This document shows positions 1-64,000 of a stretch of 64,000 bases of DNA, piece after piece. The DNA is taken from assembly GCF_900112315.1 (NCBI RefSeq), contig NZ_FOLL01000001.1:682001-746000 (forward strand). The letters run 5' to 3'. The translations under genes were made by a program, and so were the position numbers. Each line of letters starts with the position of its first letter. Position 1 is the stretch's first letter. The DNA comes from Parapedobacter composti (GTDB lineage Bacteria; Bacteroidota; Bacteroidia; Sphingobacteriales; Sphingobacteriaceae). The notes beneath the pieces were generated by a model. It had not been told where the DNA came from, did not search any database, and saw only the letters and a list, made by a program, of their open reading frames with translations.

Positions 1-130
1 GTATGGTGGACGAGGTGTTAGGCACCGGTATTAACCGCTGATATTTCCCTGCTGCTCTTCTGCCGTTTTTTCCTGCCGTGGTGCGGCGTTCCCGCGGGGC
101 GTTCCGCACATGCACGGGCAAAGCGCGAAG

Positions 131-505
131 TTAATGGCTGCCTTTCGTGCCCGCCCCGATTTTTTCCTCTAGCGCCCTGATGTATTTTTCCTGAACTTTA
201 ACCAGCTTCTGCAGCGACTCCAGGGTCAGTTCCTCATTCGGCTCTGCACGATGATATCTTTCATTTCCCGGATCGGCCGCGCCCATAGGAGAAAGCGGCA
301 TTGCCTCAAGATCTCTTTCTACCAGGTGGTTTAATTCGATGTGAAACAAATTCACGATTTTGACCAGCACTTCCAACTTCGGGATAGACCCCCGTTCATA
401 GGAAGCCACATTATCACGGGTCACATTCAACTGCCTGGCCAATTCAGCTTGGCCCCATTTCCGCTCCTCCCGAAGGAACTTTATATTTTTAGAAAAATAG
501 TTCAT
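131..505 (-). CDS. XRE-family helix-turn-helix regulator
   Basis: This 124-aa protein has a Cro/C1-type HTH at about residues 5-60 (start MNYFSKNIKFLREERK, then QAELARQLNVTRDNVASYERG). A polar linker and a short C-terminal helical segment (LQKLVKVQEKYIRALEEKI) follow, probably a dimerisation coiled coil. It is transcribed divergently from the HTH-sigma-Cas12f-like operon. The 80-bp gap between them is full of TCACAA-type half-sites, so it probably represses itself and perhaps the operon. A TACTTTTG -7-like box on its strand lies at 572-579. The DNA-binding fold is clear; its role in the neighbouring system is inferred only from position. Confidence 0.85.
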   Translation of the reverse strand: MNYFSKNIKFLREERKWGQAELARQLNVTRDNVASYERGSIPKLEVLVKIVNLFHIELNHLVERDLEAMPLSPMGAADPGNERYHRAEPNEELTLESLQKLVKVQEKYIRALEEKIGAGTKGSH

Positions 506-579
506 TGTGAAAATAAATCACAAATTATTTGTAAATATGAAAAATATTCACAAACTTTGCTCATGTATTCACAAAAGTA
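505..579. promoter_or_regulatory. Operator-like repeat cluster between divergent regulators
   Basis: The gap holds a perfect inverted repeat TTGTGA (505-510) / TCACAA (518-523), a TTTGTAAATA (528-537), and two copies of TATTCACAAA (545-554 and 566-575) exactly 21 bp apart, i.e. two helical turns. On the minus strand TACTTTTG (572-579) fits the Bacteroidota -7 element. The layout suggests cooperative binding by the XRE protein or the small HTH protein. Binding itself is inferred. Confidence 0.6.
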
Positions 580-586
580 ATAAAAA

Positions 587-775
587 ATGAAGAAAGCGAG
601 GTATCCCGAGAATTTGCCGCTGAAGCTTGAAATTGTGAAATCCCGGCGCACCATCAAAGAGATTGCCGAGAAAATCGGCGTCAGCAGGGAAGTGCTGACA
701 AACACCGTGAATGGACACTATAAAGGTGTCGAGGTGATTAAGAAACTGAAGTCTGAACTAAACATCAACGATTGA
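587..775 (+). CDS. Small HTH DNA-binding protein, first gene of the sigma/Cas12f-like operon
   Basis: A 62-aa protein that is almost entirely one HTH: LKLEIVKSRRTIKEIAEKIGVSREVLTNTVNG can be divided into two helices around the IGVS turn, as in Cro-like proteins. It begins just after the operator-like cluster and ends 17 bp before the ATG I use for the sigma-factor gene, so it is probably co-transcribed with it. It may be a regulator of the operon, analogous to a Cro/CI pair with the divergent XRE protein. There is no extra domain that would reveal an effector. The family call is at fold level only. Confidence 0.75.
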   Translation: MKKARYPENLPLKLEIVKSRRTIKEIAEKIGVSREVLTNTVNGHYKGVEVIKKLKSELNIND

Positions 776-792
776 CGAAAATTTTACGCGCC

Positions 793-1611
793 ATGCACGC
801 ATCGATCTACCGTACCAAGAAAAACGCCGAACGATTTTTCGACGCGCTCAAAGCTGGCGATGAAGCCGGGCTGAATTATTTCTACCGGGCCTATTATAAC
901 TACTATGCCTGGCGTGCCGAGCGGTTCGTCAAAGACGACGTCATAGCCCATGTTATCGCACAGGAAGCGTTTCTCCGGCTGTGGCTCATGCACGATATCA
1001 TCCGCGACGTACCGCACCTGCACGAATTCCTCGGCAGCCAGCTTCGCGAAGCCGGCATGGCGTATTACCGCAAAACCGCCAACCGCTTCCACCGGAGTAT
1101 GCTGCGGCTGGATGGCATCGAAGATTTTCAGGAGTTCATGCTGGGTTATGAAATAGAGGGAGAAGAGGAGGCAGATGTGGTCTACCTCGAACAGCTGGAA
1201 GCGGAAAAACAGCGGCAACTGGAGCAAATCAATGGGCTGTTGCCCAACCTGACCGCACAGCAGCAGTTGTTTATCCGGCTGTGCCTGCGGTACGGATTCA
1301 ACTACGAGCGCATCGCCTACCATTTGGGTGGCATCTCGGATTACGAAGTGGCCCAGCGTGTGGAGCAGTGCATCGCCAACCTGAAAGCCGCACTGTCTGG
1401 CACGACCAAACTGGACAGCGCCGCCCGCACCAAGCCGCTCGTCGCCGAAGGCATGCTCAGCGATGAGCAGGCGCAGGTACTGGCCATGCGGTATGACCTG
1501 CAATATTCCTTCGAGGAAATCGCCGAGGCGCTGCAACTGGACGACGCCAAGGTGAAATCATTGTTTGTACAGGCACACGCCGCCATTAAGAAGGGGAGAC
1601 AATCGGCCTGA
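793..1611 (+). CDS. ECF-type sigma factor with two region-4-like HTH domains
   Basis: A 272-aa protein. Residues ~15-95 resemble sigma-70 region 2 of Bacteroidota ECF factors (FYRAYYNYYAWRAERFVKDD, then AQEAFLRLW and a helix where the -10 recognition element lies). Residues ~148-200 look like region 4 (LTAQQQLFIRLCLRYGFNY, ERIAYHLGGISDYEVAQRV). Residues ~220-270 look like a second region 4 (LSDEQAQVLAMRYDL, SFEEIAEALQLDDAKVKSL). Usual ECF factors are ~160-200 aa with one region 4. I chose ATG 793; a TTG at 772 overlapping the upstream stop would add seven residues. Only 2 nt separate it from the Cas12f-like gene, so the two are almost certainly an operon. No anti-sigma gene is adjacent. Inferred role: RNA polymerase recruitment by the RNA-guided partner. 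Confidence 0.8.
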   Translation: MHASIYRTKKNAERFFDALKAGDEAGLNYFYRAYYNYYAWRAERFVKDDVIAHVIAQEAFLRLWLMHDIIRDVPHLHEFLGSQLREAGMAYYRKTANRFHRSMLRLDGIEDFQEFMLGYEIEGEEEADVVYLEQLEAEKQRQLEQINGLLPNLTAQQQLFIRLCLRYGFNYERIAYHLGGISDYEVAQRVEQCIANLKAALSGTTKLDSAARTKPLVAEGMLSDEQAQVLAMRYDLQYSFEEIAEALQLDDAKVKSLFVQAHAAIKKGRQSA

Positions 1612-1613
1612 CC

Positions 1614-2708
1614 ATGGAAAAGAAGACCATCATCCTGACACGGAAAATACAGATATATGTAGACTGCGAAGACAAGGAGCAGAAAGATGCACACTACAAA
1701 CAGCTGTACGAATGGCAGTTTATGGCTTTTCAGGCCGCCAACCTGATTTTCACCCACCTGTATGTACAGGATCGGGTAAAAGACCTGATTTACTTTACCG
1801 ATGAGGTGAAGGTAAAGCTGGCCGACCGCGCCAAGGATGCCGGGGGCGTTTTGAATACCTCGCGGATGAGCACCACCTACCGCGTGCTGTCCGCCAAGCT
1901 ACTGGGCAAGATGCCCTCGGACATCTTTTCCAACCTGAACAATTCGCTTCACAGCGTTTACAGCAGCGAGCGCAGTGCGTACTGGAAAGGGGAGAAGTCG
2001 CTGCGCAACTATAAGCGCAGCATCCCGCTGCCCTTTTCGGGCAAACTGCTGAAGTTCGTGGCCGACGAGAAGCACCGGGAATTCCGGTTCACGCTGTTCA
2101 AAATCCCTTTCAAGACCTACCTTGGCAAAGATAAGACGGACAAGCGGGTGCTCATCCAGCGCCATATGGCGGGTACGCTGAAGCTTTGCACCAGTTCCCT
2201 AAAAATCGATAAAGGCAAGCTGTACCTGCTCGCGGCCTTTGAGATGGAGCGCGACGAGCACCGGTTGAAAGATACGGTAATCGCCGAAGCGTCGCTCTCC
2301 ATCGAACACCCCATCGTGTTGCAGGTAGGGAAGGCCCAGTTCCAAATTGGCAACAAGGAGGAATTCCTGCACCGTAGGCTGGCCATTCAGGCCGCGCGGC
2401 ACCGCCTGCAGCGGGGCTCCACGTACAACCGCCCGGGCAGAGGCCGCCGGCGCAAGCTGAAAAGCCTCGATGACTGGGATGCGAAAGAAAAGCGGTATGT
2501 CGACAACCGGCTGCACCTGTACAGCCGAAGGCTGATTGACCTGTGCGTGAAGTCTGAGGCAGGCACATTGCTTTTGGTAAACCAACAGCAGAAAGAGGAG
2601 GTGGCGAAGGACGAGGAGTTCTTGCTCCGCAACTGGAGTTATTACGGGCTGAAGGAAAAGATTGCCTATAAGGCGAAGAAGGCGGGGATAAATGTGATTG
2701 AGGAGTAG
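1614..2708 (+). CDS. Nuclease-dead, C-terminally truncated Cas12f/TnpB-like protein
   Basis: A 364-aa protein. The C-terminal half follows the Cas12f/TnpB RuvC layout: a RuvC-I-like strand SLSIEHPIVLQV at ~227-238, in the position of the family motif DLGIxHP, then a basic stretch GRGRRRKLKSL (~275-285), a long helix (~290-312), a RuvC-II-like strand TLLLVNQQ (~318-325) and the hallmark NWSYYGLKEKIAYKAKKAGI (~340-359). The RuvC-I Asp is Ser227 and no Glu occupies the RuvC-II position (Val322-Asn323). The protein ends at residue 364, so the zinc finger and RuvC-III Asp are absent. Cas12f1 proteins are usually ~400-530 aa. It should bind guide RNA and DNA but not cut. The operon with a sigma factor, the RNA and the array downstream point to RNA-guided transcription. 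An ordinary IS605 TnpB is unlikely because there is no tnpA and there is a CRISPR-like array. Confidence 0.82.
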   Translation: MEKKTIILTRKIQIYVDCEDKEQKDAHYKQLYEWQFMAFQAANLIFTHLYVQDRVKDLIYFTDEVKVKLADRAKDAGGVLNTSRMSTTYRVLSAKLLGKMPSDIFSNLNNSLHSVYSSERSAYWKGEKSLRNYKRSIPLPFSGKLLKFVADEKHREFRFTLFKIPFKTYLGKDKTDKRVLIQRHMAGTLKLCTSSLKIDKGKLYLLAAFEMERDEHRLKDTVIAEASLSIEHPIVLQVGKAQFQIGNKEEFLHRRLAIQAARHRLQRGSTYNRPGRGRRRKLKSLDDWDAKEKRYVDNRLHLYSRRLIDLCVKSEAGTLLLVNQQQKEEVAKDEEFLLRNWSYYGLKEKIAYKAKKAGINVIEE

Positions 2709-2729
2709 GCAGACACGAAGTTCTTTGAA

Positions 2730-2801
2730 ATTTTAGAGGCTGCTTGTACAGCCGCAGGGTGAGGTCAGGTTGACACTCACTGAATACTTTTTATTTACAA
2801 C
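2730..2801 (+). ncRNA. Candidate tracrRNA with anti-repeat for the Cas12f-like protein
   Basis: Directly after the effector stop codon there are two hairpins. The first is GGCTG (2738-2742) / CAGCC (2749-2753) with loop CTTGTA. The second is GTGAGGTCA (2759-2767) / TGACACTCAC (2771-2780) with one bulged base. Then ATACTTTTTA (2784-2793) can pair over 10 bp, with two G-U pairs, with TGAAAGGTAT in the array repeat. From memory, the Un1Cas12f1 tracrRNA contains a very similar GGCTGCTTG-CA-TCAGCC hairpin and a U-rich anti-repeat pairing with the GAAGG part of its repeat. The segment ends with TTTACAAC (2794-2801), resembling a repeat 3' end. The real 5' end is unknown and may lie inside the coding sequence. 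Confidence 0.65.
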
Positions 2802-2804
2802 AGA

Positions 2805-3155
2805 GTCTCGTTTGCGAAAATATTTGAGGGTGTATACGACGGCCGCTTGCGATTTGCCGTATATGTAATTATCGGCCTTAGAACTTATGTTAAAGATGTA
2901 TACAACAATGATGTCTCTCGTTTAGAGTTTTGGAGTATCCATAACCTTTCGGTTGTCAAATTGATATCGCTTTTGGAAAGATATACAAATGAGACGAGTT
3001 TTTTATAGTAAGTCCACTATCGTTGCTGGCCCGGATTTGAAAGGTGTATACAACATATAGATTTCATCGGCAACGCTTGTTGACTGTTGTTGCTGATCTC
3101 AATCTCAAATTGAAATGTATATGCAACAGCCATAAATTACGGCTTTACAAGGAAC
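2805..3155 (+). repeat. Degenerate 5' flank of the CRISPR-like array
   Basis: Diverged repeat units end at about 2840 (TGTATACGAC), 2906 (GATGTATACAAC), 2989 (AGATATACAAA), 3054 (TTTGAAAGGTGTATACAAC) and 3127 (TTGAAATGTATATGCAAC). Spacing is 66, 83, 65 and 73 nt, against 66 nt in the intact core. The 3' half of each unit, which would form the crRNA handle and pair with the tracr-like RNA, is far better kept than the 5' half. The unit at 3086-3127 carries an apparent 6-nt insertion. Intervening segments of ~28-31 nt look like old spacers. Confidence 0.6.
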
Positions 3156-3586
3156 GGCACTATTAATCCAATTTTGAAAGGTATATACAACGTTACTATG
3201 CAACAGCTAAAAGTAGACGCTGTTGTTGGTGATCACAATTTGAAAGGTATATACAACAGGGCCTCTGTAATTATTATTACCGGGCGCGTTGTTGGTGATC
3301 ACAATTTGAAAGGTATATACAACTTGTGCATTGTTATGGAAATGCAAGTTTTGTTGTTGGTGATCACAATTTGAACGGTATATACAACTGATGTATGGAA
3401 TGGATGGCGTGCCGCTTAGTTGTTGGTGACCACAATTTGAAAGGTATATACAACGTTCGGAAACATCTTAAAAGAAATGGTTACGTTGTTGGTGATCACA
3501 ATTTGAAAGGTATATACAACTAAGCGACAACATCGGTCAGGTCATCTGGGGGTGTTACAGATCCAAATTTGAAAGGTATATACAAG
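3156..3586 (+). CRISPR. CRISPR-like array, 36-nt repeats, ~30-nt spacers, no adaptation genes
   Basis: Repeat units: 3156-3191 (5' half diverged), 3222-3257, 3288-3323, 3353-3388 (one mismatch), 3419-3454 (one mismatch), 3485-3520, 3551-3586 (5' half diverged). The repeat begins GTTGTTGGTGATCACAA and ends TTTGAAAGGTATATACAAC; its ends GTTGT/ACAAC are inverted, as in type V repeats. Spacers 3192-3221, 3258-3287, 3324-3352, 3389-3418, 3455-3484 and 3521-3550 are 29-30 nt and all different. Type V geometry (handle 5' of guide) places crRNAs on the plus strand, the same as the operon. No cas1, cas2 or cas4 is present in the window. Confidence 0.9.
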
Positions 3587-3614
3587 GCACAATACTTTAG
3601 GCTGGTTGTCCATC

Positions 3615-3650
3615 GAGGTTGCAACCCGCAATTTGACAAGTATATACACC
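3615..3650 (+). repeat. Degenerate terminal repeat unit
   Basis: A last recognisable unit (GCAATTTGACAAGTATATAC at its core) sits 28 nt after the unit ending at 3586, close to the array period. It shares the 3' half of the repeat with several changes, as expected for the old, trailing end of a CRISPR array. Confidence 0.5.
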
Positions 3651-3986
3651 CCCCAAGGCCCATCACAGCCATAGCAGTATGCTGGCACGCCAGCTGGGGT
3701 TCGGTAGTCGCGCCCACACAGTGTTACCTCTGCTGTACTGTTTTCCTATCCATCCCTTATAGATACCTTTTACTCGTTCGGAGTTTGCTCGGTTGTTAAC
3801 TGATAAACTAAAAAGAAAAGGCTGCTTATATTCATGCAAGTATACTGTTTTATGTGAATTTGGGGGAAGGTTGGCCTAAGTTAAACATGGAGATAGGCCC
3901 AAATTGGACAAGTGCCCAATAAATTCCTTTGAAATCGCGTTGATTGTGATGTTGGTTTATCGACGATTGTTTACGGAGATTTATGC
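3651..3986. other. Intergenic region after the array
   Basis: I see no convincing gene, RNA or strong terminator in this 336-bp stretch. The first ~30 nt could act as a guide following the last degenerate repeat. The remainder becomes AT-rich towards the convergently oriented lipoprotein gene. Confidence 0.4.
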
Positions 3987-4409
3987 CTATTTAAACTGTA
4001 AATACAAATAGTCGCTTGTTACCAGTTCTCCGGCTTCGTTATATGAGGTCCAGGGAGATAGCGTAATTTCAATGGTATATCGCCCCGGTTTCAACGCAGA
4101 TTTCTCCGTGGCGCACCAGAAAAACCTGGAAACTCCCTCCAATAGCTGGTCGTCCACTGTTGCTTCGATTTGACAGTCCGGCATTCCGGAATCCATGCCG
4201 AATGTGTCAAACCGCCTGACACCTGAAGACTTGCCATTCGAAAGGGTGCCTAAAGGCTGGCCATTGACAGATAGATTGTTCAGCGTTTTGCCGCTTACAT
4301 TGCGGAAATCGATGACGATACCGTCCAATTCGGTCTTCTGGCAACTGGTAAGAAAAAGGGCTGAACCGATGAAAAGTAGGGTGCTCCAACTATATAACCG
4401 TTGTTTCAT
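3987..4409 (-). CDS. Hypothetical lipoprotein
   Basis: A 140-aa protein with a type II signal: hydrophobic residues ~8-20 then lipobox LTSC with the lipidated Cys at ~23. The mature part begins QKTELDGIVIDFRNVSGKTL and reads as a small beta-rich domain, with two further Cys residues (~78 and ~98) that could pair. I do not recognise a family. It stands alone, convergent with the end of the CRISPR-like array and divergent from the PH-domain gene. Expected location is the periplasmic face of a membrane or the cell surface. Confidence 0.65.
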   Translation of the reverse strand: MKQRLYSWSTLLFIGSALFLTSCQKTELDGIVIDFRNVSGKTLNNLSVNGQPLGTLSNGKSSGVRRFDTFGMDSGMPDCQIEATVDDQLLEGVSRFFWCATEKSALKPGRYTIEITLSPWTSYNEAGELVTSDYLYLQFK

Positions 4410-4496
4410 TGTGCCGTAGTTTATTTCTGTTAGTTGATTCGTATAACGGAATAAGCCTCGTAATCGCTACACCCGTTTATTGAAAAAAATATTGTT

Positions 4497-4504
4497 TATC
4501 TTTG
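4497..4504 (+). promoter_or_regulatory. -7 box TATCTTTG just before the PH-domain gene
   Basis: TATCTTTG matches the Bacteroidota -7 consensus TAnnTTTG and ends 3 nt before the ATG at 4508. Initiation from it would give an almost leaderless mRNA, or would argue for a later start codon. Confidence 0.45.
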
Positions 4505-4507
4505 ACC

Positions 4508-4972
4508 ATGGCACGAATACACTTCAAAAGCCGGAGAGATCCGTTGTTCGGAGTGGTTATCCTGGGCACCGTATTGACGATGCTCTTTGTATTGGTTGCC
4601 GAGCTAAACCGTATCACGCAGCCGGGCAACGAAGTAGAGGTTTTAGGGCTCATTATATTGGGACTTGTAATAGGTCTTATGTTTTGGTTGTGGTTTGATA
4701 CCCGCTATTCTGTAGACGAAGCCTTTGTCTATTTCCGGTCAGGTCCGATCCGCGGGAAAATCCGCGTCACAGCGATACGCGAAGTCGTCATAGGAGAAAC
4801 CATGTGGTCCGGACTCAAACCCGCCCTGGCGCGGAGAGGGGTAGTTGTGAAATATAACCGGTATGACGAAATCTATTTTTCGCCAGACAGTAATGAAGCG
4901 TTTGCCGCAGCGTTGCGTGATGTAAATCCTGATATCCAAATCGTTGGCAAGGAAAAAATCAAGTCTTTATAG
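4508..4972 (+). CDS. PH-domain-like membrane protein
   Basis: A 154-aa protein with two transmembrane helices at about residues 14-32 and 45-66, followed by a cytosolic beta-rich domain (YSVDEAFVYFRSGPIRGKIR, later VVVKYNRYDEIYFSPDSNEAF) typical of small bacterial PH-like (bPH/YdbT-YyaB type) membrane proteins. I use ATG 4508; an upstream TTG at 4502 overlaps the -7 box and is unlikely. It is a single gene with no operon partner. The family call rests on layout and the YFSPDSNEAFAAAL ending rather than catalytic residues. Its function is unknown. Confidence 0.65.
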   Translation: MARIHFKSRRDPLFGVVILGTVLTMLFVLVAELNRITQPGNEVEVLGLIILGLVIGLMFWLWFDTRYSVDEAFVYFRSGPIRGKIRVTAIREVVIGETMWSGLKPALARRGVVVKYNRYDEIYFSPDSNEAFAAALRDVNPDIQIVGKEKIKSL

Positions 4973-5209
4973 CAGCGTCGTAGAATTCGTCCGTCCTACC
5001 GGTTCGCAAACGTTCCGAACCGAGTCTCCGGAGTTTTGGAATGGATGGCGAATTCCCTGCGTGTTCAGCAAACGTTTTCCAACAGCTTTTTCCGGGGTTT
5101 TAAATGTTGTTTCAAAAATGATACCGCTTGCAGAAATTTTGCAGAAAATAAGATGGGGGAGGTGTAGCATTTTGTTGCCCAAATCCGTCTATCCTGTAAA
5201 ACAACACCA

Positions 5210-6478
5210 ATGATGAATCGATTAATCACCTACAGAACAGCTTTGTCGGCCATTGCCATGCTTGGCTTTGCCTCCTGCGATAAGGCGGCGCCGGAAAAAC
5301 TGGGGCCGGGCAAGGATTTGGTACTTACAGCTGCAGAACAACAAAAAGCGGGGAATGACAATCGGTTTGCTTTTGAGCTGTTCAGAACGGCAACAACAAA
5401 CCTGAAGGCCAATGAAAATGCACTGCTATCGCCTTTGAGCGTGGGTGTTGCTTTGGCGATGACCAATAACGGGGCGGTGGGTGAAACACGCCGAGCGATT
5501 GAACAAACGCTGAAGTTTGACGGGTTCGATACGGAAACCATTAACGCTTATTACCAGAAGTTATTGACTGACCTGCCCGCTCTCGATCCGAGAACTACGC
5601 TGGACATTGCTAACTCCATCTGGTACAGACAGGGCTTCCACGTATTGCCGGATTTCTTGAATATCAACGGTACGTTCTACAATGCCAATGTGTCGGCGTT
5701 GGATTTTGCCGACCCCGCTGCCCGGGATGTGATAAATAACTGGGTAAGCAATAAAACAAGAAAGAAAATACCGACCATCATTGACAACGGTATTCCTGCC
5801 GATATGGTTATGTACCTCATCAATGCGGTTTATTTCAAAGGTACATGGGAGCAGCGTTTCAAAAAAGCGGATACCAAAAGAGGCGTGTTTTCGCTACCAG
5901 ATGGTAGTACATTGCAAACGGATTTTATGCAGGTGAGACATAAGTTCAATCTGGCGGCGACGGATGAAGCGGAGGCCATAGAACTCCCTTATGGCAATAG
6001 AAAATACAGTATGGTGGTATTGATGCCGAGAGGAGGAACCACACCGGCGCAATTGGCGGAAAAATTGGTCGGCCCAGAAGCGTGGGCATCGGTGGTAGGC
6101 GCCTTTCGCACCGCGGAAGTCCAATTGGCGCTGCCAAAATTCAAATTCAGTTATGAAAACAAGTTGAATGATGAGTTGAGCGGCATGGGGATGGGGATAG
6201 CATTCAGCCCACAAGCGGATTTCTCGGGAATTGGGGGAGGACGGAACCTCGTCATCAGCGAAGTGAAACATAAGTCCTTTATCGAAGTGAACGAAGAGGG
6301 TACGGAAGCGGCAGCGGTTACCTCGGTAGGTGTCGAGCTTACTTCTGTTGGGCCAAGTGTTTATACACTTAACGTAAAACGCCCTTTCCTTTTCGCAATC
6401 CGGGAAATGAATACCGGGTTAATCTTGTTTTTAGGGCAGGTGAACAACCCATCAATTGAAGAAACCAAGGCGATATAG
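5210..6478 (+). CDS. Serpin-family lipoprotein (serine protease inhibitor)
   Basis: A 422-aa protein with lipobox GFASC (Cys ~23), so it is membrane-anchored. The serpin fold is clear: FAFELFRTAT, NALLSPLSVGVALAMTNNGA, TLDIANSIWYRQGF, MYLINAVYFKGTWEQRF, and the hinge VNEEGTEAAAVTSVGVELT followed by the C-terminal KRPFLFAIREMNTGLILFLG. The small-residue hinge (GTEAAAVTS) is what inhibitory serpins need for loop insertion, so it is probably a real inhibitor. Likely targets are proteases at the cell surface. It stands alone, with a strong terminator after it. A downstream ATG at 5213 is an alternative start. Confidence 0.92.
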   Translation: MMNRLITYRTALSAIAMLGFASCDKAAPEKLGPGKDLVLTAAEQQKAGNDNRFAFELFRTATTNLKANENALLSPLSVGVALAMTNNGAVGETRRAIEQTLKFDGFDTETINAYYQKLLTDLPALDPRTTLDIANSIWYRQGFHVLPDFLNINGTFYNANVSALDFADPAARDVINNWVSNKTRKKIPTIIDNGIPADMVMYLINAVYFKGTWEQRFKKADTKRGVFSLPDGSTLQTDFMQVRHKFNLAATDEAEAIELPYGNRKYSMVVLMPRGGTTPAQLAEKLVGPEAWASVVGAFRTAEVQLALPKFKFSYENKLNDELSGMGMGIAFSPQADFSGIGGGRNLVISEVKHKSFIEVNEEGTEAAAVTSVGVELTSVGPSVYTLNVKRPFLFAIREMNTGLILFLGQVNNPSIEETKAI

Positions 6479-6502
6479 ATCGTTGCAGTCGGGAGCAAAA
6501 AC

Positions 6503-6538
6503 AAAAGGGAAGCGTTTGGGCTTCCCTTTTGTTTTTTC
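6503..6538. terminator. Bidirectional rho-independent terminator
   Basis: AAAAGGGAAGC (6503-6513) pairs perfectly with GCTTCCCTTTT (6520-6530) around a 6-nt loop, followed by GTTTTTT. It lies between the converging serpin and small lipoprotein genes and can serve both. Confidence 0.85.
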
Positions 6539-6550
6539 AATCGGTTTTTC

Positions 6551-6760
6551 TTACAAAGAATCTTGAGCTAATGAATCAAGCGAATCTACGGCAGCGTCGC
6601 CGATAGAGTCGATAGAATCGGTAGTTGCATTAACATCCGCTTCAATTTCATTTGTCAATGAATCAGCGGTGTTTTCACCGTTAGAAGTGCCTGAGTTACA
6701 AGCTGCAACGGCAACAGAAAGCGCTAAGCCTAAAAAACCGAATTTAAATGCGTTTTTCAT
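6551..6760 (-). CDS. Small acidic lipoprotein
   Basis: A 69-aa protein: a hydrophobic signal (FGFLGLALSVAVAAC, lipobox AVAAC) and a mature part made almost only of Asp, Glu, Ser, Thr and Ala (TDSIDSIGDAAVDSLDSLAQ). It looks like a disordered, surface-tethered acidic tail of the sort common in Sphingobacteriaceae. Its function is not known. It converges on the serpin gene and shares the terminator at 6503-6538. Confidence 0.7.
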   Translation of the reverse strand: MKNAFKFGFLGLALSVAVAACNSGTSNGENTADSLTNEIEADVNATTDSIDSIGDAAVDSLDSLAQDSL

Positions 6761-6877
6761 TGTTAATTTCCTTTTTTGGTTAAAACAAATTTGTTTATTT
6801 ACCCTTTAATACAGCGGCCCTGAAAAAGGTAACCCAAAAATTTTAAATAATTTAAAGGAACCCGTATCTTGTGGACG

Positions 6878-8509
6878 ATGATAGACCTTGAGTTTAACCA
6901 AAATGAGGATCTGAACAGGCAGGCGGTTTCCGAGCTCAAAAATCGGCTGAAAAAAGTGTATGCCGGAGGCGGAGACAAGGCGGCTGACAAGCAGAAAGCG
7001 AAAGGTAAATTGTTGGCCCGCGAACGGATCGCTTACCTGCTGGATAGCGATAGGCCCTGGTTGGAAATCGGTGCACTTGCTGCAGCAGGGATGTATGCCG
7101 AGCATGGTGGCTGCCCCTCGGCAGGTGTAGTGGCGGGCATCGGCTATGTATCCGGCCGGCAATGCGTGGTGGTGGCTAATGACGCTACCGTAAAGTCGGG
7201 AGCTTGGTTTCCGATGACGGCCAAGAAAAACCTGCGTGCGCAGGAAATTGCCATGGAAAACCGGCTGCCCATTATTTACCTTGTTGATTCCGCCGGTGTG
7301 TACCTTCCCCTGCAGGATGAGATATTCCCGGATAAGGAGCATTTCGGACGCATCTTCCGCAACAATGCCCGGATGAGCAGTGAAGGCATCGTACAGATTG
7401 CGGCTATCATGGGCGCCTGTGTAGCCGGCGGCGCTTACCTGCCCATCATGAGCGATGAGGCCATGATTGTAGAAGGTACGGGCTCAGTGTTTCTGGCGGG
7501 GTCTTATCTGGTCAAGTCGGCCATCGGTGAATCGGTGGACAACGAAACGCTGGGTGGTGCAACCACACATTGCGAGATTTCAGGGGTGACGGACTATAAA
7601 CAGCCGGACGACAAAACATGCCTGGATTCTATCCGGAAAATCATGGGAATGCTGGGTAAACCCAAAGACGCGGGGTTTGACCGTGTAAAGCCAGCGCCCC
7701 CTAAATCGGACGCACGCGAGATCTATGGGATACTACCGGCGTCGCGCGAAAAACCGTATGATACAAAGGAGATTATCCGCAGATTGGTAGACCACTCTGA
7801 ATTCGAGGAATATAAAGCACTGTACGGGCAGAGTATAGTATGCGGCTTGGGCCGTGTGGATGGCTGGGCAGTAGGGATCGTGGCGAACCAGCGAAAGGTA
7901 GTCAAAACCAACAAAGGGGAAATGCAGTTCGGCGGCGTGATCTATTCGGATGCAGCAGATAAAGCCACGCGCTTTATCATGAACTGCAACCAGAAGAAGA
8001 TACCGTTGGTTTTCCTTCAGGACGTAACGGGCTTTATGGTGGGCAGCCGTGCGGAACATGGGGGTATCATCAAAGACGGCGCTAAAATGGTCAACGCGGT
8101 GGCCAACTCGGTGGTGCCTAAGTTTACCGTTGTCATGGGCAATTCGTACGGTGCGGGCAACTATGCCATGTGTGGTAAAGCATATGATCCACGGCTTATC
8201 GTGGCATGGCCTTCGGCGAAGATTGCGGTGATGGGTGGTTCACAGGCGGCCAGAACACTACTCCAGATTCAAACGGCATCTTTAAAGGCTAAGGGCGAAG
8301 AGATCGAGGCGGAAACCGAAGCGGCATTGCTCAAGACCATTACTGAACGGTATGACGAGCAAACTACGCCATACTATGCAGCGGCACGACTTTGGGTAGA
8401 TGCTATTATCGATCCGCTCGATACCCGCAAGGTGATTTCCATGGGTATTGAAGCGGCCAATCAGTCACCGGTTGAAAAGCCGTTCAATGTAGGGGTTATA
8501 CAGACGTAA
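6878..8509 (+). CDS. Acyl-CoA carboxylase, carboxyltransferase (beta) subunit
   Basis: A 543-aa protein. Carboxyltransferase family hallmarks: KLLARERIAYLLD near residue 50, GAWFPMTAKKNLRAQEIAMENRLP at ~110-130, YLVDSAGVYLPLQDEIFPDK, GACVAGGAYLPIMSDEAMIV (oxyanion region), and the C-terminal FLQDVTGFMVG, GNSYGAGNYAMCGKAY. Length and sequence fit methylcrotonyl-CoA or a related acyl-CoA carboxylase: transfer of carboxyl from carboxybiotin to acyl-CoA. I chose ATG 6878 over a TTG at 6869. The next gene is an acyl-CoA dehydrogenase 25 bp away, suggesting a branched-chain amino-acid or acyl-CoA degradation operon. The biotin-bearing alpha subunit is not in the window. Confidence 0.88.
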   Translation: MIDLEFNQNEDLNRQAVSELKNRLKKVYAGGGDKAADKQKAKGKLLARERIAYLLDSDRPWLEIGALAAAGMYAEHGGCPSAGVVAGIGYVSGRQCVVVANDATVKSGAWFPMTAKKNLRAQEIAMENRLPIIYLVDSAGVYLPLQDEIFPDKEHFGRIFRNNARMSSEGIVQIAAIMGACVAGGAYLPIMSDEAMIVEGTGSVFLAGSYLVKSAIGESVDNETLGGATTHCEISGVTDYKQPDDKTCLDSIRKIMGMLGKPKDAGFDRVKPAPPKSDAREIYGILPASREKPYDTKEIIRRLVDHSEFEEYKALYGQSIVCGLGRVDGWAVGIVANQRKVVKTNKGEMQFGGVIYSDAADKATRFIMNCNQKKIPLVFLQDVTGFMVGSRAEHGGIIKDGAKMVNAVANSVVPKFTVVMGNSYGAGNYAMCGKAYDPRLIVAWPSAKIAVMGGSQAARTLLQIQTASLKAKGEEIEAETEAALLKTITERYDEQTTPYYAAARLWVDAIIDPLDTRKVISMGIEAANQSPVEKPFNVGVIQT

Positions 8510-8534
8510 TGGTTGTACTATTAAAAAAAGCACG

Positions 8535-9884
8535 ATGTTCTCAAAAATCAAAAAGGCTTACCAGTTATTCAAAAGCATCGATTTTGAACAACTGGATAAG
8601 CTGTCGCGAAAGATAGACCTGCCTAAAGCGATGGAATCTTTTTCCAAGCTGGATGATAAACAGCTTAAGGGCTTGATGAAGATGCTGGACGGCGGAAGGC
8701 CTAAAAAGGAATTGCCGCCAATTAACGGCGACTTCTATGAATTGCATTTACGGCTGAGCGACGAGGATCGTGCCTTGCAGCTCAAGGTGCGGGATTTCAT
8801 GGAACACGAAATACGGCCATTGGTTAACCACTATTGGCTGCGTGATGAATTTCCGTTCGAGATCATCCCCAAGCTGGCTGAATTGAATATCTGCGGCCTC
8901 ACCTATAAGGGTTATGGCTGTGCGGGCAAATCATCATTGATGGAAGGCATCATTGCCATGGAAATTGCACGGATTGATGCTTCAGTTGCTACATTTTTCG
9001 GCGTGCAAAGCGGATTGGCCATGGGGTCAATTTACCTGTGCGGTTCTGAGGAGCAGAAACAGGAATGGTTGCCTGCCATGCAACAGATGAAATTGATTGG
9101 CGCATTCGGCCTTACCGAACCCGAGGTTGGATCCGGCGCTGCGGGTGGACTGACCGTGACGGCCAGGAAAACCGATAGGGGATGGGTGCTTAATGGGCAG
9201 AAAAAATGGATTGGCAACGCTCCCTTTGCTGATGTAACCATTATCTGGGCCAAGGATGTGGATGACGGGGAAGTGAAGGGATTCTTGGTACGGAAAGGTG
9301 CTCCGGGTTTTGAGGTGGAAAAAATCAAAGGCAAGATGGCGCTGCGCATCGTGCAGAACGGGTTGATTACGCTACGGGATTGCATCGTGCCGGAAAACGA
9401 CCGGCTGCAGCATGCCAACTCCTTCAAAGATACGGCTAAAGTATTGCAGCTCACCCGGGCCGGTGTGGCTTGGATGGCTGTGGGATGTGCAAACGGGGCC
9501 TATGAAAATGCACTGGATTATACGCGTAAACGCAAACAGTTTGGTAAGCCCATTGCTTCCTTCCAGTTAATCCAAAACCACCTGGTGGAAATGCTATCTA
9601 ACCTTACGGCCATGCAGACATTGGTATATCGCCTTTCCGAGCTGCAGGATGCAGGAATGCTGCGGGATGAGCATGCTTCGCTGGCCAAAGTCTTCTGTAC
9701 GCTCCGCACCCGCGACATTGTGAGCCAGGCGCGCGAGGTAATGGGCGGTAATGGTATTCTGCTGGAATATGATGTGGCGCGCTTCCTGGCCGATGCCGAA
9801 GCCATTTACTCCTACGAAGGCACGAAAGAAATCAATTCGCTCATCGTTGGCCGGTCGATTACCGGATTTAGCGCCTTCGTGTAG
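8535..9884 (+). CDS. Acyl-CoA dehydrogenase
   Basis: A 449-aa FAD enzyme. A ~65-residue N-terminal helical extension (KKAYQLFKSIDFEQLDKLSR) precedes the standard domain: GAFGLTEPEVGSGAAGGLTV (FAD/substrate binding), WVLNGQKKWIGNAPFADVTI, RKRKQFGKPIASFQLIQNHL, QAREVMGGNGILLEYDVARF, and AIYSYEGTKEINSLIVGRSI with the catalytic Glu in YEGT. The sequence is closest in style to glutaryl-CoA dehydrogenases. It probably works with the carboxyltransferase upstream in acyl-CoA catabolism. The N-terminal extension is unusual; what it contacts is unknown. Confidence 0.88.
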   Translation: MFSKIKKAYQLFKSIDFEQLDKLSRKIDLPKAMESFSKLDDKQLKGLMKMLDGGRPKKELPPINGDFYELHLRLSDEDRALQLKVRDFMEHEIRPLVNHYWLRDEFPFEIIPKLAELNICGLTYKGYGCAGKSSLMEGIIAMEIARIDASVATFFGVQSGLAMGSIYLCGSEEQKQEWLPAMQQMKLIGAFGLTEPEVGSGAAGGLTVTARKTDRGWVLNGQKKWIGNAPFADVTIIWAKDVDDGEVKGFLVRKGAPGFEVEKIKGKMALRIVQNGLITLRDCIVPENDRLQHANSFKDTAKVLQLTRAGVAWMAVGCANGAYENALDYTRKRKQFGKPIASFQLIQNHLVEMLSNLTAMQTLVYRLSELQDAGMLRDEHASLAKVFCTLRTRDIVSQAREVMGGNGILLEYDVARFLADAEAIYSYEGTKEINSLIVGRSITGFSAFV

Positions 9885-9894
9885 GGCTGTAACG

Positions 9895-9930
9895 CACAGA
9901 AGCCGGGATGATTTCCTGGCTTCTGTGTTT
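9895..9930 (+). terminator. Rho-independent terminator after the acyl-CoA dehydrogenase gene
   Basis: CACAGAAGCC (9895-9904) pairs with GGCTTCTGTG (9918-9927), followed by TTTCG. It also lies just downstream of yidC on the opposite strand. Confidence 0.7.
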
Positions 9931-9948
9931 CGACAAAGGTGGCTATAA

Positions 9949-11769
9949 TTACTTCTTGCCCTTTTTTGCTTGCGCTTGCTGTTGGCGCATGTATTCTTCC
10001 ATACGTTGCTGGAATTTCGATTTCTTCTGTGCTTCGGGCTTCTTCTTGTTGGCCTCAATGATGGCGAGTATTTTGTCGTCATTGATCAGCTGCCGGATAA
10101 CCAGTTGCTGCCCGAAGGTGAACACGGTAGAAAGCAGGTAATAATAGTTAAGACCGGCAGGGAAACTGTTCAATACAAAGAGGAAAATCAGCGGCATGAA
10201 ATAGCCGATGTATTTCATCTGCCCCGTAGCCCCGGAAATTGAATTGTTATACCAGGTGGAAAGCAGCGTGGCCACGGTCATCAGAATACACATCAGGCTG
10301 ATGTGGTCCATGCCGATAATAGGTATCCGGGGGAAGGTGATGGGCGAATCGTATGTCGATAGATCCTTTACCCACAGAAAGCTCTCGCCCCGTAGCTCAA
10401 ACAGATTGGGGAAGAAGAAAAAGAAAGCGATGGTAAAAGGCATCTGCAGGAGTAGCGGTATACAGCCTCCCAACGGGTTTACCCCGGCCTGCTTGTACAG
10501 TTTGAGGTATTCCTGCTGCAGTAAGGTCGGATTGTCCTGTCCTACCTTTTCCTTGATCTGATCCATCTCCGGTTTCAGCACCCGCATTTTGGCCATTGAT
10601 ACATACGAGCGGTAGGTCAATGGGGAAAGGACGAGTTTCAGCATTACGGTGAGGATGAGGATAACCAAGCCATAGCTCCAGTTGAAGCTGTCCAAAAAGG
10701 TAAATACAGGGATGGTGATGAACCGGTTGATCCATTTCATCGGCCCCCAGCCCATGTCTATCTGTTTTTCCAGTCCGTACCCATGGGCTTTCAGCACCTT
10801 GTATTGGTTCGGGCCGAAGAAGAAATGCATAGGGTAGGTGTTTACCTCTTGGCGGCCGAAATCGAGCCGCATATTGGCCGAAAACAGCTTTATGATATTA
10901 GCTTCGGGGCTGGAATACACATTTACCTTGCCGCCCTTGAAGCCGTTTTCAGCTACCAGAACATTGGAGAAGAAATGTTGCTTGAACGATATCCATTCCA
11001 CCTGTTCTTTGAGTTCTTCCTCGTCATCGCCGTCCGTGCCGAGATGATCAACTTCACCATCTTCAAGGGCATAGTACAAGGTAGAGCGTTGGCGCTCGCT
11101 CGCTATATCCTTTTCCTTCTGCGTAAGTGCTGCCTCCCAATTAAGTATCAGTTGGCTTTCTGTGGGAGCTACAATGTCCTGTAATCCCTTGGTCACGATA
11201 GTAAAGCCCAGGTTATGATTGTCTCCTTTAATGGAGTAAATATAGTCGATGTATTTATTGTCGGCATAAGTCAGCCTGAGCGTTACCGAAGCTGAGTCCT
11301 GCCCCGTGACATGAACATCGCCGTCGGCCGTGGTAAAATAAAGGTCATTGGTGATGATATTTTTTCCAGCCGCCGAAAAAAACAGCCCGAACTTGTTGTT
11401 ATCGCCATCGAATAACACGAGCGGTTGTCCGTCATAGGTTGTCTCGCCTTTAAGCGCTACCGATTTTACGCGGCCGCCTTTCGTACTGATGCTGGCCCTG
11501 ATGTATTCGTTTTCAAGGGTGACGAGGCGCTCTTCCCCTTGCAGGGCGGTTCCGAAGGGCCCACTAAGTAAAGTGGAGTCGATGGCGGTACGCTGTGGCG
11601 TTGCTGATGTGTCGCTGTCTATCTGTTCGATGCCCGCCCGCGCGCGGGCAAGGGAATCCTGTAATTGGCGCTCCCGTTTTAGTTCCTCTTCGGATGGCTG
11701 CATCAAATAAAATGAGCCGGCGATGATGACGAAAATTAAAACGAGCCCTGTAATTGAATTTCTGTCCAT
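9949..11769 (-). CDS. yidC: Membrane protein insertase YidC
   Basis: A 606-aa inner-membrane insertase. N-terminal TM (SITGLVLIFVIIAGSFYLM), then the large periplasmic beta domain (~60-350), then the conserved core: YGLVILILTVMLKLVLSPLT, SMAKMRVLKPEMDQIKEKVG, NPLGGCIPLLLQMPFTIAFF, and a final TM pair around MPLIFLFVLNSFPAGLNYYY. A basic C-terminal tail (KKKPEAQKKSKFQQRMEEYM) is typical of a ribosome-binding end. It inserts proteins with or without Sec. It lies 13 bp downstream of pyrG and is probably co-transcribed. Confidence 0.97.
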   Translation of the reverse strand: MDRNSITGLVLIFVIIAGSFYLMQPSEEELKRERQLQDSLARARAGIEQIDSDTSATPQRTAIDSTLLSGPFGTALQGEERLVTLENEYIRASISTKGGRVKSVALKGETTYDGQPLVLFDGDNNKFGLFFSAAGKNIITNDLYFTTADGDVHVTGQDSASVTLRLTYADNKYIDYIYSIKGDNHNLGFTIVTKGLQDIVAPTESQLILNWEAALTQKEKDIASERQRSTLYYALEDGEVDHLGTDGDDEEELKEQVEWISFKQHFFSNVLVAENGFKGGKVNVYSSPEANIIKLFSANMRLDFGRQEVNTYPMHFFFGPNQYKVLKAHGYGLEKQIDMGWGPMKWINRFITIPVFTFLDSFNWSYGLVILILTVMLKLVLSPLTYRSYVSMAKMRVLKPEMDQIKEKVGQDNPTLLQQEYLKLYKQAGVNPLGGCIPLLLQMPFTIAFFFFFPNLFELRGESFLWVKDLSTYDSPITFPRIPIIGMDHISLMCILMTVATLLSTWYNNSISGATGQMKYIGYFMPLIFLFVLNSFPAGLNYYYLLSTVFTFGQQLVIRQLINDDKILAIIEANKKKPEAQKKSKFQQRMEEYMRQQQAQAKKGKK

Positions 11770-11782
11770 TTCTAAATCTGCG

Positions 11783-13432
<1,650 letters not shown>

Positions 13433-13643
13433 CTAAGCTAAAAGCGCCTCGAACATCACGTTTGTGTACGGGATGCAAATATAGGTCTTTTTTCTGAATT
13501 CGGGCTAAAAGAAATTTATGTTGCAGGCCGGCCGCCTGCCGGGCAGGGTTTTTCCGGATGCGTAACTTTCCTATTACGTATTGATTTTCTTGTGCCGGAA
13601 TCACATTATCCGTATATTTTTGGTCGGAATCACCCTTTACAAG

Positions 13644-16600
13644 ATGAGAAAACCGATACTCTTTCTTTTTTCAATGTTCATCCCCGTCCTGTTAATGGCG
13701 CAGGAGACCTATCCCGTGAACGGGTCGCATGACAAGCGCCCGGCGTTGTTTGCTTTTACCAACGCCAATATCGTGGTAAGGGCCGGAGAGGTTATTCGAA
13801 ACGGTACATTGTTGGTCAACGAACAACGCATTGCGGCGGTCGGCAGAACTCAGTCTGTTCCCAAAGGTTACGTAGTGATCGATTTACAGGGTAAGTTCAT
13901 TTATCCGGCTTTCATTGATGCGTTCAGCGAGTACGGACAACCCGGTAATGGCCGGACCACGAGCCAGCAGACGTCAGGCGGTCGGCGCGCCCAGATCTTT
14001 GAATCGACCAAAACAGGGCCCTATGGGTGGAACGAAGCCATACGACCGGAGGTGGCTGCTAAGGAACATTTCACGGTAGATGAGCGGCAGGGCGAAGAAC
14101 TTAGGAAAATCGGTTTTGGAGCTGTGCAGTCGGTCATACGCGATGGTATCGCCCGGGGAAGCTCTGTGGTCGCCACACTGGCCGATGGCCGGGCGAACGA
14201 GGTAATCGTCATGCCGGAAGCGGGAGCACATTATTCGTTCAGCAAAGGCTCAGCGCAGACGAGCTACCCGTCGTCACTGATGGGCACAATCGCCTTGTTG
14301 CGGCAAACCTATTATGATAGCCAATGGTATCAAAAGCAAAAAGACGAATATAATATCTCCTTGGATGCGTTCGGTAAATTGCAATCGCTTCCCCAGTTTT
14401 TCGAAGCGAGCGATGTGCTGGACATTCTTCGGATCGACAGGATTGCCAAGGAGTTCGGAAAAAGCTATATCATCAAAACAGGAGGTAACGAATACCAGCG
14501 CCTTGCAGACGTCAAGGCTACCAATGCGAGCCTGATTGTTCCGCTTACCTTTCCCAAAGCCTATGATGTGGAAGATCCGGCGGATGCCCGCAACGTTACG
14601 TTGGCTCAGTTGAAACACTGGGAGATGGCGCCGGCTAATCCGGCCATGTTGGAGAAGGCAGGTGTCCGCTTCGCAATCTCACCGATAGGCCTGGATAATC
14701 TCCGTGATTTCTGGACCAACCTTCGCTTGGCAATAGATAACGGACTTTCGGAAGACTATGCATTGCAGTCCCTGACGGAAATTCCTGCCGGAATGCTGGG
14801 ACTGTCGGATAAGTTGGGTACACTCGAAAAAGGGAAGTTGGCCAACTTCATTATCACGAGCGACACGTTGTTTAAGGAGGGAACCATTATCCATGAAAAC
14901 TGGGTGCAGGGAAAGAAATTTGTCGTTTCCCAGAGGCAGGGGAAATCCATATCGGGAGAATACGCTACACAATTGCCCGGCATGGGCATGGCTAAACTCT
15001 TTGTCCACGACCGGCAGGGTAAGCTGGATGCTCACCTCGCGATAGGCAGCGATACCACCAAGGCAACAATATCCCGCACGGGTGATCTACTGTCCTTCAG
15101 CGCTAACCCTAAGGGACCGCAGGGAAGTATCCGTGTGAGCGGCTATATAGCAGCGGAAGATCCTGTGGTGCTGAAAGGCGAACTGGTGCTGCCGGACGGG
15201 GCTTCCCATGCTTGGACGGCCACTTATGTTGCGGCATATAGTGCAAAGATAACGGATAGGCGGAAAGCGGAAAGAAACATGCCTGCTGTTGACGGTAAGC
15301 TGGTTTATCCGTTCGTCGCGTTCGGTAACGAGGAGCTACCCAAGGCGGTGCCCACGTTGATTAAGAACGCTACGGTGTGGACTAACACAGAAGAAGGTAT
15401 TCTGGAAAATGCCGATGTCTTGCTGGCAGACGGTAAGATAAAAGCCGTGGGGCAAAACCTGTCATCTGCCGGTGCCACGGTGATTGATGGCACCGGTAAG
15501 CATGTGACCCCCGGCATCATTGATGAACATTCGCATATCGCGATCACACGCGGAGTAAACGAGGGCTCCCATTCTGTTACGGCCGAGGTACGGATAGGCG
15601 ATGTGATCAATTCAGAAGATATCAACATTTACCGGCAACTGGCTGGCGGAGTTACTGCCTCTCATTTACTGCACGGGTCGGCAAATACCATCGGGGGGCA
15701 GTCGCAACTGATTAAGCTGCGTTGGGGTCAGAATCCTGAAGGGCTGAAATTCGGCAATAACGATGTTTTTATCAAATGTGCGCTCGGCGAGAACGTGAAG
15801 CAAAGCAACTGGAATATCGTTGGTACTCGTTTCCCACAAACCCGCATGGGGGTGGAACAGGTATTTTATGATGCCTTTACCCGGGCAAAGGAATACAAAG
15901 CCCGCAGGGCTGCAAATGATCCTTCATTGCGGCGCGACCTGACCCTTGACGCATTGGTTGATATCCTGGATAAAAAGCTGTTTATCACCTGTCATTCCTA
16001 TGTGCAGTCTGAAATTAACATGCTCATGCACGTCGGTGACAGTATGGGGTTTACGGTAAATACGTTTACCCATATACTGGAGGGCTACAAAGTAGCTGAT
16101 GAGATGGCCCGCAGGCGCATAGCCGGGGCCTCGTTTGCAGATTGGTGGGCATATAAGATGGAAGTGCAGGAAGCCATACCGTACAACGCTTACTTGATGC
16201 ATAAACGTAATGTACTAACTGCCATTAACTCCGATGATGCTGAGATGGCCCGCAGGTTGAACCAAGAAGCGGCGAAGGCTGTCAAGTACGGCGGGGTAAG
16301 CGAAGAAGACGCCTTGAAGATGGTCACGCTCAATCCTGCCAGGATACTTCATGTGGATGACCGCGTGGGAAGTATCGCTTCTGGAAAAGACGCCGATGTA
16401 GTGGTGTGGAGCGATAAACCGTTGTCCATATACGCCAAGGCCGAAAAGACATTCGTGGACGGCGTAAAGTACTGGGATATTGAAGAAAATGCGGCCAAGC
16501 AGGAGGCTGTGGAGGCCGAGCGGGCACGCCTCATCCGTAAATCGCTGGAAGCTAAGCGGGGTGGCGGTGTTACACAGCGCCCGGTGGCACAGCCGAACAG

Positions 16601-16661
16601 GGAATACCACTGCGATACCATCGGTGAAATTGCTGAACTGGACGAACATGCAGACTACTAA
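13644..16661 (+). CDS. Secreted tandem amidohydrolase-family protein
   Basis: A 1005-aa protein with signal peptide MRKPILFLFSMFIPVLLMAQ. It carries two amidohydrolase-like halves. In the first (~30-440) the usual metal motif is replaced by YPAFIDAFSEYG, so it should not bind the metal pair. The second (~575-960) has the canonical TPGIIDEHSHIAI (HxH) and an AINSDDAEMARRLNQEAAKA segment with the conserved Asp. I chose ATG 13644 because the signal peptide begins there; 13581 would bury it. A second amidohydrolase follows 13 bp later. A periplasmic dipeptidase- or imidazolonepropionase-like hydrolase is likely; its substrate is unknown. Confidence 0.85.
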   Translation: MRKPILFLFSMFIPVLLMAQETYPVNGSHDKRPALFAFTNANIVVRAGEVIRNGTLLVNEQRIAAVGRTQSVPKGYVVIDLQGKFIYPAFIDAFSEYGQPGNGRTTSQQTSGGRRAQIFESTKTGPYGWNEAIRPEVAAKEHFTVDERQGEELRKIGFGAVQSVIRDGIARGSSVVATLADGRANEVIVMPEAGAHYSFSKGSAQTSYPSSLMGTIALLRQTYYDSQWYQKQKDEYNISLDAFGKLQSLPQFFEASDVLDILRIDRIAKEFGKSYIIKTGGNEYQRLADVKATNASLIVPLTFPKAYDVEDPADARNVTLAQLKHWEMAPANPAMLEKAGVRFAISPIGLDNLRDFWTNLRLAIDNGLSEDYALQSLTEIPAGMLGLSDKLGTLEKGKLANFIITSDTLFKEGTIIHENWVQGKKFVVSQRQGKSISGEYATQLPGMGMAKLFVHDRQGKLDAHLAIGSDTTKATISRTGDLLSFSANPKGPQGSIRVSGYIAAEDPVVLKGELVLPDGASHAWTATYVAAYSAKITDRRKAERNMPAVDGKLVYPFVAFGNEELPKAVPTLIKNATVWTNTEEGILENADVLLADGKIKAVGQNLSSAGATVIDGTGKHVTPGIIDEHSHIAITRGVNEGSHSVTAEVRIGDVINSEDINIYRQLAGGVTASHLLHGSANTIGGQSQLIKLRWGQNPEGLKFGNNDVFIKCALGENVKQSNWNIVGTRFPQTRMGVEQVFYDAFTRAKEYKARRAANDPSLRRDLTLDALVDILDKKLFITCHSYVQSEINMLMHVGDSMGFTVNTFTHILEGYKVADEMARRRIAGASFADWWAYKMEVQEAIPYNAYLMHKRNVLTAINSDDAEMARRLNQEAAKAVKYGGVSEEDALKMVTLNPARILHVDDRVGSIASGKDADVVVWSDKPLSIYAKAEKTFVDGVKYWDIEENAAKQEAVEAERARLIRKSLEAKRGGGVTQRPVAQPNREYHCDTIGEIAELDEHADY

Positions 16662-16674
16662 CCGGAACACCACA

Positions 16675-17982
16675 ATGAAAGCAAATTCAATCACAACATA
16701 TTTTTACGTCCTGGCGATAGGAATAATAGCTGTTCACCGCGCGGGAGCCCAACCTACCATCTATCCTGCCAAACCCCAGGAACAGGCGATTGCCATAACC
16801 GGGGGCACTATCCATGTGGGTGATGGCCGGGTTATTGAGCATGGGACACTGGTGTTTGAAGGCGGTAAGATTATTGGTGTAGGAAGTACCGCCGCCATAC
16901 CTGCCGGGGCGCACACCGTTGATGCGACGGGGAAACATATCTATCCTGGCTTCGTCGCGCCAAACACCAACCTGGGGCTGGTGGAAATCCAGTCGGTGAA
17001 GGCAACGGCCGACTACGCCGAAGTTGGGGAGAATAACGTACATGTCCGGTCGCTGATTGCCTACAATACCGACTCCAAGGTGATAAATACCTTGCGTTCC
17101 AACGGGATACTGCTGGCACAAATAACGCCCCAGGGTGGTTTGATTTCCGGTCAATCGTCCATTGTGCAGTTGGATGCATGGAATTGGGAAGATGCCGCTT
17201 ACAAGGTTGACGAAGGTATTCATGTCCATTGGCCTGCTATTCCTTTTTCACGTTCAGGTAATGCCGCCGCTCAAGACCAGGTACAATCGCAGATAGACTT
17301 GTTGAACGATTACTTGCTGGAGGCCAGGGCCTATGGTGAGTTAACGGGCAATTATACAGTCAATCCGCGTTTCGAAGCACTTAGGGCGGTGTTTTCAGGC
17401 GATAGGCAGGTATACGTGCATGCAAATAAAGCCAAAGACATCATCTCGGCAGTTACCGCACTAAAACGGCACGGCATTCGTCCGGTGCTGGTGGGAGGGG
17501 CTGAGGCCCATTTGGTTACCGACTTGCTGAAGGATAACCAGGTGGCGGTCGTTCTCCGCCAGCCCCACTCGCTGCCCTCGGGTACCGATGTGGATGTATC
17601 CCTTCCTTTCAGGCAAGCCAAGCTACTGACGGATGCAGGTATATTGGTGGCTTATAGTATTGAAGGTTTCTGGCAGCAGCGGAATCTCCCTTTCATGGCG
17701 GGTACGGCAGCTGCCTACGGTTTGGATAAGGAACAGGCGCTGGCGATGATAACCAGCAATGCGGCCAGGATACTGGGGATTGATGACCGCACGGGTACAC
17801 TGCAGGTGGGTAAGGACGCTAATATTATCATATCGACGGGTGATGCACTGGATATGCTGGGCAACAATATTGAACGGGCGTTTATCCAAGGGCGGGACAT
17901 CACATTGGATGACTTGCATAAGCAACTGTTTGAACGCTATCAATACAAATACGGGATGGCAGGGGAGCAACAGGAACAATAA
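16675..17982 (+). CDS. Secreted amidohydrolase-family protein, metal site degenerate
   Basis: A 435-aa protein with signal peptide (TTYFYVLAIGIIAVHRAGAQ). It begins with the beta-sandwich of amidohydrolases (AIAITGGTIHVGDGRVIEHG), but the metal loop reads YPGFVAPNTNLGLVEI, with no HxH. The C-terminal part is conserved (MAGTAAAYGLDKEQALAMIT, SNAARILGIDDRTGTLQVGK). It is probably a non-catalytic partner of the larger amidohydrolase just upstream. Start ATG 16675 matches the signal peptide; upstream codons overlap the previous gene out of frame. Confidence 0.82.
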   Translation: MKANSITTYFYVLAIGIIAVHRAGAQPTIYPAKPQEQAIAITGGTIHVGDGRVIEHGTLVFEGGKIIGVGSTAAIPAGAHTVDATGKHIYPGFVAPNTNLGLVEIQSVKATADYAEVGENNVHVRSLIAYNTDSKVINTLRSNGILLAQITPQGGLISGQSSIVQLDAWNWEDAAYKVDEGIHVHWPAIPFSRSGNAAAQDQVQSQIDLLNDYLLEARAYGELTGNYTVNPRFEALRAVFSGDRQVYVHANKAKDIISAVTALKRHGIRPVLVGGAEAHLVTDLLKDNQVAVVLRQPHSLPSGTDVDVSLPFRQAKLLTDAGILVAYSIEGFWQQRNLPFMAGTAAAYGLDKEQALAMITSNAARILGIDDRTGTLQVGKDANIIISTGDALDMLGNNIERAFIQGRDITLDDLHKQLFERYQYKYGMAGEQQEQ

Positions 17983-18001
17983 CGGCAATGGATGCTACGG
18001 A

Positions 18002-18040
18002 CAAAAAAAAGAGAAGCTATCTTTTTCAGATAGCTTCTCT
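18002..18040 (-). terminator. Rho-independent terminator of rplS
   Basis: AGAGAAGCTATCT (18010-18022) and AGATAGCTTCTCT (18028-18040) form a 13-bp perfect stem. Read on the minus strand it is followed by a run of eight T (complement of 18003-18010), so it ends rplS; it also sits just after the plus-strand amidohydrolase gene. Confidence 0.9.
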
Positions 18041-18068
18041 GCAATGTCTTTTTCCCGGCAATCCGGTG

Positions 18069-18416
18069 TTATATCCGCTTGCTCTTGATACGAGCAGCCT
18101 TGCCTGTAAGTCCGCGCAGGTAATACAGTTTCGAGCGGCGCACTTTACCATAGCTATTTACTTCAATTTTTTCAATGTTGGGTGAGTTTATCGGAAAGAT
18201 ACGCTCTACACCTACTCCGTTGGAAATCTTGCGCACGGTAAACGTTTGGTTGGTGCCGATGCTATTACGTTGGATCACAACCCCTTGGTAAACCTGAATA
18301 CGCTCTTTGTTCCCCTCGCGAATTTTATAGTGGACGCTAACGGTATCCCCAGCTTTGAATGCGGGAACATCGTTTTTTGTTACCGCCTGCTCTTCTACAA
18401 ATTTTACTAAATCCAT
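18069..18416 (-). CDS. rplS: 50S ribosomal protein L19
   Basis: A 115-aa protein with the L19 signature: [60 protein letters not shown] and [20 protein letters not shown]. It sits at the 30S-50S interface. It is monocistronic here, with a strong terminator at 18002-18040; the more usual trmD-rplS neighbourhood is absent. Confidence 0.97.
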
Positions 18417-18526
18417 GATTTTGAGTAATTAATAACGATTATTATCCCGTAAAAATCGAGCTGCAATATTAGCGATTATTTTCCGGATATAAAAATGGTT
18501 TTGTGAAAAAGAATTGCAAGGTTGTT

Positions 18527-18556
18527 TTTGGAAATTGAATTTAATTTTTACCTTTG
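18527..18556 (+). promoter_or_regulatory. Bacteroidota-type promoter of tRNA-Pro
   Basis: TTTG (18527-18530) and TACCTTTG (18549-18556) match the -33 and -7 elements with an 18-nt gap; the tRNA starts 15 nt later. Confidence 0.7.
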
Positions 18557-18571
18557 CACTCCCCACAGGGA

Positions 18572-18646
18572 CGGGGTGTAGCGTAGCCCGGTTATCGCGC
18601 CTGCTTTGGGAGCAGGAGGTCGCAAGTTCGAATCTTGCCACCCCGA
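18572..18646 (+). tRNA. tRNA-Pro(UGG)
   Basis: Acceptor CGGGGTG pairs with CACCCCG; anticodon stem CCTGC/GCAGG surrounds loop TTTGGGA, giving anticodon TGG; the T arm contains GTTCGAATC. No encoded CCA. Confidence 0.95.
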
Positions 18647-18671
18647 CAACATGAATGTCAAAAGACATAAA

Positions 18672-18706
18672 AAAACCCTCTAATCATTTAGGGGGTTTTC
18701 TTTTTT
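18672..18706 (+). terminator. Rho-independent terminator after tRNA-Pro
   Basis: AAAACCCTCTAA and TTAGGGGGTTTT form a stem with a 4-nt loop, followed by CTTTTTT. Confidence 0.8.
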
Positions 18707-18822
18707 ACCCTGTATCAGTTCGGGGCAAAGGATAACAGGGTGTTTTTGCCCTATTCTTAACCCCGTTTCACAAATACGTAGCTGTTGCCTGATATTTGTT
18801 AGGGTGTGTCGATCACATTGTT

Positions 18823-19593
18823 CTATCCGTTTCGGAGCATATCGGCATAAGCATCCGGAAGCGGGCTGTCTTCCACGGCTCTGGCTGCTTTTTCCACGTC
18901 ATAGCCAAAGCGGATAAAATCAACGCCGATGCTGTCTTTTTTTCTTGTAGTACTGTCGGGATTGATTGTCAGAATCACATATCCGCCTCTCGGGTCACCG
19001 TCTTTAGGTTTACCCACCGAGCCGATGTTGATGGCATGCAGGTAGCGCGTTGCGCCGTCCGTCTGCACGGGAAGGATGCGGTGATAGGGTATATGGGTAT
19101 GGCCGAAGCACATAACCGTTGCCCCCGCCTGCTCCATAATGCGGATCATGCTTTTTTCTTCTCGATCTTCAAACAAGTATTCATTGACCCTCCTTGGGCT
19201 GCCGTGCACCAGAAGCACGTCCATCTTTTCATCACTTAGTTGGTATTCCAACCGGATATGGGCCGGCAATGTACGGAGATAGGCGCGCTGGTCTTCGCCG
19301 ACCACCTCATTCGTATAGGCAATGGAAACGTTGCCCATGGCCTTTTCCTCATCGGTTTTATAGGCGCAGCCGCAATCGTCGCTGGCTCGACCGATGCCCC
19401 AATCGTAGTTGCCGGCAATCGAGGGGATACCGCGTCTGCGTACTTCATCGATTACTTCATTGGGCCAGATATTGTAGCCTACCAGATCACCGAGGCAGTA
19501 CACAGCATCCACACGGCGTGTTTCCAGGTCCTCAAAAAATGCTTCCAGCGCCGGTAAATTGGCGTGAATATCGGAAAATAATGCTATTCTCAT
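18823..19593 (-). CDS. Calcineurin-like metallophosphoesterase (YfcE/MJ0936-like)
   Basis: A 256-aa protein with the metal-binding motifs in order: FSDIHANLPALEAFFED, YCLGDLVGYNIWPNEV, IAGNYDWG, LLVHGSP and FGHTHIPYHR. It probably hydrolyses phosphodiesters (cyclic nucleotides or similar) in the cytosol. Only the first motif set is near the N-terminus and no extra domain is seen. It is oriented like the arsenic operon but with a 117-bp gap after acr3, so co-transcription is uncertain. Confidence 0.88.
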   Translation of the reverse strand: MRIALFSDIHANLPALEAFFEDLETRRVDAVYCLGDLVGYNIWPNEVIDEVRRRGIPSIAGNYDWGIGRASDDCGCAYKTDEEKAMGNVSIAYTNEVVGEDQRAYLRTLPAHIRLEYQLSDEKMDVLLVHGSPRRVNEYLFEDREEKSMIRIMEQAGATVMCFGHTHIPYHRILPVQTDGATRYLHAINIGSVGKPKDGDPRGGYVILTINPDSTTRKKDSIGVDFIRFGYDVEKAARAVEDSPLPDAYADMLRNG

Positions 19594-19710
19594 CTTAATA
19601 TAGTTAAGTCGTACTTATTTTTTTCTATTGGTGTTTGCGCTTTCGCCGGTGTCCTCCAAAAGATTCCATTGGCAAGGGCGCTTCGATAAGCTCCTTTTTC
19701 ATCGTCGATA

Positions 19711-20796
19711 TCATTTCAGTACAGTGGAAACTCCGCCGCTATAATATTTCTTCCGGAACCAGAATGCCAGGTTGACCAGCGCGATAAGCGCCGGTACTTC
19801 CACCAGGGGGCCGATGACTCCTGCAAAAGCCTGGCCGCTATTGATGCCGAACACCCCGATGGCCACGGCAATGGCCAGTTCAAAATTATTGCCCGTGGCG
19901 GTAAAGGCAATCGCTGTATTCTTTGAATAATCTGCTCCGGCCCGCTTGCCGAGCAGGAAGCTGAATACAAACATGAACGCAAAATAAATCACCAGGGGGA
20001 TGGCTATCCGCACCACGTCCATGGGGATCTGTACGATCAGTTCACCCTTCAGGCTGAACATCACCACGATGGTAAAAAGCAGTGCAATCAGCGTGATCGG
20101 CGAAATGAACGGCACATAAGTTCCGGTAAACCAGTTCTCGCCTTTCCATGCAATGAGTGCATACCGGCTGATTACTCCCATCGCAAAAGGAATCCCCAGA
20201 TATATCCCCACGCTTTCGGCAATCTGGCCGATGGTGATGTTTATCGCTGTTGCTTCAATACCGAACATCGGTGGCAGTACCGTGATAAACAGGTATGCAA
20301 AGACGCTGTAGAGCAGTACTTGGAAAATACTGTTCAAGGCGATCAGTCCCGCTGCATATTCCCTGTTCCCTTCCGCAAGTTCATTCCACACTACGACCAT
20401 AGCAATACACCTGGCCAGCCCAATCAGGATTAACCCTACCATATATTCGGGGTAATCCCCCAGGAAAGCGATAGCCAGCACGAACATGAGCACAGGGCCG
20501 ATTATCCAATTGAGCAGGAGCGAAAGACTCAATATCTTGGTGTCCTTGAAAACCTTGCCGAGATGCTCATATTTCACCTTTGCCAACGGTGGGTACATCA
20601 TCAGGATTAGCCCGATCGCCAATGGGATGTTGGTTGTCCCGCTGGAAAAGGAATCGATGAAACCCGCCGAGGAAGGTATAAAGTAACCGATCCCCACACC
20701 CAGCGCCATCGCAAGAAATATCCACACGGTAAGGTACCGGTCCAGGAAGCTAAGCTTCTTTCTTTTTGCCGCAGGGGCACAGCTCGTTGCTGACAT
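19711..20796 (-). CDS. arsB: ACR3-family arsenite efflux permease
   Basis: A 361-aa inner-membrane transporter with about ten TM helices. Hallmarks include the start [60 protein letters not shown] (contains the conserved Cys) and [20 protein letters not shown]. It exports As(III)/Sb(III). It is last in the operon arsR - DUF6428-like - broken arsC - acr3. A closely similar copy lies in the mobile region at 59583-60614. Confidence 0.95.
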
Positions 20797-20839
20797 ATTG
20801 CTGTTTGTTTTTTAGTAACTGAGTAAAGGCTTTATGGGA

Positions 20840-20931
20840 AGCCTGTGGCGAAATGGCAGAGGTAACCTTCTGCCACTGGCAGCGGCAACTGTTGCCGGTG
20901 CAGAGCACCAGTGTTTTTTTATTCTTTCCAT
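20840..20931 (-). pseudogene. arsC: Decayed arsC (arsenate reductase) 5' remnant
   Basis: Reading back from ATG 20931 gives MERIKK, then one base must be added in the A7 run (20914-20920) to continue as TLVLCTGNSCR, the arsenate-reductase CX5R phosphatase loop. A second base must be added after the CR codons to reach QMAEGYLCHF, where ArsC has SQMAEGYLRHF-like sequence. It ends after ~30 codons. Two frameshifts plus truncation make this real decay, and its place between the DUF6428 gene and acr3 is where arsC normally sits. Confidence 0.75.
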
Positions 20932-20932
20932 A

Positions 20933-21406
20933 TTAGCAGCAATCTCCGCCCGGTGTGCAGCATGATGATACCCCAACGGGTATCTTTACCAGTCCGTTCT
21001 GTTGTTGTGCCGGTGGAACCCCGCAGGCATCCTGTGCGAGACACGCCGTGGCTTTATTCTTGAGCACAAAATGGCTGCTATTGAAATCAAGGTCGTAACG
21101 GCCGATGGTATTGCTCTGGTATTCCACTTCCACTTCAGCATCTTTGATGCCCAGCTTGTCTTCTGAAAGCTCGATGATATGGAGTAATTTCCCAGGTTTC
21201 AGCCGGTGCTCGTAATCATCGGCGTTCCACAGTTGGAAATTAACCACTTCTTCGCAGCGGGTCACGCCGCCGCAGTCGATGAAATGTTTGATTGTTGTTC
21301 CTACCTCGGTGACATGGAAATGTTCGGGGACAAACGTGCCGTCTTCCAGTTGGAAAACCACGTTATCCAATGTCGGTAGGAGCTTTTTTACTTCAGATAA
21401 TTTCAT
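20933..21406 (-). CDS. DUF6428-like arsenic-operon protein
   Basis: A 157-aa protein: LSEVKKLLPTLDNVVFQLED, then a Cys/His-containing core (HFHVTEVGTTIKHFIDCGGV) and a Cys-rich tail (SSCCTPGGDCC, preceded by ACLAQDACG). Members of this family are seen in Bacteroidota ars operons between arsR and arsC. The tail could bind As(III) or another thiophilic metal. It lies between ArsR and the arsC remnant. The function is unproven. Confidence 0.75.
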   Translation of the reverse strand: MKLSEVKKLLPTLDNVVFQLEDGTFVPEHFHVTEVGTTIKHFIDCGGVTRCEEVVNFQLWNADDYEHRLKPGKLLHIIELSEDKLGIKDAEVEVEYQSNTIGRYDLDFNSSHFVLKNKATACLAQDACGVPPAQQQNGLVKIPVGVSSCCTPGGDCC

Positions 21407-21469
21407 TGTATTCTGTTTTTTGATTATATTGTATTAACGCATTATTACGATGTACGGGATCAAAAAATG

Positions 21470-21805
21470 TTAACAGCACTTACCGGCACAAACAGACGCA
21501 TCCTGCGAGAAGAAAGCGTTTAGCTCATCTTTAATTGATTGCCACATTTCTTCATCGATGCAGTAGCACACACTGGTGCCTTCGATGGTACCCTTAATGA
21601 TGCCGATGTTTTTCAATTCACGGAGGTGTTGGGATATGGTAGGTTGGGCTAATCCGAGCTCCTGAACCAAATCATTGCAGATACAAGACTGTTGCTTGAT
21701 GATATGCTGCAAGATGGCGATGCGTGCAGGATGGCCCAACGCCTTGAAGGTAACGGCCAACTCATTTTGTTTCTCGCTGAATATTTCTGTCTTGGTAATC
21801 CCCAT
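21470..21805 (-). CDS. arsR: ArsR-family metalloregulator
   Basis: A 111-aa winged-HTH repressor: FKALGHPARIAILQHIIKQ, SCICNDLVQELGLAQPTISQ, HLRELKNIGIIKGTIEG. Cys residues in SCIC (near the recognition helix) fit an ArsR metal site, and the C-terminal CAGKCC adds more. I chose ATG 21805 because the homologous part begins MGITKTEIF; a further upstream ATG would run through the operator. It autoregulates through the palindrome at 21829-21864. Confidence 0.9.
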   Translation of the reverse strand: MGITKTEIFSEKQNELAVTFKALGHPARIAILQHIIKQQSCICNDLVQELGLAQPTISQHLRELKNIGIIKGTIEGTSVCYCIDEEMWQSIKDELNAFFSQDASVCAGKCC

Positions 21806-21828
21806 TGTTGTATAAATTAATTGCAATA

Positions 21829-21864
21829 TTACGATAAATTGGCGACATGTGCAATTTGTCGTAA
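21829..21864. promoter_or_regulatory. ArsR operator palindrome
   Basis: TTACGATAAATTG (21829-21841) is inverted at CAATTTGTCGTAA (21852-21864) with 12 of 13 positions matching and a 10-bp gap. It lies 24-59 bp upstream of the arsR start. Confidence 0.75.
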
Positions 21865-22213
21865 AAATATTCGATTCCCTGCCATGTAGGGTGATGACAG
21901 AAACAGCATTGTACAGGCTTAGCCCCATTTTCGGAAGAGCCGGGCATGCGAAGAATTTTTCTTTAGAAAGGCGGTCACAAATACCGATTTTTAAAACACA
22001 CGCGAAAATAAAGAATGTGTCTCGGTAAGCTGTTGATGTTCAGTGTTATAATTGTGTTTCGTAAAGTGAAAAGAAGGTTCTTTAGGTAAAGATTATAAAG
22101 TTTTATTAATCAAAAGTGTATAGTGTATTATGTTAATATTACATTTAGATAAGTCTGGCAGGGGACCGATTATTTATTTGTATCTTCGCTGCTCTTGGAG
22201 AAACCTTAAAATT
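21865..22213. other. Intergenic region, arsR to aldose epimerase
   Basis: No gene is evident in these 349 bp, which separate divergent genes. TATCTTCG at 22181-22188 is a near-consensus -7 box for the epimerase gene, 26 nt before its ATG. Confidence 0.45.
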
Positions 22214-23371
22214 ATGATCAAGACAATAATCAATACCGCCGTCGTGGGAGCCATCTCAATGCTCTTGTTTGCCGCATGCGGCCAGCGAAATACCACAACA
22301 GCATTTACAAAGTCCGGATTAGATAGACGCAATTTTCAGCGGGTGATCGATGGCGACTCAACGGATCTTTTCGTATTGACCAATGCTGCAGGTATGGAAG
22401 TTTGCATCACTAATTACGGTGGCCGTATCGTTTCAATGATGGTGCCGGATGCGGAGGGCGAATTTCGAGATGTAGTGCTCGGGTTTGACAACATTGACGA
22501 GTATACTTCCCGGCCGTCCTCATTCGGGGCGACCATCGGGCGTTTTGCCAATAGGATTAAACACGGCCGGTTCGTACTGGGTAGCGATACGGTTCGCCTT
22601 GATGTGAACAGCGGTATACACACCATTCATGGCGGAAGCGAAGGATGGCAATATCAGGTATTTGATGCTGTGCAGCCGGATGACAGTACATTGGTTTTAG
22701 CCTATTTGTCGCCCGACGGTGAGGGAGGTTTCCCCGGCGAGGTAAACGTCGAGGTCACGCTGTCCCTTGGCCATCGCAATGAATTGGCTATTGATTATCG
22801 GGCATCGACGACAAAGACGACGGTTATGAATATGACCAACCACAGTTTTTTCAACCTTTCCGGGGATGCGGGCAATACTATTTTGAACGATATACTTTTT
22901 GTAAATGCAGATGGGTTTACGCCATTAGACAGCACGCTGGTTCCCACCGGCGAGATTACACCGGTAAAGGGCACGCCGTTCGATTTTACCAAGCCTTTGG
23001 CTATCGGCGAAGGCATGGCGAGGGATACCCTTCACGAGCAATTGCGGGTTGCCGGAGGCATTGACCATAATTTCGTGTTAAACACCAGGCATGATCCTTT
23101 GGTGCCCGCTGCCCGGCTATATTCACCTCGAAGCGGTATAGTGATGGAGGTATATACCACCGAACCCGGATTGCAGGTTTATACGGGTAATATGCTTGAC
23201 GGTTCCCGCATAGGCAAACGGCAGCAACCCTATGACAAACAGGTGGCCGTATGCCTGGAAGCACAGCATTTTCCGGATTCTCCCAATAACCCGCAGTTTC
23301 CTTCTACGGTAATAGAGCCCGGTACGCCGTACCGGAGCAGTTGCACATACCGTTTTCTTACGGAAAGGTAG
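22214..23371 (+). CDS. Aldose 1-epimerase (galactose mutarotase), lipoprotein
   Basis: A 385-aa protein. A type II signal with lipobox FAAC (GAISMLLFAACGQR) is followed by the mutarotase fold: VCITNYGGRIVSMMVPD, GATIGRFANRIKHGRF, IHTIHGGSEGWQYQ (catalytic-His region), NHSFFNLSGDAGNTIL and TVIEPGTPYRSSCTYRF with the catalytic Glu region. It equilibrates alpha and beta anomers of hexoses. Being a lipoprotein it acts in the periplasm or at the surface. ATG 22214 matches the signal; 22130 would not. Confidence 0.93.
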   Translation: MIKTIINTAVVGAISMLLFAACGQRNTTTAFTKSGLDRRNFQRVIDGDSTDLFVLTNAAGMEVCITNYGGRIVSMMVPDAEGEFRDVVLGFDNIDEYTSRPSSFGATIGRFANRIKHGRFVLGSDTVRLDVNSGIHTIHGGSEGWQYQVFDAVQPDDSTLVLAYLSPDGEGGFPGEVNVEVTLSLGHRNELAIDYRASTTKTTVMNMTNHSFFNLSGDAGNTILNDILFVNADGFTPLDSTLVPTGEITPVKGTPFDFTKPLAIGEGMARDTLHEQLRVAGGIDHNFVLNTRHDPLVPAARLYSPRSGIVMEVYTTEPGLQVYTGNMLDGSRIGKRQQPYDKQVAVCLEAQHFPDSPNNPQFPSTVIEPGTPYRSSCTYRFLTER

Positions 23372-23553
23372 CCGGAACATGGTTGCCGGAAAAGGTAAAA
23401 AAGTGTTAAAAAAGTTGTGGTTTTCAGTGAAAGTGCTTTATTTGCAATTTGAGTTGTGTGTGTTAACGATTGGTAACGAAAGGATTACAGTTGTCAATTA
23501 ACTTAAACTAAATGGAATCGACTGTTGGAGATTCAAACTACCTATAATAAAAG

Positions 23554-24909
23554 ATGTTAAAAAAGAATGTACTTGCACTTGTTGTGCTTGCTGTAGTTGT
23601 GTTGGGCGCTAGTTTCATTTTCTTTTCGTCCTTTGAGGCTGAACCCGAAACGTTGTCCCTGACTGCCGGAGCTGCTGAAGAAAGTAAAGTGCCCGAACAG
23701 CTATTCGGGATACCGATTGACGGCTACGAGATTGAAACCAATACCGTAAAACGCAATGAATTCCTGTCAAGTATTCTGACGCGTTATCAGCTGGATATGC
23801 AGCGCATATCCGTCCTTGCGGATAAATCCAAATCAATATTTGACGTGCGGAAAATTGCAGCCGGGCATGAGTATACGGTGTTCAGGGATGTAACGGGACA
23901 AGCCGCTTATTTTGTATATCAACCTAATCCGATAGATTATGTTGTATACGATCTGCGGGACACGATATCCGTATATAAATCGCAGAAAGCTGTGGATACC
24001 AAGATGGAAACGGTAGCCGGCGTAATACAAAGCTCACTCTATGAAACGTTGGAGGCAAACGGCGCCAGCCCTGACTTGGCAGTGCAGTTGGCGGAGATTT
24101 ATGGTTGGGCGGTTAATTTTTACCGCATTAACAGGGGTGATTGGTTCAAGTTGGTCTACGAACGTAAGTATGTAGACGGGAATCCTATCGGTCCCGGCCG
24201 GATACAGTCCGCAATGTTCGGGCATAATGGAAAGGAATATCAGGCTTATTATTTTGAGACTGCTGACGGTAAAGGGTCTTATTATGACGAAAACGGGAAA
24301 AGCCTGCGTAGAACTTTCCTAAAGGCGCCGTTGAAGTATAGCCGCATTTCATCGCGCTATACGAGCAGGAGGTTTCATCCGGTGTTAGGGCGTTGGAAAG
24401 CGCACCTCGGCACCGATTTTGCTGCACCTCACGGCACGCCCATCGTGGCGACGGCTGCCGGAGTAGTCGTGGAGTCGGCCCATAGTGGCGGCAATGGCAA
24501 TTATGTGAAAATAAAACACGATAACGTTTATACCACCCAGTACCTGCATATGAGCCGCCGGGCCGTAAAGAAAGGGCAGCGGGTAGCCCAAGGGCAGGTA
24601 ATCGGCTATGTGGGCAGTACGGGCTTGGCCACCGGACCGCACGTCTGTTACCGGTTCTGGAAAAACGGGCGGCAGGTGGATGCATTGGCACAGGTGTTTC
24701 CACCGTCTGAACCCATCAATGAAAAATACCGGTCGGCTTTTAATAATGTCCTCAGTATGCACCAGCAAACTCTGGCGTCGCTCGGTTTTGAAAAGCAAAG
24801 CAATTTGGAGATCTACAGTGCGCTCGCGTTCAATATTGACCGCTTATTCGAGCAGCCGACTCCGGAGGATAACCGAATCCTTGAAGGATTCTCTGCTCAG
24901 ATACTTTAA
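23554..24909 (+). CDS. M23-family peptidoglycan peptidase
   Basis: A 451-aa protein with an N-terminal TM or signal (LALVVLAVVVLGASFIFFSS), a helical/OapA-like middle, and a C-terminal LytM domain: FHPVLGRWKAHLGTDFAAPH gives the H...D zinc ligands, and GNYVKIKHDNVYTTQYLHMS follows. The second motif, normally HxH, reads GPHVCYRFWKNGR, so a Cys replaces the second His. It is expected to cut stem-peptide cross-links, unless the changed ligand impairs it. A short terminator follows at 24925-24954. Confidence 0.9.
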   Translation: MLKKNVLALVVLAVVVLGASFIFFSSFEAEPETLSLTAGAAEESKVPEQLFGIPIDGYEIETNTVKRNEFLSSILTRYQLDMQRISVLADKSKSIFDVRKIAAGHEYTVFRDVTGQAAYFVYQPNPIDYVVYDLRDTISVYKSQKAVDTKMETVAGVIQSSLYETLEANGASPDLAVQLAEIYGWAVNFYRINRGDWFKLVYERKYVDGNPIGPGRIQSAMFGHNGKEYQAYYFETADGKGSYYDENGKSLRRTFLKAPLKYSRISSRYTSRRFHPVLGRWKAHLGTDFAAPHGTPIVATAAGVVVESAHSGGNGNYVKIKHDNVYTTQYLHMSRRAVKKGQRVAQGQVIGYVGSTGLATGPHVCYRFWKNGRQVDALAQVFPPSEPINEKYRSAFNNVLSMHQQTLASLGFEKQSNLEIYSALAFNIDRLFEQPTPEDNRILEGFSAQIL

Positions 24910-24924
24910 ATTACATCAAAAACA

Positions 24925-24954
24925 AAACCCCGGTGATTCACATCAGCGGGGTTT
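24925..24954 (+). terminator. Rho-independent terminator
   Basis: AAACCCCG (24925-24932) pairs with CGGGGTTT (24947-24954), followed by CTACT after the stem's own T run, at the end of the M23 peptidase gene. Confidence 0.7.
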
Positions 24955-25196
24955 CTACTAACTAAACTAAACAACTATATAAAACAAACCATATATAGGT
25001 CGTGTGCTAATGGCGGGCCGTGATGCTCCGCTTAACGCCTCAAAGATATAAATTATTTAGAAAGATTATAAATAATTACAAAAAATTGGCAGCGACTCCC
25101 TGTCCCGAACGCCAGTCTGATCGGTAATTCAATACTTATTCTTTTTTTGGTGCCGGGTAGGTTTTTTACCTTTGGCTTCGTTAATTGCTGATTTTA

Positions 25197-25931
25197 ATGG
25201 AAAAGATGTATCGGCTTGAAATATGTGCAAATTCGGTAGCCTCGGCTTTGGCGGCTCAGGAAGGCGGCGCGGATCGGGTGGAGTTTTGTCAAAACCTGGA
25301 GGCAGGCGGTACGACCCCTTCGCCGGGGCAGATACGGTTGGCTCGGACATTGTTGGACATTGGTATGCATGTGCTGATCCGGCCGAGAGCGGGGGACTTC
25401 CTATATTCGGATCTGGAGTTCCGCGAAATGAAGGATGATATCTTGTTCTGTAAGGAGATGGATTGCGACGGCGTGGTTGTTGGCTTGTTACAGCCTGATG
25501 GCAGTGTGGATCAGGAGCGGACTTCAGAACTGGTGGATTTGGCTTGGCCGATGCACGTGACTTTCCATCGTGCATTTGATGTATGCCGTGACCCCTTTGA
25601 AGCATTGGAAGCAATTACCGCAAGCGGATGCCGCAGGTTGCTCACTTCGGGGATGAAAAACACTGCCCTTGATGGCGCCCCGTTGATTAGCAAGTTAAGG
25701 GAACAGGTGGGTGAGAAAATAGAGATAATGCCGGGCGCAGGAATCAATGAGACCAATATAACGCAAATTGCATTGATGACGGGGGCCAAGTCATTCCACG
25801 CTTCCGCCAAGGTACCCCTGGCAAGCGCCATGGTTTATGCAAATGCACATGTAAGCGGGATGGGCGGGGAAGGATGGGTGTCCTCAAAAGAAAAAATCCG
25901 CCGGTTGGCGGATATCTTAACGAATATGTAA
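25197..25931 (+). CDS. cutC: CutC-family protein
   Basis: A 244-aa TIM-barrel protein: RLEICANSVASALAAQEGGA, RVEFCQNLEAGGTTPSPGQI, VLIRPRAGDFLYSDLEF, VTFHRAFDVCRDPFEALEAI, TSGMKNTALDGAPLISKL, IMPGAGINETNITQI. The family name comes from copper homeostasis in E. coli, although its biochemical role is not settled. I use ATG 25197 (MEKMYRLE), as a TTG at 25185 only adds four residues. It converges on a small basic protein gene. Confidence 0.9.
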   Translation: MEKMYRLEICANSVASALAAQEGGADRVEFCQNLEAGGTTPSPGQIRLARTLLDIGMHVLIRPRAGDFLYSDLEFREMKDDILFCKEMDCDGVVVGLLQPDGSVDQERTSELVDLAWPMHVTFHRAFDVCRDPFEALEAITASGCRRLLTSGMKNTALDGAPLISKLREQVGEKIEIMPGAGINETNITQIALMTGAKSFHASAKVPLASAMVYANAHVSGMGGEGWVSSKEKIRRLADILTNM

Positions 25932-25937
25932 GGGCAC

Positions 25938-26120
25938 CTACTTGCCCAATTTAGCTTCCAGCTCGTTTAAAATGGTATTGTTTTTAACGATTTGGCTGTT
26001 CGCCGGCATCTTTGAGCGGCTGCCGATTTCAAGGTTACGGCCGAGTTTCAGAAACTGTACCTCGTTTTTCGCAACCACTTTATTTCTTCTGTCTTTTCTT
26101 TTTAAACGTGTAACTCCCAT
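25938..26120 (-). CDS. Conserved small basic protein
   Basis: A 60-aa, Lys/Arg-rich protein (MGVTRLKRKDRRNKVVAKNE, later KMPANSQIVKNNTILNELEA). Similar short proteins occur widely in Bacteroidota genomes from my recollection, but I know no function. The basic N-terminus and helical C-terminus could suit nucleic-acid or ribosome binding. It lies between cutC and tRNA-Cys. Confidence 0.65.
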   Translation of the reverse strand: MGVTRLKRKDRRNKVVAKNEVQFLKLGRNLEIGSRSKMPANSQIVKNNTILNELEAKLGK

Positions 26121-26153
26121 TGTTCTATCGTTTCGTTAAACTATTCTTAAACG

Positions 26154-26224
26154 AGGTCGGAAGCGGATTCGAACCGCTGTAAAAGGTTTTGCAGACCTCT
26201 GCCTAGCCACTCGGCCACCCGACC
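26154..26224 (-). tRNA. tRNA-Cys(GCA)
   Basis: Read on the minus strand: acceptor GGTCGGG pairs with TCCGACC-like 3' end, D arm GGCCGAGTGGCTAGGC, anticodon loop CTGCAAA (anticodon GCA), T loop GTTCGAATC, discriminator T. U73 is the expected identity base for tRNA-Cys. Confidence 0.95.
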
Positions 26225-26489
26225 CTTTTTTAAAGGACTGCAAAGCTAATATAAATTATCGACAAATGGAAGTAATGGAATAGATAATTGTCAATTGTTG
26301 CTCCAAGTGTCTTATTTATGGCAGAGTGTATCAAAAATCATACAGATCATAGTGTTGTGTTTTTTAGATTATGTTGCTGATTTACATATAGTTGTGTTAA
26401 TGTTAAGGTAATGGCGCATAACTTGTAATTATTGCTGACAGTTTAACACAATTATTCAATTATTAAATTAAAATAGAAGGAGACCAAAA

Positions 26490-27131
26490 ATGAAAAAGTT
26501 AGTATTAGCAATAGCAATGGTTAGTATTTCCATCGGTGCATTTGCCCAAGGTCAGCCGATGGGCTTCGGGCTCAAAGCCGGTGTGAACTTCCCGAAATAC
26601 CATTGGTCGGGATCAAATAACAATTATGAAACCAACGCGGCGACCAACTTCCATGTGACGGCTTTTTTAGATGCGCCCATTGCGACTGATTGGTTTTATA
26701 TACAGCCAGGGGTATCGCTTCAGGGTAAAGGTGCTAAGTTTGTGGACACCGATAACCTGGAGGTGACACAAAACACCATGTGGATTGAGGTGCCGGTTAA
26801 TTTTGTCGCCAAGTTTCCGGTGCAGACGGCAGGTAGTTTCTTCTTGGGTGCCGGTCCCTATGTTGCGTTCGGGATTTCTGGCAAAAACAGATACGATACG
26901 AATTGGGGGGCTGAAGAGCGGGAATTTGAGTTTGACCAAGACGGAACCATTAAAGGCACTGATTTCGGTCTTAACTTTATCGGAGGCTTCCAGTTGAACA
27001 ACGGTCTGATGATTCATGGTGGCTACGGAATGGGTATTACCGATATCCGCGGTTCCAATAACAACTTCTTTACGGGTGACGAAAAACTGACGAACCGTGT
27101 TTGGACTATTGGATTAGGCTTTGCGTTCTAA
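26490..27131 (+). CDS. Outer-membrane beta-barrel protein (porin family)
   Basis: A 213-aa protein with signal peptide ending AFAQ (VLAIAMVSISIGAFAQ). The rest alternates hydrophobic and polar residues, with barrel strands such as GFGLKAGVNFPKYHW, FYIQPGVSLQGKGAKF and a terminal WTIGLGFAF. This fits a small 8-stranded PF13568-like barrel. A purine-rich ribosome-binding-like sequence (AGAAGGAGA, 26476-26484) precedes ATG 26490. Specific function is unknown. It ends at a strong terminator. Confidence 0.85.
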   Translation: MKKLVLAIAMVSISIGAFAQGQPMGFGLKAGVNFPKYHWSGSNNNYETNAATNFHVTAFLDAPIATDWFYIQPGVSLQGKGAKFVDTDNLEVTQNTMWIEVPVNFVAKFPVQTAGSFFLGAGPYVAFGISGKNRYDTNWGAEEREFEFDQDGTIKGTDFGLNFIGGFQLNNGLMIHGGYGMGITDIRGSNNNFFTGDEKLTNRVWTIGLGFAF

Positions 27132-27158
27132 TCGATTACTACTACAAAAGACAACGAA

Positions 27159-27189
27159 AAAACCCCGGGGTATTGCCCCGGGGTTTTTA
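27159..27189. terminator. Strong rho-independent terminator
   Basis: AACCCCGGGG (27161-27170) / CCCCGGGGTT with loop TATTG, followed by TTTT. It ends the barrel gene. Confidence 0.9.
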
Positions 27190-27198
27190 TTTAAAAAA

Positions 27199-27225
27199 AG
27201 GACTGCCTTTTTTAAGCAGCCCTCT
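27199..27225 (-). terminator. Terminator of the str operon (after rpsJ)
   Basis: On the minus strand GGGCTGC and GCAGTCC pair (one G-U), followed by a T7 run (complement of 27193-27199). It lies ~25 bp after rpsJ. Confidence 0.7.
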
Positions 27226-27251
27226 GAATTTTTCTTGAAATCGTAGCTTGA

Positions 27252-27557
27252 TCACACTTTGATTTCTACTTCCACGCCACTGGGCAGTTCCAGCTTCATC
27301 AAAGCATCAACTGTTTTTGAATTGGAGCTGTAGATGTCCAATAACCGTTTGTACGCGCAAAGCTGAAATTGTTCACGGGCTTTTTTGTTCACGTGTGGCG
27401 AACGCAAAACCGTGTATACTTTCTTCTCGGTAGGCAAGGGGATAGGACCGCTTACCACGGCACCCGTTGGTTTCACAGTTTTGACGATTTTCTCGGCAGA
27501 TTTATCCACCAGGTTGTAATCGTACGATTTCAATTTGATTCTGATTCGTTGGCTCAT
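27252..27557 (-). CDS. rpsJ: 30S ribosomal protein S10
   Basis: A 101-aa protein with S10 signatures: [40 protein letters not shown] and [15 protein letters not shown]. It lies in the 30S head and also joins NusB in antitermination. It is last in the rpsL-rpsG-fusA-rpsJ series, separated from fusA by 64 bp. Confidence 0.97.
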
Positions 27558-27621
27558 GTTATTTAGTTAAAAGTGAAGGTTGCCTGTTAGAGCTATTTAC
27601 AACAGGCAACCAAATGAAAGA

Positions 27622-29736
27622 TTATACGTTTATTTTACCTTTGGCCTTTGCAATCACTTCGTCCTGCACATTTTTAGGCGCTTCGGCATAGTGATCGAAT
27701 TCCATGGTAGATGTAGCCCGTCCGGAAGTGATCGTACGCAGTTGCGTAACATATCCAAACATTTCGGAAAGCGGTACCATGGCTTTGATAACCTGTGAAC
27801 CGGCGCGGCTGTCTATACCTTGCAGCTGCCCACGCCGACGGTTCAAGTCGCCCATCACATCACCCATGTTTTCTTCCGGCGTGAGTACCTCAATTTTCAT
27901 GATGGGTTCCATCAATACCGGCCTACATTTAGGAAGCGCCTCACGGAAGGCCGTACGGGCAGCAATTTCAAATGACAGCGAGTCTGAGTCAACCGGGTGG
28001 AAGGAGCCATCTATCAGGCGAACCTTCATGCTTGATAGCGGGTATCCGGCCAAAACACCATTAACCATGGCAGATTCAAATCCTTTCTGTACAGAAGGGA
28101 TATATTCTTTCGGGATGGCACCGCCCACGATTTCATTAACGAACTGCAGTGGCGACTTAACCGCATCCCAGTCTGCATCAACAGGGGAAATAACCACCTG
28201 GATGTCGGCAAACTTACCGCGGCCGCCCGTCTGTTTCTTGTATACCTCGCGGTGCTGCGTAGTACCCGTGATGGATTCTTTGTATGCTACCTGTGGCGCA
28301 CCTTGGTTAACCTCGACTTTGAATTCACGCTTTAAGCGGTCTATCAGGATATCCAGGTGTAACTCTCCCATGCCTGAAATAACCGTTTGTCCGGTTTCTT
28401 CATCGGTCTGTACGCGGAAGGTCGGGTCTTCCTCTGCAAGCTTGCCAAGGGCAATACCCAGTTTATCAACGTCGGCCTGTGTTTTGGGTTCAATTGCCAA
28501 ACCGATCACGGGCTCCGGAAACACCATGGATTCCAGTACGATAGGATGTTTTTCATCGCACAGGGTATCGCCTGTTTTGATGTCTTTGAATCCTACTACG
28601 GCGCCAATATCACCCGCACCGATGTTCGGAATGGGGTTTTGTTTATTGGCGTGCATCTGGAAAATCCGTGAAATCCGTTCTTTGTTGTCTGAACGGCTAT
28701 TGTATACATATGAACCAGCCTCCAGGTTGCCGGAATATACCCGGATGAAGCATAGCCGACCGACAAACGGGTCCGTGGCAATTTTGAATGCCAATGCGGC
28801 AAATGGCTCGCTGGCGTCTGGCTTGCGTGCAATCTCGTTGCCTGTGCGCGGATCTGTACCTTTAACGGCTTCTTGATCTACCGGAGAGGGCAACAGTTCC
28901 ATTACCAGATCCAGCATGGTCTGCACGCCCTTGTTTTTGAATGACGAACCACAGACCATGGGGACAATCGAGTTATCAAGTACAGCCTTACGCAAGGCGT
29001 CCAGTACTTCCCGCTCTGTGATGGAATCCGGGTCATCAAAGAATTTTTCCATTAAAGATTCATCGTAGCTGGCTACGGATTCCAGCAATTTTTCGCGCCA
29101 GTGGGTAACATCTTCCTGCATGTCATCCGGAATAGGCACTTCAGTATAGGTCATTCCCTTATCATGCTCGTTCCAGACAATACCGCGGTTGTTAATAAGA
29201 TCTACCACTCCCTTGAAGTTGTCTTCCGAACCGATGGGCAATTGCAGAGGCACCGCCTCAGCACCTAACATCTCTTTCACTTGCTTCACTACGTTGAGGA
29301 AGTCAGCGCCTGAACGGTCCATTTTATTAACGAAGCCGATACGGGAGACTTTGTAGTTGTCTGCCAAGCGCCAGTTGGTTTCCGACTGCGGTTCAACACC
29401 GTCAACAGCCGAAAATAGGAATACCAAGCCGTCCAACACGCGAAGTGAACGGTTTACTTCTACTGTGAAGTCAACGTGGCCGGGTGTGTCGATAATGTTA
29501 ACGTGGTATTTGTTGCCACGGTAGTTCCAGAACACCGTAGTCGCCGCAGAGGTAATGGTGATGCCGCGTTCTGCTTCTTGCACCATCCAGTCCATGGTGG
29601 ACGCCCCTTCGTGCACTTCGCCGATTTTGTGGTTTACACCAGCGTAATAAAGAATACGCTCGGTGGTCGTGGTTTTACCGGCATCAATGTGTGCAGCAAT
29701 GCCGATATTTCTTGTGTATTTTAAGTCTCTTGCCAT
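27622..29736 (-). CDS. fusA: Elongation factor G
   Basis: A 704-aa translational GTPase. N-terminal G1 [17 protein letters not shown]2-G3 region [20 protein letters not shown] (G4); then domains II-V with the [16 protein letters not shown] and [20 protein letters not shown] segments. It catalyses ribosome translocation. It is in the str operon between rpsG and rpsJ. It is full-length with no oddity seen. Confidence 0.98.
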
Positions 29737-29828
29737 GTCTTATCTTGTTGTCATAAAAAAATCACACCGATTATCCCGGATGTTAAATTTCCTTCAAATC
29801 GGTGTAATTTCATGGGCTGCTGTTGAAT

Positions 29829-30296
29829 TTAGAACCTGAAATGAGAGAATGCTTTATTGGCCTCTGCCATCCGGTGAGTGTCTTCTTTCTTCTTCACCGC
29901 TGCGCCTTCACCCTTAGATGCCGAAATGATTTCAGCGGCCAGCTTCTCATACATGGTCTTTTCGCCACGTTTGCGGGCAAAGCTGATTAACCATTTCATG
30001 CCCAGGGAGATCTTGCGCTCCGGGCGTACCTCTGTCGGTACCTGGAAGTTGGCTCCGCCTACGCGGCGTGATTTGACTTCAACGGAAGGCATCACGTTGT
30101 TCAGCGCTTTTTTCCAGGTGTCCAAACCGTTTTCATTGGTTTTCTTTTCAACCAATTCCATCGATTTGTAAAATATATTATAGGCAAGTGATTTCTTGCC
30201 ATCAATCATCATGTTGTTTACGAAACGGGTTACCTGAACATCATTAAACTTCGGATCAGGTAAAATGATTCTTTTCTTGGGCTTCGACTTTCTCAT
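29829..30296 (-). CDS. rpsG: 30S ribosomal protein S7
   Basis: A 155-aa protein: [60 protein letters not shown] and [20 protein letters not shown]. It nucleates the 30S head. The order rpsL (18 bp gap), rpsG, fusA is the conserved str operon. Confidence 0.97.
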
Positions 30297-30314
30297 CTTC
30301 TATCCTCCGTTTAA

Positions 30315-30722
30315 TTATTTTTTACCTTTAGTGGGAGCTGCTGCCTGTCCCGGTTTCGGACGCTTGGTTCCGTATTTTGAACGACGTTGGTTACGCCCAG
30401 CTACACCGGAGGTATCCAGGGCCCCGCGGATGATGTGGTAACGGACACCGGGTAGGTCTTTCACCCGCCCGCCGCGAATCAACACGATGGAGTGTTCCTG
30501 CAGGTTGTGGCCTTCGCCGGGGATGTATGCGTTTACCTCTTTGCCATTGGTAAGGCGCACACGGGCCACTTTACGCATTGCTGAGTTGGGTTTTTTAGGG
30601 GTAGTGGTATACACGCGTGTGCATACGCCTCTTCGCTGTGGACAGCTGTCCAACGCTGGAGATTTACTCTTTTCCTCCAGAGCTACTCTACCTTTTCTAA
30701 CTAATTGTTGAATAGTAGGCAT
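30315..30722 (-). CDS. rpsL: 30S ribosomal protein S12
   Basis: A 135-aa protein with [20 protein letters not shown] and [20 protein letters not shown]; the PNSAMRK loop contains the streptomycin-sensitivity Lys. It is the first gene of the str operon. A Bacteroidota promoter precedes it at 30770-30800. Confidence 0.97.
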
Positions 30723-30769
30723 TTACAGTTTTTAATTTTTGCTTTTATCCTATATTTATTTAAGGACGG

Positions 30770-30800
30770 CAAAGGTAGGTAGATTATTTTTGATTATCAA
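30770..30800 (-). promoter_or_regulatory. Promoter of the str operon
   Basis: On the minus strand TTG (complement of CAA 30798-30800) and TACCTTTG (complement of CAAAGGTA 30770-30777) are 20 nt apart, matching the -33/-7 pattern, 48 nt upstream of rpsL. Confidence 0.75.
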
Positions 30801-30834
30801 GGGGTTTGGTGAAAAATCTGATGCCGGGAAACGG

Positions 30835-30902
30835 AAAAGGCCCCGAGTGGAGCCTTTTGATTGGTGGAGCCAAAGATACAAAACTCGAACTCTTTTTTGG
30901 AA
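30835..30902. other. Hairpin and tRNA/tmRNA-3'-end-like sequence at the island edge
   Basis: AAAAGGC (30835-30841) / GCCTTTT (30852-30858) can form a stem. Immediately to the right, the minus strand reads GAGTTCGAG ... GGCTCCACCA (30864-30895), which resembles the T loop and CCA end of a tRNA or tmRNA, but the T stem does not close. It sits exactly where the composition drops to AT-rich DNA, so it may be an attachment-site remnant. No functional tRNA is claimed. Confidence 0.3.
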
Positions 30903-31022
30903 GATTTACGGAAAATAAACCAATTAAAGGACAGTCCGTACCAATCTGATATATTCGTGGAAAAGGTCAATAAACATAAACAGTACCAAATTCTTACGAA
31001 AGTAGGAAAACTTAAAAGATGA

Positions 31023-34000
31023 TTATTTTTTATTTTTATTCGTTTTCAATTGCTGAATATAACTACCTCTATTATTTTTTGTGATTGCACCCATATCCAC
31101 TTTTATTTTTGAGAGTACATCTAACCACTTTTTATCGAGGTAAGGGTCATTATTTCTTAACTTGTAATACGATAGAACTTTAAGGAATGAAAGGTCTTTA
31201 ATATACTTCTTTTTTGAATTTTCTATAAACTCCTCGACTACTTTCGGATAATTAGTGCCTCTTATATCTGCATATATGAATACCGATATGAACTTTTCTA
31301 ACTCACTTATTTTGGAATTTGAAAGGTCATCTTTGATTTTTGTACTCAAAATTGGTCTAATCTTTTGTGTTCCCATCCATTCATACAATACAACTTGGTG
31401 GATTAGTGGTAAAACCTTTATAAACAAATTAAAACTAATGTTTTTCGGAAAGTTATCGGGAACTTTCTTGTTGTTTTCATAATAAAAAAGAAGAGAGTCT
31501 CTATATATCATAAGAAATGAAATAGAGCTGACTAAAACCTGCTTATAGAAATTATACTTCAATTTATAATCATCTATATCTTCACTGTTTTTCAAAACAA
31601 CAGATGATAATTTTAGTACGAGGTCTAAATTCTTTTTAGAATCTAACGTTACATTTTTTTCCTCTACCTCTTTAATTGTTGGGCTACTTGCTAACTTATT
31701 GTCTAAAATACCCTCTAACTGTTTTTCATCAATCTTCTTAACCTTTTTCTCATCTATTTTAAATGCTAACAGGTTTGAACTCTTAGGCTCTAAAACATGG
31801 TCTACTTTTTCGTAGTTTTCGATTATGTCTTGATTGATAGCATCGTAACTATGCATTAATTTTCTCGATATATAATTTAGAATATCGACATCATCTCTTT
31901 TTAGACCAGTGTAATAAGATATCTCTTCGATATAATTTAAATAGTTCTCATCGGTAAAGACAAAATCTTTGAAATCTTTGAAATAGTCAAAAGCTAACGC
32001 TAAAAAGAAATGGAAATAAAAAGCAGATTTAAACGTGAGATTATTTTCATCGTCCAAATAAAGAATACCTCTGTTAATAAAATCTTCAAGAACTTTTACT
32101 GGTTGAATTTCCGCTCGGCTGGATATATATTTTTCAAAGAACGAACAGGCGGAGCTATACTTTACTCGATAACTGGACTTAGCATCCCCCTCATCATGCA
32201 TATATTTCGCAAAGCATGCCAGTAATCTCTTTTTGTTATGGAAATCAAAAGTATCACTATAAATGTTTTCAATTTTAGTTTTTTCCAAGATGTTCTCAAC
32301 GAAAAGTTCTACTAACACAGACTTATTAATAGGTTTCTTTTCTTGTTTTTCAAATATCCACAAAAATAGTGTAATAGATAGTGGGTTTTTAGGCAATCCG
32401 AAGTCGGTAAAACTCTTTATTAAGGATTGCATTTTATCTTGTAGGTCTATTTGTTTATTCGCAAACCACTTTTTTATTAATTCCTTGATATGTTTGGTTT
32501 TAAAATTTTGAATAAAAACGTATTCAAAATTTTTTGTTAGCTTTTCTATCAACAGTTCCTCTGGAATTATGTTTTCAAACGCCTGAGTTGCTGTCAAAAC
32601 AACTTGTATGTTTTTAAATTTCTCAACTACCTCTAAGAGGTTCTGGTATTTGCTTTCTCCGTTTTGTTTGAAATTATCTACTATTAATATAAACTTATTT
32701 GATTCTATGAAATTTTGAATATCTGAACTCGATACCCCGCAATTAAATCTAACAATTTTCGTAATATTGTCAGTCAAGTCAGCATAGTCAATCAGCACGG
32801 GGATTTTTTGTAACTTTTGAAAACTATTAAGAGCATCAATAAAAATCTTATCAATTAAAATTGTTTTACCAGACTCCTTTTGACCTAAGATAAGAAAGTT
32901 CTTATTCGATGAAATTATGTCGTCAATCTTGTATATAGTTTCATCATCGCTTTCGCCCAATGAATTTGATATAGAAGGTTCGACAAATAGGTTTTCAATG
33001 GTACAAGGAATATCAGTGTAGCTATTAGATAATAAAATATGGTTATTTAATGGCTCAACCTTCGTCTCTTTTAAATGGTTTATTATTTGAAAGGTCTTTT
33101 CATTTTTAAGTATTTCTTCTGTCTTTGGAAGATTATATATGACTTTGCCATCTGCATGCCCTACATCTGCATTAGGAACAAATTTCTTATGAAATGGTAA
33201 GTATTTTCTAAAGTATGTCGTTACTCTGTCATTCTTTCTATATTCAATGATAGAATATCCATTTGCAAATCTTTGTGAATCGATATAATCCCCTATGGTG
33301 GAGCTGGCTTGAGATGTGTACAGATTTCCGTATAAATTCGTGGTATTCTCCGCATCATTTTCATGAACATGTCCTACAAGAAGAATGTCGTAATATTTGC
33401 CGAGAAGTGCCTTACAATCTTTCTTGTCAAAATCATTTAGAAAATCAAGAGGATGATGAACTACGGCAATTTTTATTTCCGTGTTCTCGATTTTCATCAA
33501 GGAATTTGTTATTTGTTTCCGTCCCAATAAAAGATTACCCTTATCACTATCATCATAACATAGGAAAGAGCTATTAAAACATGAAATACCGATATTTCTT
33601 TGAGGTGTGTTCAGTAAGAAAGAGTACTCGAAGTTTGAATATTCTAATGCTAAATCATTGTATTTTTGATAAAAGTCGTATTCCCAGTCTTTGTACCTGA
33701 CTAATCTCGCTAAAGATACTTTGTTCTTATAATTGCTTTCAATAAAGCCGTCTAAGCTATCTGATGAATTTATTGAACCAATTATACCTCTATGGGAGTA
33801 TATGTCAACTTTTGAACGTTCAACTTCATGGTTTCCGGGGACAATAAATATTTTTCCGCTCAACTTTGGGAAAAATGTAATCAGTTGATTGATAAAAACT
33901 TCCTCAAACCTCTCATAAGGATTGTCATTCTCATTGAAAGCAGCCCCTCCCTTATCTATTAAATCCCCTGATATAATAAAGACAATATTGTCGTCGTCAG

Positions 34001-34112
34001 GACTTATTTGGTCTATCAAATCTAAAAAGAAAGCTTCTAATAATTTTTCCTTTTCAAAAGATAAAGGAAAGCTCTCCATATGAAAATCTGAAACATGTAT
34101 TATTTTTACCAT
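31023..34112 (-). CDS. Metallophosphoesterase fused to a STAND-like P-loop NTPase
   Basis: A 1029-aa protein. The N-terminal ~300 aa carry calcineurin-like metal motifs: HVSDFHMESF, IISGDLID, VPGNHEVE, VVHHPLDF, VGHVHEND. The middle has a Walker A, LGQKESGKTILIDKIF (~410-425), and a following FILIVDNFKQ-type Walker B, then a winged/helical region. The C-terminal half is helical with no recognised fold. NTPase-sensor plus nuclease or phosphoesterase domain is the layout of many STAND antiphage proteins. It is AT-rich, alone, and at the ICE edge. I infer a defence role; a repair or signalling role is possible. Confidence 0.8.
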   Translation of the reverse strand: MVKIIHVSDFHMESFPLSFEKEKLLEAFFLDLIDQISPDDDNIVFIISGDLIDKGGAAFNENDNPYERFEEVFINQLITFFPKLSGKIFIVPGNHEVERSKVDIYSHRGIIGSINSSDSLDGFIESNYKNKVSLARLVRYKDWEYDFYQKYNDLALEYSNFEYSFLLNTPQRNIGISCFNSSFLCYDDSDKGNLLLGRKQITNSLMKIENTEIKIAVVHHPLDFLNDFDKKDCKALLGKYYDILLVGHVHENDAENTTNLYGNLYTSQASSTIGDYIDSQRFANGYSIIEYRKNDRVTTYFRKYLPFHKKFVPNADVGHADGKVIYNLPKTEEILKNEKTFQIINHLKETKVEPLNNHILLSNSYTDIPCTIENLFVEPSISNSLGESDDETIYKIDDIISSNKNFLILGQKESGKTILIDKIFIDALNSFQKLQKIPVLIDYADLTDNITKIVRFNCGVSSSDIQNFIESNKFILIVDNFKQNGESKYQNLLEVVEKFKNIQVVLTATQAFENIIPEELLIEKLTKNFEYVFIQNFKTKHIKELIKKWFANKQIDLQDKMQSLIKSFTDFGLPKNPLSITLFLWIFEKQEKKPINKSVLVELFVENILEKTKIENIYSDTFDFHNKKRLLACFAKYMHDEGDAKSSYRVKYSSACSFFEKYISSRAEIQPVKVLEDFINRGILYLDDENNLTFKSAFYFHFFLALAFDYFKDFKDFVFTDENYLNYIEEISYYTGLKRDDVDILNYISRKLMHSYDAINQDIIENYEKVDHVLEPKSSNLLAFKIDEKKVKKIDEKQLEGILDNKLASSPTIKEVEEKNVTLDSKKNLDLVLKLSSVVLKNSEDIDDYKLKYNFYKQVLVSSISFLMIYRDSLLFYYENNKKVPDNFPKNISFNLFIKVLPLIHQVVLYEWMGTQKIRPILSTKIKDDLSNSKISELEKFISVFIYADIRGTNYPKVVEEFIENSKKKYIKDLSFLKVLSYYKLRNNDPYLDKKWLDVLSKIKVDMGAITKNNRGSYIQQLKTNKNKK

Positions 34113-34350
34113 TTATAATCTATCTGGTTGATTCTTAGAAATTGACTCTTACGTTGGCACAATTTACGAATTTTGATGACATAAATATACTTTGGCGTCC
34201 AATTGTTCGAGTATTAGATTTCCCCATCTGTTATCTGCCACTCGTTCTGAACAAAATCTTTCCCAACTTCGTCCTGTCTCATGAAAAAAGCTCGGTACTA
34301 ATCGCAAACTTTGCGAAGGCATATTGGCTTCATTTTAAACCTTTAGTATT

Positions 34351-35199
34351 ATGAGACACCTATTACACAAAATAGTCTCCGACATACAGAAACAGGAGCG
34401 AAAAGTGTCCGTCGAGGCTTCGGGTTTTATGGACGAGGCTTACGGGATGACAATCTATCTGAAAGAGCTACTTGGAGATATCAAAGAAGATATAATAAAC
34501 GAGGGCTTCAAGACAATCGAAGACGAAATACTTTTCTTTAAACAGATAAAGCCTATCGTTCTTGGTAAACTCATTTATTACAACAAAGTATTCAGGATAG
34601 AAACTGCCTGCCCCGCAAGCAACGGAAATATCTATGAAAATTATTTTGCCATGCACCTGCGGGAGCTCAAAAAAGAATACACGGAGCATGTCTGCAATTC
34701 CGACTTCTACCGCTACTACCGCTCTGGCAGAACCGACCGAGACGAACAGTATTTTACGCTTGGAAAAATCAACTGCTATGACGGGCTGAACAGCTTCGTG
34801 TTTGAAATCGACACCAAGTTTTCGACCTATTTTGATTACAAGGTTGCGAAAATCATCGCCAACGAATTAGTCTATAATTATCTGACAACCAAACTAAGCC
34901 CCGAACAAAACCCCGATGTCCTGCTACAACAGGAGGATACAAAGGACTTCTTTTGGACACAGACAAAAAATGCCCTTATCGAATTGATTTATGCACTCTA
35001 CGCCTGCGATGCCATTTCACACGGGAAAATAGGCATTCGCAAAATCAGCATGGTTTTCCAAATCCTGTTCCGTGTCTCCCTTAATGACATACATAACAGC
35101 TTCCACCGGATGAAAACCCGTGCAGGCTCACGGACGTTGTTTTTAGACCAACTCAAATACAGCTTAGAGGAATATATGGACAGGGAAGACAACCTATAG
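34351..35199 (+). CDS. RteC-family protein, divergent copy
   Basis: A 282-aa protein of the RteC type known from CTnDOT, where RteC activates the excision genes. Shared features with the other copies here include EILFFKQIKPIVLGKLIYYN, DYKVAKIIANELVYNYL and ALIELIYALYAC. It is less like the other three copies than they are to each other. It precedes the HTH, DUF3945 and topoisomerase genes, so it is in the position of an ICE regulatory gene. The DNA-binding mode is not visible from sequence. Confidence 0.85.
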   Translation: MRHLLHKIVSDIQKQERKVSVEASGFMDEAYGMTIYLKELLGDIKEDIINEGFKTIEDEILFFKQIKPIVLGKLIYYNKVFRIETACPASNGNIYENYFAMHLRELKKEYTEHVCNSDFYRYYRSGRTDRDEQYFTLGKINCYDGLNSFVFEIDTKFSTYFDYKVAKIIANELVYNYLTTKLSPEQNPDVLLQQEDTKDFFWTQTKNALIELIYALYACDAISHGKIGIRKISMVFQILFRVSLNDIHNSFHRMKTRAGSRTLFLDQLKYSLEEYMDREDNL

Positions 35200-35461
35200 T
35201 ATTTGTGCTCTCTTACAATCAATAAGGACAGCATCACCCGGTGCTGTCCTTTTTTTGCCCATTTGCCTATGTGTGTCTATCGGCAAATCCATTGAATTGG
35301 AATCCGACCGATTGACAAAAGGTGTGAAAAGCCCTATAAAACAGCACTTTGCTCCAATTGTAAAAAATGAAAAAAGTGCCTTTTTGATAGACACGTATCG
35401 GACGACAGCCTCCGCCAATCACTCCAATTTTGGGGTGTTAGAAATCATTAAAAGTATTGTT

Positions 35462-35797
35462 ATGAACATCGACAGAATGGAATTTATCGCATGGATGGAA
35501 CGTATCATGGAGCGTTTTGATATCCTGAAAGAGTACGTCCTAAACATCAAGAAAGAACGGCAGAGCATAGACGGCGAGGAATTATTGGACAACCAAGACC
35601 TGCTCCTCATGCTGAAAATCAGCCACCGTTCCCTGCAACGATACCGCTCCACGGGCAAGCTGCCGTATTACACCATCAGTGGAAAGCTCTACTACAAACT
35701 ATCGGATGTGCACCAGTTCATTCGGGAAAGTTTCAAAGCCCCCATAAGGCGTACCAAAGAAAATCCCAGACAAACACCGCCGTCCAAGGACGGGTAA
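35462..35797 (+). CDS. MerR/excisionase-type HTH protein
   Basis: A 111-aa protein. A helical N-terminus (MEFIAWMERIMERFDILKEY) precedes a winged HTH of the PF12728 type: LLDNQDLLLMLKISHRSLQR, STGKLPYYTISGKLYYKLSD, VHQFIRESF. I chose ATG 35462 because the homologous part begins MNIDRMEF; the more distal 35255 start adds unrelated residues. This is a common ICE gene that may act as an excision or transfer regulator. Confidence 0.8.
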   Translation: MNIDRMEFIAWMERIMERFDILKEYVLNIKKERQSIDGEELLDNQDLLLMLKISHRSLQRYRSTGKLPYYTISGKLYYKLSDVHQFIRESFKAPIRRTKENPRQTPPSKDG

Positions 35798-35857
35798 ACA
35801 GGCTGGGTATCTACACGGATTACTTTCGGAGAATGTAAATTTTAAATAATCAATATC

Positions 35858-37279
35858 ATGAGCGAACAGACAAATGAAAATCCACAGCAATATCCCGAAC
35901 AGCTTTCGGATGTGCTGTTGGTGATGGATAAGGAGAAAAAGAAAATCCAAGCCGTCACGGGTGTTGACGAAAACGGCAATCTGAAAACCGTTGATGCCAC
36001 CAAGAAAAACCAAAGCCAATTTATGCGAGTGGACAGAGCCGGAGATTTGTTTACAAATTTCTTCTCCAACTTTTGGCGACAGCTTAAAGACCCGACCCAT
36101 TTCTCATTTTTCAAAGTACCTGCAAAGGAAGCGGTAGAAACCGCCAAAGAAATGCAGAAACAGGTCGATGCCCCCACCAAAGAGGGCGAGGCTGTTATGG
36201 CAAAGCATGAGGTCAAAGAGCCAAAAGAGCAACAACAGGAAACCAAAAAGGATGTGCAAGCGCCACAAGCACCGGAAAAAAGCGAATACCGCTATAAGGC
36301 GGAAGATGTGGACTGGAATTATTTAGCGCAATTTGGGATAAACAAAGAGCGGCTTGAAAAAGACGGTCAGTTGGATTTGCTGTTAAAGGGCTATAAGACC
36401 AATAAGGTATATCCCACAAGTGTCAATTTCGGTGCGGTTATCATGCGCTCGGATGCAAGGCTCGGTTTCCAAGACGGTGAAGACGGAAAACCTGTACTTA
36501 TGATGTATGGTGTACGCCACGAACCCAACCTCAAAGCCCCTTTCTTTGGTCACGAGTTTACCAAAGAGGACAGGGAAAACCTGCTCAAAACCGGAAACAT
36601 GGGGCGTATGGTGGAATTGACCAACCGCAAGACAGGCGAAAAGATACCGTCCATTATCAGTATCGACCACCTAACGAATGAGGTTATCGCATTCCGGCAG
36701 GACAGGATAAAAGTACCCGATGAGATTAAGGGCGTAAAGCTAAGCGAGGAACAGAAACAGGATTTGAAAGATGGGAAAGCCATTTATTTAGAGGGGTTGG
36801 ATTTTAAGAACAGTACGAACAAAAATGCCCATGTGCAGTTCAACGCCGACAAAAAATATACGGAGTTTCTCTTTGGTGATAAAGCCCCCAAACAGACACA
36901 GGAAAACGACCCGAAATACTACCGTGGCAAAACGTTCTCCGATGAACAATACAAGCAACTCACCGAGGGCAAGACGATTTACGTTTCGGATTTCAAGGAT
37001 GGAAAAGGAAACCCGTATAAAGGATATGTCACGCTTAACAAAGAGACGGGAAATTGTGATTTCAGCTTTAAAAACCCCAATGCGTTGAAAAATAAGGCAC
37101 AGCCTACCGAGGCGCACAAAACACAGGTTGCCGTAAACTCCAACGGGAAAACCAACGAGGCTACCAAGAACATCAACGAGCCTCTGAAACCGGAGCAACA
37201 AAAGCCGAAAAATCAAACACAACAGCAACGGCAGAATGAACACAACCGTCCGGCTAAATCCAAAGGGGTAAGGAGATAA
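35858..37279 (+). CDS. DUF3945-domain conjugative-element protein
   Basis: A 473-aa hydrophilic protein. It includes the segment DVLLVMDKEKKKIQAVTGVD near the start, a middle with repeated DUF3945-like units (PDEIKGVKLSEEQKQDLKDG, and again FSDEQYKQLTEGKTIYVSDF) and a Gln/Lys-rich tail. Proteins of this domain are routinely found next to topoisomerase III in Bacteroidota conjugative elements. The function is unknown. Confidence 0.8.
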   Translation: MSEQTNENPQQYPEQLSDVLLVMDKEKKKIQAVTGVDENGNLKTVDATKKNQSQFMRVDRAGDLFTNFFSNFWRQLKDPTHFSFFKVPAKEAVETAKEMQKQVDAPTKEGEAVMAKHEVKEPKEQQQETKKDVQAPQAPEKSEYRYKAEDVDWNYLAQFGINKERLEKDGQLDLLLKGYKTNKVYPTSVNFGAVIMRSDARLGFQDGEDGKPVLMMYGVRHEPNLKAPFFGHEFTKEDRENLLKTGNMGRMVELTNRKTGEKIPSIISIDHLTNEVIAFRQDRIKVPDEIKGVKLSEEQKQDLKDGKAIYLEGLDFKNSTNKNAHVQFNADKKYTEFLFGDKAPKQTQENDPKYYRGKTFSDEQYKQLTEGKTIYVSDFKDGKGNPYKGYVTLNKETGNCDFSFKNPNALKNKAQPTEAHKTQVAVNSNGKTNEATKNINEPLKPEQQKPKNQTQQQRQNEHNRPAKSKGVRR

Positions 37280-37382
37280 CACCATTAAAAAAACATTTCT
37301 CTTTGGAAATCCCCTCTCACAGAAAACGGAGGGGTTTCTCAAAGAGAAATCTAACATTCAACCATTCAAATGAGATAGTATT

Positions 37383-39467
37383 ATGAAAGCAATCATTGCA
37401 GAAAAGCCAAGTGTGGCGAGGGAAATAGCTACCCTATTGGGCGCGACCGAAAAACGGGATGGCTACCTCGCAGGGAACGGCTATAAGGTTACGTGGGCAT
37501 TGGGGCATTTGGTCGGACTGGCGATGCCCGAAGATTACGGGGTGTCGGGCTTCCAAAGGGAAGCCCTGCCCATATTGCCCGACCCTTTTATCCTTACGGT
37601 ACGGAAGATAAAAAAGGACAAAAGTTATGTTCCCGATAACGGGGCGTTAAAACAGTTGAAGATTATCGAACAGGTCATCGGTAGATGCGATAGTATTATC
37701 GTGGCTACTGATGCCGGACGTGAGGGGGAACTCATCTTTAGGTACATCTATGAATACCTAAAATGCCGTAAACCCTTTGAACGTCTATGGATAAGCTCGC
37801 TCACAGAAAAGGCAATTAAACAGGGTTTTGACAACCTAAAAGCCGGAAGCGATTTTGATGGGCTATACAGAGCCGGACAAGGAAGGAGCAAAGCCGATTG
37901 GCTTGTGGGCATCAATGCCTCGCAGGCGTTGAGCATTTCGGCAGGGCGTGGCGTTTACTCGCTTGGTAGAGTACAAACACCAACGCTTGCCCTTATCTGT
38001 AAGCGGTATTTGGAAAACAAAGACTTTGCCGTCAAGAAATACTTTCAAATCCAGTTGGAACACCGCAAGGAATTTACAGACTTTAAAAGCCTGTCAAAGA
38101 CCAAATGGGATGACAGAAAACTCGCAGACGATACGCTGAAATCCATTCACCGTATCGGAATAGCAACCGTTACGGCGGTAGAAACCAAAACGGTTTCGGA
38201 GCAACCGCCTTTGCTGTTCGACCTTACGGGATTGCAGAAAGAAGCAAACAAAAGGGCTTCCTACACTGCCGAGGAAACATTGAACATTGCCCAAAGCCTG
38301 TATGAAAAGAAATTTATCACCTACCCCCGTACAGGGAGCAAGTACATCCCCGAAGATATGTGGTCGGAAATCCCTGCACTGGTAAGAAATTTGGAAGCAC
38401 GGGCATCCTGTAAAAAAGCGGTCGGAAAAGTGAAATGGGGGCGCTTCAACAAACGCATCGTGAATGACGTAAAGGTCACAGACCACCACGGTCTGCTGAT
38501 TACCGAAAAAATCCCGTCCGAACTGTCAGCACACGAAAACGTCATATATGATATGATTGCACACCGCCTACTGGAAGCCCTTTCATCTGCCTGCACCAAA
38601 GAAATAACCGACATCGGATTGCAGGCTCTGCACTATGACTTCACATTGAAAGGGTGTAAAATCCTCGAAGCCGGCTGGCGTGGCATCAAAGAAAAATTTT
38701 TAGATGAGGACAGCGAGCCTGTGCAGGAACTGCCGGAATTAAAGGTCGGCGATGAGCTGAAAATCAAAGGGGCATCCGTACTGGAAAAGAAAACCAAACC
38801 GCCCGTGCTTTACACCGAGGCAGGTCTGTTGTCCGCAATGGAAAATGCCGGAAAGGAAATTGACAACGAGGACGAACGGAAAGCCCTAAAAGACATCGGT
38901 ATCGGTACACCTGCCACAAGAGCCTCTATAATCGAAACGCTTTTTAAGAGGGATTACATTAGGCGTGAAAAGAAATCCCTTATCCCTACCCATAAGGGAT
39001 TGCAGGTTTATGGGGCAGTAAAGGACAAAAAGATTGCCGATGTAGCCATGACCGCCGAATGGGAAATGGCATTGCAGAAAATCGAAAACAACGAAGTGGA
39101 CGCAGGTGCTTTTCAGCGTGAAATGGAAGCCTATGCCACTTCCATTACATGGGAACTTTTGGACACGGGCATTGCCGATGAAAAGCAACCCGAACTGAAC
39201 TGCCCCAAATGCAAGAGCCGTCAGCTATTGATTTGGAACAAGGTTGTAAAATGCCCCGATGAGGCTTGTGGTTGGCTTCAATTCCGTATTGTTTGCGGAG
39301 TGCCGTTAAGCGTTGCCGATATAGAAAGTCTTTTGACCAAAGGAAAGACCAACCTTATCAAAGGCATGAAAAGCAATTCGGGCAATAAATTCAATGCCTA
39401 TATCGTCATGAACGATAAAGCCGAAACCTCCTTTGAGTTTGATAACAGGAAACCAAAAAGGAAATAA
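37383..39467 (+). CDS. topB: Type IA DNA topoisomerase III (ICE-type TopB)
   Basis: A 694-aa enzyme. N-terminal Toprim MKAIIAEKPSVAREIATLLG and ATDAGREGELIFRYIYEY; active-site region EKKFITYPRTGSKYIPEDM with the Tyr in TYPR; IGIGTPATRASIIETLFKRD; and a C-terminal zinc ribbon (NCPKCKSRQLLIWNKVVKCP, CGWLQFRIVCG). It relaxes negatively supercoiled DNA and decatenates. In ICEs it follows DUF3945 genes and is thought to help in processing transferred DNA. Confidence 0.95.
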   Translation: MKAIIAEKPSVAREIATLLGATEKRDGYLAGNGYKVTWALGHLVGLAMPEDYGVSGFQREALPILPDPFILTVRKIKKDKSYVPDNGALKQLKIIEQVIGRCDSIIVATDAGREGELIFRYIYEYLKCRKPFERLWISSLTEKAIKQGFDNLKAGSDFDGLYRAGQGRSKADWLVGINASQALSISAGRGVYSLGRVQTPTLALICKRYLENKDFAVKKYFQIQLEHRKEFTDFKSLSKTKWDDRKLADDTLKSIHRIGIATVTAVETKTVSEQPPLLFDLTGLQKEANKRASYTAEETLNIAQSLYEKKFITYPRTGSKYIPEDMWSEIPALVRNLEARASCKKAVGKVKWGRFNKRIVNDVKVTDHHGLLITEKIPSELSAHENVIYDMIAHRLLEALSSACTKEITDIGLQALHYDFTLKGCKILEAGWRGIKEKFLDEDSEPVQELPELKVGDELKIKGASVLEKKTKPPVLYTEAGLLSAMENAGKEIDNEDERKALKDIGIGTPATRASIIETLFKRDYIRREKKSLIPTHKGLQVYGAVKDKKIADVAMTAEWEMALQKIENNEVDAGAFQREMEAYATSITWELLDTGIADEKQPELNCPKCKSRQLLIWNKVVKCPDEACGWLQFRIVCGVPLSVADIESLLTKGKTNLIKGMKSNSGNKFNAYIVMNDKAETSFEFDNRKPKRK

Positions 39468-39629
39468 ATGTTTTGTTTTTTGGACGGCATACAGCGTGAG
39501 GGATAGAAGCGACATCCTTTTGCGGTCCTCGCAGATCCGCAAAAGATATAGCGGATAGCCCGACCCGTCTGCATTTTTTCCGATAGCCTGGACATGGTGG
39601 CAAAATGCAGACGGTGGCACGCCCAAATC
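39468..39629. other. Non-coding stretch with a 26-nt repeat
   Basis: Nothing codes here. The last part contains the repeat at 39602-39627 (see the match at 55096-55121), beside the 3' end of an RteC copy. Confidence 0.5.
39602..39627. repeat. 26-nt direct repeat beside RteC (copy 1)
   Basis: The sequence beginning AAAATGCAGACGGTGGCAC is identical to 55096-55121. In both places it ends 2 bp from the stop codon of an RteC gene, so gene and flank appear to have been duplicated together. Confidence 0.85.
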
Positions 39630-40457
39630 TTACTTTTCGTCCTGCTCGTCCATTTTTTTGATAAGTGTTTCTCGAAGTGCATCAAGGAATTTTGTCGGGT
39701 TCATCTTTCGGGTTCTCAATTCCAAATAGGTTTGGTAGAAGTTGCCCAAATTGACATTAAACGCATCTTCAAAGTATTTTGCTATTAGCCTTATATCGGC
39801 GTTCCCATTATCAAAGACACCTTGATAATGCAGGGCATAAATCAGTTCTATCATTGCCACTTTGCTACCTGTCCAGTTCAGCTTCTTAATGGCTTTTGTT
39901 TTACCCTTTTTTTCTTTGTTGTACAACTGGTCTTCAATGTAGACCTGTATCAAATCGTTTGCAATAATCTCGGCGACCTTGTAATTATGGGAAGTAGTAA
40001 AGTTACGGTCTGATTGAAAATAATAGGTGTCCAAACACAGCTTAATATCATGCTTGTTTCTAACAAACAACTTTTCGTCCAAATAGGAATTGTTAGTGCG
40101 GTAGTATTTGTAAAAATCGAGATTATTGTCAAAGTGCATTTTGAGTTTTCGCAACTCGCTATTGAGGTATTTCCTTATGGGTTTCTCCCCATAAGGTTTC
40201 CTTGTTTCGATTTTATATATGGTATTGTAATAAATGAGTTTTGCAACAATCGTGGGCTTTTGATATTTGAAAAAGCGAATTTCCTCATTTACATTTTTGA
40301 ACGCTGTCTTTAACACATATTCCTTTAATTCGGATAGACATTCCACAACAAGATGGATAACGACTTCTGTCCGTTTTAAAGGGCAATCGACTTCAATCTC
40401 CAATTCGTTGATTTCCGTTTCCAGTTTTTGTAATATTTCATCGTAGAATTTATCCAT
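39630..40457 (-). CDS. RteC-family protein
   Basis: A 275-aa intact RteC-like protein: MDKFYDEILQKLETEINELE, IRFFKYQKPTIVAKLIYYNT, NYKVAEIIANDLIQVYIEDQ, SKVAMIELIYALHYQGVFDN. Closely similar to copies at 43274-44100 and 55124-55951, less so to 34351-35199. It probably regulates excision or transfer, as RteC does in CTnDOT. Different copies may respond to different element modules. Confidence 0.87.
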   Translation of the reverse strand: MDKFYDEILQKLETEINELEIEVDCPLKRTEVVIHLVVECLSELKEYVLKTAFKNVNEEIRFFKYQKPTIVAKLIYYNTIYKIETRKPYGEKPIRKYLNSELRKLKMHFDNNLDFYKYYRTNNSYLDEKLFVRNKHDIKLCLDTYYFQSDRNFTTSHNYKVAEIIANDLIQVYIEDQLYNKEKKGKTKAIKKLNWTGSKVAMIELIYALHYQGVFDNGNADIRLIAKYFEDAFNVNLGNFYQTYLELRTRKMNPTKFLDALRETLIKKMDEQDEK

Positions 40458-40481
40458 CCCGTTATCTTGAATACACCTATC

Positions 40482-41114
40482 TCAAAGTTTAAATCGTCTT
40501 TTTTTAGTAGGCTGACCCTTTGATAAAGATTGGATATTGAATAGTTTGCTTAAATATTCGCTTCCCAACGGAGATATTTCATAGCCAATATTATGACTTA
40601 TCGTTAAGCCCAAATTTTTCAGTTTTCGGATATTCAGCTTCAGCCACTCTTTTTCAAAACCTGTCAATTCTGCAACACCTATGGCGTGCAGATTGGGATT
40701 ATTCTTTATGGTGAGCAAGACTTTTTGAGTCCAATACCCCTGCTTACTGTAACGGTCTAAACGCTCTAACCTATCTTTCAAGTCCTCGAATTGCTGTTCA
40801 GACAATCCTGTTTGTTCCCTCAATTTAATTCGTGGGTCTTCGGCATGATAACGAACGGATATTTTAAAAATCGTTCCTGTGCTGTTGTGGTTAAATGATT
40901 TTAGCAACTGCTTTTTGTCCACAAAACCTGCCTGTACTGCATCTTTGTCGGTTATATCATTTTCGTTTACAGCTTCAATCTTGCCGATTTCGAGCAAGCC
41001 AACAGACGTATGCAAAAGGCTTCCGCTTTTAACGGAAACCTTTTGCCACTTGCGAAATGCCATAGTGATTTCTCCCGATTTAATACCTTGCAGGTGTGCT
41101 CCCCTAAATAGCAT
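40482..41114 (-). CDS. ASCH-domain-like protein
   Basis: A 210-aa protein. The N-terminus MLFRGAHLQGIKSGEITMAF and GSLLHTSVGLLEIGKIEAVN resemble ASCH (RNA-binding, PUA-like) domains. The C-terminal third is likely a winged HTH (VAELTGFEKEWLKLNIRKLK, NLGLTISHNIGYEISPLGSE). ASCH proteins bind RNA in translation-coupled regulation. It sits immediately before an NmrA-like gene with a 2-bp gap on the same strand. The specific role is unknown. Confidence 0.7.
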   Translation of the reverse strand: MLFRGAHLQGIKSGEITMAFRKWQKVSVKSGSLLHTSVGLLEIGKIEAVNENDITDKDAVQAGFVDKKQLLKSFNHNSTGTIFKISVRYHAEDPRIKLREQTGLSEQQFEDLKDRLERLDRYSKQGYWTQKVLLTIKNNPNLHAIGVAELTGFEKEWLKLNIRKLKNLGLTISHNIGYEISPLGSEYLSKLFNIQSLSKGQPTKKRRFKL

Positions 41115-41116
41115 AA

Positions 41117-41971
41117 TTATAATTCTTTTACATACTCGTTCAAATCAAGTGACTTTCTACCAAGCAATTTTTCAAGTGTACTGTCCACATGGGAAAATTC
41201 GCCTACCTTAATCCCGTTCGCCATACTAACCAATAAATCCACGACCTCGACAGGCATTTGATAGCTAATCAGTTCTTCTCTGAAAACTTCATCTGAAATA
41301 TCTGCATGGTTTATGATTATACTTTTTTCTGTACTTATCACCCGTGCCAATTCATCAAAAGAATATGCTGTGTTACCTGTTATTTCATGGGTCTGATTTC
41401 CATGTGTATTTCCCGTTAATACGTTTGCAATGGCTTCTGCTATGTCTACCCGTGATACAAAACTTACTTTTCCGCTTCCCGATGGATAACGGATTTCGTT
41501 CGTTTGTAAGGCGTTTCCAATCAGTTCTGGTATGGCTTCCATATACATACTATTTCTGAAAAACGTGTACGGGATGTTTGACTTCCTTATGAGTTCTTCC
41601 GTATAGTATTGCGTTTGTGTTCCTTGAAAAACGGTGTTCGGTCGGGCTTGCACCATACTGGTATAAACAATATGTTTTACGTTGTTTTCCACGATTGCAT
41701 TTACAACATTCCTTTCCTGCTGTTTGGCTGTTTCTATATCCACTCCGATAGTAGATATTTGCAATACCGTTTCCACACCTTTAAAAACTTGTTTAAGTGT
41801 ATTGTAATCGTTGTAATCCGCTTGTCTAACAGTTACGCCCTTTTCCTTGAATTCATTTATCTTTTCGGGGTTTCTGACAATGGCAACAATATCGGTTGGT
41901 GCGACTTTCTGTAACAAAAATCGAATGGTCGCTTTGCCTAAATTGCCGTTTGCTCCTGTAATGGCTATCAT
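41117..41971 (-). CDS. NmrA-like NAD(P)-binding protein (SDR, atypical)
   Basis: A 284-aa protein with the dinucleotide motif MIAITGANGNLGKATIRFLL and the following VETVLQISTIG. NmrA/HSCARG-type proteins use this fold as redox sensors or as quinone reductases (QorB type). The catalytic Tyr-Lys pair of classical SDRs is not obvious. ATG 41971 is chosen because the Rossmann motif starts there; further upstream codons belong to the broken VOC gene. It is probably cargo. Confidence 0.85.
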   Translation of the reverse strand: MIAITGANGNLGKATIRFLLQKVAPTDIVAIVRNPEKINEFKEKGVTVRQADYNDYNTLKQVFKGVETVLQISTIGVDIETAKQQERNVVNAIVENNVKHIVYTSMVQARPNTVFQGTQTQYYTEELIRKSNIPYTFFRNSMYMEAIPELIGNALQTNEIRYPSGSGKVSFVSRVDIAEAIANVLTGNTHGNQTHEITGNTAYSFDELARVISTEKSIIINHADISDEVFREELISYQMPVEVVDLLVSMANGIKVGEFSHVDSTLEKLLGRKSLDLNEYVKEL

Positions 41972-41987
41972 AACTTTACTTTTCCTT

Positions 41988-42353
41988 TTAGGCTTCCAAT
42001 GCAAACAAAGCAACCCGATTACCCTCGCTATCCAAAATGTGGGCAATAAAGCCCGATTTTATCGGCATTGTTTCCAATACAATTTTACCGTTGTTTGCTT
42101 TCACTCTTTCAAGGGCAGGGCTTAATTTTTTACCTGCATTAAAATATAGAATTGCGGACTGATTGGGTTAATTGCCTTGATTTTGCACCAATGAGCCGGA
42201 GACATTGCTCCCGTCAAATGGAAAAGTCAAGGATTTAAAACCCTCAATTTCCATTTGTGTCAATGAGATTTCAAATACATTCTCATAGAATTTTTTTGCT
42301 CTGTCAAAATTGTTGACAGGCAGTTCAAACCAAGTAATTACGTTGTTCATCAT
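41988..42353 (-). pseudogene. VOC/glyoxalase-like gene broken by a nonsense codon
   Basis: Reading back from ATG 42353: MNNVITWFELPVNNFDRAKK, later FPFDGSNVSGSLVQNQGN, then a TAA at 42168-42170. In the same frame the homology continues (LSPALERVKANNGKIVLETM, PIKSGFIAHILDSEGNRVAL) to a stop at 41988-41990. The whole is a 122-codon VOC (glyoxalase/bleomycin-resistance fold) gene with one premature stop. Confidence 0.75.
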
Positions 42354-42422
42354 TTTTAATTTTTGTGATGGAACAAAATTATCTTGACTTGAAATTTCAA
42401 AATTGGATAAAACCGACAGGGG

Positions 42423-43205
42423 TTATATTTTCCATTCGGGAAAGTTCTCTACGTGTTCATTGGTCTGCTGAATAAACTGTTTGGGGTTCATTCCTGTAAA
42501 TGCCTTGAACTCTCTAATGTAGTGTGATTGGTCGAAATAATCGTTTTGGTAGGCTAAGTCCGTAAGGTTGTGGAAATCATTTTGACGTAATGCGTGTAAA
42601 CCCGATTGAAAACGGACAATCCTTGAAAATGCCTTTGGGGATATTCCGACATATTGTTTTACCAATCTTTCCAAAGAACGCTCGGACAAATTCATTTCCG
42701 TTTGAATGTCTTTCAGTGTCTTTCCATTTTGCAAAAGCATAGTCGCAAAATCTGCTTTCTTGGCATGATGTTCCACCTGCTGTATGCGTTTCAGAAAAAA
42801 GCGTGAGATAATTTCAATTTTATCATGTGCCGAAGTCGCATTGACAAGTTGCTCAAGAATGGGGTCGGTGGTAAGGCAGTCTATTGAAATGTGTTGAATG
42901 GTCAGCTCAAATGCATCAATATTGAAAATGGTTTTTAGTACTGTTGGTTGCAGATACACACCAATATTCCTAAAATTTCCTATTGCTTTCTGTTCGCTAT
43001 GATAAGTTGTTTGCCCATACAAAAACATTTGCGGTAAGACCTGTTGTTTGTTATCCAGAAAGAGGTTTACTTCTTCTTGAAATATAAGCCCCGATAACCC
43101 GTCTGGTATAATTTTGAAAGTTTTATCGCCAAAATCTTCCAATATCCAAAAGTACCGGATGTAGCCCTGCAAAGGCTTTATTGGAATAATTTTTTGATAA
43201 TACAT
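42423..43205 (-). CDS. AraC-family transcriptional regulator
   Basis: A 260-aa protein. The N-terminal beta-rich part (IKPLQGYIRYFWILEDFGDK, KIIPDGLSGLIFQEEVN) is of the DUF6597 type. The C-terminal AraC HTH pair includes LKDIQTEMNLSERSLERLVK and LTDLAYQNDYFDQSHYIREF. It probably regulates neighbouring genes, including the VOC/NmrA genes, which lie downstream on the same strand. Confidence 0.87.
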   Translation of the reverse strand: MYYQKIIPIKPLQGYIRYFWILEDFGDKTFKIIPDGLSGLIFQEEVNLFLDNKQQVLPQMFLYGQTTYHSEQKAIGNFRNIGVYLQPTVLKTIFNIDAFELTIQHISIDCLTTDPILEQLVNATSAHDKIEIISRFFLKRIQQVEHHAKKADFATMLLQNGKTLKDIQTEMNLSERSLERLVKQYVGISPKAFSRIVRFQSGLHALRQNDFHNLTDLAYQNDYFDQSHYIREFKAFTGMNPKQFIQQTNEHVENFPEWKI

Positions 43206-43273
43206 TATGTACCTTTTTTTAGACTATCAAAATAAGAATTTTTTATAAGCAAGTCAAATGCTGTAAATCGGGG

Positions 43274-44100
43274 TCACTTTTCATCCTGCTCATCCATTCT
43301 CCGCATAAGTTCTTCCCGAAGCGCATCAAGGAATTTAGTACGGTTCATCTTTCGGTTTCTCAACTCCAAATAAGTCTGATAAAAATTGCCCAAATCAATA
43401 TCAAATGTGCTTTCAAAATATTGGGCTACTTCCCTTATATCATTGTTCCCGTTGTCAAACACGTTTTGATAATGCAGGGCATAAATCAGTTCTATCAATG
43501 CTACTTTGCTACCTGTCCATTTCAGCTTCTTTTGGGCTTTCGATTTATTTTTTTGAATTTGTTATATAACTGGTCTTCGATGTAGACCTGTATCAAATCA
43601 TTTGCTATTATCTTGGCGACCTTATAATCATGCGAAGTGGAAAAGGACGGGTCAGACTGGAAATAATAAGTGTCCAACCACAACTTTATATCGTGGTTGC
43701 CTCTTAAAAACATTTTCTCGTCAAGGAACGAGTTATTGCTACGGTAATACTTGTAAAAATCGAGGTTATTGTCAAAGAACCTTTTTAGCTTTTTCAGTTC
43801 TTTGTTGAGGTACTTTCTTATGCGCTTTGCTCCGTAGGGCTTTTTTGTCTCGATTTTATAAATGGCATTGTAGTAAATGAGTTTCGCTACAATGGCGGGT
43901 TTCTGATATTTGAAAAAGCGGATTTCTTCGTCTGTGTTCTTAAATCCTTTTTTTGAGACATATTTCTTTACAACGGACAGACTTTCTACAATTAGGTGTA
44001 CGACTGCTTCTATCTGCTGTACAGAACAATCGGTGTCAATCTCCAATTCGTTGATTGTCGTTTCTAACCTATGTAATGTTTCGTTGTAAAATTTATTCAT
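43274..44100 (-). pseudogene. RteC-family gene with a frameshift
   Basis: Codons from ATG 44100 give MNKFYNETLHRLETTINELE and continue through DYKVAKIIANDLIQVYIEDQ, then end NRKPKRS at a stop. If one A is added in the A7 run on the minus strand (43548-43554), the frame reads KNKSKAQKKLKWTGSKVALI and joins ELIYALHYQNVFDNGN to the normal end. It is thus a recent single-base frameshift, or a sequencing error. Confidence 0.85.
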
Positions 44101-44186
44101 TCGATTATTTTGAAATGTTTAAGCATACTATGAACATTAAATTATCACCTATTATTTTTCTTTCATCGTTTGATATTCATTTATAA

Positions 44187-44384
44187 TTATAAAATGTCCG
44201 TACCTATCTCATCAAAAACATCTTCCCTTATCTGCCTATTTGAATGATGATGCTCGTGTCTGTGCTGATGTTGAGGAACTTCGCCTGAATAATGCTGATA
44301 AATATGATGGGCAACAATAAAAATTATCAATATCAATATTGCAGAAAGGAAAAATTTTGATATCCAGTTAATAATATTGGATAA
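44187..44384 (-). CDS. Possible small His-rich membrane peptide (start uncertain)
   Basis: An open frame of up to 65 codons has a TM segment (FFLSAILILIIFIVAHHIYQ) then QHQHRHEHHHSNRQ. It lacks an ATG. The location 100 bp after a zinc-type P-ATPase gene, same strand, suggests a metal-binding helper or a remnant of one. It has no recognised family. The rest of 44101-44489 shows nothing. Confidence 0.3.
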   Translation of the reverse strand, partial: LSNIINWISKFFLSAILILIIFIVAHHIYQHYSGEVPQHQHRHEHHHSNRQIREDVFDEIGTDIL

Positions 44385-44489
44385 CTAATTTTTTATAGGT
44401 TTTTCCTTTCTGAAAATATGCCGATTGGGGGATATATTTCTAATTACGTATTTTCCGTTTCTTTTTCAAAACTCATAAATTGAAGTCCT

Positions 44490-46523
44490 TTAAAATTTCA
44501 TCCGCTGTATTCGTACAGCGTTTAGGATAGCCAATAATGCTACACCCACATCAGCAAAAACAGCTTCCCACATTGTAGCCAATCCACCTGCACCAAGCAC
44601 TAATACAATACCTTTTACAACAAATGCCAATGTGATATTTTGCCAAACTATTTTCTTTGTCTGTTTCCCGATGTTGATTGCCACAGGAATTTTACTTGGC
44701 TTATCGTCTTGTATGACCACATCCGCCGTTTCAATAGTGGCATCGCTCCCCAAACCGCCCATTGCAATACCTACGTCGCTCAATGCCACAACGGGAGCAT
44801 CGTTCACGCCGTCGCCGACGAAAGCAACACTTTCGCCTTTGGCTTTGATTTCTTTAACCCTGTTCACTTTATCTTCGGGCAATAAATCCCCGAAAGCATT
44901 ATCTATGCCCAACTGTTCTGCTACATATTTTACCACTGTACTTTTATCTCCGCTAAGCATAGTTGCTTTAACATTGAGCTTATGCAATAAGGTTATGGTT
45001 TTCTGTGCATCTTCTTTAATGCTGTCGGCAATCGTGATGTAACCGACAAATCTGTTATCGTAAGCAACGGCGATAGTAGTATAAACGATGCTGTTCGGGT
45101 CTAAGTCATATTGTATTCCGAACTTGTTCATCAGCTTGAAATTCCCTACCAATAAATCCTTGCCATTTACGGTTGATTTCAGTCCGTGTCCTGCGATTTC
45201 CTCCGTATTTTCCAAGCGGATTGTATTATCCGGTTTGCCGACGTACTCGTGAATAGCGGTTGCTACGGGGTGGGTACTGTGGCTTTCCAAAACATTGACC
45301 AATTGCAGGATTTCGTCTTGATTGAATGCTTTGTCAAATACCACTTCCTGAACCTTGAAAACGCCCTCTGTCATTGTACCGGTTTTATCCATTACCACAT
45401 TTTGCATATTGGAAAGGGCATCTAAAAAGTTGCTTCCTTTAAACAGTATTCCGTTTCTGCTCGCTGCTCCAATGCCCCCGAAATAACCCAATGGAATACT
45501 TATCACTAAGGCACAAGGACAAGAAATAACTAAGAATACCAAAGCTCTGTATAACCAATCCTTAAATTCATAATCAGCTACGAAAAAGTAAGGCACTAAA
45601 CAAATGGCTATGGCTAAAAACACGACAATAGGCGTGTATATTTTTGCAAACTTGCGGATAAATAATTCCGTTGGTGCTTTCTGCGAAGTGGCATTTTGTA
45701 CCAATTCCAAAATTTTACTCAACTTGCTATCCGTATATGCGGTTGTGACCTGCACCTGTGCAACGGTATTAAGGTTTATCATACCTGCCAAAACTGTTTC
45801 GCCTTTGGCTTTGGTGTCAGGTTTGCTTTCGCCTGTGAGTGCTGCGGTGTTGAACGATGCCGTTTCAGACAATAATTCTCCGTCCAAACCTAATTTTTCT
45901 CCCGGTTTCAATTGTATGATTTCGCCGATGTCTACAGTTTCAGCCTTTACGGTTTCCGGCTGATTGTTTCTTAAAACCGTTACCTCATCAGGTCTTTGGT
46001 CAAGCAATGATTTGATGTTTGCTTTTGCCCTCGAAATAGCCATTGTCTGAAAAACTTCTCCAACAGCATAGAATAACATCACGGCAACACCCTCTGGGTA
46101 TTCGCCAATGGTAAATGCCCCGATAGTGGCAATGCCCATTAAAAAGAACTCTGAAAAGATTTCCCCTTTTCTGATGCTTTTCACGGCATCTGTCAATACG
46201 GGAAACCCAACGGGAGCATACGCAACTATATACCAGATAATCCTTACCCAACCCGTAAACCATTGCTGTGGAAGCCAATTATCAAATGCTATGGCAACAA
46301 GCAACAATATCAATGATATTATACTCGGCAAAAATAGTTGAATTGGACTACTATCACTATGGCTGTGGTCGTGTCCGTCATCATCGCTGTGGTCGTGTTG
46401 ATGCTTTTCATTTACCAGCTCTTTTGCACCGGCTCGGGTGTAAATTTTTTCTTCCTGTGTGCAACAAGTCATTTTGCCTTGTGCATCATAAGTATGCTTG
46501 TGATTTTTGTCTGTATTTATCAT
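44490..46523 (-). CDS. Heavy-metal P-type ATPase (P1B, Zn/Cd/Pb type)
   Basis: A 677-aa transporter. The N-terminus is His-rich and lacks an HMA domain (HQHDHSDDDGHDHSHSDSS). It has the conserved TM6 motif SCPCALVISIPLGYFGG, the phosphorylation site VVMDKTGTMTEGVF, TGES-like ALTGESKPDTK and VAFVGDGVNDAPVVALSDVG. Exports divalent zinc, cadmium, cobalt or lead. It is in one direction with transglutaminase-like, Fur, CzcB and CzcA-C genes, so it is part of a metal-resistance cluster. Confidence 0.93.
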   Translation of the reverse strand: MINTDKNHKHTYDAQGKMTCCTQEEKIYTRAGAKELVNEKHQHDHSDDDGHDHSHSDSSPIQLFLPSIISLILLLVAIAFDNWLPQQWFTGWVRIIWYIVAYAPVGFPVLTDAVKSIRKGEIFSEFFLMGIATIGAFTIGEYPEGVAVMLFYAVGEVFQTMAISRAKANIKSLLDQRPDEVTVLRNNQPETVKAETVDIGEIIQLKPGEKLGLDGELLSETASFNTAALTGESKPDTKAKGETVLAGMINLNTVAQVQVTTAYTDSKLSKILELVQNATSQKAPTELFIRKFAKIYTPIVVFLAIAICLVPYFFVADYEFKDWLYRALVFLVISCPCALVISIPLGYFGGIGAASRNGILFKGSNFLDALSNMQNVVMDKTGTMTEGVFKVQEVVFDKAFNQDEILQLVNVLESHSTHPVATAIHEYVGKPDNTIRLENTEEIAGHGLKSTVNGKDLLVGNFKLMNKFGIQYDLDPNSIVYTTIAVAYDNRFVGYITIADSIKEDAQKTITLLHKLNVKATMLSGDKSTVVKYVAEQLGIDNAFGDLLPEDKVNRVKEIKAKGESVAFVGDGVNDAPVVALSDVGIAMGGLGSDATIETADVVIQDDKPSKIPVAINIGKQTKKIVWQNITLAFVVKGIVLVLGAGGLATMWEAVFADVGVALLAILNAVRIQRMKF

Positions 46524-46528
46524 AGCCT

Positions 46529-47247
46529 TTAATTTTTTAGGTTCGTTACACTTTTATTTCTTATTCTTTCCACGTTATTATTCATTATATGCCTCACGAT
46601 ATGCTGAAAAGCAAATCGCTTAAACGCATTTAGCTTTTGCTGATGCTTAGAATAAAATTCATCGGGTGTATCAAAAACGCCAAAGTCCTGATTGATGCCT
46701 TTATCCTGAATAAACGTATTGTTGAGGTTCCATTCAATCGGCGGGTTCTCAAAATTATCGGTATAAACCCCGAAACCACAGAAAGTGGTTTTGCAATCGC
46801 TGTTTTCTTTCTGTAATTTGGTTAAGTATGATTTATCTAAAATCACACCCTCTAAAAAATACCACTGCTCATTTACCCATACTTCTATCCAGCTATGTAA
46901 GATGTTTTGAGGCGAAAGTTTATACCAAATACCTGTAATAGCTCCTTTTTGCAAGGCTTTGTCAATGGTAAAGCCGTGAATACGGTTAGGTATTGCCGTT
47001 GCTCTTAATAACGCCATTAGCAAAGTTGCTTTGGTATTGCACTGTCCGTAACCGTCTTTCAGAATTTCTGATGCAGGTATATCGTCCGAAACATTGTAGC
47101 CAAATTTTATTTCATCCCTGAAAAATTGTAAATGGCTTTAACTCTTGAAACAGTGTCCAAATCTTTCCACCCTCTTTGTTCCAATAGCTCTTGTATAGAA
47201 ACGTTTGAGTAGTCAAGGATTTTTGTTTCTTTAAGATAGTTGTCCAT
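46529..47247 (-). pseudogene. Transglutaminase-like gene with a frameshift
   Basis: The first part from ATG 47247 (MDNYLKETKILDYSNVSIQE) runs to IYNFSGMK and stops. With one base added near 47120-47127, the frame reads FVRDEIKFGYNVSDDIPASE and GYGQCNTKATLLMALLRA with the active-site Cys, then HSWIEVWVNEQWYFLEGVIL with the His-Asp region. The remaining 164 codons are intact. A protein with no catalytic Cys could start inside. Role in the metal cluster is unknown. Confidence 0.8.
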
Positions 47248-47287
47248 AACACATTTATATTTATAACAAAGGTACACAGGGAGAGCC

Positions 47288-47302
47288 TGCAATGCTATTG
47301 CA
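47288..47302. promoter_or_regulatory. Palindrome TGCAAT-N3-ATTGCA (box 2)
   Basis: A perfect 6-bp inverted repeat with a GCT spacer, 41-55 bp upstream of the transglutaminase start. It has the same arms and spacing as the box at 53955-53969. It overlaps the end of the Fur-family gene, so part of it is coding. Confidence 0.5.
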
Positions 47303-47717
47303 AACTCTCCTTTAAACAGTTCTCACAAATACCTTTACCAAATAATTTTATTTCGTCAATACGGTAATTTTGACTTCCATTCTGCGGTATTATAAAATCC
47401 TCCTTACAGGTTGTCTGTTTACAGATTTTACAATAGAAATGTAAGTGCCAATCCTTGTGCGTTTCTTCATCACACCCATCGTGGCACAAAATATACTTAA
47501 CCGTAGTGTTCTCCTGAATACTGTGTACAATGCCTTTTCCCTCAAAAGTTTTCAAAGTCCTGTAAATCGTAACCCTGTCTGCTTTATAAAAATGGCTTTC
47601 GATTTCAGATAAGGACATCGCTGTCTGCTGTTGCTCCAAGAAATCATACACCAATATCCGCATACTGGTCGGATTGGTGTTCTTTGACAACAGCTTTTGT
47701 TCAATGTTCTTTTTCAT
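47295..47717 (-). CDS. Fur-family metalloregulator
   Basis: A 140-aa protein: winged HTH AMSLSEIESHFYKADRVTIY, RTLKTFEGKGIVHSI, then metal-binding HDGCDEETHKDWHLHFYCKI, CKQTTCKEDF and CENCLKES. The two CxxC pairs are structural zinc sites. It lies 12 bp downstream of CzcB within the efflux cluster and is therefore probably a Zur- or Fur-type regulator of these genes through TGCAAT-N3-ATTGCA boxes. Confidence 0.9.
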   Translation of the reverse strand: MKKNIEQKLLSKNTNPTSMRILVYDFLEQQQTAMSLSEIESHFYKADRVTIYRTLKTFEGKGIVHSIQENTTVKYILCHDGCDEETHKDWHLHFYCKICKQTTCKEDFIIPQNGSQNYRIDEIKLFGKGICENCLKESLQ

Positions 47718-47729
47718 TATCCAATGTTT

Positions 47730-49010
47730 TTAGTGAGCGTGGGCGTGTTCTCCCGAATCATCCATTTTTGCATTCACAAAAAATGCACCTTTTACCACGA
47801 TATGCGTTCCGTGAGGAATTTCGCTTACAGGTGTAATTGCCGTATAGCCTAATTCAGAAGCACCTTTAACGACTTCCACTCTTACAAATCGAGTTCCCTT
47901 TTCAGAACCGTGGTCGTGAGCGTCCTCTTCATCGTGGTCGTGAGCTTCTCCCTCTTTATGCTCGTGGGGTTCTTCTTCCTGCTCCTTGACCAAAAAGATG
48001 TAATATTTCCCGTCAGCATTGACAATAGCATCGTTGGGTACAGCCGTACTTAGCACATCATCTAAACTTACCATTCCGGTTATATTCATTCCGTCAATCA
48101 ACCCTGTTTTATCTCCCGTAATTCTACTGTGAACAGCAATGGTTTTACCCTCTCCGCTGAAAGACGAACCGATGCTGTACACTTCGGCAGAATAGGTCTT
48201 ATTGGGATTGTTGGTTACGACAAAATCTATTTTCTGACCTATTTTGATTAAAGGAATGTCCTTTTCATAAACCTGTAAATCCAAGTGTAGGGCTGTGTTT
48301 TCTATTATTTCAGCAATAGGCGAAGACACATCTACATAACTTCCAATTTTGGCAAAAACGTCACTTATCGTACCGCTTATCGGACTTGTAACGACCAATG
48401 ACGATTTAAGGCTCGCATTTGACAAGGAAGCCGGATTAATCCCCATCATTTGTATTTGTTGTTGTAACGATGCTTTTCGTGTTCTCAACGTGTTTAGTTC
48501 AGTAGTGGCACTTTGTAGGTTTTTCTTTGCTCCGACATTTCCCTCGTTCAGCTCTCTTTGTCTTACAAGTTCCTGTTCGGCAAATTCTATCCGGCTATTG
48601 ATGCTCAGGTATTCTTCCTGCAACTGTATGAATTGCGGATTGGAAATAGTAGCGATGACCTGACCTTTCCTTACGAAGTCGCCTATCTCCACATTGAGGG
48701 ATTTGATAACACCACCAAACAACGAGGTTGCATTCGCCTTGTTGCTGTTGGGAACTCTTAATGCTCCGTTGGCTTTCAATGTTTTGGATAATTGCTTCTG
48801 TTCAATTGAACCGATTTCAACACCTACGGCTTTCATCTGCTCATCGGTCAGCACGGCAACATTTTCTTCTTCGTGTTCGTCCGTTGTTGCTGCTTCTGTA
48901 CCGTGATTATGTCCGTCGCCCTCCGTATGTTTATTTGTACAAGCGTTCAAAGCAAAGATTGCTACGAGGACAAAAACGCTGAAAACTATATTATTTATGA
49001 TACGTTTCAT
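47730..49010 (-). CDS. RND efflux periplasmic adaptor (CzcB-like)
   Basis: A 426-aa lipoprotein (FVLVAIFALNAC) of the HlyD/membrane-fusion type: barrel-sandwich GDFVRKGQVIATISNPQFIQ, coiled coil ~130-190 (LRTRKASLQQQIQMM), SGTISDVFAKIGSYVDVSSP. His-rich tracts near the N-terminus and in HEHKEGEAHDHDEEDAHDHG may bind zinc or nickel. It joins the CzcA transporter to the outer-membrane part. The upstream CzcA-CzcC fusion gene is 85 bp away. Confidence 0.92.
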   Translation of the reverse strand: MKRIINNIVFSVFVLVAIFALNACTNKHTEGDGHNHGTEAATTDEHEEENVAVLTDEQMKAVGVEIGSIEQKQLSKTLKANGALRVPNSNKANATSLFGGVIKSLNVEIGDFVRKGQVIATISNPQFIQLQEEYLSINSRIEFAEQELVRQRELNEGNVGAKKNLQSATTELNTLRTRKASLQQQIQMMGINPASLSNASLKSSLVVTSPISGTISDVFAKIGSYVDVSSPIAEIIENTALHLDLQVYEKDIPLIKIGQKIDFVVTNNPNKTYSAEVYSIGSSFSGEGKTIAVHSRITGDKTGLIDGMNITGMVSLDDVLSTAVPNDAIVNADGKYYIFLVKEQEEEPHEHKEGEAHDHDEEDAHDHGSEKGTRFVRVEVVKGASELGYTAITPVSEIPHGTHIVVKGAFFVNAKMDDSGEHAHAH

Positions 49011-49095
49011 ATGTATATATTTTGATTTTTAATGGACATATGGAATACTCATGTATATTTATTTTTTCGGAAACATGAGTATTTCATATCTTGTA

Positions 49096-52000
49096 TTATT
49101 TGCTGATTAATGAATGGATAAGCGTTACAGCCTCATTGATTTGCTGTATGCAATTTAAATAATTAAGCTGAATGTCTGCTGTTGTCTGCAAGGCAAATAG
49201 GTACTCCACATAAGAAATATCTCCGGTACTGTAGCCCAGTTTTGCGGCATTGATAATTTCATTAGCATTCGGAAGTGCCTGCTCCTTGAAATAGGTAAAC
49301 TGCGCTACATACTGTTCGTATTGTTTCAAGGCGTTTGCCAATTCCGTTTTAAGCTGTTGTTCCTGCCATTGAGCATTTAATTCCAATGATTGTTTCTGAT
49401 AATCAAGCGAGCGAATTTTTGCTTTGGTGGTTGTAAAAATTGGGATTGTAATACCCACATCAACAAAACTAAACCGCTGTCCTCTGCCATAAAATTGCTC
49501 TACACCATTTTTACTGTGCATTCCTATCAGCGATATGTTATTATAACCGAATGTAAAATCAGGCAGGCTGTTTGCCCGTTCCAATTTCTTGTTTTGTTCG
49601 GCGATTTTCGCCTCTTGATACAATAGCTGGATGCTCGGATGATTTGCAACAGCCGAACTGTCAATGAAAGAACTTAACAGCAATGGTGTATAATCCGGTT
49701 GAGGTTCTATTAAGAAGTCTTCCTGTGTCTGCATCAGATTTTTAAGGCTTTGATAGGCATTCTGCCTTAAAACCTCGTTCTGTTGATACAAAAGACTTAT
49801 TTCCCCTTTCTTGGTAGTTGCCGTATTAACGTCCAATTTGCCTATATCTCCGGTTTTGTACCGCAGTTCTGCCACACGAATAAAGTCTGCATAAATACTA
49901 TCCAAATACTTCAATACCGAAGCATTATGCTCCAAATATTCCAACTGATAATAATAGGTTCTTACCTGCTTTTTCAGTTCGTTTTCTGTAAGTGCCTTTG
50001 CCCACTGCTGACCTTTGACCTGCTCTTTGACAAGGTTTTTCTTTGCTCCAAAGAGTGTCGGAAAGGGTATGGTCTGTGAAACTTGGAAGCCGTCATTGTA
50101 CTCAAATCCATCCGTATTTCCATATTGGAAATTTACATCGGTCTTCGGCAATTCAAATGCCGTCTTGCTGAGACTTTGGGCAGCTTGAATATCCAAATTT
50201 TTGGAACGGAGCTGCGGGTTGTTCTCCACTGCTACTTCAATAGCTCTATCTACACTTATGGGAGTTTGTGCCTTACTGTTTTGAGAAAAGCCTAAGAACG
50301 CAAACAGCAACAATACAGGTGTTATGGCTTTCATTTTATTGTTTTTTGGAGGCTTATGACTTCTCATAAATACGAGGTACAGCAATGGCAGTACGAACAA
50401 TGTCAATGCCGTTGCTGAAATCAGTCCACCGATAACGACCGTTGCCAATGGTTTCTGTACTTCTGCACCCGCACTTGTACTCAACGCCATTGGTAAAAAA
50501 CCTAAACTTGCCACCGATGCCGTCATCAATACAGGTCTAAGCCTTGTTTTAGCTCCCTCGATAATTCTCGGGATAATCTCGTTCCAACCCTCTTTTTCCA
50601 GTCTATTGAACGTGGCAATCAGTACAATCCCGTTCAGAACAGCAACACCAAACAGGGCGATAAATCCGACACCTGCCGATATACTAAATGGCATATCCCG
50701 CAATAATAGGGCAAATACACCTCCAATAGCACTCATCGGGATAGCTGTATAGACCAAAATGGCTTCCTTGAACGAATGGAATGTGAAGTACAATAGGATA
50801 AAAATCAAAAGCAGGGCGATAGGTACTGCTATGAGCAATCTGTCGGTAGCTTTTTGGAGGTTCTCAAACTGACCGCCATAAGTAAAATAATAACCTGTTG
50901 GTAGCTTAACCTGTTCAGCCAATTTATCCTGAATTTCATTGACAACACTGGCTACATCACGTCCCTGCACATTGAAGCCAACATATATCCTGCGTTTACC
51001 GTCTTCACGGCTGATTTGTGCGGGTCCTAATTTGTAATCAATGTTTGCAACCTGAGAAAGCGGTATTTGGTCGCCGTTTGGTAGTGGGATAAACAAATTG
51101 TTCACATCCTCAATGGAACTGCGGTGGGCTTCATCAAGCCGTACCACCAAATCAAACCTTCGTTCGTTTTCATAAATCACACCTGCTGATTTACCTGCAA
51201 ACGCCGTGCTGACAATATCGTTTATCTCCTGTACATTCAAACCGTAATTGGCTATTCGTGTACGGTCGTATTCGATATTGATTTGGGGAAGACCTGCTAC
51301 CCGTTCTACCTGCGGAGCAGTCGCACCTTCTACTGTTTGAATAATGGCATTCGCTTTATTGGCATAAACCAACAAACTGTCGAGGTCTTCTCCGAATATC
51401 TTAACGGCTACATCCTGCCTGATACCTGTCATCAGTTCATTGAACCGCATCTGTATCGGCTGGTTGGCTTCAAAGAATACACCCGGAATGACTTCGAGTT
51501 TCTCCATCATTTCATTGGAAAGCTCGTCATACGATTTCTTTGTTTTCCATTCGTCCTGTGGTTTCAGGATAATCATCAGGTCGGTCGCTTCGGGAGGCAT
51601 CGGGTCGGTCGGTACTTCGGCAGCCCCCGTTTTTCCTACAACCATTTTCACTTCGTCAAACTCTTTGATTATCTTAGATGCCTGCATAGAGGTTTCCAGA
51701 CTTTGGCTTAACGATGTTCCTTGCGGCAGGATACAATGGAAAGCAAAATCGCCCTCGCCCAATTTTGGCAGAAACTCTCCACCCATTCGTGAAAAAAGGA
51801 ATATGCTGATTGTAAAAAGACCAACGGCAACCGCTATCACAACATATTTTATCCGAATGGCTTTTTCTAACAAAGGCTTATAAATCCCTTGCAGATAGTC
51901 CATCATTTTGTCTGAAAAATTCCTTTTGGTAATCGGTTTTTTAGACAGACACAAGGCACTCATCATTGGGATATAGGTAAAGGACAAAATCAAAGCTCCC

Positions 52001-53454
52001 AAAATGGCAAAACTTACGGTCTGTGCCATCGGCGTAAACATTTTACCCTCTATACCTACCAAAGTAAGGATAGGGATATACACGATAAGGATAATGATTT
52101 CTCCAAATGCTGCACTAGTACGGATTTTTCTTGCAGATTCATACACCTCCTCGTCCATTTCTGCCTGCGTAAGTTTTTGTGTGGATTTCCGTAAGCCCAA
52201 GTGGTGCATTGTCGCCTCAACGACAATCAGGGAACCGTCCACTATCAACCCGAAATCAATAGCCCCCATACTCATCAAATTGGCACTCACGCCAAATAGC
52301 CGCATCATTCCCAATGCAAAAAGCATCGATAACGGTATGGCTGATGCTACGATTAAACCTGCCCTGAAATTCCCTAAGAAGATAATTAATACAAATATTA
52401 CGATTAAAGCTCCTTCAATAAGGTTTTTTTCGACAGTACTTATGGCTCTATCTACCAAATCCATTCTATCCAAATAGGGTTCTATGACCACATCATCAGG
52501 TAGAGATTGTTGGATAACCGGTATTTTTTCTTTGATGTTTTTTACGACAGTGGCAGTGTTTTCTCCCTTGAGCATCATCACAATACCTCCCACAGCATCT
52601 ACCTCGCCGTTATAGGTCATTGCTCCGTATCGGGTAGCGTGACCAAATTGTACTTTTGCTACATCTTTGATGAATACCGGAACACTTCCCGTATTTTTAA
52701 CGACAATATTCCCGACATCTTCCAATGAAGTGACCAGACCAATTCCCCGAATGAAGTATGCATTGGGTTTCTTGTCTATATAAGCACCTCCCGTATTCTG
52801 GTTATTGGTTTCCAGTGCGGTAAAAATATCGGAGATACTGACGCCCATTGCCTTGATGCGGTTAGGGTCGATAGAAACTTCGTATTGTTTAAGCAGCCCT
52901 CCGAAACTATTGACTTCTGCAATTCCCGGAGTACCGTAAAGTTGTCTGGCAACAATCCAGTCCTGCATTGTACGCAAATCCATTGCGGAATATTTATCTT
53001 CACTTCCTTTTTTGGGGTGGAGAATATATTGGTACACTTCGCCAAGACCTGTACTGACAGGAGCAAGTTCAGGCGTTCCAATGCCCTCCGGTATCTGTTC
53101 TCCCGCTTCTTTCAGTTTTTCGCTTACTAATTGTCTTGCAAAGTAAATATCTACATTGTCTTGAAATACAACGGTTACAACGGAAAGTCCAAACCTCGAA
53201 ATACTTCTTATTTCTTCCACTTTTGGAAGATTGACGATGCTTTGCTCAACGGGAAAAGTAACCAATTGTTCTACTTCCTGTCCTGCCAATGTAGGGCAGA
53301 GTGTAATAATCTGAACCTGATTATTGGTAATATCAGGCTGGGCATCAATGGGGATTTTGGTGGCACTCCATACCCCCCATATGATGAGTAATAAGGTCAT
53401 TAATCCTATAATGAACTTATTCTTTATAGAGAATTTTATAATATTATTTAACAC
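49096..53454 (-). CDS. CzcA-type RND metal transporter fused to a TolC-like (CzcC) domain
   Basis: A 1452-aa fusion. Residues 1-~1035 are a heavy-metal RND pump (IPIDAQPDITNNQVQI, ISRFGLSVVTVVFQDNVDIY, TM4 region NLMSMGAIDFGLIVDGSLIV with the Asp-Glu pair, DMPFSISAGVGFIALFGVAV). The remainder is a TolC-like outer-membrane channel. Its start is ATPVLLLFAFLGFSQNSKAQ-like, i.e. residues after Met1041 read MKAITPVLLLFAFLGFSQ, a complete signal peptide, so an internal ATG (50334) could give a separate 413-aa CzcC. The fusion form is common in Bacteroidota. Confidence 0.92.
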   Translation of the reverse strand: MLNNIIKFSIKNKFIIGLMTLLLIIWGVWSATKIPIDAQPDITNNQVQIITLCPTLAGQEVEQLVTFPVEQSIVNLPKVEEIRSISRFGLSVVTVVFQDNVDIYFARQLVSEKLKEAGEQIPEGIGTPELAPVSTGLGEVYQYILHPKKGSEDKYSAMDLRTMQDWIVARQLYGTPGIAEVNSFGGLLKQYEVSIDPNRIKAMGVSISDIFTALETNNQNTGGAYIDKKPNAYFIRGIGLVTSLEDVGNIVVKNTGSVPVFIKDVAKVQFGHATRYGAMTYNGEVDAVGGIVMMLKGENTATVVKNIKEKIPVIQQSLPDDVVIEPYLDRMDLVDRAISTVEKNLIEGALIVIFVLIIFLGNFRAGLIVASAIPLSMLFALGMMRLFGVSANLMSMGAIDFGLIVDGSLIVVEATMHHLGLRKSTQKLTQAEMDEEVYESARKIRTSAAFGEIIILIVYIPILTLVGIEGKMFTPMAQTVSFAILGALILSFTYIPMMSALCLSKKPITKRNFSDKMMDYLQGIYKPLLEKAIRIKYVVIAVAVGLFTISIFLFSRMGGEFLPKLGEGDFAFHCILPQGTSLSQSLETSMQASKIIKEFDEVKMVVGKTGAAEVPTDPMPPEATDLMIILKPQDEWKTKKSYDELSNEMMEKLEVIPGVFFEANQPIQMRFNELMTGIRQDVAVKIFGEDLDSLLVYANKANAIIQTVEGATAPQVERVAGLPQINIEYDRTRIANYGLNVQEINDIVSTAFAGKSAGVIYENERRFDLVVRLDEAHRSSIEDVNNLFIPLPNGDQIPLSQVANIDYKLGPAQISREDGKRRIYVGFNVQGRDVASVVNEIQDKLAEQVKLPTGYYFTYGGQFENLQKATDRLLIAVPIALLLIFILLYFTFHSFKEAILVYTAIPMSAIGGVFALLLRDMPFSISAGVGFIALFGVAVLNGIVLIATFNRLEKEGWNEIIPRIIEGAKTRLRPVLMTASVASLGFLPMALSTSAGAEVQKPLATVVIGGLISATALTLFVLPLLYLVFMRSHKPPKNNKMKAITPVLLLFAFLGFSQNSKAQTPISVDRAIEVAVENNPQLRSKNLDIQAAQSLSKTAFELPKTDVNFQYGNTDGFEYNDGFQVSQTIPFPTLFGAKKNLVKEQVKGQQWAKALTENELKKQVRTYYYQLEYLEHNASVLKYLDSIYADFIRVAELRYKTGDIGKLDVNTATTKKGEISLLYQQNEVLRQNAYQSLKNLMQTQEDFLIEPQPDYTPLLLSSFIDSSAVANHPSIQLLYQEAKIAEQNKKLERANSLPDFTFGYNNISLIGMHSKNGVEQFYGRGQRFSFVDVGITIPIFTTTKAKIRSLDYQKQSLELNAQWQEQQLKTELANALKQYEQYVAQFTYFKEQALPNANEIINAAKLGYSTGDISYVEYLFALQTTADIQLNYLNCIQQINEAVTLIHSLISK

Positions 53455-53586
53455 TTTTTGTGATGATTAATGATGAATAATTAATGATAAATTGCAATGA
53501 CTATAAATTCGGGAATTACGTAGTATGACCCAAAACATTTAGCTTAATGCTGTACGCAAAAGCTATAATCATTAAAACATTAAAAA

Positions 53587-53925
53587 TTATGCATTAATCT
53601 TCGGCGGTTGCCAAATTTTCCCGAAGTAGTGGGGTATAAAGATAGATTTGTAATATATTTCAGGCTTAGACAGTTCAAAAGTCTTCGCCTTAACTAAGTT
53701 ATATACATTCCATTGAAGCACTATGCCCGACACCATCCCACAACAACCGCATAAACAAAACGGGCTACACATATCAGTTGTTTCCTGATGTTCATGGCTT
53801 GCTTTATGAGCTAATTCTTCTGAATGGATATGGTTTTGAAAACTCTCCTTTTCATACATATCGGTACACGGCATTAAAAATACCGCCATCATATAAATTG
53901 CCAATATGGAGAAAAAGAATTTCAT
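53587..53925 (-). CDS. DUF6660-like Cys/His-rich secreted protein
   Basis: A 112-aa protein with a signal-like start (MKFFFSILAIYMMAVFLMPC). It contains HIHSEELAHKASHEHQETTD and CSPFCLCGCCGM, then a short end FGKIWQPPKINA. The related protein at 59205-59516 ends the same way (YSIWHPPQIA). The Cys and His clusters suggest metal binding in the envelope. It precedes the CzcA-C gene on the same strand with a TGCAAT-N3-ATTGCA box upstream. ATG 53925 matches the signal; 53970 would not. Confidence 0.7.
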   Translation of the reverse strand: MKFFFSILAIYMMAVFLMPCTDMYEKESFQNHIHSEELAHKASHEHQETTDMCSPFCLCGCCGMVSGIVLQWNVYNLVKAKTFELSKPEIYYKSIFIPHYFGKIWQPPKINA

Positions 53926-53954
53926 ATTCTTTTGCAAAGTTAGTAAAAAAGTAA

Positions 53955-53969
53955 TGCAATGGCATTGCA
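53955..53969. promoter_or_regulatory. Palindrome TGCAAT-N3-ATTGCA (box 1)
   Basis: Perfect inverted repeat with GGC spacer (extends to 9-bp arms AATGCAATG/CATTGCATT at 53953-53971), 30 bp upstream of the DUF6660-like gene. Likely operator for a Fur/Zur-family protein. Confidence 0.65.
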
Positions 53970-54125
53970 TTGTTTGAATAATTACAATTTTATCAGTATC
54001 GTTTTCATTCCGAATATTTGTTTTATAAACTGTTCAGAAAAATTATTGGCGACACTCCATCTAAATTCAAGAAGAAGTACCTCCAACATTCTTAGTCTTT
54101 ACGTAATGCTTTTATTGTTCTTTTT

Positions 54126-54520
54126 GTATCAAATGCTGTAAATCGAAGTCATTCTTAATCCGCTCCATTTCACTTTCTACAATATGCACAACGTCCGCTT
54201 TGACCTACCTGTAATTGGCTTCGATTACCTGTTTCATATTGTCATTGCCGTTTTCATCGGTAAAAGATAATAATGGGATAACTTTTATAGTGCTTAAAAA
54301 TAATTGAATTTAAGTAACTGTTGAAATCAAAACCACTAAGACCAAGATGTTAATCCTAGTCTTTGATGGTCAAAAAAAGCTATTGTTGTCTTCCATGCCT
54401 TTTGCGTTTCTTCTTTTTCTTCATACGGGTAGCACATTCCTGTTCCTCGCTGTCTTCGCCCTGTGCCTCCGGCAATACCCCACCCAATCCGTCTATCCAT
54501 AAATCATCGGTCAGCTGCTA
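54126..54520 (-). other. Debris of conjugation/mobilisation genes
   Basis: No intact gene lies in the 585 bp between 53926 and 54510. On the minus strand, fragment 1 (about 54126-54260) reads ANYR, a stop, then VKADVVHIVESEMERIKNDF. Fragment 2 (about 54380-54520) reads LWIDGLGGVLPEAQGEDSEE and ends KKKKKRKRHGRQQ at a stop at 54380-54382. These look like C-terminal ends of mobilisation or coupling-type ICE genes. The assignment is a guess from composition and position. Confidence 0.35.
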
Positions 54521-55075
54521 TTGTCTTTAACCTTATGGTGCATGCAGTCCAGAAACACAAAGGGATATACTGATTCAAGCGGACGGTTTCGCCATTCGTT
54601 GAGAGCCGGAATGACCTTGTCTGTAATATTAGAGATCTCCTTAGAAGATATACCCATGGCATACATCTCCTTCACGTAGTCCGAAATATCCCGTGTACTC
54701 ATGCCTCTGGCATACATGGAGGCAACATTGCCCTCCAGTTCTTCTGTATGATCAGTTGACGTCTAGGGACTATCTTAGGCTCAAAAGTGCCATTTCGGTC
54801 ACGACCGCTCTCCAGTTCGTAATGTCCGGCATGAAGGCTCCGTGCCGTCTTTTTTGTCTTCCAGTTTTTACGGTTAATCTCTCCCGAAGCTTTACTTTCC
54901 TGTAGATGGTGATTCAGTTCTCCTTCCAACATGCTTTCCAGAAGGTGTGTACCGCCCATCTTCTGGCCGTCGTAAAGGCCTTTCATCGCTTCTTGTTTGA
55001 AGCGCTCAAAATCAAAATCCTCTTTTCCATTTGCTGTGTCTAATATAAAAATTCTTTATCTGACACAGTTTACTT
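54511..55075 (-). mobile_element. Degenerate IS256-family insertion sequence remnant
   Basis: The right part (from about 55035) encodes KEDFDFERFKQEAMKGLYDG and GGTHLLESMLEGELNHHLQE, then a frameshift to MYARGMSTRDISDYVKEMYA with SNITDKVIPALNEWRNRPLE, YPFVFLDCMHHKVKDNS. These are IS256/MuDr transposase N-terminal and central pieces; the first catalytic Asp region is present, the rest is missing. TGACACAGTTTACTTTACA at 55057-55075 is a plausible terminal inverted repeat. The element is truncated and broken by frameshifts. Confidence 0.8.
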
Positions 55076-55095
55076 TACATCCTCACATGGGGGGT

Positions 55096-55121
55096 AAAAT
55101 GCAGACGGTGGCACGCCCAAA
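55096..55121. repeat. 26-nt direct repeat beside RteC (copy 2)
   Basis: Identical to 39602-39627; again adjacent to an RteC stop codon. Confidence 0.85.
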
Positions 55122-55123
55122 CC

Positions 55124-55951
55124 CTAATTTTCGTCCTGCTCGTCCATTCTCCGTATAAGTTCCTCCCGAAGTGCATCAAGGAATTTTGTACGGTTCATCT
55201 TCCGGTTTCTCAATTCCAAATAGGTCTGATAGAAATTGCCCAAGTTAATTCCAAATGTACTTTCAAAATATTGGGCTACTTCTCGTATATCGTTGTTCCC
55301 GTTGTCAAACACATTTTGGTAATGCAGGGCATAAATCAGTTCTATCAAGGCTACTTTGCTACCTGTCCATTTCAGCTTTCTCGGGGCTTTCGATTTGTCT
55401 TTTTGGAATTTGTTATATAACAGGTCTTCGATGTAGACCTGTATCAAATCGTTTGCTATTATCTTAGCGACCTTGTAATCATGTGAAGTGGAAAAAGTAT
55501 GGTCGGACTGAAAATAGTAGGTATCTAAACATAGCTTAATATCATGTTTGTCCCGTATAAAGAGCTTCTCGTCAAGAAATGAGCTATTGTTGCGATAATA
55601 TTTATAAAATTCAAGATTGTTGTCAAAGAACCTTTTTAGTTTTTTTAATTCTTTTTTGAGATACTTCCTTATTGGCTTCGCCCCGTATGGCTTTCTCGTC
55701 TCAATCTTATAGATGGCATTGTGATAAATGAGTTTAGCAACTATGATGGGTTTCTGATATTTAAAAAAACGGATTTCTTCTTCAGCATTCTTAAAACCTC
55801 TTTTTAAGACATGTTTTTTTGTGTCCGATAAGCACTTAACTATAATGTTTATAACTGTTTCAATCCGTTGTATCGAGCAATCTACCTCAACTTCTAATTC
55901 ACTGATTGTCGTTTCCAGCTTATACAGGGTTTCCTTATAAAATTTATCCAT
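55124..55951 (-). CDS. RteC-family protein
   Basis: A 275-aa intact copy: MDKFYKETLYKLETTISELE, IRFFKYQKPIIVAKLIYHNA, DYKVAKIIANDLIQVYIEDL, SKVALIELIYALHYQNVFDN. It is nearest to the frameshifted copy at 43274-44100. It follows the IS remnant, with the 26-nt repeat at its 3' end. Confidence 0.87.
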   Translation of the reverse strand: MDKFYKETLYKLETTISELEVEVDCSIQRIETVINIIVKCLSDTKKHVLKRGFKNAEEEIRFFKYQKPIIVAKLIYHNAIYKIETRKPYGAKPIRKYLKKELKKLKRFFDNNLEFYKYYRNNSSFLDEKLFIRDKHDIKLCLDTYYFQSDHTFSTSHDYKVAKIIANDLIQVYIEDLLYNKFQKDKSKAPRKLKWTGSKVALIELIYALHYQNVFDNGNNDIREVAQYFESTFGINLGNFYQTYLELRNRKMNRTKFLDALREELIRRMDEQDEN

Positions 55952-56149
55952 CCGATTAACTCTAATTTGATAGGTTTGTAAAAAGACATAAAATGTTTAG
56001 TATTTTAAGCTTCATTCCCATTATTGATTAAACCTCGGCATATTAGCTGTGGCTGTAATGAGGCGGAATGTGAAAGTATTCCGCCCAAGTTGATGTTATT
56101 TAGTCCACCATCCAATTAAAAGGGAACAGCATTTGAAAAGTTTAAAGGC

Positions 56150-56944
56150 TTATTTTGCTAATTTTAAAATCCTATATGCCCCTCTTGCCACAATTACAAA
56201 TACAATTGCTCCGATAATCAAATCGGGGTAGCTTGAATTAAGCCAATGAACCAAAAGACCTGCAACGATAACGCCTGAATTGATAATAACATCGTTCGAT
56301 GTGAAAATCATACTTGCTTGCATGTGGGCTTCTTTACTTTTGTTCTTTTGTAAAAGGTAAAGACAAAGTACGTTTGCCATTAGTGCCAAAACGGAAACGA
56401 TAATCATCGTTTGAAAATCGGGCATTTTTTCAAACCCCAAAAACCGCCTAACGACTTCCACAAAACCGATAACAGCTAACAGGATTTGGAAGTACCCTGC
56501 AAATTTGGCTATGTTGTTTTTTCTTGCAATCGTGCCTCCAACGGCAAACAAAGCCAATGCGTAAACGATGCTATCTGCAAGCATATCCAAGCTATCCGCT
56601 ACCAATCCCATTGAGTTGGAAAAAATACCGAATAACATTTCTAACCCAAAGAAAACGAAATTGATAATCAATACCGTCCAAAGTAGTTTCCGTTGGACAT
56701 TGCTTGTATCTGTTTCCACAACTCCGTCAGTTTCTTCGGTTGAAATCAACGTTGTATTTAGGTTCAAAGTTTCCAAAGCCGATAAAATCGGCTCGGGGTT
56801 TCCACTATGATAAACATTCAATTCCCTATTGGGAATATCAAATTCCAATGACTTTACCGTATCAAAATCCTGCAATTTCATACGGATTAATTGCTCCTCA
56901 CTGGGGCAATCCATTTTGGTAATATTGAATATGGTTTTGTTCAT
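56150..56944 (-). CDS. Cation transporter with an HMA-like N-terminus and a CDF domain
   Basis: A 264-aa protein. The N-terminal ~70 aa begin NKTIFNITKMDCPSEEQLIR, as in HMA domains. Then about six TM helices of the cation diffusion facilitator type follow, with MGLVADSLDMLADSIVYALA and SKEAHMQASMIFTSNDVIIN carrying the Asp pairs. It moves divalent metals out of the cytosol. It is next to the TonB receptor (3 bp). Confidence 0.85.
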   Translation of the reverse strand: MNKTIFNITKMDCPSEEQLIRMKLQDFDTVKSLEFDIPNRELNVYHSGNPEPILSALETLNLNTTLISTEETDGVVETDTSNVQRKLLWTVLIINFVFFGLEMLFGIFSNSMGLVADSLDMLADSIVYALALFAVGGTIARKNNIAKFAGYFQILLAVIGFVEVVRRFLGFEKMPDFQTMIIVSVLALMANVLCLYLLQKNKSKEAHMQASMIFTSNDVIINSGVIVAGLLVHWLNSSYPDLIIGAIVFVIVARGAYRILKLAK

Positions 56945-56947
56945 ATT

Positions 56948-59119
56948 TTAAAGTTTAAATTTTATTCCACCATTAATTACAAATCCGTCCAACGGTGCAT
57001 AGATGTCTCTAAAAACAGGGTTGGTTATTGTGCCTGTATAGATGTTGTCAAAACGTGTCTGCCTTGTATCAAGGAAGTTTTCAAAGTTGATATACAAAGA
57101 GAACCGTTCCCAAATCTTTTCAGCCATAAAGCCACACATCCAATAGTCCTTTCCAGTTGTACCGTCATTCAACTTTTGAGGGCTGAAATAATAGGCTTCC
57201 AAACCAATCTTCCATTTATCCTCTATTTCGTACATCAGTACGGAATTAACACGGTGTTTTGGGGTCAATGGATTTTCGGTACTTGTTCCGTCTTCCAGCA
57301 ATCGGGTATCGGTAAATGTGTAGCCCAAAAACAGTTTCAAATCATCATAGCCGATTTTCACATTGGTTTCTGTTCCCTTGGTATGGATGTAACCCGATGA
57401 ATTGATAAACTGATAAGTATTTGTTGCCATATTTTGAAGCAACAATGGATTGTCTAAATAGGTGTAAAAGAATAAATGGTTGATGCTGAACGTCCAGTCA
57501 TCGCCCATATTCGTGCGGTAATTGATGTCTGCATTTGCACCGTAGCTCTTTTCTAATTTATTGGTATTATCATCAATAGGCATAACGTTTTGATATTGTA
57601 TGCGTTCGCTTTCTTCGGTAAAAATGGTTGGTGTTTTATACCCAAATCCACCCCCGATGCGTGAAGTCAATCCGTTTGCAATATGGAACAATGCCGATAC
57701 TCTTGGTAGAAAAACAGCCCCGTAATCCACCACGTAATCCGTTCTTAAACCTGTTTCCAATTGAAACCAGTCCGTAGCCCTAAAAGAATTTTGAACGAAA
57801 GCCCCGAATGTCGTTTGATTGTAATTCCTTAACGGAAATGAGGTAATTTGTTTTTCTTTGAAGTTATCCGTCCAAATATTAAAACCTGTTATCCATTCCG
57901 ACTTTTCTTTGCTGTGGGTATAGCTCGCTTCCGTGAAAGTGGCTGTTTGCGTTCCATCAAACTCGTAGTTAGGAATAGCTGTATTGCGGTTAAAATAACT
58001 TACGCTGTTTTTGACTTGGACAAAACTGTTTTCGTTTATTCTATGGTCAAAAACAAATTGTGTGGAATAACGCTGTGTTTTGTTTTGCTCGAAAAACTGG
58101 TGTGTGTTGTCCGCTTTGCCCTTTATATAAAGCATGTCGCCACCCAAACGGTTTTCAATGGTACTGTTGACACCAAAGTTCATTTTAGTTTTATCATTGA
58201 AGTAAACAAATAATTTAGGGTTCAGCACATACCGTTCAAATTGGGGAATGGCAGAAAGTCCGATTTGTGCAGGGTCGTAAGCTACGTTTCGGTTGTGAGA
58301 AGCAAATATTGTTGTTCCGATTTTATTAAACTTCTGTCCGTAAAAACCGTTGATGTCCAACCCTCTGCCCGATGTTCCGTTTAAATGAAAACGCAAATCC
58401 CTTTCTTCCGTTGGTGTCTTAGAAATTAAATTTACCAAGCCTGCTATTGCTCCACCGCCATACAGCGTAGATGTTGAACCCTTAATAACCTCAACCTGCT
58501 TTAAGTCAAGCGGTGGAATTTGCAACAAGCCTAACCCACTTGAAGCACCGGAATAAATAGGGAAACCGTCTTTTAAAATTTGCGTATATCGCCCGTCAAG
58601 ACCTTGAATACGAATGCTTGCATTGGCACTTGTGGGCGAGGTAGTTTGGACATGAATACCTGTACTCTCGCTCAAAAGCATACGAATATCCCCTGCTTTC
58701 ATATTTCCTTTTTCGTCCAATTCTTCACCTCCGATAAATTCAATACGGGTAGGAATATTTTGTATGCTTCTCGTGCTTCTGGTAGAGGATATGACAATTT
58801 CGTCTAACTCCTCTGAACTTTCTTTGAGTAGGATTTCAATAACACTGGTGTCCTTTAATGGAAATTCTAATGTATCAATACGTTCATTGAAGCCTATATA
58901 ACTAAAATGTATTTCCTGTAATCCATCAGGAATATTGAATAATGTAATTTGTCCGTTCTCGTTAGATGTTGCTCCAATTGAAGTGCCTTTTATAGATGCC
59001 GTTACGCCAATTAAAGGTTCTTTCGTTCCACTGCTTTTTACGACAGCGGTTAATGTGTTTTGTGCATATACACAAAGGTTTAGTGCCATGAAAAATGACA
59101 CAATGAGTATTTTTTTCAT
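56948..59119 (-). CDS. TonB-dependent outer-membrane receptor
   Basis: A 723-aa receptor. Signal (FMALNLCVYAQ), a CarboxypepD_reg-like N-terminal domain (SGTKEPLIGVTASIKGTSIG), a plug (IQNIPTRIEFIGGEELDEKG, GSTSTLYGGGAIAGLVNLIS) and a long barrel. Likely imports metal chelates or siderophore-like molecules, given the neighbourhood. ATG 59119 matches the signal. Confidence 0.92.
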   Translation of the reverse strand: MKKILIVSFFMALNLCVYAQNTLTAVVKSSGTKEPLIGVTASIKGTSIGATSNENGQITLFNIPDGLQEIHFSYIGFNERIDTLEFPLKDTSVIEILLKESSEELDEIVISSTRSTRSIQNIPTRIEFIGGEELDEKGNMKAGDIRMLLSESTGIHVQTTSPTSANASIRIQGLDGRYTQILKDGFPIYSGASSGLGLLQIPPLDLKQVEVIKGSTSTLYGGGAIAGLVNLISKTPTEERDLRFHLNGTSGRGLDINGFYGQKFNKIGTTIFASHNRNVAYDPAQIGLSAIPQFERYVLNPKLFVYFNDKTKMNFGVNSTIENRLGGDMLYIKGKADNTHQFFEQNKTQRYSTQFVFDHRINENSFVQVKNSVSYFNRNTAIPNYEFDGTQTATFTEASYTHSKEKSEWITGFNIWTDNFKEKQITSFPLRNYNQTTFGAFVQNSFRATDWFQLETGLRTDYVVDYGAVFLPRVSALFHIANGLTSRIGGGFGYKTPTIFTEESERIQYQNVMPIDDNTNKLEKSYGANADINYRTNMGDDWTFSINHLFFYTYLDNPLLLQNMATNTYQFINSSGYIHTKGTETNVKIGYDDLKLFLGYTFTDTRLLEDGTSTENPLTPKHRVNSVLMYEIEDKWKIGLEAYYFSPQKLNDGTTGKDYWMCGFMAEKIWERFSLYINFENFLDTRQTRFDNIYTGTITNPVFRDIYAPLDGFVINGGIKFKL

Positions 59120-59156
59120 TGTAAAAATGATGCTTAATGTGAAGAAATAAACAATT

Positions 59157-59173
59157 ACGATGCAAAGCATCGT
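59157..59173. promoter_or_regulatory. Palindrome ACGATGC-AAA-GCATCGT upstream of the TonB receptor gene
   Basis: A perfect 7-bp inverted repeat with 3-nt spacing, 38-54 bp upstream of the receptor start. Possible operator or stem-loop. Confidence 0.45.
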
Positions 59174-59204
59174 TACTAACTAACTTGTGCCGAAGCACTA
59201 TACA

Positions 59205-59516
59205 TTAAGCGATTTGTGGTGGATGCCAAATAGAATAGGGGAAGTCAGAAATAGGTGACGTAGTTATTACTCCTAATTTCTTTTCAGGTAATTGGAAAGA
59301 GTTAGCAATTGAAAAATAAAATGACGTTATTACAAACCCCGTACAAGTATTACATTTAGAAAAAGGGGAGCAACAATCCATCCCGCAATCATCATTGTCT
59401 TGTTCTTGACTGTCTGTTGTTTGTTGTGCGAGGTCAAGGCATTTATCTTCCATAAAGCAAGGTGCTGTTGATAACACCAACACCATTAAAGCTAATATGA
59501 ATGATAAATATTTCAT
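59205..59516 (-). CDS. DUF6660-like Cys-rich secreted protein
   Basis: A 103-aa protein with signal (YLSFILALMVLVLSTAPC), then DNDDCGMDCCSPFSKCNTCT and the terminal FPYSIWHPPQIA. The Cys cluster and ending are like those of the protein at 53587-53925. It lies between the TonB receptor and the second ACR3 gene. Envelope metal binding is the likely role. Confidence 0.7.
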   Translation of the reverse strand: MKYLSFILALMVLVLSTAPCFMEDKCLDLAQQTTDSQEQDNDDCGMDCCSPFSKCNTCTGFVITSFYFSIANSFQLPEKKLGVITTSPISDFPYSIWHPPQIA

Positions 59517-59582
59517 TATGCAAAGGTAAAAAAATTAGTTTTCAAATCTCTACTCTTGTTTCATCCCTTAAAAATACCTTTT

Positions 59583-60614
59583 CTAAGTGTAATACTTTCC
59601 CTTTAACCATAAACTTGCTCTTACCAATAATATCAATACCGGAACTTCCACAAGTGGGCCGATAACGCCCACAAATGCCTGTGGTGAATGAATGCCAAAA
59701 ACAGCTATTGCTACGGCTATTGCCAATTCAAAATTATTTCCTGTGGCTGTAAATGCGATGGATGCGTTTTTGTCGTAAGGAACATTTAAGAATTTGCAGA
59801 TAAAGAAGCTCACGAAAAACATCAGTACAAAATAGATGATAAGCGGTATAGCTACTTTTACTACGTCCATTGGCAACTCCAATATTTTATCACCTTTCAG
59901 ACTGAACATCAATACTATGGTAAACAATAAAGCATATAATGTAATGGGTGATATTTTGGGAACGAATTTACGGTTATACCATTCTATACCTTTTGACTTT
60001 ACAAGTGCGTAACGGCTTATAAAACCTGCTAAGAAAGGAATACCTAAGTATATCAATACGCTTTCGGTTACATCTTTCATTGATACACTTACATTGAAAT
60101 TGGCTAAGCCTAATTTATTGGTTAATACGTTAATAAATAGCCAAACAAAGAAGCTGTAACTTATTATTTGAAAGATACTGTTCAATGCGACTAATAATGC
60201 CGTATATTCTCTATTACCTTCCGCCAAGTCGCTCCATACTATGACCATAGCGATACATCTTGCCAAACCGATTAATATTAAACCTGTCATATAATCGGGT
60301 TCGTTTCGTAAAAACAAAACGGCTAAACCAAACATCAATACTGTACCGATTACCCAATTCAGTAATAAAGATATGCCGATTACTTTTGTGTCTTTAAATG
60401 CTTTGGGCAACAATGAATAATCCACCTTTGCCAAAGGTGGGTACATCATCAATATAAGCCCTATTGCCAAAGGAATATTGGTAGTGCCTGCGGATAAAGC
60501 ATTTGTAATATTGGAAATGCTCGGGAAGAAATACCCTAATCCTATTCCTGTCGCCATTGCAAGGAATATCCATAACGTTAAGTAACGGTCAAGAAATTTT
60601 AGTTTTGGTTGCAT
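59583..60614 (-). CDS. arsB: ACR3-family arsenite efflux permease, element-borne copy
   Basis: A 343-aa permease very similar to that at 19711-20796: [80 protein letters not shown]. It has ten TM helices. It exports arsenite. No arsR or arsC is adjacent. Confidence 0.95.
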
Positions 60615-60617
60615 CGG

Positions 60618-60743
60618 CTAACTTTTAATCATTGAAAAAACATAGAACATCTCTTGCGCTATTTGCAAACTCCTTTCAGCATATACCTGTGCCTGTTCGG
60701 GTGTTTCCAATTTAAGATATGTTTCATTGTAAAATTTATCCAT
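60618..60743 (-). pseudogene. RteC N-terminal fragment with a foreign tail
   Basis: Codons from ATG 60743 read MDKFYNETYLKLETPEQ, of which the first 14 residues match RteC N-termini here (MDKFYKETLYKLET). They continue QAQVYAERSLQIAQEMFYVF to a stop. An RteC start has been joined to unrelated sequence. The 239 bp to its right contain no clear gene. Confidence 0.6.
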
Positions 60744-60982
60744 TCGTTTCATTTTGATATAATATGATACTGATTAATACAGCAATGCTAATACTGCTCG
60801 TATTAGCCCATGCAACTACATAAAAGAACAACCAGTATGATGCTGGTCGTGGAACTGTTGTATTGTCTGATGGGTTGCAGCATGATGCAGGTTAATCATT
60901 ACGAATTTGACCTGCATCACCAACTGCTTATTTACCGATTTTTCCACGGTATTTGCAGTTTACAACCATTCGGTATTTTATT

Positions 60983-63253
60983 TTAATATGTCAAGGCAAG
61001 CCCTACGCCCCAACCCATATCACTATCATAGTGGGTACGTATGCCGATGTTCTTATTAATGATATACCTAAGTTCTCCCATATACTCTAAGTCGGTATTT
61101 ACCATGAAGCCACCTCTTAGTCTTTTTGAAATTGGTATATCTTCACGCATTAACTGCAATCTCACAATTCCATCATGATATACTTCTGCCTGAAAATTGA
61201 CCAGCATAGGTAACGTATACATAAACCCTAAACTGAACGCCCTGCGGGTGTCTTTCTTGTTGGTTTGTCCAAATATGTTCTTTTCGTGTTCATCTTCTCC
61301 CATTTTACGGTAGCGGTAATCAAAACCTACAAAGGGCATGAACCATTGCATCTTTCCAATGTATCTACCTAAATGGGTTTCTACTTCATAACCGTGCATA
61401 CTATTATAGCCTAAACGCCATTCTGTTCCTAATTGGTAGCGTGCATTCATTAGCATAGCTTCTCCATCATTACCATTGGTTGCAAAATCGTTTTGTGCCA
61501 TAAAATGAGGCATATTGCTTTCTCTTTGCAATTCTTTATAGGCTTTTGCTTTATCGGGTAAATAGGGATTTTTGTAATCTCCAACTTCAAACACCCTGTT
61601 CATTCCCGCCATCATGTGATATAATATATGGCAATGAAAGAACCAATCACCCTCCTCATTTGCTAAAAACTCAATGGTATTTGTTTCCATAGGCATGATA
61701 TCCAACACATTTTTAAGCGGCGATTTTTCGCCTTTTCCGTTTATCACCCTAAAATCAAATCCGTGAAGATGCATTGGATGCCGCATCATTGAATTATTAT
61801 AAATGGTAATCCGTAGAATTTCTCCTTTTTTTACAGGTATTTTGTCAGTTTCCGAAAGTATTTTATTATCCATACTCCACACATAGCGGTTCATATTTCC
61901 GGTAAGCGTAAATTTCAATTCTTTCACCGGAGCATCTTTAGGAAGTTCTGTATTATGGGGCGATTGCAACATTGCATAATTCAGGGTCTTTATTTCTCCT
62001 AATTCGTTGGCATTGTAGCGGTTTGGGTCGTTGTCCATATTGTGCTGACTATGGTCGTGCTTTTGTTTTTGCTTCGCTTCTCCTGTTATTTCGGGATACA
62101 TTACCACGTTCATATCCATTTGGTTCAGGCTCATTTTCATTCCCATATCGTCCAAATCGCCATTCATTTTCATCATATCATTCATCATCTTCATCCCCTC
62201 GAAATACTTCAATCGTGGGAGCGGGGAAATAAGCTGTTTGACCCCATCACCTATAAATAAACTCGCAGATTGTGTCCTGTCTTCGGTTGTTGCTAATAAC
62301 TCGTAAGCCAAACCATCTTGAGGGATAGTCACTACAATATCGTAAGTTTCAGAAACGGCAATGATTAACCTGTCCACCTCTACAGGCTCAACATCATTCC
62401 CATCACTCGCTACTACTGTAATTTTTCCTCCAGCATACCTTAGCCAGAAATATGAAGACGCCCCTCCATTGGAAACACGCAATCTTACTTTGTCGCCTGC
62501 TTTTAGCTTTTTACCATCAATTGTTTTCAAATCGGTGCTATGGCTACCATTTATTAGGATTTTATCATAGTAAACGTCACTGACATCCATCGCCAGCATC
62601 CGCTTCCACTCGTTGGTGAGTTTTGTTTTGAAATGTCCTTCTCTAATAGCTTCTGCATAAGACTGTGTTGCATTTTTTTTGATGGCAGCCCAATCATTGG
62701 CATAATGCAACATTCGGTTGATGTTATTGGGGTTTAGATTTGTCCATTCGCTTATAATAATGGGAACGGTTGGTAAATCATCAATACCTTTCCTAAAGGT
62801 TTTATCATCCTCTCTTTTTTTCATAATAAAGCTACCGTACATTCCAATCTGTTCCTGCAAACCTGAATGGGAATGATACCAGTGCGTACCGTGCTGGATA
62901 ATCGGAAAACGGTAGGTGTAGGTTGTGCCCGGTGCGATGGGTTTTTGTGTAAGCCAGGGCACACCGTCTTCTTTATTGGGCAGGAACACACCATGCCAGT
63001 GAAGTGATGTGCTTTCTTTCAATTGGTTGTGCACCACTATTTCGGCAGTGTCGCCCTCGGTAAAGGTAAGGGTGGGCATGGGGATTTGCCCGTTTACGGC
63101 AATCGCTCTTTTTTCTTTCCCTGCATAGTTTACCAGTGTGTCTTTTACGTACAATTCGTAACGCACTACTTTCTGTGCGAATAATGTTTGTGTGCAAAGC
63201 AGTATCAGCACTGTTTGCAAAATTCTTATAGGTATTTTATTATATCTGTTCAT
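60983..63253 (-). CDS. Multicopper oxidase with a C-terminal barrel-like domain
   Basis: A 756-aa protein. Signal (LQTVLILLCTQTLFA). Copper ligands: SLHWHGVFLPNKEDGVPWLT, GTHWYHSHSG, MRHPMHLHGFDFRV and DWFFHCHILYHMMAGMNRVF. A Met-rich segment MMNDMMKMNGDLDDMGMKMS probably takes up copper. After ~600 aa, a CopB-like beta-barrel is likely (AMLMNARYQLGTEWRLGYNS to GWGVGLALTY). It is a CopA-type enzyme for periplasmic Cu(I) oxidation. Confidence 0.9.
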   Translation of the reverse strand: MNRYNKIPIRILQTVLILLCTQTLFAQKVVRYELYVKDTLVNYAGKEKRAIAVNGQIPMPTLTFTEGDTAEIVVHNQLKESTSLHWHGVFLPNKEDGVPWLTQKPIAPGTTYTYRFPIIQHGTHWYHSHSGLQEQIGMYGSFIMKKREDDKTFRKGIDDLPTVPIIISEWTNLNPNNINRMLHYANDWAAIKKNATQSYAEAIREGHFKTKLTNEWKRMLAMDVSDVYYDKILINGSHSTDLKTIDGKKLKAGDKVRLRVSNGGASSYFWLRYAGGKITVVASDGNDVEPVEVDRLIIAVSETYDIVVTIPQDGLAYELLATTEDRTQSASLFIGDGVKQLISPLPRLKYFEGMKMMNDMMKMNGDLDDMGMKMSLNQMDMNVVMYPEITGEAKQKQKHDHSQHNMDNDPNRYNANELGEIKTLNYAMLQSPHNTELPKDAPVKELKFTLTGNMNRYVWSMDNKILSETDKIPVKKGEILRITIYNNSMMRHPMHLHGFDFRVINGKGEKSPLKNVLDIMPMETNTIEFLANEEGDWFFHCHILYHMMAGMNRVFEVGDYKNPYLPDKAKAYKELQRESNMPHFMAQNDFATNGNDGEAMLMNARYQLGTEWRLGYNSMHGYEVETHLGRYIGKMQWFMPFVGFDYRYRKMGEDEHEKNIFGQTNKKDTRRAFSLGFMYTLPMLVNFQAEVYHDGIVRLQLMREDIPISKRLRGGFMVNTDLEYMGELRYIINKNIGIRTHYDSDMGWGVGLALTY

Positions 63254-63266
63254 GATTTGAAAAATT

Positions 63267-63722
63267 TTATTTAATGCTGTCTTCCATTGTGCTAAACCAC
63301 GCTATCAAAACCTGCTTATCCTCCGGTGACAATACTGCATTGCGATGAATTAGTGTGTATGATGACAACGGCATTTCTCCGTCCTTAACCTGCCCGGCCA
63401 TAGCCCTGAACTTGTTTCGCTGCTTGCGGGCTGAATACTCGCCAAATTCGCTAAAGTTGAGTTCCTCTTTGCCTTTTTTGATATGCCGTGCCATATACCA
63501 TGCCCCGGGCTGGATAAGGCTATACCACGGATAGCGGGTATTGTTGCTATGACAGTCATAGCAGGATTGGGTAAGGATGGCCTTTACGTTTTGGGGTACG
63601 TTGTAAACCCTTTCAATATGAGAGGCGGTTACTTCATCCGACTGGTTTCTTAACGGCTGAAAAAACTGTATGCCGATTAAGATAACAGCCAACCCCAATA
63701 TGATTTTCTTTTTTAAGGACAT
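63267..63722 (-). CDS. Haem-binding domain protein
   Basis: A 151-aa protein with a TM anchor (KIILGLAVILIGIQFFQPL) and the CxxCH motif CYDCHSNNTRYPWYSLIQPG, typical of PF14376 haem-binding proteins. It may be c-type cytochrome-like, and is downstream of the TRASH-like gene. It would sit in the periplasm. A role in metal-linked electron transfer near the multicopper oxidase is inferred. Confidence 0.85.
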   Translation of the reverse strand: MSLKKKIILGLAVILIGIQFFQPLRNQSDEVTASHIERVYNVPQNVKAILTQSCYDCHSNNTRYPWYSLIQPGAWYMARHIKKGKEELNFSEFGEYSARKQRNKFRAMAGQVKDGEMPLSSYTLIHRNAVLSPEDKQVLIAWFSTMEDSIK

Positions 63723-63748
63723 AATATTGTGGCTTCATCTTTTTGTGT

Positions 63749-64000
63749 CTACTGTTTTTTCACATACTTGGCATAATTCTCCTTGTTTTCAAAATAAGAA
63801 ACTTCACCGTTATTTCCTGTCACAGCAATCACCGCATTAGCTTTGTCTACCTGCTTATTGGAATAGGGGTCTATCGCCATCCGCACGGTCGCATCTTTTG
63901 GAATACGTTCCTTACACATTTCGCAACATCCGTAATAGGTTTTACCATCAAATTTTACTTCAAACTGCTTTTTGCCCATATAGGCATCGTTGACCATGCA
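63749..64000 (-). CDS. TRASH/YHS-like metal-binding protein (partial)
   Basis: The 3' part of a gene running off the window. Visible: CMVNDAYMGKKQFEVKFDG, then KTYYGCCEMCKERIPKD and a C-terminal tail. The CxxC in CCEMC and upstream Cys fit a TRASH-like metal-binding domain. ATG 63997 may be internal, as frame continues into the cysteine codon at 63998-64000. Confidence 0.7.
   Translation of the reverse strand, partial: CMVNDAYMGKKQFEVKFDGKTYYGCCEMCKERIPKDATVRMAIDPYSNKQVDKANAVIAVTGNNGEVSYFENKENYAKYVKKQ

What the first reader, a model, noticed from the sequence alone, without database searches (positions are those of the whole stretch)
2805..3650. Array whose 3' repeat halves are kept while 5' halves decay
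About 13 units can be followed with ~66-nt period. In the diverged ones, the last ~18 nt (the crRNA handle) remain close to consensus and the GTGATCAC palindrome in the 5' half is lost. This looks like constraint on mature guides without new acquisition, so diverged units may still work.
Basis: seen in the sequence. Interest (0 to 1): 0.7.

Follow-up and report, generated by a model that had tools for sequence, protein, structure and literature searches.

The report
Guide array for dead-Cas12f gene switch
This looks like a bank of guide RNAs for a nuclease-dead CRISPR protein paired with a sigma factor, with many guides pointing at nutrient-uptake operons; its repeats look worn because, it seems, only their guide-making half still has to be kept.

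Summary
The array is real: 13 repeat units at 2805-3650, mostly 64-66 nt apart. In the 8 diverged units the last 18 nt match the core at 84%, the first 18 at 47%. It is not an ordinary CRISPR. The host is a Parapedobacter.

Of 91 distinct guides from six species, 26 match held loci at >=24/30 (shuffled 2 of 364, reversed 0 of 91). 22 of the 26 lie upstream of TlpA/SusC uptake genes, all 22 on the operon's strand. Their 5' flanks share a motif, TYYD (16 of 26, background 6%; defined post hoc). Units with diverged 5' halves have targets as often as the rest (7 of 26, 21 of 67). So diverged units may well work. 'No new acquisition' is not supported: guides mostly differ between species. Best reading: a multiplexed RNA-guided transcription array; activation itself is inferred.

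The parts
772..1611 (+). sigma factor, partner of the dCas12f
   Evidence: Pfam Sigma70_r4 E=8e-9; the only PDB match at E<=0.01 is 9n9q_C RpoE, E=1.8e-41; a homolog lies beside 17 of 18 dCas12f loci examined
1614..2708 (+). nuclease-dead Cas12f (dCas12f), 364 aa
   Evidence: PDB 9n9c_A 'Nuclease-deactivated Cas12f' E=7.9e-125; IAEASLS stands where other Cas12f chains have VGVDLG; those chains run on 60-132 aa past the point where the match ends; dN/dS 0.055-0.078 against 5 relatives
2736..2792 (+). tracrRNA-like element: two hairpins and the anti-repeat ATACTTTTT (2784-2792)
   Evidence: 27 copies in 15 of 19 loci scanned, 4 loci without; two hairpins with changes on both sides of pairs; duplex with the intact handle -8.1 kcal/mol; no Rfam match up to E 0.5
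2793..2831 (+). handle-like ATTTACAAC fused to the tracr-like element and the 30 nt behind it (possible natural single-guide RNA)
   Evidence: no target found for this guide (best 19/30)
2805..2840 (+). diverged repeat 1
   Evidence: 3' 13/18, 5' 6/18 to the core
2871..2906 (+). diverged repeat 2; its guide 2907-2936 resembles the leader of TlpA/SusCD operons
   Evidence: 18/20 (20/30) to G003:C1:2940591; 14/16 in the own C32 leader
2954..2989 (+). diverged repeat 3
   Evidence: 3' 11/18, 5' 7/18
3019..3054 (+). diverged repeat 4
   Evidence: 3' 17/18, 5' 10/18
3092..3127 (+). diverged repeat 5
   Evidence: 3' 16/18, 5' 10/18
3156..3191 (+). diverged repeat 6; guide 3192-3221 has the best cross-species targets of the array
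   Evidence: 29/30 upstream of SusC/TlpA genes in G006 (2 loci) and G003, 28/30 in G008, 25/30 and 24/30 in two more G003 loci, flank TTCG in each
3222..3520 (+). core: five intact repeats ending 3257, 3323, 3388, 3454, 3520 with unrelated guides between them
3324..3352 (+). guide with a 29/29 match in the own genome, C56:8155-8127, flank ACTG, on the strand of a TlpA-SusC-SusD operon 1.3 kb downstream
3551..3586 (+). repeat 12, of the genus-typical type
   Evidence: 5' 16/18 to the genus type, 12/18 to the core
3615..3650 (+). last repeat, probably terminal
   Evidence: handle end TATACACC; terminal repeats of relatives also lose ATACAAC

Best explanation
The array is the guide bank of a dCas12f-sigma RNA-guided transcription system. 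Shown here: a nuclease-dead Cas12f with its sigma partner, the dCas12f under purifying selection; a conserved tracr-like element whose 3' end can pair with GAAAGGTAT of the repeat; and guides that match the 5' flanks of TlpA/SusCD uptake operons, on the operon's strand, mostly with a TYYD motif before the target. Inferred: the repeat RNA pairs with the tracr RNA, dCas12f loads handle and guide, the complex opens the target, and the sigma factor starts transcription toward the operon, often antisense through the divergently coded regulator, so that one guide could both activate the uptake genes and interfere with their regulator. Because only the last half of the repeat enters the guide, the first half drifts. 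Guide content is replaced over time, so the array follows a changing set of operon variants.
For: System identity. Selection on dCas12f: dN/dS 0.055-0.078 against five relatives. tracr-like element. Targets: 26 of 91 distinct guides match held loci at >=24/30, against 2 of 364 shuffled and 0 of 91 reversed. In 51 of the 55 places chosen by TlpA protein similarity, not by guide matches, 11 of 93 guides reach >=17/20 on the operon strand and 1 on the other; shuffles give 0.25, six control sets 0-2. 22 of the 26 lie upstream of TlpA or SusC genes and all 22 point to them. Flank: pyrimidines at -3 and -2 in 22 of 26 (background 0.26, nominal P=7e-10), TYYD in 16 of 26 (background 0.058, nominal P=4e-14) (motif defined on the same data). 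Diverged units do as well as intact ones. This array has no phage or plasmid match below E=0.3.
Against: No RNA or expression data. Only 1 of the 13 guides of this array has a near-perfect target in its own genome; others match relatives better than self. In the assemblies the dCas12f of P. indicus and the sigma gene of P. defluvii do not read in one frame, so two of the six relatives whose arrays or genes I used may have a broken pair. Two relatives without a detected dCas12f (G001, G003) carry TlpA-like genes of this family too (2 and 7), in G003 with SusC and SusD, so the operons do not need it. Targets lie 63 nt to 5.8 kb from the first operon gene in the 16 cases measured, and 9.2 kb in one more, wider than one promoter geometry. 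Four of the 26 do not fit: one in an ORF that reads like metE by eye, antisense, in this genome; one 3.4 kb downstream of a SusD gene; one in a regulator homolog with no SusC nearby; one pseudo-guide. 65 of 93 guides have no >=24/30 match in the held loci.
Confidence: 0.7

Rival explanations
1. Same guide array and same targets, but the complex mainly represses: dCas12f sits on promoters or regulator genes beside the uptake operons and blocks transcription, as TldR or CRISPRi does.
For: Several targets lie inside divergently coded regulator or neighbouring genes; one P. koreensis guide begins with TATCTTTG, a promoter-like motif (the motif is recalled).
Against: A sigma homolog is beside dCas12f in 17 of 18 loci, and its only solved relative is in an entry that also holds the dCas12f relative. 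Pure repression gives no reason for 22 of 22 upstream targets to lie on the operon's strand.
Confidence: 0.17
2. A defence array: spacers taken from foreign DNA, with Cas1-Cas2 help in trans, and immunity by interference with transcription.
For: A shared 5' flank motif as in spacer acquisition; cas1 in 5 of 9 genus genomes including this one; one guide in a stretch that reads like an IS3-type integrase by eye, not searched, and one in a metE-like ORF; guides often match other species better than self.
Against: No phage or plasmid match for this array (the other arrays were not searched there); strong bias to one operon family and one strand; the cas1 of this genome sits near about 96 copies of an unrelated repeat.
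Confidence: 0.07
3. A decaying relic whose 3' halves look conserved by detection bias or chance.
For: Units are found by their 3' end; the P. tibetensis array is so worn that one unit passes the handle scan; the dCas12f of P. indicus and the sigma gene of P. defluvii do not read in one frame.
Against: In this genome both genes are open and dCas12f dN/dS is 0.055-0.078; conserved tracr-like copies; target and flank statistics do not depend on repeat state; terminal repeats lose the part that others keep.
Confidence: 0.06

Closest known systems
dCas12f-sigmaE RNA-guided transcription (PDB 9n9c, 9n9m, 9n9o, 9n9q; the 2025 preprint by Hoffmann and colleagues is recalled, not read)
   Same: Homologous dCas12f and sigma factor side by side; a conserved RNA-like scaffold beside them; SusCD-type targets (recalled for the published system).
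   Different: Arrays of up to 32 units here, against one or few guides as I recall the published systems; natural targets mostly carry TYYD rather than the recalled single 5'-G; targets spread over kilobases upstream; guides renewed between species.
Type V-F CRISPR-Cas12f
   Same: Cas12f protein family, 36-nt repeats, about 30-nt spacers, tracr-like RNA, pyrimidine-rich 5' flank.
   Different: Nuclease residue replaced, no cas1/cas2 beside it, targets in bacterial nutrient operons. Passages of the 2025 CRISPR classification (PMC12669027) speak of inactivated type V subtypes that block transcription; 'sigma' and 'Cas12f' occur 0 times in its main text.
TldR (TnpB-like nuclease-dead repressors; abstract and passages of PMC13418256 seen)
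   Same: Nuclease-dead RNA-guided transcription regulator.
   Different: TldR derives from transposon TnpB and represses; that it has no repeat array and no sigma partner is recalled.

Membership tests
dCas12f-sigmaE RNA-guided transcription | Cas12f homolog with inactivated RuvC | tested here: met
   IAEASLS in place of VGVDLG; the protein ends 60-132 aa before other Cas12f chains do
dCas12f-sigmaE RNA-guided transcription | adjacent sigmaE-type factor homologous to the partner in the solved complex | tested here: met
   9n9q_C RpoE E=1.8e-41; 17 of 18 loci
dCas12f-sigmaE RNA-guided transcription | guide RNA scaffold encoded next to the protein genes | tested here: met
   27 copies of a two-hairpin element in 15 of 19 loci, one right behind this dCas12f; by sequence only
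dCas12f-sigmaE RNA-guided transcription | guides match DNA upstream of bacterial genes, SusCD type | tested here: met
   22 of 26 matched guides upstream of TlpA/SusC genes, same strand
dCas12f-sigmaE RNA-guided transcription | transcription started from the R-loop | not testable with these tools
   needs RNA or in vitro data
the solved ortholog in particular (ortholog property, not defining) | single 5'-G before the target (recalled) | tested here: not met
   G at -1 in 8 of 26; TYYD in 16 of 26
Type V-F CRISPR-Cas immunity | active RuvC nuclease | tested here: not met
Type V-F CRISPR-Cas immunity | cas1/cas2 beside the effector | tested here: not met
   the only cas1 match of the genome is on another contig (C21) near an unrelated repeat; cas2 was not searched for
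Type V-F CRISPR-Cas immunity | spacers from phages or plasmids | tested here: not met
   no match below E=0.3 for this array; other arrays not searched in these collections
TldR | TnpB-type protein with its own guide, no sigma partner (recalled) | tested here: not met
   Cas12f homolog with sigma factor and array

The most novel reading that the evidence does not exclude
A CRISPR array turned from immune memory into regulatory memory: it keeps gaining and losing TYYD-selected guides so that a dead Cas12f and its sigma factor can switch on many exchangeable nutrient-uptake operons, including variants now seen only in sister species, while reading antisense through their own regulators.
Probability: 0.35. 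Interest if true: 0.88.

Novelty: new variant of a known kind. Interest (0 to 1): 0.72.

Why it matters
RNA-guided transcription by dCas12f and a sigma factor is a very recent discovery (recalled). Here are natural arrays with many guides, a target motif read off natural targets, and an operon family as the likely regulon, in named species. It makes two questions testable: how much of a repeat a guide needs, and whether a CRISPR array can gain guides for regulation instead of defence.

Tried and rejected
Spacer 4 seed matches (16 nt in own C31, others in relatives): flanks A or C, inside coding DNA in C31; dropped as chance. Spacer 9: 26/30 in G002 beside a partial SusC match, flank TTGA; kept as a weak hit. 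The scan of own DNA upstream of SusC genes (92 stretches and other own loci) gave few matches for this array above the shuffle rate (0.38 per spacer at >=14/16); only spacers 2 and 11, 37 nt apart in one leader, and spacer 8 stood out. Handle-tracr pairing energy does not separate diverged from intact units cleanly (-4.6 to -8.1; one core unit has -4.7). Detection of 5' and 3' halves over relatives gave 81 and 90, both 64, a weak asymmetry. Six guides fused behind tracr copies reached at most 21/30. Of 9 worn G007 guides, 8 stayed under 24/30 and G007_845 reached 24 with flank GGCG; G007_664 and G007_791 match exactly over their first 19 and 15 bases. The CRISPR on C21 has an unrelated repeat. 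Rfam: nothing up to E 0.5. Not counted among the 22: G004_2322, G002_942, G002_626, G004_2654. The 93 guides include pseudo-guides behind terminal or interrupted repeats (such as G004_2654, G005_829, G005_2290, G000_945, G008_659, G008_869), and G004_407 and G004_2519 are alike and share targets, so the 26 are not fully independent.

Full report
What the finding is. The window is part of a 4.6 Mb genome, G000:C30:682001-746000. Six same-genus relatives have contigs equal in length to named Parapedobacter records, so the host is taken as a Parapedobacter. Thirteen repeat units run from 2805 to 3650. In the eight diverged units the last 18 nt agree with the core repeat at 121 of 144 positions and the first 18 at 68 of 144 (my sums). 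Spacings are 64-66 nt with two exceptions, 83 and 73.

What it belongs to. Upstream on the same strand lie a sigma factor and a Cas12f homolog. The Cas12f matches PDB 9n9c 'Nuclease-deactivated Cas12f' at E=7.9e-125 and other Cas12f chains at 5.5e-38 and weaker. Where four of the aligned chains have VGVDLG it has IAEASLS, and it ends 60-132 aa before they do. The sigma factor's only PDB match at E<=0.01 is chain C of 9n9q, RpoE, E=1.8e-41; 9n9q is also among the dCas12f entries. So the machine is of the dCas12f-sigmaE kind reported to start transcription at guide-chosen sites. I recall that report (Hoffmann and colleagues, 2025 preprint) and have not read it; searches of the held library did not list it. 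dN/dS of dCas12f is 0.055-0.078 against five relatives. Against this, the P. indicus dCas12f and the P. defluvii sigma gene do not read in one frame in their assemblies.

The missing RNA. Directly behind dCas12f lies a conserved element (2736-2792). Twenty-seven copies were found in 15 of 19 loci, in G106 and G111 upstream of the gene, with two hairpins and paired changes; four more distant loci showed none. Its end ATACTTTTT can pair with GAAAGGTAT of the repeat (-8.1 kcal/mol for the perfect handle, -4.6 to -8.1 for diverged ones). P. luteus and P. tibetensis have three copies and G022 four; by eye some run straight into a handle-like end and guide-like DNA, as a natural single-guide RNA would.

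What the guides address. I searched this array against nine genus genomes, the P. luteus and P. soli arrays against their own genomes, and the P. koreensis and P. luteus arrays against all nine. Strong matches that begin at the first bases of a guide fell again and again into DNA upstream of operons of a TlpA-like thioredoxin, SusC and SusD, beside divergently coded genes, several of them regulators. For a test free of that choice I took 1500 nt upstream of TlpA-like genes found by protein similarity, 51 of 55 places (the query protein itself came from a locus met through spacer 6). Of 93 guides, 11 reach 17/20 or more on the operon strand and 1 on the other; shuffled guides give 0.25 and six control sets 0 to 2.

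Over all held candidate loci, 26 of 91 distinct guides reach 24/30 or more, against 2 of 364 shuffled and 0 of 91 reversed. These loci were partly chosen by earlier matches, so the share itself is not unbiased; the next two results do not depend on that. First, direction: 22 of the 26 lie upstream of TlpA or SusC genes and all 22 are on their strand; one of them is 9.2 kb away and one sits by a partial SusC match. Second, the flank: -3 and -2 are both pyrimidines in 22 of 26 (background 0.26), and TYYD stands in 16 of 26 (background 0.058). The motif was read from the same 26, and two of them share a target, so the P values are nominal.

The other four of the 26. G004_2322 matches, antisense, an ORF of this genome that reads like metE by eye. 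G002_942 matches a homolog of a regulator-side gene of the C34 operon, with no SusC in the 16 kb seen. G002_626 matches an HTH-like ORF 3.4 kb downstream of a SusD gene. G004_2654 is not a guide but DNA behind a terminal repeat.

Guides behind units with a diverged 5' half (<=12/18) match as often as the rest, 7 of 26 against 21 of 67, and all seven have the two pyrimidines. In this array, the guide behind diverged repeat 6 has 29/30 targets in G006 and G003. Terminal repeats, with no guide behind them, show the opposite pattern: seven with a recognisable 5' half, none with the final ATACAAC. Together these suggest that the 3' end is kept for making guides.

The palindrome occurs in this array's core and once in G026, and in none of seven other relatives, so it was probably gained or local rather than lost. 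And guides do change: no true guide is shared among the six arrays compared, though P. indicus and a second contig of P. defluvii share three. Runs of four or five near-identical repeats carry unrelated guides. How new guides enter is unknown. cas1 is present in 5 of 9 genomes of the genus, and in this genome it sits near another repeat.

How it likely works. Shown: parts, selection on dCas12f, target family, direction, flank. Inferred: loading of tracr and repeat RNA, opening of the target, start of transcription toward the operon, and interference with the divergent regulator where the target lies in or beyond it. Repression instead of activation is the main rival. Own-genome targets are few for this array: spacer 8 (29/29, C56) and weak seeds of spacers 2 and 11 in the C32 leader. 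P. luteus guides fit this genome's C32 locus at 30/30, 29/30 and 28/30, so the arrays seem to follow operon variants that move or are lost between species.

Novelty. The kind is known; the multi-guide array, its regulon and the TYYD flank may be new, but I could not read the main paper and claim no priority.

Noticed in passing
L338 5212-5504 - (G000:C32), L126 5546-5832 +, L074 2159-1843 -: A conserved leader of about 290 nt between the divergent regulator and the TlpA gene, with TATCTTTG promoter-like motifs (motif recalled); no Rfam match for the C32 copy.
   Followed up: partly
L045, L046: P. tibetensis (3) and G022 (4) carry repeated tracr-like copies with guide-like DNA behind; the P. 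tibetensis array is worn to about ATACAAY, yet two of its guides match held loci exactly over their first 19 and 15 bases.
   Followed up: partly
L049 and L043: The dCas12f of P. indicus and the sigma gene of P. defluvii do not read in one frame in the assemblies; real loss or assembly error is open.
   Followed up: partly
L044 (P. soli array): A dispersed repeat containing GACGCTAGACACTAGACATCAG interrupts units of the array and recurs elsewhere in that genome.
   Followed up: no
L041 (P. luteus) and window 3222-3520: Blocks of near-identical repeats carry unrelated guides in the middle of arrays, not at the tracr end; how they are renewed is unknown.
   Followed up: no
L059 (G000:C21:6000-25000): A CRISPR array of about 96 repeats (ATTTCAATTCCTGTATGGTGCGATTAAAGG) near cas1.
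   Followed up: no
L029, L030, L034: More distant dCas12f loci of the family with weak or no tracr-like hits; their guide RNAs were not worked out.
   Followed up: no
window 5210-6478 +: An ORF that looks like a serpin-type protease inhibitor by eye; not searched.
   Followed up: no
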